From positions 4,614,898 through 4,678,897 of the forward strand of contig ML133383.1 in NCBI GenBank assembly GCA_003864495.1: DNA of 64,000 nt, in the 5' to 3' direction. The position numbers and the translations under genes were made by a program. This DNA is from Nemopilema nomurai. Taxonomy: Eukaryota > Cnidaria > Scyphozoa > Rhizostomeae > Rhizostomatidae. Below are positions 1 through 64,000 of the stretch, piece after piece (positions within the stretch are counted from its first letter, which is position 1; each line of letters opens with the position of its first letter). Under the pieces are notes generated by a model. It was not told the origin of the DNA and made no database searches. It worked only from the letters and a program-made list of their open reading frames with translations.

Positions 1-880
1 CACCAAGCCATTTCGTTTTCACCGATGTTTGAAAAAGTGGCCTTCCTGAAGCGGAGACCTTCTTTCGACAAAATCACAATGCATGTCGCAAGATATCCGC
101 TAGATGTGTTCTAACCATAAAGGTAAATGGAGTATAAAGGATATTTATCTTACGAAAGCTTATTGTATTAAAAAGAATTGATAAAAGGTCCAGTTCAAAA
201 ATAGTCTAGTTATCACATTTTATGAAAACAATTGCTATAGGCATATTTAAATAGAAAAGCAAGCCCAGGTAGAATTCTTTCATCAACAATGAAGCCTAGG
301 TTGATGGTACAATAAAATTCAGTACAAATCTTAGTGTGTAAAAGATAGTTCTCACTATGATTTCAAGGTGACTGCCACACTCAAAGTTAGTTGAAATGAC
401 CCTTCGATAATTAGCTTCCCGTCGCAGAGGCCATCAAGTTCTCTCGTAGATATTTGGTTTAATTAAAAGAGGAGAACGTATCTTGCTACCTTTTAATCAA
501 GACGCTTAGGTGGTACATTTACAAAATGCATTCTGGTCACAATTTTCGTGGTGAGCACCATGAAACCATGGGATTAGAATGAGTATAAAACAGCACTTCT
601 TACTTTTTGGTTGCAACCAAGATGAGGTATGCACATTGGTAGCGGGTCGTAATTTGATTCTTGTACATTGATCGTGTTTTGCTTCGTTTAATGAACAGAT
701 TTTCTCCTTTCTGTCTTTTGTCTTTCGTTGGCTAATTTTCTCGGGCTGTTTTCCGTTCACAACCATGTGAAGAACATTGTTTTATCATGATGGAAAGTAA
801 AATTTACAGATAGACTAAGCAATTGAAAGTTGGTGTGAGGCTCTTCGTGGTTCTACACATTCCCTGCATACGAAAAATGA
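1..880. other. No recognisable gene (start of copy A)
   Basis: AT-rich sequence shared with 16,459-17,340 and 36,709-37,570. A minus-strand open frame of 86 codons at 506-766 is preserved in all three copies with one change. The nucleotide sequence there is almost invariant, so this preservation says little about selection. The peptide is basic with a short hydrophobic patch and resembles no family I know. Confidence 0.4.
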
Positions 881-1129
881 TACTAAATAACTACAAATGA
901 AACTTGAAAGTTTCTGTGGGGACGTAAGAATTCAAAATATAAAAGATCTAAGAAATTGGTATCATTCATATCTTGAAAAGGTCGCCAAATCAGGATTGAT
1001 CGTGAAATTTCGAAGAATTGAAAAACCACTAGTTGCTGATTACACCAAAATTCTAGTTTCATCAATTGCTTTAACATACAGTGAAATCATGTGCAGTGAA
1101 ATCCTTCTTGGCTAATCCTGCAAGTTTCA

Positions 1130-2110
1130 ACTTCTAAAAGCTCGATTAATTTTTTGCAAGCTCAATATCTGCAAACTTTACACTTTCATGCGTTCCTTTG
1201 CCGTTGTCTTTGTATACTGTCCTCGTACTCAACATCTCATCTAGGATTGTACAATGTCTTTTTGCCGTTAAAAACTTCAATGTAAAAAATGTGAAGACAG
1301 GACTTACCTGATACAGATAAATAGCCTCTTTGTCTTCTTCTCCAATGGGGTCTCCCAACCATTTGCCACAATTGAAGTCTTTCTATTTCCGTTTTGGTTG
1401 CTAGCTATGTATTCAAATACACTGGCCATGATACTCTCCTTTCAAATGCGCCAGCCATATCTTAAGAGAGAAGAGGTACGAAATTATTAGAGCTTCAATC
1501 AAAAGAAGAAAATCTTTCTTAGAATAAGTTGAATTTGCGAGACATTTACGGGTCAAGGAGTAGAAGGTTTTGTTTCGCCTTTCTGTGTTCACAATAAGTG
1601 TGTACTCATAATGTCACTCGTAATGTCACTGGCTTTCACAGCTTAAGGTTGACACTTTTGCCTTCATTTCAAAACTGTGTGAATCTATGTCTTTACATAT
1701 TCCGTTTCAAAAAATGCTTTTCCAATCAAATCCAATATTGACTTAACAGCATGTATTTCTTTATAAAATCAAGGAAGGTGGTGTCAAGTCAAAGAAATCA
1801 ATTAGAGATACGGCTAAATATACACAAATTATATTAAAAGGTACCAAAATCTGATACTTACTTGGTTTCAATAAAAGCCAGAAAAAACTGCCCCCCACCC
1901 CCATTCCCCCAAACATCTTTCCATCAACTCACACAGCTCCAAAAATAAGTAAGATTCTTCATCCTTCCAAAAAACTCTCTGAAATACAATCTCTTCCCGC
2001 TAAACCCGTTGTCTACATTCGATTCGCGAACGTAAGTGCTGAACATTGAAAGAGGAAGGTGATTAAAAGTAAAAAAAACAGTCCAAGGTACCTGAAAAGC
2101 GTTTATCAAC
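1130..2110 (-). pseudogene. Decayed minus-strand multi-exon gene, copy A
   Basis: Three exon-like blocks lie on the minus strand. The first begins after a pyrimidine-rich AG near 2,100 and ends at a GTAAGT donor near 1,860. The second has an acceptor after a CTCTTCTCTCTTAAG tract near 1,465 and ends CAG|GTAAGT near 1,309. The third starts at a TAG acceptor near 1,240 and contains a Lys/Glu-rich helical stretch ending in ADIELAK. In A the first block is frameshifted by one base relative to B, and the second reads differently because of an extra G. The protein is not recognised; the last block resembles the charged tail of Myb/SANT-like proteins only in composition. Evidence for a former gene is splice-site quality plus agreement between copies. 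Confidence 0.3.
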
Positions 2111-2389
2111 GTCCAAATACCCTAGCCCAAGAAAAGATTGAAGACGTGAGGACCAATAAAGCACGAGATACTTGCAACTTTATTAATGTTAGGGGCCTAG
2201 AAAGAATACAACGAAACAAATTGCTTGGCTACTTACCACCTCTCTCAGGTTAGAAGATGTTGTAAATCGTCCTGAAAAGCCTCAGCACACCTTCCAAACC
2301 GTCGTCCTAATTCCCAACTACGCTCAAATGGAAGAAAGGAAACGCTTAGCCACGGAAGACAGAGGAAGCATAACGCAAATAAAATATAA

Positions 2390-4562
2390 CCACTAACACT
2401 AGGTGTAGTCGCTCCTAATCATTGGTTGCTTTGTAAAAATCACATTACCCTTGGTTATCTCGTTCGAGATACACCTTATTCAATGCTTCTGCGTATGTAG
2501 CCAATAGGCAGAGGTCATACTAGAGCGTTGAACGGAGGACTGTCATCACAAATAACACAATAACCTAAGGCACCTGAAACGACGTTTCTCATCACCCCTA
2601 TGCCCCATTTCAAGGTGATGAATGGTGATGGAACACCGTCATGCGAAACAGGTAGAAAACGAACTACCTAAATCACAATTTACAATTACCTTAATCATTA
2701 CTTAAATTATGACTAAAATTACCATTACGTTATTTGTAGTCGTTCCAAATTATTGGTTAAATTGCAAAATTAGTCCCCGTGAATATCCCTAGACCTCGTT
2801 CGAGATACGCCTATTCAATGCTGCTGCGTATAGAGCCAATGGGCTGAGGTCATACTAGAGCCTTGAACGGAGGACTGTGATCACAAATAACACAATAACC
2901 TAAGGCACCTGAAACGACGTTTCTCATCACCCCTATGCCCTTCAAGGTGATGAATGGTGATGGAACACCGTCATGCGAAACAGGTAGAAAACGAACTACC
3001 TAAATCACAATTTACAATTACCTTAATCATTACTTAATTAATTATGACTAAATTACCATTACGTTATTTGTAGTCGTTCCAAATTATTGGTTAAATTGCA
3101 AAATTAGTCCCCGTGAATATCCCTAGACCTCGTTCGAGATACGCCTATTCAATGCTGCTGCGTATAGAGCCAATGGGCTGAGGTCATACTAGAGCCTTGA
3201 ACGGAGGACTGTGATCACAAATAACACAATAACCTAAGGCACCTGAAACGACGTTTCTCATCACCCCTATGCCCTACTTCAAGTGATGAATGGTGATAGA
3301 ACACCGTCATGCGAAACAGGTAGAAAACGAACTACCTAAATTACCATTTACGTTAATTACGTTATTACGTTACTTTAATTAATTTAATTACGTTAATTGT
3401 CGTTCCAAATTATTGGTTAAATTGCAAAATTAGTCCCCGTGAATATCCCTAGACCTCGTTGAGATACGCCTATTCAATGCTCCTGCGTAGATAACCAATG
3501 GGCTGAGGTCATACTAAAGCGTTGAACGGGTAACTGTGAGCACAAAGAACACAACAACCTAAGGCACCTGAAACGACGTTTCTCATCGCCCCTATGCCCC
3601 ACTTCAAGGCGATGAATGGTGATAGGACACCGTCATACGAAACAGGTAGGAAACAAACTACCCAAGTTACTACTCATACATATCACAATCACACATGTAG
3701 TTGCTCCAAATTATTGGTTTATTGGCAAAAACTCTCCCACTTTGTATCGCATAACCGTCCTACGATACCTATTCAATGTTCTTGTGTACTGACCGAGGGC
3801 CATAGTCGTACTAAACAATGAACTGGGGATTGTGATTACAAAAACACAATAACCTAAGGCACCTGAAACGACGTTTCTCATCGCCCCTATGCCCCACTTC
3901 AAGGCGATGAATGGTGATAGGACACCGTCATACGAAACAGGTAGGAAACAAACTACCCAAGTTACTACTCATACATATCACAATCACACATGTAGTTGCT
4001 CCAAATTATTGGTTTATTGGCAAAAACTCTCCCACTTTGTATCGCATAACCGTCCTACGATACCTATTCAATGTTCTTGTGTACTGACCGAGGGGCCATA
4101 GTCAGTACTAAACAATGAACGGGGATTGTGATTACAAAAACACAATAACCTAAGGCACCTGAAACGACGTTTCTCATCGCCCCTATGCCCCACTTCAAGG
4201 CGATGAATGGTGATAGGACACCGTCATACGAAACAGGTAGGAAACAAACTACCCAAGTTACTACTCATACATATCACAATCACACATGTAGTTGCTCCAA
4301 ATTATTGGTTTATTGGCAAAAACTCTCCCAATTTGTATCGCATAACCGTCCTACGATACCTATTCAATGTTCTTGTGTACTGACCGAGGGCCATAGTCGT
4401 ACTAAACAATGAACTGGGGATTGTGATTACAAAAACACAATAACCTAAGGCACCTGAAACGACGTTTCTCATCGCCCCTATGCCCCACTTCGAGGCGATG
4501 AATGGTGATGGAACACCGTCATGCGAAACAGGTAGGAAACAAACTACCCACAAACTACAACT
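2390..4562. repeat. Satellite array, copy A (7 monomer starts)
   Basis: Head-to-tail repeats marked by the motif CCTAAGGCACCTGAAACGAC, which starts at 2564, 2899, 3233, 3558, 3853, 4149 and 4444. The spacings are 335, 334, 325, 295, 296 and 295 bp, so long monomers sit upstream and short ones downstream. A partial monomer begins near 2,390. Each short monomer holds an open frame starting MPHFKAMNGD that always ends at the stop in CAATAACC or CAGTAACC. The peptides are by-products of the repeat and there is no reason to call them genes. Confidence 0.93.
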
Positions 4563-4704
4563 CATAATAATAAAAAAAACCAAATAAAAAAAAAGCGCGC
4601 TAAGTGAGTAAAACTACTCACTGTTTTTTCCGGATGAAATTTTTTCGAAAATTGTCCATTTCCATTCCTTCGAGTCCATCATCTCCATTCACCAACTAAA
4701 ACCG

Positions 4705-4788
4705 GAAGAACAGTTTGATTAGGATCGATAAGAGAGATGGTATATAGAAGAACAGGTTGATTAAGATCGATAAGAGAGATGGTATATA
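4705..4788. repeat. 42-bp tandem pair, copy A
   Basis: Two adjacent 42-bp units beginning GAAGAACAG and ending GGTATATA, differing at about three positions. The same pair occurs at 20,843-20,926 and 41,737-41,820. Confidence 0.85.
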
Positions 4789-6295
4789 GGTGAACTATTT
4801 CTGCTTTCTGTTTTTCTGATTTATTTGTTTATGTACATCATTAGACTTGCCGAGAGGCCTTTTTACTGTGTTCAGACAGGACGGGCAATCGTCAGTACTT
4901 ATCACTGAACAGTGAACCATAATTACAAACAGAACAAGAACTTAGCCAACCTGAATCTGTGCTAATCATCGCCCTTTTCCCTTCTGAACATTGAATCGTG
5001 TGATATTGCTGGCCCAGTCAGGTCATTTGAAAATAACAAAGCCTTTCAACTCTTAGTCAACTTTTGCAATTGTCTCTTAATTTGGTGAGTGCTGGGGGCT
5101 TTCCCGAGTGTTTTCGGTAAACAGGCCGTTAAATTTCTTTCTTGCTAATTTGCCTTTTTTTTGTCCATTGCCCTTGGTGGCCCAAATCATTTTTGGCTTG
5201 TTACATTTTGTTGGTACACTCACGTTCTATGGAGAGAACTGTCGCTTACATTTGTGCTGGTAGTCACAGCCTTACTCTTCACTTTTCTCAGTGGAGGGCA
5301 ACGTTTAAAGCTTTGCAGTGATTACCTTGGCAAGCAAAGTGGTGAAGGACAGGTATTAACTTCAATCACTTTGATGGATATCCTCTGAGATGTTCCCCTC
5401 TTTGGCATAATAACATAATTTCCCCTGTCGAGATCTCATCATTCTGCTAATTACATTCCCAAAATATTTCAATATAGCAATAGTGGATGCAGTTTGCATA
5501 ATCGACATTCTCAATGTGTGGTCTACGTTTCTGGAATAAAGAATGAGATCAGAAGACACTGCGTTGACAACCTGAGGCTAAAAACACAATCCTTGCCTTC
5601 CATGACTTTATACTATAGCTGCTTTCACAAAACACAGTGACATAGGTTTATATCCTACTAGATGGTATAATTAGCTTTGAATATTTGCAGGTGTTGTATA
5701 TAGGGTTGACATACACTCCTCGATGCTTGTTACTGAAAATACCTCAGCGACTCAACTAAACAACAAAAACCGAAGACGACGACGAAGACAACGGTAGAAG
5801 ATGAAGTTGATCCCTCTGCATTACAACTAAAGGTACCATTTCAGAATGATTTGAGGCTTTTTCAATAATTTTACTCTCTTTCAATGGCTAGAGTTTGCCA
5901 ATAAGTAAATACATCCCTTGATTTATATTGCACCTTAATGCATCATAGTTAAAATTAGCTAAGCAACTACTTGCTACCTATTGTGACCAAGGAGAGCGTA
6001 CAGGCCCCATTCATTTACGAACAATTTGAGTGAACCACTCTTCAATTGCCAAAAAGATTCACAGACAAAACATCTCCAGATGACAGAAAACTCCAGGTTT
6101 TTTAGACTAAATTTTATGTTTCACAACTGAGTACCACACCCTCAGCTTGTTTTAATTTGCTATTAACCTTCTTTCCAGTTTTAAGGCTAGAGTTCTTGTA
6201 AATCTTTTCTTATGAAACTGTCCTTTTTAAAAAAGTGTGATAAATCTCTATGTGCAGCATAATCATAAATTTTGTTTTGTTGTCTCTCTCCCTAG
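4789..6295. other. Mostly featureless stretch with a possible short exon
   Basis: Contains a plus-strand frame at about 5,235-5,388 whose translation (WRELSLTFVLVV...) is identical in all three copies and carries a hydrophobic run. A splice acceptor-like CTTTTCTCAG and a donor CAG|GTATTA bracket 20 codons inside it. At about 5,745-5,835 a Lys/Thr-rich frame ends at an AAAG|GTACC donor, but copies A, B and C differ there by one base, which changes the phase. No protein family is recognised. Confidence 0.25.
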
Positions 6296-6442
6296 CCTAC
6301 AGGCCCTTCGTCGGAGGCCTCGTTATATTTGGGAAGCTTGATGATGCTTGGCATTCATCGCGCACGTGAAAATACACTGGACATGGATTCAGTTGTCAGT
6401 ATGTTTGAAGCGAAGTGTCCCAATTGTAGGATTGCCCTCTGA
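6296..6442 (+). other. Exon-like 147-bp open frame, copy A
   Basis: A strong acceptor (TGTCTCTCTCCCTAG) is followed by 49 codons ending in CPNCRIAL and a TGA. The frame has the same length and no indels in copies B (22,434-22,580) and C (43,336-43,482), with only a few substitutions, while flanking DNA carries indels. The final CPNC could be half of a zinc site. It could be the terminal exon of a small gene whose upstream exons lie near 5,294-5,835. A second frame is also open over the first 24 codons, so the reading is uncertain and no function is assigned. Confidence 0.3.
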
Positions 6443-8672
6443 TGAATCGTTCCAGCATAAAACTTAAGCTCGTTTACATGTGTATAACAATAATCGTGGA
6501 CAATTTTCCATTAAAAATAATTTAGATACTTGCGAAGGAAACAGTACTTCAACGGATGAATTAGCTAGTAGCCTATGAAAACGCGCGCGTGCACCGCATA
6601 TGTCAACGTGCACCGCAGGCATAACGCTAGCCAAGATCTATGTCGCGAGTTTATATCTTTTGGCATATAAGGGACATTTTGTTATAAAAGCGAGTCTTCG
6701 CAAAATTGTTAATCCAGCTCCAATAAGCTGCTTTTTCTTGTTTGTTAAACTCATGCCAAGTCTGCTAGATATTATGGCAATCCTTGCTAACCTGGGCGTA
6801 AGATTGATACAGCTGGCTGTCGCTCACAATGGAAGTTTTATCAACACCCTGTCGCTCACATTGCAAATATCTAATTACGTGAAAAGGGCTCCAAAAATTC
6901 CGACTTTTGTGTATAGTCTTAAAGTTTGTTATTTACCAACTAGTATGTGTTTGTTGGTTGGCACGTTTTGGCCTTACTGTAACTGGATGTAACAGAGTAA
7001 ATGGGCATGTAACAGAAAATACACTCTTCAATCATATTCTTTATGTATGAGCCTTCAATTAAGTGCCAGTTGCACATACAATCATTCATATCCTGCCTAT
7101 GACTCCTTGCTTATGTCACTTAACTTAGTATGTCTAGATAGAATTGTAAAATCATCTTTTCATATCAGATACTAGCAGAAAAACACTGATGAAATTTCAA
7201 ATTCCATTGTGTTTGTCAAATTTTATTCAAACTCTTGAATTAATTTGATTTAAACTATATTTGAACAATTAAGCTACAAATTAAGCTAACAAAATTAGGC
7301 TACAATTAAGCAATGACTGATAATCATGGTTTTCTAGACATAGAAAGTTTAAATGCCAATCTCCATCTTGATGAATAGTTGCATGTTTTTGAACAAAAAA
7401 CACTTAAACTACAAAGTGGGCAGTAAAACCAATTTGTGCAGGATAATGCTTATATTAATTGCCCTTTCAAGCTAAATAGATCAAAAAAGTTTCAAAGCTC
7501 TGTCTTTCCATTAAATGATGCTCTATCATCTCTACTGATTTTAGGTAAGAATTGTTCAAGGAGCCCACTACCAAGTTCAGTAAGTTCAGGATTCAAAAGA
7601 TGTTTTACTTCACAGAGTGGAACGTATAGCAAAATGGAACCAATGATCCAAAAGGAAAATGAGACAATTTGTGCGTCTCTAACATGGCAAAGATATGCTG
7701 TCATTTTGACAGTCTATGTAAGAACTGTCAAAAATATTAATCTTTAGTATTTGACTAAATTAAATATGAAACCTAGCATCACCTTATAAAACCAGTGTAT
7801 GCTGAAAAAATTCACGGTTTAATCAAACCAGTGGGCAATTAACTAATGCTTTAAACTCCCAAATTGGAAGAAAAAAGATCACTAATCTTCAATGAGATTT
7901 GAAACATACAAGAGATCTCTAACAGTTTAATTTATGAAGGAGGATCTACAGGAGACCTTATAGTTTTCACCCAGAAAAAATCTTAAGCCTTGTTGCATCA
8001 ATGGGCTGAATGGTCATAACTGTGTAGTAAAGAAAGAATGCTTCAAAGAAACATATGAGAATAGCAAACAACAAGGGATCATTTGCAGATGTGTGAGCAC
8101 AGTTTCAATTATTAGTGGCTTTCAAAAAAGTAGAGCACCCCTTTGCCTGATGCTTTTTTCCGGGAATCAGTATTCTCCACAAAAATGTACAAAAACATAA
8201 CAGTATTTGAAAAGCAAACTTGTTATACCTCATATATACCTCATAACCCTAGTTTATCTTCACTAAATTGGAAGAAAAGCAAACACCGAGAACTTTCATT
8301 TAAAATCTGCATGGATCATATTTTATATAGGCAATATGGATAGTAGAAGTAGTTATTGATTTACACATGTCTTTTAATTGAACAACTTGAATAGATAGGA
8401 GCTTTGTAAGTGAACGAAGTATTGTAACCCAATGTTTAGTCGCTTTTCAAAGGCCTACGCCTTCCAATTGGATTTAATGCAAGTATTTAACTTTTCGACA
8501 CTTTTTACATTCGGGAAGAATAAATGAACATATCAAAGGTCAAGGTGATTTCTCGCGACTTAGCAACTGGTGAGGCTACTCCGTTCCCTTGAACAACAAA
8601 ATGGGGGAAGCTTTCGAGAAAGACTGGATCGAGCATCCTATTGTTTCCTCGCTTATGACAAATTGCTGTCAG
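6443..8672. other. No recognisable gene
   Basis: AT-rich DNA shared with copy B and, apart from a gap of about 470 bp, with copy C. A 130-codon frame at 6,600-6,992 is broken in B and missing in C, so it is not treated as coding. Confidence 0.5.
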
Positions 8673-8800
8673 CCAATAAACTTGCTCGAGCACTTTGTTA
8701 TTGTATTTTGGCGGGAAAATTCAAGCATTCGTAGCCGGGAACGCAACACGAAGCCGAGTCACTGTTTGTATTTGAGAAATGGCGGGCAGGCACGTGAAAC
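8673..8800 (+). promoter_or_regulatory. CCAAT + E2F-like promoter block, copy A
   Basis: A CCAAT box at 8,673-8,677 is followed 29 bp later by TTTTGGCGGGAAAA (8,706-8,719), a textbook E2F/DP site. A CACGTG E-box lies at 8,791-8,796, overlapping a short frame that starts ATGGCGGGCAGG at 8,779. The block is locally GC-richer than its surroundings. All three motifs persist in B (CCAAT 24,806, E2F 24,839-24,852) and C (CCAAT 45,278, E2F 45,311-45,324). Such CCAAT/E2F pairs are typical of cell-cycle promoters. No downstream coding exon could be confirmed. Confidence 0.4.
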
Positions 8801-11800
8801 TTAGATCACGAATCAAGATGTTCTGATATTGTAATTTCTTCAAATGATCATCTATAAACGTCATTTTCGTTTAGAATGCTATCACAATGTTAGAAAAAAT
8901 AAAGAAAGCTACTTAAATAACTCCTCACAAATCTCATAGAGGTTTTCCTACTTTTCCTTCAAAATATTTTGATACAGAATTTAATGGTAAAATCAATGAT
9001 TTTCAACAATGTCTCTTACTACAACCAGTTGCTGAAAAATTTCAAAATTTGCAGACCACAGAAGAATTGACTTCCTTCGTTTAGGCGGCCACAGAAGAAT
9101 TGACTTCCTCGCCGTAACAGCTGTACTACCCCTTTACTCAAACCCGATTTCACTGGTAATAACAATACTGAGAGCAAAGTTATGTATAAAAATTGGAAAA
9201 CACACTTACTAGCAACCATGTCATTCTTCGAATTTCATTCTGTCCTGCATCCTAGAGAATTGTCATCAAAATGATGCAGAGGCTCCAGCGTGGACGAAGG
9301 TATACTATAACGGACTTATGCAATGGCCTCTCTTTGAACTCGAGGTATAAAAGGGCGCGAAACTGAACTGAATAGCTCACGTTCATTTTTGCATTGCTTA
9401 TCAAAATCACTAGAATTGCATTACCAGGGCAATTTTTCACATACTGAATCAGGGTCCGATCCCGCATTATCAGAAAGGGGGAGGGGGCGTAGGGACCACT
9501 TTTTTGAAAGTGCGTGAAGTGTATATTGCCGAATACCCTAAAGCAACAGGGGCTCTGGGATCTGCAAGCCCCCAGGAAGTCAAGGGGAGAACCCTGTCAG
9601 GAAATGGGAGCCCAGGTAGATTTTATCCTATTGTGTAGTATAGACAAAACTGAGTTAATGTTTGTGCTCCATTGCGTTGTAGCAGGGGAGGGCCTATCGC
9701 CAGCACCTTCAATCCATATCTTTAAGCGCCAAAGTCAGTGAAAGAACCATTGCTCTCCTAAAATTGGGTCCGTCACTGTGATTTGTGGGGAATTACCCCA
9801 GTTGGCCCTACGAGTTCCCCCACCACCGAAGAGAAAGATGCTACCTTAGCCAAAAATGTCTGCAATTTGTGGCCCTCAGAGACAAAAGTAACAGGTGCTT
9901 CAAAAGGTTGGTAACAAATTTGGGGGCTCAATTGATGTCGATAGCAACCTCTATATCACTATATTTTTTATTCATCCACCTTGTAAGACGATTAATTGCT
10001 CAATTTGTCAATATCTTAGTGTTTCCTTGCTTTTTCCAACCATACTCAGGCTGAGATATTGCCTTGAAATTAATATATCCCGATATGCTGGTAGTGTTTC
10101 CTGCTGTCAACAAATAAGTCCCCACCCTTGACTAAGCCCCCACTCTAAAAAATATTTGGTCGTGAAAAAATTCCCTTGGGCTTATTCGAGGACTTACGGT
10201 TGTGTCATATCTTGGAGGCAAAAGTCTCATACAATAAGCAACCAGTGTCGATTCTAGCCGGAGGTGACTGTGTAACAGGCGTTTTATAGTGATGGAAGGT
10301 AGAGCGAGCGGCAAACAAGAACGCACTCTTATGTTATCATGTTTTATGAATCAACTCAACTAAAAACCCCGATTAAAGCTGTACTTACATATTCATTAAC
10401 AGCGCATACGTGACATGTGAAAGAAGAGCTAGCCTGTCACATGAATAATAATGCCCGACAATTATCTTATCACAAATAATATTTTCAAATGATATAATGC
10501 ATAAAGAGACTTCTGCCAAAGACCATCATTTGCTCAGCTAATTGAAAAGGTAAAAATACATTTGTATAGAGCTGCCTTAGATGGTGACGCCTGCTTGCAG
10601 GAAGAAACTCATAACAGATTTTGCATTAAAGTCGGTGTCAACAGAGCTGCCTGTCGAGGCCAACGATACTGTACTGGCATCTAAAGAAATTGATGCTTTA
10701 TTGAATTAGAAGTTAGAATTGACACTATTACGCACTATATTTGAATAAGAAGTTAGAGAGCATGGGAGAATAGTAGGCCAAAGTGGAACTGGCAGCAGTA
10801 AGATGGCTTTTGCTACAAAATTCCATATGGTTTGTCTTTTGGGAACCACCAATCTTGTTGCTTTTAGGAACAGTGAGACAATCTTAATTCTAACGAGTTG
10901 AATTTGAAGTCTAAATTTTCTACTATTTTTCTGAAATTATTCGTTGTCATTTCAAACATTTCCCAGCTGATTGACATTTGCAAGTATTACAATTAAACAT
11001 ATAAGTGCACTGGTGTAAAGTACACTTTATAGTTACAAAACTAAATGATCGGTGGTACAAAAGAGTTGGTCTCCCTTTGTCACCAGTAACCAGATAACTT
11101 TAGCTAAGAGAACTTAACAAAGTGAACTTTACAAAGTTAATTTTTATCAGGGTCTATTGAATGGCATACTGTTGTGGTCCACATAGCACTAAGTACCACC
11201 TTGAATATCTTACCTTTTAGCCAATTCATCCAAATTACTCTCTTTATTAAAATATAAGTCAGAAAGTTTGATCTAGCACTTTGGAAAGAATTTTTTTTTG
11301 CTTAGATTTAAAAGGCACTTTAAATTCTTCAAAAGCATCATTATGGATATTTTACCTTAAAGAGGAATGCAACTAACTGACCAAAATTAATGTATTGGAG
11401 AATTTCAAGTGATTGTTTCTTTTGGGAAGAATTATTCATTACCTTACATTACAGCTGATTATTCTTCAGTGTCAAGATAAAGAGACATATGTGGGAGCTG
11501 TATTACACTTATTCATGCCATAATAAGTATGAAAGGACACAATCTTCCAATTACACAATTGTTTCTAACATCCTTGAATGCAAATTGTAATCAAATTTAT
11601 TTCTTCCATCAAAGGACAAAGATTTAAAGAAGAAGCTGCAAGAATTCTTTTCGCTTTATAATTTTCATAGAAAACTGGATGTAGAGCTCTTGAAATTTGA
11701 CTCAAATTCATACTGTTCAACCAATAATGGCACATGAGCATGCATTGAAAAGGCTGTTTTATTGTGCTTTTATCATGTGCAAAGTAAAAAAACTGAATAT

Positions 11801-13295
11801 TTATTCAACCCAAGAACATTTATCAAATACTATTCCCTCCTACTATTTTTATAACTTTATTTTTAGCATTTTAATTTAAAGGTAAACATACATTCTAAAA
11901 TTTATACCTACATTTGATATCATCACACAAATGCCTGCATTACAATTGAGACACAGGAAATGCTGTACAGGCTATAAAATAACCAATATTTAATATACAA
12001 ATGCTTGTAACATTTCTTCCAAGGATAATTTTGTGCGAATTTGAGATCACATGATAGATTATACCCTGTGTACACACTATTTATAGTATTTTTGCAGTAG
12101 AGTAAAAAACAAAACAAAAATTTCAACTAAGTAGAATAAACGGCCTTGAAAGTTTGGTTTGAATCTTTCCACTCGTGTCTGGCGGTTAGGCCCTCGCGTA
12201 GATGAGCTACCCTTTCCCTTGTTGAATCACAAACTCATCGACTGCTTGTAAATTTCCAGTGATCAATACCCTTTTTAATTTCTTCCAAATATCTTCTTCA
12301 ATGCTTGCGATGACTTTCTTCAACTATTCGGTTGAGATCTGATAGAGATCATGCACATGTGAACAACAGTGAATCCTAGTCACGTGGGGTCGGTGTTCCC
12401 TGGCAAATTTTTCTCATTTGTGGACCAGCCTGCTCACTTCTGAAGATCCTCAAACTCTGACGTAGGCAAGACCTCATAAAACGTATATTAAACATATGCC
12501 AAATATACCCTATTAAAAGTGAATTGGTTTATTACGTCATTTTGGCGAATTTTCCTCTCGTTAAAATCGCTCAGGTCGACCTCTTCTCAGGGACAACAAT
12601 GTATTGAAATTCTGTGCGTGCGCATGTAGAATCTGCGCGCGACTTTCTCAAAATGCGAAGGAACTACTCAAAATGCATGGCAACAGTCGATAAACATTCT
12701 CAAAATCATGCCTAGATACAGGACGCGGCGCGGCGTCTTACCACTTTCCTGGGTACTAGGTTCGATGAGGAACAATTTGTTTTTTTCAGAGAAGATTTAA
12801 CAATGTTTAGCGTAGAAAAAGCTACCTTAAATATATAATAAAAAAGATACGCTTCTCTAGAATCTTAAACTGGGGCTCATTATCTTTTGCACTTTAATTA
12901 GAAAATTCAAGCCGGGAAAATTTGACATTCTCAATAGAGAATGTTGAGAATGTCTGGACCTGCCCCTGGAATGGAAGCAGCTCATTGGCCGACAGTGTGG
13001 TTTGATGGACAAGCATCAACATTGTATTGATAAAAATTCTCTACTCTACAGCTCTGGCAGTTGAAAACAAACTTTCTAGCCATTTCAAGTTTGAGGCAGA
13101 TTCACATTATGCTAACTAACGTAAGACAGCATGTAGTAAGTTTACCAGAATATGTATTTACATCATCTAAAAGGATTGATAGCGTTTTTCGAGGTAGAAA
13201 GAAACATTTTGAATGTTCTTTCTCAGGAATTTTTGACCGGTGCTCAATCACCCATAGCAACCCCCTGGATCCGCCTGTGAAAAGAACATATCATA
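8801..13295. other. No recognisable gene
   Basis: AT-rich DNA shared with copy B and, up to about 10,440, with copy C. A minus-strand frame at 9,019-9,219 with a hydrophobic start (MVASKCVFQFLYITLLSVLL) is present in all three copies. In A it contains a small internal tandem duplication of the segment around ACAGAAGAATTGACTTCC. Another frame at 9,785-10,054 is conserved between A and B only. None has family resemblance. A small palindrome (ACATTCTC...GAGAATGT) lies near 12,930. Confidence 0.45.
9346..9353 (+). promoter_or_regulatory. TATA-box-like site
   Basis: TATAAAAG in the context GAGGTATAAAAGGGCGCG, repeated at 25,465-25,472 and 45,941-45,948. This is a near-perfect TATA consensus with GC-rich flanks, but no open frame of interest follows within a few hundred bases. 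It could be the core promoter of a lost element or a chance match. Confidence 0.25.
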
Positions 13296-15240
13296 CTAAG
13301 GATAGTCATGCTTCGTCAGACGAAATACGATACGTCTCCCCTTTTCATTCAGATCCTCCTCCATACCAAAAGAAAACATTTTTTACGTAGCAAACTTGCT
13401 AAGAAGACATGTACCATCAGTTCCTCCGAGACATTTGACCATGATCTTTCTATTTATAAAAAATTTCGACAAAGCTCGAATAAAACAACGGTCTCTACTC
13501 ATAACATTGTTGGATCTAAAAAATGCCTTCCAAGAGGTTCATCACAATCTAATCAAATCTTTTCTGTCTTACCACTACGTACCAAAAAGCATCCAGTCCT
13601 TGATTTCAAGTCTTCACATAAATTTTAAAACATCTATTGTCACAGAGAAATTTGTTACCCTGCTATTCCTGTTAAACGTGGGGTTCTTAAAGGTGATTGC
13701 CTCAGTCCTCTTCTATTTAACATGTGCTTTAATAATTTCATTAAATACATAAAAGCAGAAAAATTCAAACAACTTGGTTTCTCAGACGATGCTGCAGTCA
13801 TTACGAGCGGGGAGAAAGAAAACCAGCTACTTTTAAACTGCTTTACAAGATGGTGCCTATGGTCTAATATGATTATAAGAGTAGACAAATGCACATTAAG
13901 TGGCATTATTCTGTCAAAAAGCAGTTCGGTATTAATTTTATTCGTCCTTCTGTTAAATTCATGCAGTCTCAAAATTTTTATCTTAATGTGCTGAAATCCT
14001 CTCTCAACTTCTATTTAACATGTGCTTTAATAATTTCATTAAATACATAAAAGCAGAAAAATTCAAACAACTTGGTTTCTCAGACGATGCTGCAGTCATT
14101 ACGAGCGGGGAGGAAAAACCAGCTACTTTTAAACTGCTTTACAAGATGGTGCCTATGGTCTAATATGATTATAAGAGTAGACAAATGCACAATAAGTGGC
14201 ATTATTCTGTCAAAAAGCAGTTCGGTATTAATTTGATTCATCCTTCTGTTAAATTCATGCAGTCTCAAACTTTTTATCTTAATGTGCTGAAATCCTCTCT
14301 CAACAAAAACATCCAATCTTTGTGGAAGAGTACCAGCCAGGGCATGAACATCCAATATGATGTTTATAGGAAAACAAGAGAAGTATTGAAGGATGTTAGA
14401 TAAGAACATAGAGAGCGCCTTCAAAACCATCTAATATCTCAAGGTACTGTTATTTCCTACACCTTTGATAACTATTCTCATCTGGCCTCCAAAATATGGA
14501 CCACAGTTCAAAGCAACATGCCCAAGAACATTTACTGTTTTACTATCATATATCTTAGCAACTCCCTTGCCACGCGAAAAAACCTTTCTAAATGGAACAA
14601 TACTCAGTCGCCCGATTGCTCTTTGTGCCATGTTCCAGAAACGATACTTCACATTGTTGCAGGCTGCAAAACATACCTCGAAGAAGGCATTTACATATGG
14701 GGCCGAAACTCTGAATAAAACTTCCTAGCACAGGCCTTTACAGCTATACCTAATTGCCTCTCTTTACGTAGATCTTTCAGGTTATCTCTCACCTACTATC
14801 ATAACAGGAGAGATCTTCCGTCCTTATCAACTTTTAGTCCCTTCAGACCAGCGCCTATTAATACTTGAGCTAACAGTAGGATACGAAACTAACTTCGATG
14901 TTAATGCTAACCGCAAAAGAGAGAAATACTCGCATCTGGTTCATGGCCTAAGCTCAGCTTATCCTTCTATCATGTTTGTAAATCTTTCTATCAGTCCCCT
15001 AGGTATCTTTGGTCTCTCTTGCTCTTCTTTCATCGACATGTGCAATGCTCTAGATATCAGCAGGAATCATCTCCGCTTCATGATCTCCAAACTATCCAAC
15101 TTAACTATCCGTACTACCTAATACATTTTCTGCCACAGAAATGAGTCTTGGAATAATCCTGAACTTCTTCAATTCTAACGATCTCTGCTACTGACAACTT
15201 CTAAAGCCGAACACACTTCTTCTTTTTACTAACTACTTTT
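13296..15240 (+). pseudogene. Decayed non-LTR retrotransposon (RLE type), copy A
   Basis: Fragments of a reverse transcriptase and C-terminal endonuclease of a LINE lie in several broken frames. Palm-domain text ITLLDLKNAF followed by HHNLIKS lies at 13,490-13,560. A remnant of the catalytic loop, reading SDDAAVITSG, is near 13,780. A zinc-knuckle-like CSLC...ET.LHIVAGC block is at about 14,620-14,665. This is followed by the remains of a restriction-like endonuclease region and a tail encoding LGIFG...CNALDISR. This order (RT, then CCHC, then RLE) is that of R2/R4/NeSL-type elements. A contains a 298-bp internal tandem duplication and no long intact frame. Confidence 0.75.
13711..14303. repeat. 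298-bp tandem duplication inside the LINE, copy A
   Basis: The segment starting TTCTATTTAACATGTGCTTT at 13,711 restarts at 14,009 and both copies run to GAAATCCTCTCTCAA. It is absent from copy B, so it arose after the large duplication, or is a local assembly error. Confidence 0.85.
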
Positions 15241-16458
15241 GTTGTGCTTGTAATAGTCTTTTTCTTTGTACTCAGGGTAGCCAATTGCAAATTACCATTG
15301 TAATAGTGAAATTTGTAATTGTTGTTTAAATTGAGTCGAAAATGAAAAGTTTCCATTATCTTATGCAATAGTATGGAGTGAAAAGGCTAAAATTCTATAT
15401 CGTGAACAAAAGGCCTTGAGCTCAAGTTGTTTTATATTTGTCTGTTTTGCCCTTCTACTGTAATGAATAGCATAGTGTGTCAAATACCTTTGTTCAATAC
15501 TTGCTTGTTATTCAATCAAACTTTCCGCGCACTCAGGAAAGAGAAGCGCAAAATGATTATCAAAAGTTGCAGTTGCTGCCTTTTCTGTATATCAGTATTG
15601 GTAGGTAAAGTGAACCCTCCTTGATGGTATGAGACAGTCAATTCTTGTCACATTACATTGAATGCATTCGAGTATCAATTCTTCCTGAAACTAACCACCA
15701 CTTCAATCACTGTCCTGCAAAGGTCTGGATCGAGCAACTAGACTTTGTATTTGAAGCCATGATGGCGGTCACCTTGATGTGACTACTTTTCTGTAATCAC
15801 ATGCGACCACAGTTCTTCATTTGTTGGAAACAAAGCACGACACTTGTTGGGAAATCTAGAATACCATCAAAATTTCACAATAAAAGCTTAATGCTGTGTT
15901 CTTATATTTATCTGTCATCTAATAAACCAAAATGAATAGGTTACACGATTCCTAGCGTATCCAAGCTTTGTGATTTGCGAGAGGACGTCAAATTTGGCAT
16001 AACAATGAACGTAGCATCTAAACATTGATTTGTGTCTGGACCAAAACTGACAGATTTACGCCCCTTTGGTGAGATATACTTTTCAGTTAAGAATTATCGT
16101 ATGACACGGAGCTAAAAGCTAGTGAAACTGCAGTGAAGTTTAAAGTCATGTAATTTGGTCTCAAAAGGGCAAGCAAAACAGGAATTCATATATGATTCTT
16201 TTTTCTCTTGTATTTCTTAAATATTTGTCACTGCTTCAGATAATATGAAATAGGATTTATGAATATGTAATATGAATTAAATATTTGTCATTGCATCAGA
16301 TAATATGTAATATGATACTTTATCCCACGCTTAGCTGAAGTCCTCTGTAGCCATTATAAAATGTAAAGAGCAAGAATCTTTACTGGATAATCGTTTGGGC
16401 ACAGAATTCAAGTTAAGTTCAAGAAAAGAAAGTTCAAAAAATATCTCGTGTTTCATTA
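15241..16458. other. No recognisable gene; small AT-rich repeat
   Basis: AT-rich DNA shared with 35,240-36,480. Two 60-bp units starting AAATATTTGTCA lie at 16,219 and 16,279; their counterparts lie at about 36,249 and 36,309 in B. Confidence 0.5.
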
Positions 16459-17599
16459 CACCAAGCCATTTCGTTTTCACCGATGTTTGAAAAAGTGGGC
16501 CTTCCTGAAGCGGAGACCTGTCTTTCGACAAAATCACAATGCATGTCGCAAGATATCCGCTAGATGTGTTCTAACCATAAAGGTAAATGGAGTATAAAGG
16601 ATATTTATCTTACGAAAGCTTATTGTATTAAAAAGAATTGATAAAAGGCCAGTTCAAAAATAGTCTAGTTATCACATTTTAAGAAAACAATTGCTATAGG
16701 CATATTTAAATAGAAAAGCAAGCCCATGTAGAATTCTTTCATCAACAATGAAGCCTAGGTTGATGGTACAATAAAATTCAGTACAAATCTTAGTGTGTAA
16801 AAGATAGTTCTCACTATGATTTCAAGGTGACTGCCACTCTCAAAGTTAGTTGAAATGACTCTTCGATAATTAGCTTCCCGTCGCAGAGGCCATCAAGTTA
16901 TCCTCGTAGATATTTGGTTTAATCAAAGAGGAGAACGTATTTTGCTACCTTTTAATCAAGACGCTTAGGTGGTACATTTACAAAATGCATTCTGGTCACA
17001 ATTTTCGTGGTGAGCACCATGAAACCATGGGATTAGAATGAGTATAAAACAGCACTTCTTACTTTTTGGTTGCAACCAAGATGAGGTATGCACATTGGTA
17101 GCGGGTCGTAATTTGATTCTTGTACATTGATCGTGTTTTGCTTCGTTTAATGAACAGATTTTCTCCTTTCTGTCTTTTGTCTTTCGTTGGCTAATTTTCT
17201 CGGGCTGTTTTCCGTTCACAACCATGTGAAGAACATTGTTTTATCATGATGGAAAGTAAAATTTACAGATAGACTAAGCAATTGAAAGTTGGTGTGAGGC
17301 TCTTCGTGGTTCTACACAATTCCCTGCATACGAAAAATGATACTAAATAAACTACAAATGAAACTTGAAACTGTTCTGTGGGGACGTAAGAATTCAAAAT
17401 ATAAAAGATCTAAGAAATTGGTATCATTCATATCTTGAAAAGGTCGCCAAATCAGGGATTGATAGTGAAATTTTGAAGAATTGAAAAACCACTAGTTGCT
17501 GATTACACCAAAATTCTAGTTTCATCAATTGCTTTAACATACAGTGAAATCATGTGCAGTGAAATCCTTCTTGGCTAATCCTGCAAGTTTCAACTTCTA

Positions 17600-18559
17600 A
17601 AAGCTCGATTAATTTTTTGCAAGCTCAATATCTGCAAACTTTACACTTTCAATGCGTTCCTTTGCCGTTATCTTTGTATACTGCTCCTCGTACTCAACAT
17701 CTTATCTAGGATTGTACAATGTCTTTTTGCCGTTTAAAAACTTCAATGTAAAAAATGTGAAGACAGGACTTACCTGATACAGATAAATAGCCTCTTTGTC
17801 TTCTTCTCCAATGGGTCTCCCAACCATTTGCCACAATTGAAGTCTTTCTATTTCCGTTTTGGTTGCTAGCTATGTATTCAAATACACTGGCCATGATACT
17901 CTCCTTTCAAATGCGCCAGCCATATCTTAAGAGAGAAGAGGTACGAAATTATTAGAGCTTCAATCAAAAGAAGAAAATCTTTCTTAGAATAAGTTGAATT
18001 TGCGAGACATTTACGGGGTCAAGGAGTTGAAGGTTTTGTTTCGCCTTTCTGTGTTCACAATAAGTGTGTACTCATAATGTCACTCGTAATGTCACTGGCT
18101 TTCACAGCTTAAGGTTGACACTTTTGCCTTCATTTCAAAACTGTGTGAATCTATGTCTTTACATATTCCGTTTCAAAAAATGCTTTTCCAATCAATATCC
18201 AATGCTTTGACTTAACAGCATGTATTTCTTTATAAAATCAAGGAAGGTGGTGTCAAGTCAAAGAAATCAATTAGAGATACGGCTAAATATACACAAATTA
18301 TATTAAAAGGTACCAAAATCTGATACGTACTTGGTTTCAATAAAAGCCATAAAAATCTGCCCCCACCCCCATTCCCCCAAACATCTTTCCATCAACTCAC
18401 ACAGCTCCAAAAAATAAGTAAGATTCTTTATCCTTCCAAAAAACTCTCTGAAATACAATCTCTTCCTGCTAAACCCGTTGTCTACATTCGATTCGCGAAC
18501 GTAAGTGCTGAACATTGAAAGAGGAAGGTGATTAAAAGTAAAAAAACAGTCCAAGGTAC
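17600..18559 (-). pseudogene. Decayed minus-strand multi-exon gene, copy B
   Basis: Copy B keeps the best version of the first exon-like block (18,331-18,559). Its acceptor is CTTTTCAG and the frame runs through FNHLPLSMFSTYVRES and a Leu/Glu-rich segment to a GTACGT donor. The second block (17,774-17,925) follows a CTCTTCTCTCTTAAG acceptor. It contains a start codon at 17,894 (MASVFEYIASNQNGN) and ends CAG|GTAAGT. The third, near 17,625-17,706, is interrupted by a stop in the frame that would follow. Copy C has a stop soon after MASVFE but a longer third block. No copy is complete, so this is most likely a dead gene. Its family is not recognised. Confidence 0.33.
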
Positions 18560-18857
18560 CTGAAAAGCGTTTATCAACGTCCAAATACCCTAGCCCAAGA
18601 AAAGATTGAAGACGTGAGGACCAATAAAGCACGAGATACTTGCAACTTTATTAATGTTAGGGGCCTAGAAAGAATACAACGAAACAAATTGCTTGGCTAC
18701 TTACCACCTCTCTCAGGTTAGAAGATGTTGTAAATCGTCCTGAAAAGCCTCAGCACACCTTCCAAACCGTCGTCCTGAATTCCCAACTACGCTCAAATGG
18801 AAGAAAGGAAACGCTTAGCCACGGAAGACAGAGGAAGCATAACGCAAATAAAATATA

Positions 18858-20700
18858 ACCACTAACACTAGGTGTAGTCGCTCCTAATCATTGGTTGCTT
18901 TGTAAAAATCACATTACCCTTGGTTATCTCGTTCGAGATACACCTTATTCAATGCTTCTGCGTATGTAGCCAATAGGCAGAGGTCATACTAGAGCGTTGA
19001 ACGGAGGACTGTCATCACAAATAACACAATAACCTAAGGCACCTGAAACGACGTTTCTCATCACCCCTATGCCCCATTTCAAGGTGATGAATGGTGATGA
19101 ACACCGTCATGCGAAACAGGTAGAAAACGAACTACCTAAATCACAATTTACAATTACCTTAATCATTACTTAAATTATATGACTAAAATTACCATTACGT
19201 TATTTGTAGTCGTTCCAAATTATTGGTTAAATTGCAAAATTAGTCCCCGTGAATATCCCTAGACCTCGTTCGAGATACGCCTATTCAATGCTGCTGCGTA
19301 TAGAGCCAATGGGCTGAGGTCATACTAGAGCCTTGAACGGAGGACTGTGATCACAAATAACACAATAACCTAAGGCACCTGAAACGACGTTTCTCATCAC
19401 CCCTATGCCCTACTTCAAGGTGATGAATGGTGATAGAACACCGTCATGCGAAACAGGTAGAAAACGAGCTACCTAAATTACCATTTACGTTAATTACGTT
19501 ATTTACGTTACTTTAATTAATTTAATTACGTTAGTTGTAGTCGTTCCAAATTATTGGTTAAATTGCAAAATTAGTCCCCGTGAATATCCCTAGACCTCGA
19601 TGAGATACGCCTATTCAATGCTCCTGCGTAGATAACAATGGGCTGAGGTCATACTAAAGCGTTGAACGGGTAACTGTGAGCACAAAGAACACAACAACCT
19701 AAGGCACCTGAAACGACGTTTCTCATCGCCCCTATGCCCCACTTCAAGGCGATGAATGGTGATAGGACACCGTCATACGAAACAGGTAGGAAACAAACTA
19801 CCCAAGTTACTACTCATACATATCACAATCACACATGTAGTTGCTCCAAATTATTGGTTTATTGGCAAAAACTCTCCCACTTTGTATCGCATAACCATCC
19901 TACGATACCTATTCAATGTTCTTCTGTACTGACCGATGGGCCATAGTCGGTACTAAACAATGAACGGAGGATTGTAATTACAAAAACACAATAACCTAAG
20001 GCACCTGAAACGACGTTTCTCATCGCCCCTATGCCCCACTTCAAGGCGATGAATGGTGATAGGACACCGTCATACGAAACAGGTAGGAAACAAACTACCC
20101 AAGTTACTACTCATACATATCACAATCACACATGTAGTTGCTCCAAATTATTGGTTTATTGGCAAAAACTCTCCCACTTTGTATCGCATAACCGTCCTAC
20201 GATACCTATTCAATGTTCTTGTGTACTGACCGAGGGCCATAGTCAGTACTAAACAATGAACTGGGGATTGTGATTACAAAAACACAATAACCTAAGGCAC
20301 CTGAAACGACGTTTCTCATCGCCCCTATGCCCCACTTCAAGGCGATGAATGGTGATAGGACACCGTCATACGAAACAGGTAGGAAACAAACTACCCAAGT
20401 TACTACTCATACATATCACAATCACACATGTAGTTGCTCCAAATTATTGGTTTATTGGCAAAAACTCTCCCACTTTGTATCGCATAACCGTCCTACGATA
20501 CCTATTCAATGTTCTGGTGTACTGACCGAGGGGCCATAGTCAGTACTAAACAATGAACTGGGGATTGTGATTACAAAAACACAATAACCTAAGGCACCTG
20601 AAACGACGTTTCTCATCGCCCCTATGCCCCACTTCGAGGCGATGAATGGTGATGGAACACCGTCATGCGAAACAGGTAGGAAACAAACTACCCAAACTAC
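18858..20700. repeat. Satellite array, copy B (6 monomer starts)
   Basis: The marker CCTAAGGCACC occurs at 19,033, 19,369, 19,698, 19,994, 20,291 and 20,588 (spacings 336, 329, 296, 297, 297). As in copy A, long monomers lie upstream and short ones downstream. The array is one monomer shorter than in A and three shorter than in C. Confidence 0.93.
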
Positions 20701-20842
20701 AACTCATAATAAAAAAAACCAAATAAAAAAAAGCGCGCTAAGTGAGTAAAACTACTCACTGTTTTTTCTGGATGAAATTTTTTCGAAAATTGTCCATTTC
20801 CATTCCTTCGAGTCCATCATCTCCATTCACCAACTAAAACCG

Positions 20843-20926
20843 GAAGAACAGTTTGATTAGGATCGATAAGAGAGATGGTATATAGAAGAACAGGTTGATT
20901 AAGATCGATAAGAGAGATGGTATATA
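20843..20926. repeat. 42-bp tandem pair, copy B
   Basis: Same pair as at 4,705-4,788, directly downstream of the satellite array. Confidence 0.85.
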
Positions 20927-22433
20927 GGTGAACTAATTTCTGCTTTCTGTTTTTCTGATTTATTTGTTTATGTACATCATTAGACTTGCCGAGAGGCCTT
21001 TTTACTGTGTTCAGACAGGACGGGCAATCGTCAGTACTTATCACTGAACAGTGAACCATAATTACAAACAGAACAAGAACTTAGCCAACCTGAATCTGTG
21101 CTAATCATCGCCCTTTTCCCTTCTGAACAAATCGTGTGATATTGCTGGCCCAGTCAGGTCATTTGAAAATAACAAAGCCTTTCAACTCTTTTAGTCAACT
21201 TTTGCAATTGTCTCTTAATTTGGTGAGTGCTGGGGGCTTTCCCGAGTGTTTTCGGTAAACAGGCCGTTAAATTTCTTTCTTGCTAATTTGCCTTTTTTTG
21301 TCCATTGCCCTTCGTGGCCCAAATCATTTTTGGCTTGTTACATTTTGTTGGTACCACTCACGTTCTATGGAGAGAACTGTCGCTTACATTTGTGCTGGTA
21401 GTCACAGCCTTACTCTTCACTTTTCTCAGTGGAGGGCAACGTTTAAAGCTTTGCAGTGATTACCTTGGCAAGCAAAGTGGTGAAGGACAGGTATTAACTT
21501 CAATCACTTTGATGGATATCCTCTGAGATGTTTCCCCTCTTTGGCAAACAACATAATTTCCCCTGTCGAGATCTCAACATTCTGTCTAATTACATTCCCA
21601 AAATATTTCAATATAGCAATAGTGGATGCAGTTTGCATAATCGACATTCTCAATGTGTGGTCTACGTTTCTGGAATAAAGAATGAGATCAGAAGACACTG
21701 CGTTGACAACCTGAGGCTAAAAACACAATCCTTGCCTTCCATGACTTTATACTTATAGCTGCTTTCACAAAACACAGTGACATAGGTTTATATCCTACTA
21801 GATGGTATAATTAGCTTTGAATATTTGCAGGTGTGGTATATAGGGTTGACATACACTCCTCGATGCTTGTTACTGAAAATACCTCAGCGACTCAACTAAA
21901 CAACAAAAACCGAAGACGACGACGAAGACAACGGTAGAAGATGAAGTTGATCCCTCTGCATTACCAACTAAAGGTACCATTTCAGAATGATTTGAGGCTT
22001 TTCAATAATTTTACTCTCTTTCAATGGCTAGAGTTTGCCAATAAGTAAATACATCCCTTGATTTACATTGCACCTTAATGCATCATAGTTAAAATTAGCT
22101 AAGCAACTACTTGCTACCTATTGTGACCAAGGAGAGCGTACAGGCCCCATTCATTTACGAACAATTTGAGTGAACCACTCTTCAATTGCCAAAAAGATTC
22201 ACAGACAAAACATCCCAGATGACAGAAAACTCCAGGTTTTTTAGACTAAATTTTATGTTTCACAACTGAGTACCACACCCTCAGCTTGTTTTAATTTGCT
22301 CTTAACCTTCTTTCCAGTTTTAAGGCTAGAGTTCTTGTAAATCTTTTCTTATGAAACTGTTCTTTTTAAAAAAGTGTGATAAATCTCTATGTGCAGCATA
22401 ATCATAAATTTTGTTTCGTTGTCTCTCTCCTAG
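20927..22433. other. Mostly featureless, copy B
   Basis: Counterpart of 4,789-6,295, with the same weak exon candidates and small indels. No recognised gene. Confidence 0.4.
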
Positions 22434-22580
22434 CCTACAGGCCCTTCGTCGGAGGCCTCGTTATATTTGGGAAGCTTGATGATGCTTGGCATTCATCGCG
22501 CACGTGAAAATACACTGGACATGGATTCAGTTGTCAGTATGTTTGAAGCGAAGTGTCCCAATTGTAGGATTGTCCTCTGA
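22434..22580 (+). other. Exon-like 147-bp open frame, copy B
   Basis: Counterpart of 6,296-6,442: same acceptor, same length, same stop, one Ala-to-Val change near the end (CPNCRIVL). See copy A for the argument and its limits. Confidence 0.3.
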
Positions 22581-25500
22581 TGAATCGTTCCAGCATAAAA
22601 CTTAAGCTCGTTTACATGTGTATAGCAATAATCGTGGACAATTTTCCATTAAAAATAATTTAGATACTTGCGAAGGAAACAGTACTTCAACGGATGAATT
22701 AGCTAGTAGCCTATGAAAACGCGCACGTGCACCGCATATGTCAACGTGCACCGCAGGCATAACGCTAGCCAAGATCTATGTCGCGAGTTTATATCTTTTG
22801 GCATATAAGGGACATTTGTTATAAAAGCGAGTCTTCGCAAAATTGTTAATCCAGCTCCAATAAGCTGCTTTTTCTTGTTTGTTAAACTCATGCCAAGTCT
22901 GCTAGATATTATGGCAATCCTTGCTAACCTGGGCGTAAGATTGATACAGCTGGCTGTCGCTCACAATGGAAGTTTTATCAACACCCTGTCGCTCACATTG
23001 CAAATATCTAATTACGTGAAAAGGGCTCAAAAATTTCCGACTTTTGTGTATAGTCTTAAAGTTTGTTATTTACCAACTAGTATGTGTTTGTTGGTTGGCA
23101 CATTTTGGCCTTACTGTAACTGGATGTAACAGATAAATGGGCATGTAACAGAAAATACACTCTTCAATCATATTCTTTATGTATGAGCCTTCAATTAAGT
23201 GCCAGTTGCACATACAATCATTCAAATCCTGCCTATGACTCCTTGCTTATGTCACTTAACTTAGTATGTCTAGATAGAATTGTAAAATCATCTTTTCATA
23301 TCAGATACTAGCAGAAAAACACTGATGAAATTTCAAATTCCATTGTGTTTGTCAAATTTTATTCAAACTCTTGAATTAATTTGATTTAAACTATATTTGA
23401 ACAATTAAGCTACAAATTAAGCTAACAAAATTAGGCTACAATTAAGCAATGACTGATAATCATGGTTTTCTAGACATAGAAAGTTTAAATGCCAATCTCC
23501 ATCTTGATGAATAGTTGCATGTTTTTGAACAAAAAACACTTAAACTACAAAGTGGGCAGTAAAACCAATTTGTGCAGGATAATGCTTACATTAATTGCCC
23601 TTTCAATGCTCAATAGATCAAAAAAGTTTCAAAGCTCTGTCTTTCCATTAAACTGATGCTCTATCATCTCTACTGATTTTAGGTAAGAATTGTTCAAGGA
23701 GCCCACTACCAAGTTCAGTAAGTTCAGGATTCAAAAGATGTTTTACTTCACAGAGTGGAACTTAGCAAAATGGAACAATGATCCAAATAGGAAAATGAGA
23801 CAATTTGTGTCTGTAACATGGCAAAGATATACTGTGTCATTTTGACAGTCTATGTAAGAACTGTCAAAAATATTAACCTTTAGTATTTGACTAAATGAAA
23901 TATGAAACCTAGCATCACCTATAAAACCAGGGTATGCTGAAAAAATTCACGGTTTAATCAAGTCCAGTGGACAATTAACTAATGCTTCAAACTCCCAAAT
24001 TGGAAGAAAAAACACAAATCTTCAATGAGAATTTGAAACAGACAAGAGATCTCTAACAGTTTAATTTATGAAGGAGGATCTACAGGAGACCTTATAGTTC
24101 TCACCCAGAAAAATCTTAAGCCTTGTTGCATCAATAGGCTGAATGATCATAACTGTGTAGTAAGGAAAGAATGCTACAAAGAAACATATGAGAATAGCAA
24201 ACAACAAGGGATCATTTGCAGATGTGTGAGCACAGTTTTAATTATTAGTGGCTTTCAAAAAAGTAGAGCACCCCTTTGCCTGATGCTTTTTTCCGGGAAT
24301 CAGTATTCTCCACAAAAATGTACAAAAACATAACAGTATTTGAAAAGCAAACTTGTTATACCTCATATATACCTCATAACCCTAGTTTATCTTCACTAAA
24401 TTGGAAGAAAAGCAAACACCGAGAACTTTCATTTAAAATCTGCATGGATCAATTTTATATAGGCAATATGGATAGTAGAAGTAGTTATTGATTTACACAT
24501 GTCTTTTAATTGAACAACTTGAATAGATAGGAGCTTTGTAAGTGAGCGAAGTATTGTAACCCGATGTTTAGTCGCTTTTCAAAGGCCTACGCCTTCCAAT
24601 TGGATTTAATGCAAGTATTTAACTTTTCGACACTTTTTACATTCGGGAAGAATAAATGAACATATCAAAGGTCAAGGTGATTTCTCGCGACTTAGCAACT
24701 GGTGAGGCTACTCCGTTCCCTTGAACAACAAAATGGCGGGAAGCTTTCGAGAAAGACTGGATCGAGCATCCTATTGTTTCCTCGCTTATGACAAATTGCT
24801 GTCAGCCAATAAACTTGCTCGAGCACTTTGTTATTGTATTTTGGCGGGAAAATTCAAGCATTCGTAGCCGGGAACGCAACACGAAGCCGAGTCACTGTTT
24901 GTATTTGAGAAATGGCGGGCAGGCACGTGAAACCTAGATCACGAATCAAGATGTTCTGATATTGTAATTTCTTCAAATGATCATCTATAAACGTCATTTT
25001 TTCGTTTAGAATGCTATCACAATGTTAGAGAAAATAAAAAAGCTACTTAAATAACTCCTCACAAATCTCAGAGAGGTTTTCCTACTTTTCCTTCAAAATA
25101 TTTTGATACAGAATTTAATGGTAAAATCAATGATTTTCAACAATGTCTCTTACTACAACCAGTTGCTGAAAAATTTCAAAATTTGCAGACCGAGGCGAGT
25201 GTTTAGGCGGCCACAGAAGAATTGACTTCCTCGCCGTAACAGCTGTACTACCCCTTTACTCAAACCCGATTTCACTGGAAATAACAATACTGAGAGCAAA
25301 GTTATGTATAAAAATTGGAAAACACACTTACTAGCAACCATGTCATTCTTCGAATTCCATTCTGTCCTGCATCCTAGAGAATTGTCATCAAAATGAAGGG
25401 GCTCCAGCGTGGACGAAGGTATACTATAACGGACTTATGCAATGGCCTCTCTTTTAACTCGAGGTATAAAAGGGCGCGAAACTGAACTGAATAGCTCACG

Positions 25501-28500
25501 TGTCATTTTTGCATTGCTTATCAAAATCACTAGAATTGCATTACCAGGGCATTTTTTTGAAAGTAACTTTTTCAGCCTAAGAAAAACACAAGGAATACTA
25601 CTGTTTGAATATCCAAGGCAATAGCGGACAATGAGAGTCAACAAAATTGGCTCATATGCCATTCCATTTTAGGTTTATAACAAGAATTAGCAAGCCAAGC
25701 CCCAGCACATCTGCTAGCGACAGACTGCATAAAATCGGGCGAAAAAAACACGAATAAAATTTATATCATCTGCTGTTTATTTTAAGATTTTTCAACAAAA
25801 CAAAAATATAAACACTAGCATGCATTTAACAAGAAAGCCACGAGTACAACAATAAAAATGTCAGTACAATATTAAATCAATCGCATCCAAGGGTGTATAC
25901 GAAGAGCATTCTCCTGACATGCCTTGATGGATAAATATATATTATTTTCTCAAAATATAAACTTTATATCTCCACAGTAAAATCTTGACATAGCGGAGAC
26001 CAGAATTTGCTCATTCACTGTTGCGCTTGTTGCAGGGATGATGAGAAGGATACTCAGAATCACCAATACGTTTGTAAAGGGCAAATGAAGTTTTTCATGG
26101 TCGAAAAATTTTATCCTATTGAAGTCCAGGGAAGATTGTGTAGTATAGACAAAACTGAGTTAATGTTTGTGCTCCATTGCGTTGTAGCAGGGGAGGGCCT
26201 ATCGCCAGCACCTTCAATCCATATCTTTAAGCGCCAAAGTCAGTAGAAAGAACCATTGCTCTCCTAAAATTGGGTCCGTCACTGTGATTTGTGGGGAATT
26301 ACCCCAGTTGGCCCTACGAGTTCCCCCACCACCGAAGAGAAAGATGCTACCTTAGCCCAAAATGTCTGCAATTTGTGGCCCTCAGAGACAAAAGTAACAG
26401 GTGCTTCAAAAGGTTGGTAACAAATTTGGGGGCTCAATTGATGTCGATAGCAACCTCTATATCACTATATTTTTTATTCATCCACCTTGTAAGACGATTA
26501 ATTGCTCAATTTGTCAATATCTTAGTGTTTCCTTGCTTTTTCCAACCATACTCACGCTGAGATATTGCCTTGAAATTAATATATCCCGATATGCTGGTAG
26601 TGTTTCCTGCTGTCAACAAATAAGTCCCCACCCTTGACTAAGCCCCCACTCTAAAAAATATTTGGTCGTGAAAAAATTCCCTTGGGCTTATTCGAGGACT
26701 TACGGTTGTGTCATATCTTGGAGGCAAAAGTCTCATACAATAAGCAACCAGTGTCGATTCTAGCCGGAGGCGACTGTGTAACAGGCGTTTTATAGTGATG
26801 GAAGGTAGAGCGAGCGGCAAACAAGAACGCACTCTTATGTTATCATGTTTAATGAATCAACTCAACTAAAAACCCCCGATTACAGCTGTACTTACAATAT
26901 TCATTAACAGCGCATACGTGACATGTGAAAGAAGAGCTAGCCTGTCACATGAATAATGATGCCCGACAATTATCTTATCACAAATAATATTTTCAAATGA
27001 TATAATGCATAAAGAGACTTCTGCCAAAGATCATCATTTGCTCAGCTAATTGAAAAGCTAAAAATGCATTTGTATAGAGCTGCCTTAGATGGTGGCGTCT
27101 GCTTGCAGTAAGAAACTCATAACAGATTTTGCATTAAAGTCGGTGTCAACAGAGCTGCCTGTCGAGGCCAACGATACTGTACTGGCATCTAAAGAAATTG
27201 ATGCTTTATTGAATTAGAAGTTAGAATTGACACTATTACGCACTATATTTGACTAAGAAGTTAGAGAGCATGGGACATTAGTAGGCCAAAGTGGAACTGG
27301 CAGCAGTAAGATGGCTTTTGCTACAAAATTCCATATTGTTTGTCTTTTGGGAACCACCAATCTTGTTGCTTTTAGGAATAGTGAGACAATCTTAATTCTA
27401 ACGAGTTGAATTTGAAGTCTAAATTTTCTACTATTTTTCTGAAATTATTCGTTGTCATTTCAAACATTTCCCAGCTGATTGACATTTCCAAGTATTACAA
27501 TTAAACATATAAGTGCACTGGTGTAAAGTACACTTTATAGTTACAAAACTAAATGATCGGTGGTACAAAAGAGTTGGTCTCCCTTTGTCACCAGTAACCA
27601 GATAACTTTAGCTAAGAGAACTTAACAAAGTGAACTTTACAAAGTTAATTTTTATCAGGGTCTATTGAATGGCATACTGTTGTGGTCCACATAGCACTAA
27701 GTACGCACTTGAATATCTTACCTTTTAGCCAATTCATCCATATTACTCTCTTTATTAAAATTTAAGTCAGAAAGTTTGATCTAGCACTTTGGAAAGAATT
27801 TTTTTTTGCTTAGATTTAAATGGCACTTTAAATTCTTCAAAAGCATCATTATGGATATTTTACCTTAAAGAGGAATGCAACTAACTGACCAAAATGAATG
27901 TATTGGAGAATTTCAAGTGATTGTTTCTTTTGGGAAGAATTATTCATTACCTTACATTACAGCTGATTATTCTTCAGTGTCAAGATAAAGAGACATATGT
28001 GGGAGCTGTATTACACTTATTCATGCCATAATAAGTATGAAAGGACACAATCTTCCAATTACACAATTGTTTCTAACATCCTTGAATGCAAATTGTAATC
28101 AAATTTATTTCTTCCATCAAAGGACAAAGATTTAAAGAAGAAGCTGCAAGAATTCTTTTCGCTTTATAATTTTCATAGAAAACTGGATGTAGAGCTCTTG
28201 AAATTTGACTCAAATTCATACTGTTCAACCAATAATGGCACATGAGCATGCATTGAAAAGGCTGTTTTATTGTGCTTTTATCATGTGCAAAGTAAAAAAA
28301 CTGAATATTTATTCAACCCAAAACATTTATCAAATACTATTCCCTCCTACTATTTTATAACTTTATTTTTAGCATTTTAATTTAAAGGTAAACATACATT
28401 CTAAAATTTATACCTACATTTGATATCATCACACAAATGCCTGCATTACAATTGAGACACAGGAAATGCTGTACAGGCTATAAAATAACCAATATTTAAT

Positions 28501-29790
28501 ATACAAATGCTTGTAACATTTCTTCCAAGGATAATTTTGTGCGAATTTGAGATCACATGATAGATTATACCCTGTGTACACACTATTTATAGTATTTTTG
28601 CAGTAGAGTAAAAAACAAAACAAAAATTTCAACTAAGTAGAATAAACGGCCTTGAAAGTTTGGTTTGAATCTTTCCACTCGTGTCTGGCGGTTAGGCCCT
28701 CGCGTAGATGAGCTACCCGTTCCCTTGTTGAATCACAAACTCATCGACTGCTTGTAAATTTCCAGTCATCAATAACCTTTTTAATTTCTTCCAAATATCT
28801 TCTTCAATGCTTGCGATGACTTTCTTCAACTATTCGGTTGAGATCTGATGGAGATCATGCACATGTGAACAACAGTGAATCCTAGTCACGTGGGGTCGGT
28901 GTTCCCTGGCAAATCTTTTTACTTCGTTCGTGGACCAGCCTGCTCACTTCTGAAGATCCTCAAACTCTGACGTAGGCAAGACCTCATAAAACGTATATTA
29001 AACATATGCCAAATATACCCTATTAAAAGTGAATTGGTTTATTACGTCATTTTGGCGAATTTTCCTCTCGTTAAAATCGCTCAGGTCGACCTCTTCTCAG
29101 GGACAACAATGTATTGAAATTCTGTGCGTGCGCATGTAGAAACTGCGCGCGACTTTCTCAAAATGCGAAGGAACTACTCAAAATGCATGGCAACAGTCGA
29201 TAAACATTCTCAAAATCATGCCTAGATACAGGACGCGGTGCGGCGTCTTACCACTTTCCTGGGTACTAGGTTCGATGAGGAACAATTTGGTTTTTTATCA
29301 GAGAAGATTTAAAAATGTTTAGCGTAGAAAAAGCTACCTTAAATATATAATAAAAAAGATACGGTTCTCTTGAATCTTAAACTGGGGCTCATTATCTTTT
29401 GCACTTTAATTAGAAAATTCAAGCCGGGAAAATTTGACATTCTCAATAGAGAATGTTGAGAATGTCTGGACCTGCCCCTGGAATGGAAGCAGCTCATTGG
29501 CCGACAGTGTGGTTTGATGGACAAGCATCAACATTGTATTGATAAAAATTCTCTACTCTACAGCTCTGGCAGTTGAAAACAAACTTTCTAGCCATTTCAA
29601 GTTTGAGGCAGATTCACATTATGCTAACTAACGTAAGACAGCATGTAGTAAGTTTACCAGAATATGTATTTACATCATCTAAAAGGATTGATAGCGTTTT
29701 TCGAGGTAGAAAGAAACATTTTGAATGTTCTATCTGAGGAATTTTTGACCGGTGCTCAATCACCCATAGCAACCCCCTGGATCCGCCTGT
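22581..29790. other. No recognisable gene, copy B
   Basis: Counterpart of 6,443-13,295, including the promoter-like block with CCAAT at 24,806 and E2F-like site at 24,839-24,852, and the TATA-like site at 25,465. Between about 25,550 and 26,140 it carries sequence that A has lost but C retains. Confidence 0.45.
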
Positions 29791-30660
29791 GGAAAGAACA
29801 TATCATACTAAGGATAGTCATGCTTCGTCAGACGAAATACGATACGTCTCCCGTTTTTTACGTAGCAAACTTGCTAAGAAGACATGTACCATCAGTTCCT
29901 CCGACACATTTGACCATGATCTTTCTATTTATAAAAAAATTCGACAAAGCTCGAATAAAACAACGGTCTCTACTCATAACATTGTTGGATCTAAAAAATG
30001 GTTATGTTGAACGCTTTCTACAAAGGAAACTTTCCCTTCTTCCGTCATTCTCACTAGAGCGCTGCAAACAATACTTTATAGAAACACTCTCTGCTAAGCA
30101 TCCAAACAAACAGTCTCCCATTCCATCTTGGATTCCTTCCTTCAGTAATCCCACTCATCCTTTTCATTCAGATCCTCCTCCATACCAAAAGAAAACCTCC
30201 ATTATCCATCGCATAAAGTTCTCTAGCTCTCCTTGTCCAATTGACAAAATATCAGTGATTTGCTTCAAACGTTGTCCTTCTCTTCGCTCTTTCTTAACTG
30301 ATTTGATTCGCATAATCTTGCTATCTGGACATGTCCCATCGGAATGGAAAAAGCTTGCACTATATTAATACATAATAAAGGAGATACTGAGGATCCCTGG
30401 GACTTCAGACCTATCACTCTCTAATAGGTCCCACTAAAAATCTTCAAATCTTGCCTCCAAGATTCTGTATTTGATTTCCTCAAACAAAATGGCTTCAAAG
30501 AACATCAGATTCAAAAAGGTTTTACCCATCATATACTGGAACATACATACATGCCATTTAATCGACAAAGCTCGAATAAAAAAACGGTCTCTAGTCATAA
30601 CATTGTTGGATCTAAAAAATGCCTTCGAAAAGGTTCATCACAATCTAATCAAATCTTATC
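29791..30660 (+). pseudogene. Non-LTR retrotransposon, 5' part, copy B
   Basis: Encodes pieces of the N-terminal and finger/palm region of a LINE reverse transcriptase. One example is PCPIDKISVICFKRCPSLRS near 30,230-30,300, followed by a block with LSGHVPSEWKK and, in other frames, a broken DFRPITL-type motif near 30,400 and ITLLDLKNAF near 30,600. Two 60-bp direct repeats (29,941-30,000 and 30,562-30,621) flank a 561-bp segment absent from A. The element continues after the P-like insertion at 33,843. Confidence 0.7.
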
Positions 30661-30669
30661 TGTCTTACC

Positions 30670-33600
30670 CATAGAGATAGGATAATGAAAACACTAGAGT
30701 GCGAACTGATGTTTTGTGCGCCATTTTGCAAGAGGTAATAACAACGGCTCGTGGAAGGTGGTCGAGTATGGCGGACTACGAAGTTGCACTGGAAATAAAG
30801 TTTGTATTTGCAAACTTTCAAGTCAATTCGGGTGAATATCATAATGATGGCAAGATGTAAAGATACTTCTACCATCGGAGTGTCCTTATCTATAGATTTT
30901 GGCAACTTTTCGTGTCCGTACAAAGTAAAATGCTGCAGCAGTCGGCATGTACGAAGGAACGACAGCGCGCAATCCAAAAACCCAGAGTGAGCCACTGATG
31001 AAGCTTCTTGGAGTTGTTACGAATTTTAAAATGGTAAGTGGTAAATTATTCTCTTTAGATTTCTCGAGAAGTAACCGATTGATGTGTATTTCACTTACTT
31101 AGATATAAAGAATCGCGATCAATTTTGTCTTTGGATCATGGCATTTTTCTGGTCCTTTCCGTTACATTGCAGTTGAATTTCCTACCCTATTGACAAACAA
31201 TGTTTATGGTATCTTTCTAAATGAGAGCCATTCATATTTTCTTTCATTACTTTAAACTCGACGTAGAGGGCTGCCTTACACGTGTTTCAGTGATCTAAAG
31301 AAAACATCAGAAACATTTTTGCCCAAGGGTTGAACAGGACCAGCGATGTTGTGCTATACAATAGCAAGGGACTCTTGAAGCCATTGCGAAAATATGCCTC
31401 AGGAAACAAGGAAAACAGCTAAAACTGATCATCTAATTGGAGGCTGAGCCCTTGAGCCACCAAAGCACTACACCTCATTCATGCGAGATTGTGCTTAAAA
31501 CAATTCATGTACTGACGGAACAAGGTATTCTAAAAGAAAGTTAACATGCATCAGTCAACATTTCTAATAAAAAATTTGTCAAAATTGAAAAATTTAGGGT
31601 CTAAATTTTTTCCCCCAGGAATTTATTGTCTACTATGTTTTTCCCTAAAAATAAAGGAAAACCATCAAACTTAAGCTAAACTACCTCTACTGGTTTTTAA
31701 AAAGAACAGTCTTGGTCAGCTTGTGTCTTATTGAGGCTTCTCCTTTATTCACAACACATCTATTGTAGTGTTGACCATAGGTTTGAAGGCCCATTGTCAG
31801 ATATCTTTTTGAAACTTCCTTTATAATTTGTGCTGCATGACTGTCTCCATAACCTGTATCTTTAGTTTCTGTGCATCTTTGTTTCGTGTCAGGAAGCAGT
31901 GAGGCAGCCTTTGGTGACATTAGATGGCAACAGGCAGTGGTCACTTTTTGCAAATCCCCACCCCCTCTCTGTTGTGAATTTATTTTTTATATCTAAAACA
32001 TTGAGTGTAAAAAGCCTTTCAATAGCATCAGTATTTCAAACACCCCCTTGCTATATTAATAGGTCCACCTTTTTTCCATTTTGTTAGAGAAATGGAGGAA
32101 TGACCTTGATCATCAACTGAGACTGGAGCAGAGTTGATTATTGAAAGAAGGCAGTCTTTGCAAGTAATGGAAGCCTGGATTCTTCTGCAAATGAATCCTG
32201 AGATGTAGTAAAGAACATTATTCTTAAATGGGTTCAGGCAGTTAGGAAGATCAGGCTCATCAGAGACGGAACTTTTGTCACCTTGGGCTGTAGTTATGCT
32301 TAAGATTGTATTATGTTTTATAAAAGCCAGTCTGCAGAGTGCCTTGACTAGGTATTGCAACAGGTGTTGCATGCAAAACAAATCATATGACAGCAAAATA
32401 GCAATTTTCCTTTAGGAGTAATTCTGAATTTCATTGTGCATTGTGTAACTGAGCTGATACGCAGACTAGCATATGCATGTACATTTTTATTCCGTCTGCT
32501 ATAGATAGATTAGTGAATTATACCTATAGTGAATTTCCATACTATCGGTTCAAATCAAGTAAATTGTTTTGAACATAACAATATTTTTTAAGGAAAAATT
32601 GCTGAGGAAGATAAATGATAAATTGAAAAGGGGACAAGGAGCCACTCCCCCTCCCCCTTTGCGTCCTTTCCTGATGTTCAGAGGGGTTTTCAGGGACATG
32701 GTGACTTAAGTTATATAGAGGGGGCTGTTCTCACAAAAATTCCAATAAAATCTGGGCGCGTCAAATCTGGGTTTGGTTTATCTAAAAACCTAGAACTTAT
32801 TGCGAATAGCAGACACCATTCAAAACGCTACAAAATGAAATGACATGCCGGCTTATATTTTGCGTCGGTCTACGTATACATATATACGATCTTGTAATGT
32901 TTGGTAATCGGAAAAATTAGGAGGGACTGAAAAAAAGAATTTGAATACTTTCGACGGATATGACGGAAAACGTACAATTTTCCTTCAAGAATATGCTAGT
33001 GGCACTCTCCATCTGCCCCTCCCAAGACGCCCGTGAAAGAATTCATCTTTTTTACTCGCTAAACTGTATATCAAATATCACTTGTGCTATCAGAAACATG
33101 AAGTTATTTGTGAAAGGAAATGGTTGTACCAGTTCTCTCTTCGTGTTATCTTCTGGAAGGACGCGTACAACGCGCAACAACACAGTGGTTCGGCATTCTA
33201 ATGCAAAGCGAACTAACGAGTACAGCATGTAAGCGTATTAAAAAATCCTTATTCAACAAAAAAATTTCTCACAAAAAAAATACATTTTTCTCCCCTCTAC
33301 TTGTATACTGAGTAAATAAGGTCCAAAATTCCAACGATTGAAATGAATATTCAGAATAGTACAGAAAATTCTAGAAAAAAAGCCTATTATAGACAAGAGC
33401 AATAAATAAGGCGTCACTTGTTCATTGCTGCATCATTACTTCCAATTCATTTTATCGCTGCTGTTAAGTTTTGCATCATAAAAGTCCATTGGAATTCCGA
33501 AAAGAACTTTCCAGCCAGAGACGTGGTTTCCAGAAATTCCATGCGATTTATCTGTGATTGCGCAATGCAAATTATGTCTTTGTGAGAATTTTCTCCAGGT

Positions 33601-33833
33601 AATATAAGCTTCCACAAACAATAATTATGGACGATGGTATATTCTTGCTATTCCGAAACGAAAAATCGATTATATTTTAAAATCATCTTGCATGATCAGA
33701 GGGTCCAGTATACAAACCATAGTACTTCCGCGTTCTACATTACCTCTTACAAAATGGCGCACAAAGCTTCAGCCTCGATTGGGCTAGAACAATAGGAGTC
33801 TGCACTCTAGTGTTTTAATTATTCTATCTCTAT
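30670..33833. mobile_element. P-like DNA transposon, 3,164 bp, only in copy B
   Basis: Interrupts the LINE frame between ATCTGTCTTACC and CACTACG. A 9-bp duplication TGTCTTACC flanks it (30,661-30,669 and 33,834-33,842); copy A has the empty site at about 13,563. The ends are inverted repeats. ATAGAGATAGGATAAT at the left matches ATAGAGATAGAATAAT on the opposite strand at the right, about 30 of 32 bp in all. A second inverted block, TTTGTGCGCCATTTTG, lies further in at both ends with unequal spacing. Minus-strand frames resemble the C-terminal part of P/THAP9 transposases. Most of the transposase is missing, so this is a non-autonomous or decayed copy. P elements usually give 8-bp duplications; the ninth base here may be chance. 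Confidence 0.75.
31687..32396 (-). pseudogene. P-element/THAP9-like transposase, C-terminal remnant
   Basis: Two minus-strand frames, 32,396-32,028 and 31,953-31,687, read as consecutive pieces. The first contains VLYYISGFICRRI, then C..C with the spacing K-D-C-L-L, then LTKWKKGG. This matches the YIAGY...C..C...GGL pattern near the end of P-family transposases. The second contains KRYLTMGLQTYG and ends HKLTKTVLFKNQ, matching the family's RYL..RL..Y.K tail. A short gap between them could be an intron. No THAP zinc finger or RNase-H-like catalytic core was found in the rest of the insertion. Confidence 0.55.
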
Positions 33834-33842
33834 TGTCTTACC

Positions 33843-35220
33843 ACTACGTACCAAAAAGCATCCAGTCCTTGATTTAAAGTACCGGCATAAATTTTTAAAC
33901 ATCTATTATCACAGACAAATTTGTTACCCTGCTATTCCTGTTAAACGTGGGGTTCTTCAAGGTGATTGCCTCAGTCCCGTTCTATTTAACATGTGCTTTA
34001 ATAATTCCATTCAATACATAACAGCAGAAAAATTCAAACAACTTGGTTTCTCCCCCCATAGCCAACCAGACTGCATGTTCACTCCAGAGCACTGGTTTCA
34101 ATTTGCAGACGGTGCTGCAGTCATTACGAGCGGGAGAAAGAAAACCAGCTACTTTTAAACTGCTTTACAAGATGGTGCCTATGGTCTAATATGATTATAA
34201 GAGTAGACAAATGCACATTAAGTGGCATTATTCTGTCAAAAAGCAGTTCGGTATTAATTTTATTCATCCTTCTGTTAATTCATGCAGTCTCAAACTGTTT
34301 ATCTTAATGTACTGAAATCCTCTCTCAACAAAAACATCCAATCTTTGTGGAAGAGTACCAGCCACGGCATGAACATCCAATATGATGTTTACGGGAAAAC
34401 TAGAGAAGTATTGAAGGATGTTAGATCAGAACATAGAGAGCACCTTGAAAACCATCTAATATCTCAAGGTACCGTTCTTTCCTACATCTTTGATAACTCT
34501 TTTCATATGGCCTCTAAAATATGGACCACGGTTCAAAGCAACATGCCCAAGAACATTTACTGTTTCACTATCATATATCTTAGCAACTCCCTTGTCACGC
34601 GAAAAAACCTTTCTAAATGGAACAATACTCAGTCGCCCGATTGCTCTTTGTGCCATTTTCCAGAAACGATACTTCACATTGTTGCAGGCTGCAAAACATA
34701 CCTCGAAGAAGGCCTTTACATATGGTGCCGAAACTCTGAATTAAACTTCCTAACACAGGCCTTTACACCTATACCTAATTGCTCTCTTTACGTAGATCTT
34801 TCAGGTTATCTCTCACCTACTATCATAACAGGAGAGATCTTCCGTCCTTATCAACTTTTAGTCCCTTCTGACCAGCGCCTATTCATAGTTGAGCTAACAG
34901 TAGGATACGAAACTAACTTGGATGTTATGCTAACCGCAAAAGAGAGAAATACTCGCATCTCGTTCATGGCCTAAGCTCAGCTTATTCTTCTATCGTGTTT
35001 GTAAATCTTTCTATCAGTCCCCTAGGTATCTTTGGTCTCTCCTGCTCTTCTTTTATCGACATGTGCAATGCTCTAGATATCAGCAGGAATCATCTCCGCT
35101 TCATGATCTCCAAACTATCCAACTTAACTATCCGTACTACCTAATACATTTTCTGCCACAGAAATGAGTCTTAGAATAATCCTGAACTTCTTCAATTCTA
35201 ACGATCTCTGCTACTGACAA
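33843..35220 (+). pseudogene. Non-LTR retrotransposon, 3' part, copy B
   Basis: Continues the LINE after the P-like insertion. The catalytic FADD box reads FADG here (34,102-34,113), losing the second Asp. A long intact frame (34,282-34,974) holds the zinc-knuckle-like CSLC...ETILHIVAGC. This is followed by a block with YVDLSGYLSP...RPYQLLV...FIVELTVGYE, which fits the restriction-like endonuclease of R2/R4-type elements. It is followed by the remains of the C-terminal tail (LGIFG.SCSSFIDMCNALD). Dead as an enzyme, but the C-terminal half is far better preserved than in A. Confidence 0.75.
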
Positions 35221-36708
35221 CTTCTAAAGCCGACACGCTTCTTCTTCTTTTTACTAATTACTTTTGTTGTGCTTGTAATAGTCTTTTTCTTTGTACTCAG
35301 GGTAGCAATGGCAAAATTACCTTCGTAAAAGTGAAATTTGTAATTGTTGTTTAAATTGAGTTGAAAATGAAAAGTTTCCATTTTCATTTGCAATAGTATG
35401 GAGTGAAAAGGCTAAAATTCTATATCGTGAACAAAAGGCCTCGAGCTCAAGTTGTTTTATATCAAGTTGTCTGTTTTGCCCTTCTACTGTAATGAATAGC
35501 ATAGTGTGTCAAATACCTTTTTCAATACTTGCTTGTTATTCAATCAAACTTTCCGCGCACTCAGGAAAGAGAAGCGCAAAATGATTATCAAAAGTTGCAG
35601 TTGCTGCCTTTTCTGTATATCAGTACTGGTAGGTAAAGTGAACCCTCCTTGATGGTATGAGACAGTCAATTCTTGTCACGTTACATTGAATGCATTCGAG
35701 TATCAACTCTTCCTGAAAATAACCACCACTTCAATTAATGTCCTAAAAAGGTCTGGATCGAGCAACTAGACTTTGTATTTGAAGCCATGATGGCGGTCAT
35801 CTTGATGTGACTACTTTTCTGTAATCACATGCGACCACAGTTCTTCATTTGTTGGAAACAAAGCACGACACTTGTTGGGAAATCTAGAATACCATCGAAA
35901 TTTCACAATAAAAGCTTCATGCTGTGTTTTTATATTTATCTGTCATCTAATGAACCAAAATGTATAGGTTAAACGATTCCTAGCGTATCCGAGCTTTGTG
36001 ATTTGCGAGAGCGACATGTCAAATTTGGCATAAAAATTAACGTAGCAGATAAACATTGATTCGTGTCTGGACCAAAGCTGACAGATTTACGGCCCCTTTG
36101 GTGAGGTATACTTTTCAGTTAAAAATTATCGTGTGACACGGAGCTAAAAGCTAGTGAAACTGCAGTGAAGTTCAAGTCATGTAATTTGGTACCAAAAGGG
36201 CAAGCAAAACATAAATTTATATATGATTCTTTTTTCCTTTGTATTTTTTAAATATTTGTCATTGCTTCAGATAATATGAAATAGGATTTATGAATATGTA
36301 ATATGAATTAAATATTTGTCATTGCATCAGATAATATGTAATATGATACTTTAGCCCACGCTTAGCTGAAGTCCTCTGTAGCCATTATAAAATGTGAAGA
36401 AGGATAATCTTTACTGGATAATCGTTTGGGCACAAAATTAAATTCAAAATTCAAGTTAAGTTCAAGAATAGAAAGTTCAAAAAAAATAGCTCGTGTCAAA
36501 GAATTGATAAAAGACCAGTTGAAAGATAGTTTAGTTATCATATTTTAAGAAAACAATTGCTATAGTCATATTCAAATAGAAGAGCAAGCCCAGGTAGAAT
36601 TCTTACAAAATGCGAAGAGCGAGAATCTTTACTGGATAATCGTTTGGGCACAGAATTCAAGTTAAGTTCAAGAAAAGAAAGTTCAAAAAAATATCTCGTG
36701 TTTCATTG
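35221..36708. other. No gene; copy B/C junction with scar
   Basis: AT-rich DNA like 15,241-16,458. At about 36,490-36,605 it contains a roughly 110-bp diverged copy of the unit's own start (compare 36,884-36,987). This lies between two copies of the TACTGGATAATCGTTTGGGC segment (about 36,412 and 36,633). The A/B junction lacks this. Confidence 0.6.
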
Positions 36709-37679
36709 CACCAAGCCATTTCGTTTTCACCGATTTTTGAAAAAGTGGGCCTTCCTGAAGCGGAGACCTTTCTTTCGACAAAATCACAATGCATATCGCA
36801 AGATATCCGCTAGATGTTATCTAACCATAAAGGTAAATGGAGTATAAAGGATATTTATCTTACGAAAGCTTGTTGTATTGAAAAGAATTGATAAGAGGCC
36901 AGTTCAAAAATAGTCTAGTTATCACATTTTAAGAAAACAATTGCTATAGGCATATTTAAATAGAAAAGCAAGCCCAGGTAGAATTCTTTCATCAACAATG
37001 AAGCCTAGATTGATGGTACAATAAAATTCAGTACAAATCTTAGTGTGTAAAAGATAGTTCTCACTATGATTTCAAGGTGACTGCCACACTCAAAGTTAGT
37101 TGGAATGACTCTTCGATCATCAGCTTCCCGTTGCAGAGGCCATCAAGTTCTCCTCGTAGAAATTTGGTTTAATTCAAAGAGAAGAGCGTATTTCGCTACC
37201 TTTTTATCAAGACGCTTAGGTGGTACATTTACAAAATGCATTCTGGTCACAATTTTCGTGGTGAGCACCATGAAACCATGGGATTAGAATGAGTATAAAA
37301 CAGCACTTCTTACTTTTTGGTTGCAACCAAGATGAGGTATGCACATTGGTAGCGGGTCGTAATTTGATTCTTGTGCATTGATCGTGTTTTGCTTCGTTTA
37401 ATGAACAGATTTTCTCCTTTCTGTCTTTTTTCTTTCGTTGGCTAATTTTCTCGGGCTGTTTTCCGTTCACAACCATGTGAAACACATTGTTTTATCATGA
37501 TGGAAAATAAAATTTACAGATAGACTAAGCAATTGAAAGTTGGTGTGAGACTCTTCGTGGTTCTACACATTTCGCTGCATACAAAAAAATAATACTAAAT
37601 CAACTACAAATGAAACTTGAAAGTGTTCTGTGGGGATTTAAGAATTCAAAATGTTAAAGATCTAAGAAATTGGTAGCAT

Positions 37680-38100
37680 TCATGAAAAGGTCGCCAAATC
37701 AGGGATTGATCGTGAAATTTCGAAGAATTCGATAACCACTAGTTTCATAAATTGCTTTAACATACAATCCTGTGCAGTGAAATCCTTCTTGGCTAATCCT
37801 GTAAGTTTCAACTTATAAAAGCTCGATTTCCTTTTTGCAAGCTCAATATCTGCAAACTTTGCATTTTCCATGCGTTCCTTTTGCCGTTCTCTTTGTATAC
37901 TGCTTCTCGTACTCAACATCTCATCTAGGATTGTGGAATGTCTTTTTGTCGTTTAAAAACTTCAATGCAGAAAATCTGAAGACAGGACTTACCTGATACA
38001 GATAAATAGCCTCTTTGTCGTCTTCTTCTCCCAACCATTTGCCATAGTTGAAGTCTTTATTTCCGTTTTGGTTGCTAGCTATTTATTCAAATACACTGGC
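37680..38100 (-). pseudogene. Decayed minus-strand gene, copy C
   Basis: The third exon-like block is the longest of the three copies (frame 37,919-37,680). It starts at a TAG acceptor with DEMLSTRSS and continues through a Lys/Arg-rich helical region into KLKLTGLAKKDF. However, the preceding block has a stop shortly after MASVFE. The first block of A and B is deleted here (compare 38,560-38,570). Non-functional as it stands. Confidence 0.3.
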
Positions 38101-38869
38101 CATGGTACTCTCCTTTTAAATGCGCCAGCCATATCTTAAGAGAGAAGAGGTACGAAATTATTAGAGCTTCAATCAAAAGAAGAAAATCTTTCTTAGAATA
38201 AGTTGAATTTATGAGACATTTACGGGGTCAAGGAGTTGAAGGTTTTGTTTCGCCTCTCTGTGTTCACAATAAGTGTGTACTCATAATGTCACTCGTAATG
38301 TCACTGGCTTTCACAGCTTAAGATTGACACTTTCGCCTTCATTTCAAAACTGTGTGAATCTATGTTTTTACATATTCCGTTACAAAAAATGCTTTTCCAT
38401 TCAATATCCAATAATATGACTTAACAGCATGTATTTCTTTATAAAATCAAGGAAGGTGATCTCAAGTCAAAGAAATTAAACAAAGACAAGGCTAAATAAA
38501 CCAAAATTATATTAAAAGGTGCCAAAATCTGATACGTACTTTGCTTCAACAAAAACCAGAAAAAACTGCGTTTATCAACGTCCAAATACCCTAGCCCAAG
38601 AGAAGATTAAAGAGGTGAGGACTAATAAAGCACGAGATACTTGCAACTTTATTAATGTTAGGGGCCTAGAAAGAATACAACGAAACAAATTGCTTGGCTA
38701 CTTACCACCTCTCTCAGGTTAGAAGATGTTGTAAATCGTCCTGAAAAGCCTCAGCACACCTTCCAAACCGTCGTCCTGAATTCCCAACTACGCTCAAATG
38801 GAAGAAAGGAAACGCTTAGCCACGGAAGACAGAGGAAGCATAACGCAAATAAAATATAGCCACTAAAAC

Positions 38870-41600
38870 TAGGTGTAGTCGCTCCTAATCATTGGTTGCT
38901 TTGTAAAAATCACATTACCCTTGGTTATCTCGTTCGAGATACACCTTATTCAATGCTTCTGCGTATGTAGCCAATAGGCAGAGGTCATACTAGAGCGTTG
39001 AACGGAGGACTGTCATCACAAATAACACAATAACCTAAGGCACCTTAAACGACGTTTCTCATCACCCCTATGCCCCATTTCAAGGTGATGAATGGTGATG
39101 GAACACCGTCATGCGAAACAGGTAGAAAACGAACTACCTAAATCACAATTTACAATTACTTTGATCATTAATTAAATTATGACTAAAATTACCATTACTT
39201 TATTTGTAGACGTTCCAAATTATTGGTTAAATTGTAAAATTAGTGCCCGTGAATATCCCTAGACCTCGTCGAGATACGCCTATTCAATGCTCCTGCGCAG
39301 ATAACCAATAAGCTGTGGTCATACTAAAGCGTTGAACGGGTAACTGTGATCACAAGTAACACAAGAACCTAAGGCACCTGAAACGACGTTTCTCATCGCC
39401 CCTATGCCCCACTTTAAGGAAGAATTGTGTAGAGCACCGTCATGCGAAACAGGTAGAAAACGAACTACCTAAATTACCATTTACGTTAATTACGTTAGTT
39501 ACGTTACTTTAATCAATTTAATTGCGTTATTTGTAGTCGTTCCAAATTATTGGTTAAATTGCAAAATTAGTCCCCGTGAATATCCCTAGACCTCGTCGAG
39601 ATACGCCTATTCAATGCTCTTGCGTAGATAACCAATAAGCTGTGGTCATACTAAAGCGTTGAACGGGTAACTGTGATCAAAAATAACACAACAACCTAAG
39701 GCACCTGAAACGACGTTTCTCATCGCCCCTATGCCCCACTTCAAGGCGATGAATGGTGATAGGACACCGTCATACGAAACAGGTAGGAAACAAACTACCC
39801 AAGTTACAACTCATACATATAACTATCACACATGTAGCTGCTCCAAATTATTGGTTTATTGGCAAAAACTATCCCACTTTGTATCGCATAACCGTCCTAC
39901 GATACCTATTCAATGTTCTTGTGTATTGACCGAGGGGCCATATTCGGTACTAAACAATGAACTGGGGATTGTGATTACAAAAACACAATAACCTAAGGCA
40001 CCTGAAACGACGTTTCTCATCGCCCCTATGCCCCACTTCGAGGCGATGAATGGTGATGGAACACCGTCATACGAAACAGGTAGGAAACAAACTACCCAAG
40101 TAACTACATATACACATCACTATGACACATGTAGCTGCTCCAAATTATTAGTTTATTGGCAAAAACTATCCCACTTTGTATCGCATAACCGTCCTACGAT
40201 ACCTATTGAATGTTCTTGTGTATTGACCGAGGGGCCATATTCGGTACTAAACAATGAACTGGGGATTGTGATTTCAAAAACACAGTAACCTAAGGCACCT
40301 GAAACGACGTTTCTCATCGCCCCTATGCCCCACTTCGAGGCGATGAATGGTGATAGGACACCGTCATACGAAACAGGTAGGAAACAAACTACCCAAGTTA
40401 CAACTCATACATATAACTATCACACATGTAGCTGCTCCAAATTATTGGTTTATTGGCAAAAACTATCTCACTTTGTATCGCATAACCGTCCTACGATACC
40501 TGTTCAATGTTCTTGTGTATTGACCGAGTGGCCATAGTCGGTACTAAACAATGAACTAGGGATTGTAATTACAAAAACACAATAACCTAAGGCACCTGAA
40601 ACGACGTTTCTCATCGCCCCTATGCCCCACTTCAAGGCGATGAATGGTGATAGGACACCGTCATACGAAACAGGTAGGAAACAAACTACCCAAGTAACTA
40701 CATATACACATCACTATGACACATGTAGCTGCTCCAAATTATTGGTTTATTGGCAAAAACTATCCCACTTTGTATCGCATAACCGTCCTACGATACCTAT
40801 TGAATGTTCTTGTGTATTGACCGAGGGGCCATATTCGGTACTAAACAATGAACTGGGGATAGTGATTTCAAAAACACAGTAACCTAAGGCACCTGAAACG
40901 ACGTTTCTCATCGCCCCTATGCCCCACTTCAAGGCGATGAATGGTGATGGAACACCGTCATACGAAACAGGTAGGAAACAAACTACCCAAGTTACTACTC
41001 ATACATATCACTATCACACATGTAGCTGCTCCAAATTATTGGTTTATTGGCAAAAACTATCCCACTTTGTATCGCATAACCGTCCTACGATACCTATTCA
41101 ATGTTCTTGTGTATTGACCGAGGGGCCATGGTCGGTACTAAACAATGAACTGGGGATTGTGATTACAAAAACACAATAACCTAAGGCACCTGAAACGACG
41201 TTTCTCATCGCCCCTATGCCCCACTTCGAGGCGATGAATGGTGATGGAACACCGTCATACGAAACAGGTAGGAAACAAACTACCCAAGTTACTACTCATA
41301 CATATCACTATCACACATGTAGCTGCTCCAAATTATTGGTTTATTGGCAAAAACTATCCCACTTTGTATCGCATAACCGTCCTACGATACCTATTCAATG
41401 TTCTTGTGTATTGACCGAGGGGACATGGTCGGTACTAAACAATGAACGTAGGATTGTGATTACAAAAACACAATAACCTAAGGCACCTGAAACGACGTTT
41501 CTCATTGCCCCTATGCCCCACTTCAAGGCGATGAATGGTGATGGAACACCGTCATACGAAACAGGTAGGAAACAAACTACCCAAGTTACAACTCATAATA
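38870..41600. repeat. Satellite array, copy C (9 monomer starts)
   Basis: Marker positions 39,034, 39,368, 39,694, 39,992, 40,289, 40,585, 40,883, 41,180 and 41,477; spacings 334, 326, 298, 297, 296, 298, 297, 297. From their diagnostic variants, the six monomers whose frames start at 39,731-41,216 read as types a-b-a-b-c-c. Type a has CATATAACTATCACAC, type b has CATATACACATCACTATGAC, type c has CATATCACTATCACAC. This makes a short higher-order repeat of about 594 bp. Confidence 0.92.
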
Positions 41601-41736
41601 AGCAAAAAAACCAAATAAAATAAAAGCGCGCTAAGTGAGTAAAACTACTCACTGTTTTTTCCGGATGAAATTTTTTTCGAAAATTGTCCATTTCCATTCC
41701 TTGGAGTCCATCATCTCCATTCACCAACTAAAACCG

Positions 41737-41820
41737 GAAGAACAGTTTGATTAGGATCGATAAGAGAGATGGTATATAGAAGAACAGGTTGATTAAGATC
41801 GATAAGAGAGATGGTATATA
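41737..41820. repeat. 42-bp tandem pair, copy C
   Basis: Same pair as at 4,705-4,788. Confidence 0.85.
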
Positions 41821-43335
41821 GGTGAACTATTTTCTGCTTTCTGTTTTTCTGATTTATTTGTTTATGTACATCATTAGACTTGCCGAGATGCCTTTTTACT
41901 GTGTTCAGACAGGACGGGCAATTGTCAGTACTTATCACTGAACAGTGAACCATAATTTCAAACAGGACAAGAACTTAGCCAGCCTGAAACTGTGCTAATC
42001 ATCGCCCTTTTCCCTTCGGAACAATGAATCGTGTGATATTGCTGGCCCAGTCAAGTCATTTGTAAATAACAAAGCCTTTCAACTCTTCGAGCCAACTTTT
42101 GCAATTGTCTCTTAATTTGGTGAGTGCTGGGGGCTTTCCCGAGTGTTTTCGGTAAACAGGCCGTTAAATTTCTTTCTTGCTAATTTGCCTTTTTTTGTCC
42201 ATTGCCCTTGGTGGCCCAAATCATTATTTGGCTTGTTACATTTTGTTGGTACCACTCACGTTCTATGGAGAGAACTGTCGCTTACATTTGTGCTGGTAGT
42301 CACAGCCTTACTCTTCACTTTTCTCAGTGGAGGGCAACGTTTAAAGCTTTGCAGTGATTACCTTGGCAAGCAAAGTGGTGAAGGACAGGTATTAACTTCA
42401 ATTACTTTGATGGATATCCTCTGAGATGTCTCCCCTCTTTGGCATAATAACATAATTTCCCCTCTCGAGATCTCAACATTCTGTCTAATTACATTCCCAA
42501 AGTATTTCAATATGGCAATAGTGGATGCAGTTTGCATAATCGACATTCTCAATGTGTGGTCTACGTTTCTGGAATAAAGAATGAGATCAGAAGACACTGC
42601 GTTGACAACCTGAGGCTAAAAACACAATCCTTGCCTTCCATGACTTTATACCTATAGCTGCTTTCACAAAACACAGTGACATAGGTTTATATCCTACTAG
42701 ATGGTATAATTAGATTTGAATATTTGCAGGTGTTGTATATAGGGTTGACATACACTCCTCGATGCTTGTTACTGAAAATACCTCAGCGACTCAACTAAAC
42801 AACAAAAACCGAAGACGACGACGAAGACAACGGTAGAAGATGAAGTTGATCCCTCTGCATTACAAACTAAAGGTACCATTTCAGAATGATTTGAGGCTTT
42901 TCAATAATTTTACTCTCTTTCAATGGCTAGAGTTTGCCAATAAGTAAATACATCCCTTGATTTATATTGCACCTTAATGCATCATAGTTAAAATTAGCTA
43001 AGCAACTACTTGCTACCTATTGTGACCAAGGAGAGCGTACAGGCCCCATTCATTTACGAACAATTTGAGTGAACCACTCTTCCTTTGCCAAAAAGATTCA
43101 CAGACAAAACATCCCCAGATGACAGAAAACTCCAGGTTTTTTAGACTAAATTTTTATGTTTCACAACTGAGTACCACACCCTCAGCTTGTTTTAATTTGC
43201 TATTAACCTTCTTTCCAGTTTTAAGGCTAGAGTTCTTGTAAATCTTTTCTTATGAAACTGTCCTTTTTAAAAAAGTGTGATAAATCTCTATGTGCAGCAT
43301 AATCATAAATTTTGTTTCGTTGTCTCTCTCCCTAG
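41821..43335. other. Mostly featureless, copy C
   Basis: Counterpart of 4,789-6,295. The plus-strand frame with the hydrophobic segment is longest here (42,143-42,424, 93 codons), because small indels upstream keep it open. Confidence 0.35.
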
Positions 43336-43482
43336 CCTACAGGCCATTCGTCGGAGGCCTCGTTATATTTGGGAAGCTTGATGATGCTTGGCATTCATCG
43401 CGCACGTGAAAATACACTGGATATGGATTCAGTTGTCAGTATGTTTGAAGCGAAGTGTCCCAATTGTAGGATTGCCCTCTGA
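43336..43482 (+). other. Exon-like 147-bp open frame, copy C
   Basis: Counterpart of 6,296-6,442 with one Pro-to-His change near the start and otherwise synonymous or no differences. About 30 bp downstream, copy C has a deletion of about 470 bp relative to A and B. Confidence 0.3.
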
Positions 43483-46400
43483 TGAATCGTTCCAGCATAA
43501 AACTTAAGCTCGTATACCAACTAGTATGTGTTTGTTGGTTGGAACATTTTAGCCTTACTGTAACTGGATGTAACAGAGTAAATGTGCATGTAAAAGAAAA
43601 TACACTCTTCAATCATATCCTTTTATGTATGAGCCTTCAATTAAGTGCCAGTTGCACATACAATCATTCAAATCAAACCCTGCAAGACTTATTGTTTATG
43701 TCCACTTAACTAAGTGTATCTAAATAGAATCATAAAAGTATCATTAGGTAGCAGATACCAGCAGAAAAAACACTGATGAAATATCAAATTCCATTGTATT
43801 TGTCAAATTTTATTCAAACTCTTGATTTAGTTTGACTTAAATTTTATTTGAACAATTAGGCTACAAATTAAGCTAGTCAAATTAAGCTACAATTAAGATA
43901 TGACTGATTATCATGGTTTTCTAGACATACAAAGTTTAAATGCCAATCTCCATCTTGATGAATACTTCCATGTTTTTGAACAAAAAACACTTAAACTGCA
44001 AAGTAGGCAGTAAAACCAATTTGTGCAGTATAGTGCTTACATTAATTGCCCGTTCAATGCTCAATAGATCAAAAAAGTTTGAAAGCTCTGTCTTTCCATT
44101 AAACTGATGCTCTATCATCTCTACTGATTTCAGGTAAGAATTGTTCAAGGAGCCCACTACCAAGTTAAGTAAGTTCAGGATTGAAAAGATATTTTACTTC
44201 ACAGAGTGCTACTACATCATTCCAATTTATGAACAAGCAAAAAATAGCAAAATGGAACCAATGATCCAAATAGCAAAATGAGACAATTTGTGTGTCTGTA
44301 ACATGGCAAAGATATACTGTGTCAATTTGACAGTCCATGTAAGAACTGTCAAAAATATTAATCTTTAGTATTTGACTAAATGAAATATGAAACCTAGCAT
44401 CACCTTATAAAACCAGTGTATGCTGAAAAAATTCACGGTTTAATCAAGTCCAGTGGACAATTAACTAATGCTTCAAACTCCCAAATTGGAAGAAAAAAGT
44501 TCACAAATCTTCAATGAGCATTTGAAACAGACAAGAGATCTCTAACAGTTTAATTTATGAAGGAGGATCTACAGGAGACCTTATAGTTTTCACCCAGAAA
44601 AAATCTTAAGCCTTGTTGCATCAATAGGCTGAATGATCATAACTGTGTAGTAAAGAAAGAATGCTACAAAGAAACATATTAGAATAGCAAACAACAAGGG
44701 ATCATTTGCAGATGTGTGAGCACAGTTTTAATTATTAGTGGCTTTCAAAAAAGTAGAGCACCCCTTTGCCTGATGCTTTTTTCCGGGAATCAGTATTCTC
44801 CACAAAAATGTACAAAAACATAACAGTATTTGAAAAGCAAACTTGTTATACCTCATATATACCTCATAACCCTAGTTTATCTTCACTAAATTGGAAGAAA
44901 AGCAAACACCGAGAACTTTCATTTAAAATATGCATGGATCATATTTTATATAGGCAATATGGATAGTAGAAGTAGTTTTTAATTTACATATGTCTTTTAA
45001 TTGAACAACTTGAATAGATAGGAGCTCTGTAAGTGAGCGAAGTATTGTACCCCGATGTTTACGCCTTCCAATTGGATTTAATGCAAGTATTTAACTTTTC
45101 GACACTTTTTACATTTGGGTAGAATGAATGAACATATCAAAGGTCAAGGTGAATTCTCGCGACTTAGCAACTGGTGAGGCTACTCCGTTCCCTTGAACAA
45201 CAAAATGACGGGAAGCTTTCGAGAAAGACTGGATCGAGCATCCTATTGTTTCCTCGCTTATGACAAATTGCTGTCAGCCAATAAACTGGCTCGAGCACTT
45301 TGTTATTGTATTTTGGCGGGAAAATTCAAGCATTCGTAGCCGGGAACGCAACACGAAGCCGAGTCACTGTCTGTATTTGAGAAATGGCGGGCAGGCACGT
45401 GAAACTTAGATCACGAATCAAGATGTTCTGATATTGTAATTTCTTCAAATGATCATCTATAAACGTCATTTTTTCGTTTAGAATGCTATCACAATGTTAG
45501 AAAAAATAAAGAAAGCTACTTAAATTATTCCTCATAAATCTCAGAGAGGTTTTCCTACTTTTCCTTCAAAATATTTCGATACAGAATTTAATGGTAAAAT
45601 CAATGATTTTCAACAATGTCTCTTACTACAACCAGTTCTTGAAAAATTTCAAAATTTGCAGAGCGAGGCGAGTGTTTAGGCGGCCACAGAAGAATTGACT
45701 TCCTCGCCGTAACAGCTGTACTACCCCTATACTCAAACCCGATTTCACTGGTAATAACAATACTGAGAGCAAAGTTATGTATAAAAATTGGAAAACACAC
45801 TTACTAGCAACCATGTTATTCGTCGAATTTCATTCTGTTCTGCATCCTAGAGAATTGTCATCAAAATGATGCGGAGGCTCCGGCGTGGACGAAGGTATAT
45901 TATAACGGACTTATGCAATGGCCTCTCTTTGAACTCGAGGTATAAAAGGGCGCGAAACTGAACTGAATAGCTCACGTGTCACTTTTGCATTGCTTATCAA
46001 AATCACCAGAATTGCATTACCAGGGCAATTTTTAACATACTGAATCAGGGCTCGATCCCGCATTATCAGAAAGTGTGGAGGGGGGCATAGATGCCACTTT
46101 TTTTAAAAGTGCGTGAAGTGTATATTGCTTGTCGAATACCCTAAAGCAACAGGGGCTCTGGGATCTGCAAGCCCCCCAGGAAGTCAAGGGCAGGACCCTG
46201 TCAGGAAATGGAAGCTCAGGGAACGAAGCTCCCTAAAGCTCCTGGTATTTTGCCATTTATGAGGCCAGAGGCCTTAAAGTGGTTTAGAATCCTTAAATTT
46301 GTGTCAAAGAGACTTTTTCAGCCTAAGAAAAATACAAGGAATACTACTGTTTGAATGTCCAAGGCATTAGCGGACAATGAGAGTCAACAGAATTGGCTCA

Positions 46401-47940
46401 TATGCCATTCCGTTTTAGGTTTATAAGAAGAATTAGCAAGCCAAGCCCCAGCACATCTGCTAGCGACAAGACTGCATAAAATCGGGCGAAGAAAACACGA
46501 ATAAAATTTATATCATCTACTGTTTACTTTAAGACTTTTCAACAAAACAAAAATATAAACACCAGCATGCATTTAACAAGAAAGCCACGAGTACAACAAT
46601 AAAAATGTCAGTACAATATTAAATCAATCGCATCCAAGGGTGTATACGAAGAGCATTCTCCTGACATGCCTTGATGGATAAATATATATTATTTTCTCAA
46701 AATATAAACTTTATATCTCCACAGAAGAAATTCTTGACATAGCGGAGACCAGAATTTGCTCATTCCACTGTTGCGCTTGTTGCAGGGATGATGAGAAGGA
46801 TACTCAGAATCACCAATACGTTTGTAAAGGGCAAATGAAGTTTGTCATGGTCGAAAGATTTTATCCTATTGAAGTCCAGGGAAGATTGTGTAGTATAGAC
46901 AAAACTGAGTTAATGTTTGTGCTCCATTGCGTTGTAGCAGGGGAGGGCCTATCGCCAGCACCTTCAATCCATATCTTCAAGCGCCAAAGTCAGTAGAAAA
47001 AACCATTGCTCTGCTAAAACTGGGTCCGTCACTGTGATTTGTGGGGAATTACCCCAGCTGGCCCTACGAGTTCCCCCAGCACGGAAGAGAAAGATGCTAC
47101 CTTAGCCCAGAATATCGGCAATTTGTGGCCCTTAGAGATAAAAGTAACAGGTGCTTCAAAAGGTTTGTAACAAATTTGGGGGCTCAATTGATGCGATAGC
47201 AACCTCTATATCACTATATTTTTTATTCATCCACCTTGTAGCTCGATTGATTGCTCAATTTGTCAATATCTTAGTGTTTCCTTGCTTTTTCCAACCATAC
47301 TCAGGCTGAGATATTGCCTTGAAATTAATATATCCCGATATTCCTCGAGTTTTGACCCCAGTGCTGGTAGTTTTTCTTGCTATCAGCAAATAAGTGCTCA
47401 ATTTCCAGGGCATATTCTAGGACTTACGGTTGTGTCATATGTTGGAGGCAAAAGTTTAATCCCCAAAATAGTTCAGTACATATCACAATCTGAAGCGCCA
47501 ATCTGAAGAGTTCTGTGTCGTTTCCTGTGTCTTTTCTGGTAGTGTCCCCCACCACTCAAAATGCTTAAAAAATGCCCTGTGTATTACAATCATCGTGAGA
47601 ACGGTGATAACACCTGGATCCGCCCCTGACTGATTAGAACCATCTGGAAATAAAAGTAACGGCCATAGTACAATTTGACAACAGGGACCACGATGTAACA
47701 GGCAATAAGCAACCTTTGGCGATTCTAGCCTGAGGAAATTGTGTAAGAGGCGTTTCATAACGATGAAAGGTTGAGCGAGCGGCAAAAAGGTACGCACTTT
47801 TACGTTATCATGTTTTATGATTCAAATCAACTAAAAACCCCTGATTAAATCTGTACATACAATTTTTATAGCTAAATGTCCTGTGACTATTCATCAATAG
47901 CACACACGTGGAATGTGAAAGGAGAGTTAGCCTGTTGCAA
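43483..47940. other. No recognisable gene, copy C
   Basis: Counterpart of A 6,936-10,440, with the CCAAT/E2F-like block (45,278-45,324) and TATA-like site (45,941). Between 46,030 and 46,860 it holds the complete version of a segment of which A and B each kept a different part. Confidence 0.45.
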
Positions 47941-48986
47941 CTAGAGGGGGGAGGGGGTCCATCACTGAAAATCTTGGAATAGTATTGTACGGACACACTA
48001 TATTCATTGAAAAACGCCTAACTTTAAGGCGGGCGCCAAAAACCTTTTTCGAAATTTGTTATTAGTGTGCGGTATATATGAAATTTGTGACTTTAATTCC
48101 TCATAAGCAGGTCCTCTATTCACGTGATATGAACATTGCGTCAAATCAATTGCATAAAAGCAGCAATACTTGAGCTATCAATTTTCGGAGACGGCGTCAC
48201 AAAGTTGAACCCGGGAGGGCTAAGATTCATTTTTGATCCATCGCCAAAATGATTTTGGATATAGCGTTCTAGAGTGGCCAATGATGCATCTCCAGGACTA
48301 AATTTCAAAGAAATGAACACCATACCGCTCAGAATAGACAGTCCGTCGATTCTAATTGATTATCAACTTGCAGAAAGAATTTTGTAGAGGGGTCTTTAAG
48401 CTAAAATTTTGGTGATAGACGTTGGGAAATGGAAAAAAGGGTGACCGTTGACCCAAATAATAAATCTCAATGTTGTTGAATTGACTGAGAGGATTTCATA
48501 TCCTGAACATAAATGTGAATATCTCAATATTTTTAGGAAGCCATGACTGATGATTAAACATCAAATTTAAAATTCAATGGGAGTTATCGAATAAAATGAT
48601 GCAAATAAAGCACAAAAAATAGAAATCTACCTCAACAAGTTAGGAAATAGATTAAACATAATCAAGCAGTATGTAAATATTTGTTCTCCATTCATTCCAT
48701 ACTCTGTTTTAAAAAATAGATAATTCAAGCGAAAAACGATCATTCAAGACTAGCTAGCCTTGCAGTCAAGAACTCCAAACAGCTGCCCACTCTTACTCTC
48801 GACCTTCCAGTGAGAGTAACCAACCAACCTTACAACCAAGCTTACAACTGAGATACAGTGTAGCAACACCGCCTCTGCGGAGGCTGCTATATGCTATTTA
48901 GTAAGCATCGAGGATAATAACATTGTGTTTGAAAAAATTCGAATTATCTTGAAAGCAGAAAGTTATGTAGCATCGCTACATTGATC
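47941..48986. other. Single-copy flank, no recognisable gene
   Basis: Sequence after the end of duplication copy C. A minus-strand frame of 60 codons at 48,141-48,323 is open but has no family resemblance. Confidence 0.5.
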
Positions 48987-49164
48987 ATGGATAGTACTGC
49001 AGTAACTCTAGAAGAATTAAAGTTGAATCTCCCAGAAAAACTTCCTTTGAAAAACTTCAGTTTAGTGGAAATCTTTATGAACAGCGATCAAAAGTTTTTT
49101 GCTCAGCCACAATTTGCTTACCGTTTTTTCTGTGATCGTAAACAACGAGAGAATGTGATAGTGT
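48987..49164 (+). other. Candidate first exon of an unknown gene
   Basis: A frame starting ATGGATAGTACTG at 48,987 encodes an acidic then Leu-rich peptide (MDSTAVTLEELKLNLPEK and on). It runs to a consensus donor GT|GTAAGTCA at about 49,165. The start has a usable context and the codon mix looks protein-like. No second exon was found in the 1.1 kb before the Gypsy insertion and no family is recognised, so this is a weak call. Confidence 0.25.
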
Positions 49165-49165
49165 A

Positions 49166-50260
49166 AGTCACCGCTTCAATTGGCTTGTATTTGGTTGTTT
49201 CAATGGCATTAATCCATCGTAAAAGTGATAGTGTAATTGGGACCTTTGCTGTCCAAATAAATTTATTTCGGTGGGGGGCTTTAAGTCATAGTTTAGTTTT
49301 GAAAAAGCACTGGATTTTTGGGGCATATGCTGAAGTTGAGAGTTGAGAGCCTCACTTTAACAACATCCCTTTTGGAAGGATATGAAAGCTCTTATTTGAA
49401 ATATGCCTGTACTACGGGAATGGATGACCAGCAATTTTTTAGTAAGTTTTTGCTAATTCAATAAAAAGTATGGTGCACATTCAATTGGCAAAATTTTGCA
49501 AATCTCTTATTTTTCTATTGATATCTTGTGCAAGAGCACCCATGTTATTTTGATAGCAATACAACACTATGCACGTTATGTTTTCTCTATTGGGAAAGCA
49601 GGGCAAAATATCTCTTTAAAGTTGAAACAAATTATAATAATTGGAGTAAAGTTTACAGTTACCTCACTGGAATAGCAGTCTCTCTGCTGCTAATGTTTAG
49701 GCAATCAGCCGGTAGTAACTCCTCTAGGAGAAATTCTTTTGGGAGGATCGAGTCTATTTTTCCCAACAACGAAAAGGGGTTTCTCTTCTGAAGTTTTCCA
49801 TTTCAGCCGAATAAAACTCTCCGTACGAAGAATAATCGCGTGTTTCAATTAAAAGAGCGACTCCGCGTGAATTTCACTTGATTAGAGAGCCCAGGCCAAG
49901 AAAGAGGAAGTGGGTCCCTACCCTCAAAAGAGGCTGTGTGTTCACAGCGTATCTGACAGTTGCACCAAAACAATCGATTTTGATTTTCGTCCCAAAACAT
50001 ACTGTTAAAAGATGACCGCGCATCTCATGCGCCGTGGCTCGATTGTTGCTTCCTATAACTGGGACCAGCTATAATTTATGCCATTTAGATAAACAACAAG
50101 GCAGTGGCTATGTATTCAATGACGAGTAGACAATCAATTGGTGATATCCCTTCTGTTCAAATTGGTGATTTCCAGGGGCGAGACGATGAAGCTGTAACCA
50201 ACTGTAACCAAGCATCAAGCGACACTTTTGACTTGAGCGAATAATATCCCCAACAAGAGC
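49166..50260. other. No recognisable gene
   Basis: Unique DNA up to the Gypsy target site. An 87-codon frame at 49,528-49,791 looks random in composition. The last bases (about 50,237-50,264) read in frame with the hAT-like remnant beyond the retrotransposon. Confidence 0.45.
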
Positions 50261-50264
50261 AGCA

Positions 50265-50717
50265 TGTAATGTGTTTACGTTTAGCGCTGATGCAATGCTT
50301 TTATGTAGGCTCGCTGTAATTAGATATTTTAGGATTGACTGGACTGTTGACAACAGACGCTGTGGCCACAGCAACAAAACGAGATAACGCTGCTTGATTT
50401 TACGTAATGCCTTTGAAATATCTTGTAATCGTCACGGTTGTTAAGAAAACTGATTATCGTATCCAAGCATTCTATTTTGGACATGTTAACTTGACTTGTA
50501 TAAAAGGCGGTAGCTTAAGATGCAGAGACAGATGTGAGCGGGGAGCTCTGAGGCCGGTCAGAAGGGTATTTTCTGAGAACGTTGGCTTGAGTCCCGTTAC
50601 CTTATTTACATTAGTATTTAATATTACACTTTCACATTGATAACTTCAGTGTTTTATCTTCTCTATATATATTTTGTGTTACATTCCTGAAGCTACTGGG
50701 CGTGGTTGGGTGTGACA
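50265..50717 (+). repeat. 5' LTR
   Basis: 453 bp, begins TGTAATGTG and ends GTGTGACA, with the usual TG...CA ends. A TATAAAAG box lies at 50,499-50,506. The 77-codon frame inside it (50,407-50,640) recurs in the 3' LTR and is not a gene. Confidence 0.95.
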
Positions 50718-50721
50718 TAAT

Positions 50722-50740
50722 TGGTGACAGGAGTGGGATC
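50722..50740 (+). promoter_or_regulatory. Primer-binding site, tRNA-Leu-like
   Basis: TGGTGACAGGAGTGGGATC lies 4 bp after the 5' LTR. It is complementary to the 3' end of metazoan tRNA-Leu including CCA, apart from one base near the start (TGGTGTCAG... expected). It would prime minus-strand DNA synthesis. The tRNA assignment is from memory of tRNA-Leu ends. Confidence 0.7.
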
Positions 50741-50757
50741 CAGAATTTCTAGTTTAG

Positions 50758-51839
50758 ATGTCGCAGCGCAGGAATTCCGTAGACGCTGGTAACGCAGCAT
50801 CTGAAGAAGCAAGGGAAATCAACGAACCGTTCGGGAGAAGACCAGTAACAAGAAGTCAGACAGCAAGGGAGGCTCAAGTCAGACGTCGCAGTGACATAAC
50901 AGTGATGCTTTCCTCTCCAAGCAGACAGGAAGTTCAGCAAGGGAGTCCAAGATCACCTGAAACATCACAATATTCTGAGGGAAACGAGGAGAAACACTAA
51001 GCGATCGATTGTGGACATCCAATACTTTGCGGGACGTCGAAGTGATGATGTAAATGACTGGTTGGAGCAATGGGAACTTGCGGCCAGAGTAAACGATTGG
51101 GATGCAGAAGATGAGCTGCGGAGACTTCCACTCTACTTAAAGGACAATGCTGAAGGTGGTTCGCAAGACAGAGTGAAGAGTTGAAAGGAAACTTAGATCA
51201 GTTAAAATACAGGTTAGAAGACTATTTCAACAATGAAGACATGCGCCTGTTAGCAAGGGGAGCTTTGGCGGAAAGAAAGCAGAGGCCACGAGAAAGCGTG
51301 AATGAATATGCTGAGGCTGTCGAAACATTGGCCAGGAAAGGTTTCCCAGCAGACCGATTCAACGAAGCGGCGTGTGAAGCCTTCATCAATGGCCTAAAGC
51401 CTGAAATAAAACAGTGGTTATGGGGAGAAGATTGAAGGAGTTTGAGGACGCTGTCCTCGAAGCACAAACGCGGGAGATGTTTTTGGATTCAGAGTCTATG
51501 CCAAGGAAAACAAGAATTCTGGCAGCCTTAGAAGAAATGCTTCACGAAGACTCGGAGGGTGAAGACTACAGAATTTCAGCTCACAAGCAAAGAAAGCAAA
51601 CAATGGCTCCCGTGGAAAAACAACAAACTCAGGGCAATGATTTGAATTCTATATGGAAGGCTATTGGTCAACTTACGGAAGATGTTAGAAGATTGGCTGC
51701 TACAAATTCAAATTCCGTCGCAGCACAGTATGCAACAAAGCCAAGAATTGCCAAATGTTGGATATGTGGGAAGCCCGGCCATGTGAAAAGAAGTTGTCCC
51801 GAAGCGAAAAGGCAGAACAAAGAAAATGGGGGAGACTGA
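50758..51839 (+). pseudogene. gag: Gag of the Gypsy element, frame-broken
   Basis: Starts at the ATG 40 bp after the LTR and would encode the structural capsid/nucleocapsid protein. The N-terminus is basic and Ser/Arg-rich. The middle holds a capsid-like stretch (WLEQWELAARVNDWD, later LEDYFNNEDMRLLARG and NEYAEAVETLARKGFP). The end has one CCHC zinc knuckle, C-x2-C-x4-H-x4-C, at 51,756-51,797 (CWICGKPGHVKRSC). The frame changes near 50,990, 51,150 and 51,425. The last segment ends GGD then TGA at 51,837-51,839, directly followed by CTAG and an open pol frame in the same phase. Family assignment is firm; function of this copy is doubtful unless the frameshifts are sequencing errors. Confidence 0.85.
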
Positions 51840-54800
51840 CTAGCCGTTGGATCAGCTGGTGAGAAAAAGAGGGAACTCTCATCAGACCAAACCTTGCCCT
51901 CCTGTCACTACAAACAGATACAATTATTTGCATTGGATAATGATAACATACATGAACAACGTTTGGTGAGAGAAGGTGCATGGGTATCTGGAAAAGTAAA
52001 TGGTTTTCAAGTGGACTTCATGCTGGATACTGGAGCAGCGGTGACGGTGGTGAGCAAAGAGGTTTTTGACCAGGCTTTTCCAGAGGCCAATCTACAAAAA
52101 TCAAATGTACAACTCGTTTCAGCTAGTGGTGACCCTTTGAAAGTGATTGGAAAGACGGAAATGATACTGGACCTTGGCCATCTTCAAGTGACATTTCCTG
52201 TAACGGTCATAGACAATTTCAGATTTCAGTGTCTCCTTGGCAACGATTTCATGGAAAAGCATGGCCTACGTATTCAGTATGACACGAAGACTGTTGTGTT
52301 TAGCGATGGAAAATGTGTACCTTTCTTTCAACTGGCGGGAAAAGATCCGCATTCTTGTGTACAGATGTGCTGGTGCCCCCTGAGCGAGCTATGGTGATAC
52401 AAGCCAAAATAAATGGAGATGAAGAAGGACTGCTCCTGTTTGCTGAGAGACAACCAGGAAAATCAACAACAAAGATCCACGTGGCAAGTGTGCTGACAAA
52501 ATGTAGAAAAAACGGAAGAGTAGCACTTGAGATTATGAATGCAACAAAGAGTCCAGTTCAACTGAAGCAAGGAGATGAAATGGCAGAGTTGGAACTTTTC
52601 AGGAGATCAAAGCAGAACAAGTCAAGGACAAAACAATGACAGTGATAAGACCTTCTGATCTGAACATTGGGCATCTCTCCACAGAAGAACAACAACATTT
52701 GTGCCATGTTTTAAACGAAAGTGGAGTTGTTGGTCAGACAAAACTTGGACGAACCACGGTGATGGAACACAGTATCGACACTGGTTCTGCTTCTCCAATA
52801 AAGCAAAGACCATATCGGGTACCAGAAACAAAGCGAAAGATCATAGAAGAAGAAGTACAAAAGATGCTAGTTGCAGAGATCATAAAGCCTTCAAAAAGTC
52901 CATGGTCCTCTCCAGTTGTTTTGGTCACAAAACCTGATGGAACAGCAAGATTTTGTGTGGATTACAGAAAATTGAATGCAGTGACAAAGAAGGATGCATA
53001 CCCTATTCCAAGGATTGATGACACCCTTGATGCACTTGGCAAAGCGAAGTTTTTCACCACATTGGATCTGGAAAGCGGATACTGGCAAATCCCAATGAAA
53101 GATGAAGATAAGGAAAAGACTGCATTTTCGACTTCACAGGGGCATTGGGAATTTCAGACCATGCCATTTGGTGTCGTCAATGGACCAGCTTGCTTCCAGA
53201 GGCTGATGAACTACGTTCTAACAGGACTTCATTGGACACACTGTCTAGTGTATTTAGATGATATCATCATCTTCTCAAGAACATTTGAAGAGCACATGGA
53301 TCGACTGAAAACTGTTCTTAGCAGACTCAGGAAGGCAGGCTTAACGTTGAAACCCCGCAAGTGTCAGTGGGTACAAAGAAGCGTCAAATATCTTGGACAT
53401 ATCATTTCAGAGGATGGAATACGACCTGATTCAGCTAAGATCAAGGCAGTAGAAGACTTTCCGGCTCCTACCAGCAGGACATTAGTAAAGAAGTTCCTTG
53501 GTATGACTTCCTACTACAGACGTTTTGTGCCCAATTATGCAAGCATCGTGAAGCCACTTACACAACTAACAAAAACACGTGGACAGCCTAAGATATTCCA
53601 GTGGAATGAAGAGGCACAAAGAGCATTTGAGCATCTGAAAATGTCCTTGCTTACCGAACCTGTCCTTCGACTACCAGATTTTGATCGAAATTTTGTGGTT
53701 TATACTGATGCAAGCGACTATGGCCTGGGAGCAGTGTTGGCGCAAAACTTTGTCGATGGCGAAGCAGTGGTAGCATATGCAAGCAGACAGCTGTCAAGTA
53801 GCGAAAGGAATTATTCAACGATTCAGAAAGAATGCTTGGCGATCGTATGGGCGTTACAGTATTTCCACCATTATCTGTTCGGAAGAACATTTGTTATTGT
53901 GACGGACCATCGACCCCTCAAATGGTTTGCAAACAATGAAGCCAAAGAGTGCCAGATGGAAAGATGGATGTGTGACCTGCAAGCCTATTCTTTTGAGGTG
54001 AAGCACAGACCTGGAAAATGCAATGGTAACGCTGACTTCTTATCGAGATGTCCTGTTGAAGAAACGAAGGTGGAAGTTGCAGCCATTTCAGCAAAAGATG
54101 TCATGAGCAGCCAAGAAGCGGACGAAGAGTGTGCAGAAATCATGTATCGTTTACGTAATGGCGATAATCACCCACAAGCAGACGGGAGTGAGCCAGAAGA
54201 ACACAAGAATCAATATGTCATTGAAGACGGCGTACTGTACCATTTATGGGCTCCTGTCCGGAAGGGGAAACAGTTACGAGTGAGAAAACAGCTGGTTGTG
54301 CCAAAGGCGGAAAAAGGGAAGATTCTTGTCCAGAACCACGAGGAAGCTGCACATCCAAGATTTCAGAGAATGTTCGCAAGAATAAGGCAGGCCTACTTCT
54401 GGAAAAGTATGAAGAGGGACATCAGTAGACATTTACAGAATTGCTCGCTCTGTGCACAAAGAAAAGAACCAAAGAACAGAACGCATGCACCACTGAAACC
54501 AATTGAAGTATTTGGACCACTGGAACTTGTTGGAATCGATTATGTTGGACCGCTACCAGTAACAACAAGTGGTAACAAGTAGTCCTTACTATGCAAGACC
54601 AATTCTCAAGATGGCCAGCTGCTTATGCCGTTCCAGAAATAAGTGCTGAGACGACAGTAAAATGCATTGAAAAGTTTGCAGGGGATTATGGCTACCCATG
54701 TACAATCTTATCTGATCGTGGGTCAAATTTCATGTCATCTACATTTAAAAGAGCTTGTAAGAAGATGGGAGTTCGGTTGAAAAACACCTCACCATATCGG

Positions 54801-55538
54801 CCACAATGTAATGGCATGACAGAGAGGTTCAATGGGACCCTGAAAACTGCATTGGCAATGTATACGAACAGCAAGAAAGATGACTGGGACGAGCATTTAA
54901 GAGACATTGTATTGGCTTATAGGACAACCCCACATTCGATTACAAAAGAAACACCTGCGTTCCTAATGACCGGCAGGGAATTCAACGTGGCGCCAGGAGC
55001 AATGAGACCTCCAACTCGGATGTATTCCACAGATTTTGTAAATGAGCGAGAAAATGCACTGAGGGAAGCATATACTCTGGTCAGAGAGCTGAATCATAAA
55101 GAAAAAGAGCGACAGAAAATTGTTCATGATAAAAGAGTCACAGCTGAAGATCACCAGTATTCAGTTGGCGATATGGTGTATTTAAAGAACCATGATAAAA
55201 GGCAAAGTACGGGTTTAAATCTGCAACATTGGCTTGGACCATATAAAATACAACGTGTCATATCAAGCGAGAATGTCGAGTTAGATTTGAAGGATTCCAG
55301 AAGGAACCGGATTGTGCACGTGAATCAACTGAAAAGGTGCACAATGGAGCAGATGGACAAGGTCAAATACAGAGTCAGGACGGTCTTGGACAAGATGAGA
55401 CAGAGAAACCAAAAGGGAAGATTGGAAACAAAGTTTTTCGTCGAGCTAGATGATGGTGAGACCTTATGGGTACCGTCAGAAAGTGTAGCAGACCGATTGA
55501 TCGAAGAGTTTGAACAGTCCTTGAATGTAAAGAAATAG
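51840..55538 (+). pseudogene. pol: Pol of the Gypsy element, frame-broken
   Basis: Domains in order. Aspartic protease with LDTGAA (active-site DTGA at 52,026-52,037). Reverse transcriptase with FCVDYRKLNAVT, TTLDLESGYWQI and the catalytic YLDD at 53,251-53,262. RNase H with YTDASDYGLGAVLA near 53,701 and VTDHRPLKWF. Integrase with an H-x4-H...CSLC zinc motif near 54,340-54,460, then the first Asp in GIDYVGPL, the second in LSDRGSNF, and the Glu in MTERFNGTL at 54,822. The C-terminus has a GPY/F-like module (WLGPYKIQRV) and a chromodomain-like tail ending DDGETLWVPSE. Frame changes lie near 52,365, 52,605 and 54,575. The reverse transcriptase-RNase H part (52,636-54,582) is one long open frame. 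Confidence 0.9.
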
Positions 55539-55597
55539 TAACAAACACATTTATCGTATATTTTTAGATTAAAACCATATATTATGTTGTTTAATCT

Positions 55598-55605
55598 AAG
55601 GGGGG
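55598..55605 (+). promoter_or_regulatory. Polypurine tract
   Basis: AAGGGGGG ends 4 bp before the 3' LTR, the expected place for the plus-strand primer. Confidence 0.8.
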
Positions 55606-55609
55606 CGTG

Positions 55610-56062
55610 TGTAATGTGTTTACGTTTAGCGCTGATGCAATGCTTTTATGTAGGCTCGCTGTAATTAGATATTTTAGGATTGACTGGACTGTTGACAACA
55701 GACGCTGTGGCCACAGCAACAAAACGAGATAACGCTGCTTGATTTTACGTAATGCCTTTGAAATATCTTGTAATCGTCACGGTTGTTAAGAAAACTGATT
55801 ATCGTATCCAAGCATTCTATTTTGGACATGTTAACTTGACTTGTATAAAAGGCGGTAGCTTAAGATGCAGAGACAGATGTGAGCGGGGAGCTCTGAGGCC
55901 GGTCAGAAGGGTATTTTCTGAGAACGTTGGCTTGAGTCCCGTTACCTTATTTACATTAGTATTTAATATTACACTTTCACATTGATAACTTCAGTGTTTT
56001 ATCTTCTCTATATATATTTTGTGTTACATTCCTGAAGCTACTGGGCGTGGTTGGGTGTGACA
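55610..56062 (+). repeat. 3' LTR
   Basis: 453 bp, same ends as the 5' LTR, no difference seen by eye. The 3' flank AGCA completes the target-site duplication. Confidence 0.95.
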
Positions 56063-56320
56063 AGCAAAAAACATAGAGGATTCTTTACCACATCTTGCTT
56101 CTCAAAATGGGAGCATGTTCTTAAATATGTAAAGCAACATGAAGCTTCAAAATTTCACAAGACTGCCTTTATTTATGAATATGTTGTTCCAAAATGCGGT
56201 GATGCATTTTCAATAGCAAAAGTTTGCTCTAACAAAGGCAATAAGAAAGGCCCCGCTAAATTTTTCGGTTGTAGTTATGGATGTGACTTTTCAATCTTTC
56301 CTAAACCGAATTGCATATAA
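56063..56320 (+). pseudogene. hAT-like zinc-finger remnant split by the Gypsy insertion
   Basis: An open frame encodes KKHRGFFTTSCFSKWEHV and then a QHEASKFH motif. This matches the F..GF.NW...L..HE.S..H signature seen in TTF/BED-like fingers at the N-terminus of hAT transposases and ZMYM1-like proteins. The frame extends leftward across the Gypsy target site into about 50,237-50,264 when the insertion is ignored. It ends after about 86 codons with no catalytic domain in view, so it is a fragment. Confidence 0.5.
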
Positions 56321-56533
56321 GAGTGGATGCAATAATGCAAATGCGAAAGGGGCATTTTCTTACTTTCTAGGGGAGTGGTTTCAAAAGATTTTCCAAGGGC
56401 AAGCCCCTGGAAACCCTACTTCACCTCAGAGCAATTTATACAATACACGAGATCAACGGAAGAATGATTCATTACAAAACTAATTTCACGTGGGATACCA
56501 CGCGTCACAATGACAATACGCGTTCTCGTGCGA
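56321..56533. other. Short spacer, nothing recognised
   Basis: Continues the hAT-like flank without long frames. Confidence 0.4.
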
Positions 56534-57199
56534 TGCGAATTTTTCGCCGCGAATGCCCAAAAAATATGCTCAGAAGTGGAGATTAGAAAATTCGCAGTGA
56601 ATGGTTTCTACTTTTTCGCAGCGAATAATTCGCCTTGTAAAATAAACCAATCAGAACAGCAATCGAAGACAGCTGACATAAACCCAACTAGTGAACAAGA
56701 GAAAAACACTCTTTTGACAACAAATCTTTGTCGTCTCTTGACGTGAAGACATGGGAAAGAAAGGGCTAGGCCGAATGGTGCTATGCAATGTAAACATATC
56801 TATATCAAAAGTATGCAAAACGACAGAAAACTACGCAGTGGTTCAAACAACAACATGGGAGAATAATGAGTAGCCTATGACTAGGCAGCAGAAATCCCGC
56901 ACCTATAACATAAACAATGGAAGGGGACGTTTCTAGCAACAGGCAATGCCATGACGCGGGGCTTATGACGTACGAACAAGAACTATGCCACAGTACCGCT
57001 TTCTTTGCTTTTTTGCTCGCTTTTTCAACAAATTAGCTTTAAGATTATAAGCTTTTTTAATAAAAACAATCTTCGAACAGACGCTATTTTCTTTTGCATT
57101 ATTCGCGGCGAATTCGCACAAGAAATTCTGCTAGTGGAAATTAAACTTCGAATTCGCAGCGAATTCATAGGCAAAAAAATTCGTGGCGAAAAATTCGCA
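56534..57199. mobile_element. MITE-like element with ATTCGC/GCGAAT termini
   Basis: Ends are inverted: TGCGAATTTTTCGCCGCGAA at the left and its near-complement GGCGAAAAATTCGCA at the right. Within about 130 bp of each end the palindromic motif ATTCGC(N)GCGAAT recurs three to four times. No transposase is encoded. The exact boundaries and the target duplication could not be settled. Confidence 0.5.
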
Positions 57200-57339
57200 G
57201 GCTTTACATTTCAGCATAGAGTCAACATGCTTGCGTTTCTGTTAAGAGATGCCGGGCTGTAAAGACCTCGAGTAAGTTGAGTATGCACTTATGAGTGTTT
57301 AGGCTGAAATCTATGGCGCGCATACACCGCCAAAAATAG

Positions 57340-57692
57340 TACTTTCTAAAATTTCACTAACTTTCTAAAAGTTTAGTGATCTTCTAAAAGTTCAGTTGTT
57401 CTGTCTAGTCTTAAAATTTCAGTCATTTCCAAAGTTTCAACCACCGTTCAACATTTTCTAAAATTTCAATTACTTAAACAACGTTTCTAAAATTCCAATC
57501 GCTTGCTCTGCGAGATTTCTAAAATTTCAGTCATGCTAGGTTAGTTCTAATATTGCAACCATTTCTAAAGTTTGAACCCCCGGTCAACATTTCCTAAAAT
57601 TTCAATCACTCTAAAGTTTCAATGGCTTTTCCAAAATTTCAATGGTGAATGTTGACAGCCTCTTCCTGAACTTTGCCAAGCAGCCTCCTTTT
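57340..57692 (+). repeat. Left terminal inverted repeat, iterated motif
   Basis: About 13 degenerate copies of a motif close to YTAAARTTTCARTC at irregular spacing of about 18-40 bp. The last 204 bp (57,489-57,692) match the right end in inverse orientation. The repeat stops 37 bp before the HECT gene's start codon. Confidence 0.85.
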
Positions 57693-57729
57693 CCACCATT
57701 TCCCCGAGAAAGTAAGTGCAGGTGGCAGC

Positions 57730-60700
57730 ATGGCTGACAGGAGGGTGAACGTCGAAGGTGAGCAGAGATTGCGCCAAATCATGGAAATAGCAGAGCGGAT
57801 GTTACAGGATGCTAGCAGTACACGTACAACGACTAGCACTAATGAAAATAGTACTCCTGGCTCAGATTGTTCAAACAGACAAAGTAGCAATTGCAGCGAT
57901 ACGTCAGGATCAACAATCAGCAGCTTCCTTAGGCCCAACAATTCCACATCAGCATCAACTGGACCCGTTCAACAGCAGTTGCTGGTAAGACAGAATTTTA
58001 GAAGTTTATTTGCGCCATACAGCAGGCCACAAGATCAGCGTCAAGGGAGACCTATGCCAAGAAGTGGAAGGGGCATAGGGCGGCGTAGCCAAGGAAAGTC
58101 GCCAGTCAAAGAGACTTGGACACATGACTTTTTTTGTTTATCAAAAACCAATACATCATACCCCCCAGGTCAAAAAGAAAAAATAGGATTAACTGATGCT
58201 GGTTTAGGACGGAAAAAGGTTACCTTCTCGCATGATGGAGATGCTGCTCATGTGGCTAAGCAATTGGAAAAAATTTATCCAAAATTACAAGGATGTGGAG
58301 GTTTTGAGATACTACGATCGCAAGGCGCCAAAGAAACATTGCGATTGCTCATCCCACCCCGTAGTGGATATTCTGTTATATTCCTGAGGGATCTTAGCGG
58401 CCTTGGGTCTGCTTTAGGATACATTAGACCAATACAGATGAACCTTTCCACATCAAAAGTCCCACCACAGGATCCCATGGTAAGTGACCATACAAATTTG
58501 ACAGAGCAATATTTATTTATTGATCAATAATTTGTACTATTTTGACTGCTTGTTGTCATGAACATATACAGAAATAAACCAGTTTGGAATCTTCTGCTTG
58601 CATGACTTTGGTAGATCATCCAAACATTTGCTGATCAACATGTAAAAGGAACACATTGATTTGCTACCTAAATCAGCAAAGGAGACTTTTTATGCAGAGC
58701 TCATTGAAAATCTAAGTAAAAAGATGCACCCCTCTGCTGTACAAAATTAGATTGGCTGTTCTGTTTTACACAATCATACAATTTTTTCTCATATGCTTAC
58801 ATTTATTAAACCATTTCAAGTCCATTTGGTCACCATTGTTAATTGCTATTAATATTTTTTCCAGATGTTTCAATCTATGGAGTCTTACTTTGTAAAATGT
58901 TTAGGCTGCCTTGAAGATATCCCAATAGACCAATTACGAGAGCATCACAAAAAGTGTATCAGCAGCAACAATGAGGAGGTAAATTTTCTATTGAAACATT
59001 CTGTTAGCAGTCAGATGCTGACTTTTATGACAGGCCTATTCCAATCAGTGCAGGGTGGTCACTTTTTTTCACTCTTTTGGTATCACTCCGATGTGTTGAT
59101 ACTCTGATGAGTGTCCGATGAAAGTGTTTCTGCGCAAAAACTAAATTCCATTTCAATTTGCCCCACATTTTTTTGTTTATTTTAGAATTTTTAACTTCTG
59201 TCCATTATGTAAAGTGTCCCTTAATTTATGAAATAGAGATGACTTAAAATAAAATTGATAAAGCAACTCCAAATAAAATCTGTTTGAGTGGTTTTGATTT
59301 CTTCTTTTCTGACCTGAGGATTTTGCAATAATAAACAGTTTCAAATGTCTAAACAACTTAATTTTGTGCTGTTGTTTCTCTTTTGTCAGGAACAACATTC
59401 ACAGTGTGATGAAGATCCGGAAATAAAATGTGAAAATTGTATGTCAGCTGTAAAATTTTCAAATTATGAAATGCACACCCAAGAATGCCTCAGTCTTCAT
59501 GATGCCACTGATATATATTTTCCTGTGGATCCTCAGTGTGGTACATCTACAATTGCTAAATCTGGATCAAAACCTAATGATGCAGTGAAGTCTAATACTG
59601 AATTGAGGGAAGATTATCATTTGCTTGCTCAATCTGCAGGCAAAACTGATTCACCTGAAAATGCTCAATCTCGACCAGATAGTGAAAAATCAATGCCAAA
59701 TAATGCACCATTAAAGGGAGATTCTATATCTAAGCTGATGGAGCTTACAAATTTTTCTGAAGATGATTGTGAAATTTTTCTCAATCAATGTTGCAATGAG
59801 AGCTTTGATGAGGCTGTTGGAAAATTTCTAAAAGATGGATGCCTGTCAACAATTGTTTCAATAATGGCTGGGAAACTTAAAGGTGCTACAAAATTCATCA
59901 AAATATCTGATCCTGAAGAGTCCCTTACAGCAGCACTTGCATATTTCAAGGGTGTTGAATATGCTGAAAACCGACCAATTTCTGTTCATGTGGGCATAGC
60001 AATTGATGCAGGGGGGCCTAAAAGGCAATTTTTTCAAGATGTAATAGACACAGTAATCACAGGAACTGATCTTAGATTATTTGAGGGATGCAATGGCAAA
60101 CTGGTTCCAGTTTCTTCATCAATGACATTGATGTCTAACATTTTGGAGATATTTGGAAGGGTAATTTCTCATTCAGTTGCTGAAGGTGGGCCAGCTTTCC
60201 CATACTTGGCACCACCTATATATTGGTACCTTATTACACAGTCTGTGGAGAAAGCCATGCAGCATGCAACAATACTTGATGCTGCTTCCGCAGGTATCAA
60301 ATATGTACTTGACAAGGTATGACATTATGATACTGGTTGTCTTAAAAAGTTTGGCAGTTTTTAGATTGGGCATGAAGCAATATATACATCTATTCAATAT
60401 CAACATGCCAGTAGAATACAGAGATACCATAAATCCTAGAATTAGCCTCATGCGGGTTTGTTTATTTTGAATATTTTTGGATGGGGGCTTATTTGATGAT
60501 GCTTATTAAAAGTTTGTATTTCAAGGGTGGGGGTTTATAAAAGGGGGGCTCTCTTGAGGGGGTGGTGCCAATTCAAGGATTTACAGCATCTTAGCTATTG
60601 GTGCAGGTGCTTTGGATAGTTCAAAGTTTATTGTGAGACTTGTGTAAACAAAACCTACCCTGTATCAGTTATTTGTTGATTAAATATAAAAACTATAATA

Positions 60701-61870
60701 AATTAATAAACAATAATAAACAATAATAAACATTTAGTGTCTAGAAAAACAATTACTGCCACTGATAGTCATAATATGAGTTTATTTTTCACCACAGATC
60801 CATGGTGCAAATACAAATGCGGAATTTCATCAGGCAATAGTTGACACACAAGTTCAAATTGTTCTTGATGAAAGCCAGTGGGATAGGTCTACCCCCATTC
60901 AGGTAAAAGTTCTGCAAAAAGTCAAAAGTGTGCAAAGTAAAACTCTTTGAAATTGAAATACTTTCAAATAACTTGTTCCTGCCATTTTTGCAGTTTGGAA
61001 GTGACAGGTTTTTCACTCCCTGTAATATATTATTTCTTTCTAGTTGGAGAACAAGCTGACCCTCATCCAATGGCTGTTGCAGTATGATGTTTTAATTAAA
61101 CGTGAAAAGGCTATAAAACACTTCGGGAAGGGCTTGGCAACCCTTGGCCTGCTAAGACATATGCGAAAATTTCCAGAGGAATTTGAATCAATGTTTATTT
61201 GGAGTAGTGAAACACTATCTACAAGTGCAGTCCTTGAAATGCTGGAGCTAGAAAATGAAAACCTTCAAAGTGAATGTGCTCTCATTTGGGACTATTTGCA
61301 AGAATTTGTTTCTGAGTGTGGAGAAGAAGGTATACTTGAAATCCAGACTTAATGTTCTAGACTTGATATTAATGTTCATTTATGAAATTTCAAGAGTACT
61401 TTTCATTGTTAATGACAAAGAAATTGTAGCTATTGCAGATGTAATTCATTGCAGACACTTGACTTGGAGGGTTAAGTTACTGGTTTAAAGCATTTCATAC
61501 CTTATTGGGAATAATAAGAATTCACACAAATAATTTTTGGAAGTGATTTAAAAATCCAGAATTGTTTACATCAGAGGGGTATTGTTTTGTTGTATTTTTA
61601 GTTATGTCTATTGTTAGTGGTATAATGTTACCATCTCATGACTTTTTTTCAGAACTCAAGAACTTTTTGAAATTTCTGACTGGATCTTCAGCATTGCCAA
61701 GCAGGGGCCTTCCAAAAAGATATGTCACTGTATCATTTGTAGATGCTGATGCATTCTTTGTATCCACCTGCTTAATGGAATTACATATTCCTAAGTCCTT
61801 TGCAAACAAGGAAGAATTTGAGACATCACTGCATGCAGCCATTTTATGTGTTGGCTATAACACTTGGTAG
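57730..61870 (+). CDS. HECT-type E3 ubiquitin ligase, transposon-borne, 6 exons, 799 aa
   Basis: Exons 57,730-58,479, 58,865-58,978, 59,390-60,316, 60,798-60,902, 61,044-61,329 and 61,653-61,870 have GT-AG borders and compatible phases and total 2,400 nt with no internal stop. Residues 1-125 are Ser/Thr/Asn-rich. Residues about 130-245 hold a block (WTHDFFCL...GLGRKKVTF) that I know from fish and cnidarian proteins preceding HECT domains. Two zinc fingers share the spacing C-x2-C-x11-H-x3-C (Cys262/265, His277, Cys281; Cys302/305, His317, Cys321), the UBZ4 pattern of RAD18. Residues 400-435 look UBA-like. A HECT domain covers about 452-799: IDAGGPKRQFF matches the N-lobe, and FVSTCLMELHIP carries the expected catalytic Cys767, 32 residues from the end. 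Closest named relatives would be G2E3-like proteins. It probably transfers ubiquitin; its substrate and use to the transposon are unknown. Confidence 0.85.
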
Positions 61871-62065
61871 AAGGACTGGAAACACTGAACCAATATTTGT
61901 TTTTGAACCATTGTAAATGTTTTGTTTTGTTTTGTCTAAAATAGTTTTGTTTGCAAAATTGTTATGTTGAAGACAGAGACTTGATTGCTTGGAAACTTGA
62001 TTTTTAAACTTGAATTGCGTCTGCTGATTTACCTGAAACTAAAATAATTCTGTTCGTATTTTAAC
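61871..62065. other. Convergent intergenic gap
   Basis: 195 bp between the stop codons of the two convergent genes. AT-rich; an AATAAA for the plus-strand gene lies just beyond, at about 62,097, inside the other gene's last exon. Confidence 0.6.
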
Positions 62066-63773
62066 CTAGGTGCTATTAATACATTCAAGTACTTGTGAAT
62101 AAATATCCATCCCCTGAAACTCGCTTTCAGCTAACGGATTTATATCTTGCACTACTTGGAAATTTGTGGGAGCAAAAATTTCAGGAACAAGAATCTCATC
62201 ACTATCATGCAAGTCATCTGTTGGTATTGGACCATCCCAGTCTATGCCATAGTCTTCTTGCTGCAAATAAAGTATATATCATTTATAGTTATATGTTGAT
62301 TGTTTTACTAGTAAAAATAATATATTGAAATTATAAGCTGATGTTTTTTATGTAAGTTGGTGGTTTCATTTTAAACATTGGAGGAAATAACTTTACTTCA
62401 ACCTCACTGTGAAAATCATCTGGGCCCCTGCCTTCCATCAGTCCTTGTACCCACATTTGCAGTGGGGATTTGAAATGCTCCGTAGAAATAGGGCTATTGT
62501 TGAACCCACTTACAAACTGCTGCAGAGATTTGTTTATCCTAGGCAAATACACATAGTGCAGAGCAAACAGGTGTGTTTCTTCAGTTGGAATTAACAATCC
62601 ACTCTCTTCCATGCTACAGAAAAGGTCATAGTACACATGAGTACATCCTGTAAATAAATCACGCCAGAGACGCTCAATTCGCTGATTATGAACACTGCGT
62701 CCTGTGATATGACTGCCACGTTCAGGTCCCCGTAACGGGTGGGTTAGCATGTACATTGCAACATCTACATTCTCCATTCCCTTGTCTGACCTGACTCTTG
62801 AAGGCAATCCAAATTGTTGTACAGCACCATGGAAACTGTTGAATACTGTTTCAGCTCTGTTATTGTTGCTGCAAGTTAGGAAAACAATCATTCTTGTGTA
62901 GCCGTCAATTCCACCATGAAATACAAAACGCCATCTGCAAAAAATAAAAATGAAGTTGTAGGGAATCTATCATTCTTTTGGCAAATCAAAGCACATAATC
63001 TTTATTTACATAATTCGAAAAACCTAATATATTTTTGCATGAATTTTTCACCTTATAAGCTTGTGATTGCCATCTATGTGCCACAAAGCAAGAGGTCCTT
63101 TCACACAATATTTCCGCCGTTTGATAATGGATAAATGCAAAGACCGCAGCATTACACCCTCCGGGTTCACTCTCTTCATTGATGCACGAATCCGTTCTCT
63201 TTGCACAATCTGTCCTCTTGACCTTAATAAACCTGTCATTCGAGTATACCCTGCATTGGGAAATTCATGCATGATATTACCAACAATTGCATCCAGTTCA
63301 GCATCTGAGAGAGTGCTATAGTATGATCGGCTTTGCAATCCATACTTTGCCATTCTTCGCTCAACTGTCCTGGTACTTGTTTCAAGCAACGAGCTTATCA
63401 GCGGAACTCTAAATCCGAGTCCCAAAAGAAAAGACAAGTGATCTTCAGTTATATCAAATTTAGGCCTTCCTTTCTTGCCATTGTAAATAAGATTGCATCT
63501 ACTTTGATCATCATTCAAATCATTTGAAGCCAACAAAGTGGTTGCTTCCCCCAACAGTGGCAAAAGCTGCCCTGTCAGATTTGAAGTTAGGCCAGGAACA
63601 ACACCTTCGTACCTTAAAATTGTATGAATAAGGTAGTCAATCCTAAAATGAATCGAATCTGCCATGTTTTCGTCATTTAATGATGATCTTTCGCAATCAA
63701 TTCTTATTCTTCTGATCATGTTGCAAAGCAAATCAGCAGCGGACCATCGTTGTGGCAGAGAAGCTTCCGCCAT
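62066..63773 (-). CDS. IS3/rve-like DDE transposase, 3 exons, 484 aa
   Basis: Minus-strand exons 63,773-63,052, 62,934-62,397 and 62,260-62,066 (donors AG|GTGAAA and GAA|GTAAAG, acceptors TTTTGCAG and TTTGCAG) give 1,455 nt with no internal stop. Residues about 105-140 resemble a helix-turn-helix (GRPKF...STRTVERRM). Residues about 160-205 ([17 protein letters not shown] then [12 protein letters not shown]) match the HTH_21 segment preceding the catalytic core of IS3 OrfB. The catalytic triad is Asp234 (WHIDGNHK), Asp291 (RSDKGMEN) and Glu328 (NQRIERLW), spaced D-x56-D-x36-E. The last exon carries [10 protein letters not shown], a tail I associate with integrase-core proteins of fish and corals. 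The start codon lies 24 bp inside the right inverted repeat. It probably cuts and pastes the element. Confidence 0.87.
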
Positions 63774-63796
63774 GACTTTCCTATATGCTGGAGCAC

Positions 63797-64000
63797 AAAA
63801 GGAGGCTGCTTGGCAAAGTTCAGGAAGAGGCTATCAACATTCACCATTGAAATTTTGGAAAAGCCACTGAAACTTTAGAGTGATTGAAATTTTAGGAAAT
63901 GTTGACCGGGGGTTCAAACTTTAGAAATGGTTGCAATATTAGAACTAACCTAGCATGACTGAAATTTTAGAAATCTCGCAGAGCAAGCGATTGGAATTTT
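63797..64000 (-). repeat. Right terminal inverted repeat (truncated by window)
   Basis: Inverse complement of 57,489-57,692 with two substitutions. It begins 24 bp upstream of the transposase start codon and continues past the window end. Confidence 0.93.

Follow-up and report, generated by a model that had tools for sequence, protein, structure and literature searches.

Can a ubiquitin ligase gene be a working part of a DNA transposon, and what might it do there? The question is raised by the right end of a 64,000-nucleotide stretch of Nemopilema nomurai DNA (C19:4614898-4678897, here called the window), which we analysed together with the 213 Mb assembly that contains it. A preliminary description of this stretch had placed two convergent genes, one for a DDE transposase and one for a HECT-type E3 ligase, inside a single pair of near-identical inverted repeats. 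We consider it likely that the locus is a recently active IS3EU-type cut-and-paste transposon, whose convergent second gene is an element-encoded accessory HECT ligase.

The enclosing repeats are borne out by direct comparison. Within the window the two arms (57489-57692 and 63797-64000) show 2 mismatches in 204 positions; when the bases past the window end are included, each terminal inverted repeat (TIR) is 381 bp long, and the two are 98.95% alike. The borders given earlier need correction: the inverted repeats are real, but the left edge at 57340 lies 28 bp too far in, because the element starts at 57312, and the right edge was cut by the window end, as the element reaches 64177 (C19:4679074). 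The complete transposon (57312-64177) measures 6,866 bp, the last 177 of which lie beyond the window. Its termini are TATGGCGCGC at the left and GCGCGCCATA at the right (TATGG...CCATA), and an exact 6-bp target site duplication (TSD), GAAATC, flanks it on both sides. Inside the TIRs the HECT ligase gene is on the + strand and the transposase gene on the - strand, so that the two are convergent. Taken alone, this anatomy is nearly certain; its features, in window coordinates, are as follows.

57306-57311, no strand: left-hand TSD GAAATC (its right-hand counterpart lies beyond the window, immediately behind 64177)
57312-57692, + strand: left TIR, 381 bp, starting TATGGCGCGC
57730-58479, + strand: HECT exon 1; residues about 123-250 have a predicted ubiquitin-like beta-grasp arrangement
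58865-58978, + strand: HECT exon 2; CxxC-x11-HxxxC motif at residue 262
59390-60316, + strand: HECT exon 3; encodes the first portion of the HECT N-lobe and the second CxxC-x11-HxxxC motif, at residue 302
60798-60902, + strand: HECT exon 4
61044-61329, + strand: HECT exon 5
61653-61870, + strand: HECT exon 6; C-lobe, catalytic Cys767, stop codon
62066-62260, - strand: transposase exon 3; stop codon
62397-62934, - strand: transposase exon 2; the bulk of the rva_4 core, including D291 and E328
63052-63773, - strand: transposase exon 1; encodes the N-terminal region, which includes D234 and resembles HTH_21 over a stretch that scores below the cut-off
63797-64000, - strand: right TIR, 204 bp inside the window, continuing to 64177

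Both genes had been described as full-length frames with their catalytic residues present, and the exon structures read from the sequence agree with this. The HECT gene consists of six exons, with all introns GT-AG, and encodes 799 amino acids. The Pfam HECT profile matches residues 514-791 (9.8e-17; 62 bits versus a curated cut-off of 23.9); besides HECT, Pfam at E≤1 gave just a weak C2HC zinc finger (0.082). The putative catalytic residue, Cys767, is located within the C-lobe in the motif STCLMELHIP, and aligns in register with the Cys (TC) of AREL1, which is the best solved relative of the protein (8e-6), and with the Cys of the relatives P0001 and P0140; a CUE domain is also found in relatives of the ligase. 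Judged by its domain score and by Cys767, the second gene of the element encodes a HECT E3 ligase. The transposase gene has three exons, joined across GT-AG introns into a frame of 484 amino acids; of the 8 donor/acceptor combinations compared for the last intron, this one gives the longest frame. Its product matches Pfam rva_4 (8.9e-82) and has the DDE triad D234, D291 and E328; across 16 aligned transposases, D291 and E328 never vary, and D234 is almost invariant. An HHCC motif was not found in residues 1-234 with one simple pattern, nor was an integrase zinc-binding domain recognized by Pfam at E≤1.

The termini, the 6-bp TSD and the transposase core all fit the IS3EU/GingerRoot superfamily, with which we infer that Pfam rva_4 can be equated. 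Like the IS3EU/GingerRoot elements characterized in parts of PMC10045372 and PMC12730594, the window element has TA..TA termini, a 6-bp TSD and an integrase-like DDE core; its TATGG..CCATA ends agree with the TAYGG..CCRTA ends given in the same sources for rust-fungus IS3EU families, and its first catalytic D, at residue 234, falls inside the IS3EU range of 100-300 residues from the N-terminus; the lack of a simple HHCC pattern ahead of the core is a further point of agreement. What sets it apart from the elements presented there is that a HECT ligase is encoded by its second gene. The words 'HECT' and 'ubiquitin' have no occurrence in the main texts of the two papers. As described in part of PMC12730594, in the TET-carrying fungal IS3EU elements an alpha-kinase gene and the transposase are oppositely oriented and enclose a TET/JBP gene; because of this opposite orientation the animal element resembles the fungal plan, but with a different enzyme.

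A search of the assembly with the TIR gave at least 62 matches. Three copies are full (on C19, C90 and C96): each has both genes, the TATGGCGCGC...GCGCGCCATA ends (TA..TA) and a 6-bp TSD of its own, which in element orientation reads GAAATC, GTGTTC and TGTTTT, respectively. The preliminary description had raised two possibilities that would separate the ligase from the transposon, a HECT gene present at a single locus and repeats that elsewhere flank the transposase alone; HECT exon 3 occurs at three loci, each within the same inverted repeats, and not one of the full-length copies has the transposase by itself. Over 6.9 kb the only differences between the full copies are two small patches, one 2-base indel and five single-base indels, four of which fall in base runs, and this near identity argues for young insertions. 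In HECT exon 1 of the C90 copy one base is missing from a C run, and in transposase exon 2 of the C96 copy an altered patch introduces a stop; either could be an assembly error.

The family also has short members. Sixteen stretches that belong to further TIR matches (L042-L057) gave no HECT by tblastn at 1e-3, and 15 of them hold an N-terminal piece of the transposase (L043 has none). No HECT was found either in 24 other TIR loci (L015-L038, partly overlapping the same places), 23 of which have transposase. Paired ends were looked for at 29 loci, corresponding to 28 distinct stretches: both ends were found in 19 members, with an exact 6-bp TSD in 17 of these (3 full and 14 short), one mismatch in the TSD of the C17 member and four in that of C31:492119, while 9 stretches gave no paired ends. 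The 14 short derivatives with exact TSDs have the ends and a transposase fragment, with no HECT seen. It is on this survey of TIR loci and ends that we distinguish full copies, which hold both genes, from the short derivatives examined, which hold a transposase fragment and no HECT. Since the short derivatives have spread without it, HECT is not needed in cis. Overall, the transposon is real and recently active.

The pairing of the two genes extends beyond these copies. Six loci of the window HECT family were found in the assembly (E≤0.001), of which five are within 2.5 kb of an rva_4 match, all in convergent orientation; no rva_4 match lies within 10 kb of the lone one, at C1:2.14 Mb. The HECT at C1:1864372(-) lies 2.4 kb from a convergent rva_4, and is 76% identical to the relative P0139 over 123 residues and 35-36% identical to the window HECT. 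The transposase of this pair is split into pieces separated by 5 kb, two in number, which marks the element as interrupted or decayed. A pair on C2 mirrors the one on C1, and the two are probably alleles. With the three full copies counted as one association, the independent associations are three or four. The assembly contains 76 exon-level PF00632 matches, the element's own included; inspected by eye, outside the scripted distance count, none of the other PF00632 matches is near an rva_4 match.

Seen from the side of the transposase, rva_4 gives 25 matches in 18 clusters, or 17 loci if two pieces on C2 are taken as one, and at 12 of these 17 loci no family HECT was found within 10 kb (E≤0.001). 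One of the 12 has a sub-threshold HECT match (E 0.67) at a distance of 7.9 kb, and a 485-aa open frame is present at one of them (C45:426225). The searches were run exon by exon, and diverged genes may be missed. Because of these 12 loci, of the lone HECT and of the exon-wise searches, we claim constancy of the HECT gene for the family of the window element alone; for the superfamily as a whole it is not proven.

More distant pairs are also found. As an example, the 8.2-kb contig L059 is catalogued as belonging to a bacterial symbiont of the sponge Iophon and is probably sponge DNA. It carries an rva_4 match on the + strand (best segment 49%) and, convergent with it, a HECT frame of 371 aa (hhalign probability 91%; tblastn 4.9e-9, 22% identity), whose Pfam score of 28.5 bits versus a cut-off of 23.9 covers only a stretch of the C-lobe. 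It is one of four such rva_4 contigs; flanking sequence is scant or absent in the remaining three, two of which showed no HECT in their short flanks. In EukProt the nearest relatives of the HECT protein and of the transposase are gene1014-334_t, with a listed value of 66%, and gene1015-335_t, with 77% (75% and 85% identity over aligned columns); their numbers are consecutive, and they are presumably neighbours from one proteome. The association of transposase and HECT is older than the family of the window element, and the related pairs suggest that such elements regularly include the ligase, which would then not be a host gene that strayed into one of them. The original proposal that the HECT gene is the transposon's own is well supported, both by the three full copies with their own TSDs and by the diverged convergent pairs elsewhere.

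These results can be weighed against other origins of the gene. A host HECT gene might have been captured once and carried along to no advantage, in the way that gene fragments travel in other transposons; the rva_4 loci at which no family HECT was found, the short derivatives that do without it, and the one full copy of three with a HECT frame broken by a single base are what such a passenger would leave. We regard this as improbable: the window copy keeps an intact spliced HECT frame with Cys767, the convergent pairing recurs with partners as deeply diverged as those of C1/C2 and L059, and no recent host donor appears among eight of the 76 PF00632 loci (L001-L008; no tblastn match at 1e-3 with the family queries). 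Since the catalytic and ubiquitin-type parts are kept in the company of diverged transposases, an accessory role is more likely than passive carriage. Far less credible still is an explanation in terms of a host gene cluster, chance neighbours or duplicates of the assembly: other HECT matches do exist in the genome, but in all three full copies the HECT gene is inside the TIRs, the three different TSDs imply that these copies are not assembly duplicates, and, if placement were even, any one HECT locus would have a convergent neighbour within 2.5 kb with a probability of about 1e-4.

An accessory enzyme is the most likely identity of the ligase. In the mechanism that we envisage, the transposase would cut at the TA ends, insert with a 6-bp stagger, and also mobilise the short derivatives in trans; the ligase, of which we are less sure, may likewise work in trans, using the E1 and E2 enzymes of the host. 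The predicted ubiquitin-like domain, the zinc motifs and the CUE domain of its relatives suggest that it probably recognises modified or chromatin-bound proteins. Our best guess, a tentative one, is that it marks for destruction a host protein that limits the element, such as a silencing or repair factor. The next guess, which we rate as rather unlikely, is that it acts on its own transposase or transpososome instead of a host repressor, for turnover, dose control or clean-up after strand transfer. Many transposases are dose-sensitive, and the two genes are convergent wherever their orientation can be read, as if kept as a unit, which would suit a target within the element; the partner transposases, however, vary in sequence, and the ligase family has broad ubiquitin-type modules, which fits either target.

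We know of few transposons with enzymes able to alter host protein levels and, to our knowledge, RAG-like transposons have no HECT. Among the titles and abstract beginnings listed in our literature search none reports that IS3EU or any other DNA transposon carries a HECT gene; Repbase was outside this comparison, and an earlier record is possible. The nearest precedent met for a transposon-borne ubiquitin enzyme is the VTD deubiquitinase of helentrons, for which the authors, in part of PMC9741609, suggest a role in protecting transposition proteins from destruction. Helentrons with VTD thus resemble the window element in encoding an enzyme of the ubiquitin system, but VTD removes ubiquitin, is a domain inside the Helitron ORF, and belongs to a rolling-circle element. 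The RAG-like transposons RAG1L/RAG2L, as outlined in part of PMC7204232, also have two convergent genes, for a transposase and an accessory protein, but both are unrelated to those found here. If our reading is correct, a transposon-encoded E3 ligase would mean that a selfish element can direct protein destruction, as an animal counterpart of the kinase and TET genes in fungal elements and of the helentron deubiquitinases; the element family would also be a predicted source of compact natural ligases.

In G2E3, PHD-like zinc fingers precede the HECT domain. A broader possibility, to which we give slightly less than even weight, is that an old animal lineage of IS3EU type, which predates the split between sponges and other animals or was spread by transfer, as a rule couples its transposase to a HECT ligase gene in convergent orientation, and that many coral and fish genes named 'G2/M phase-specific E3 ubiquitin-protein ligase-like' are copies of this ligase gene, which works by ubiquitylating host restriction factors. 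The expanded 'G2E3-like' families in coral and fish annotations may, in that event, be transposons. The suggestion that expansions of G2E3-like genes are transposon copies has only indirect support, and in the N. nomurai assembly the window HECT family was found at no more than the 6 loci given above. The Montipora protein P0158, which has the NCBI name 'G2/M phase-specific E3 ubiquitin-protein ligase-like', is a coral member of the same HECT family as the window ligase, whose best solved relative by sequence is AREL1. In a study of Cottus, according to part of PMC5638112, a G2E3 match is among the unclassified repetitive elements that have increased in copy number.

The left 381-bp terminal inverted repeat of the IS3EU-type element (window 57312-57692) is made up of repeated TTTCTAAAATTTCA-like units, which are possible binding sites of the transposase; blocks of about 127 bp within the same repeat are 76% alike. 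A smaller inverted repeat pair lies before the element:

56534-56554 and 57179-57199, 21-bp inverted repeat pair, 95% match, 624 bp spacing

The right end of this pair falls about 110 bp short of the element start, and the stretch that it delimits, 56534-57199, is possibly a small non-autonomous transposon. A short way to the left of the element, pol open frames of a Ty3/gypsy-like retrotransposon occupy 51840-55538, and in these frames protease, reverse transcriptase and integrase were recognised by eye. The left part of the window (1-46220) carries a repeated unit that is about 16-20 kb long and present in up to three copies, with identities of about 91-99% over matched blocks of at least 1.5 kb; tandem arrays of about 295-334 bp are found inside the copies.

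Elsewhere in the genome, three contigs (C1, C2 and C45) together hold 12 of the 17 loci with the rva_4 transposase domain. C1:1.856-1.884 Mb is mirrored by C2:1.594-1.623 Mb, and the two segments probably represent two haplotypes. Outside this genome, on L060, a contig filed under a sponge symbiont, an rva_4 transposase is followed shortly after by a retroelement-like frame (2489-4212).
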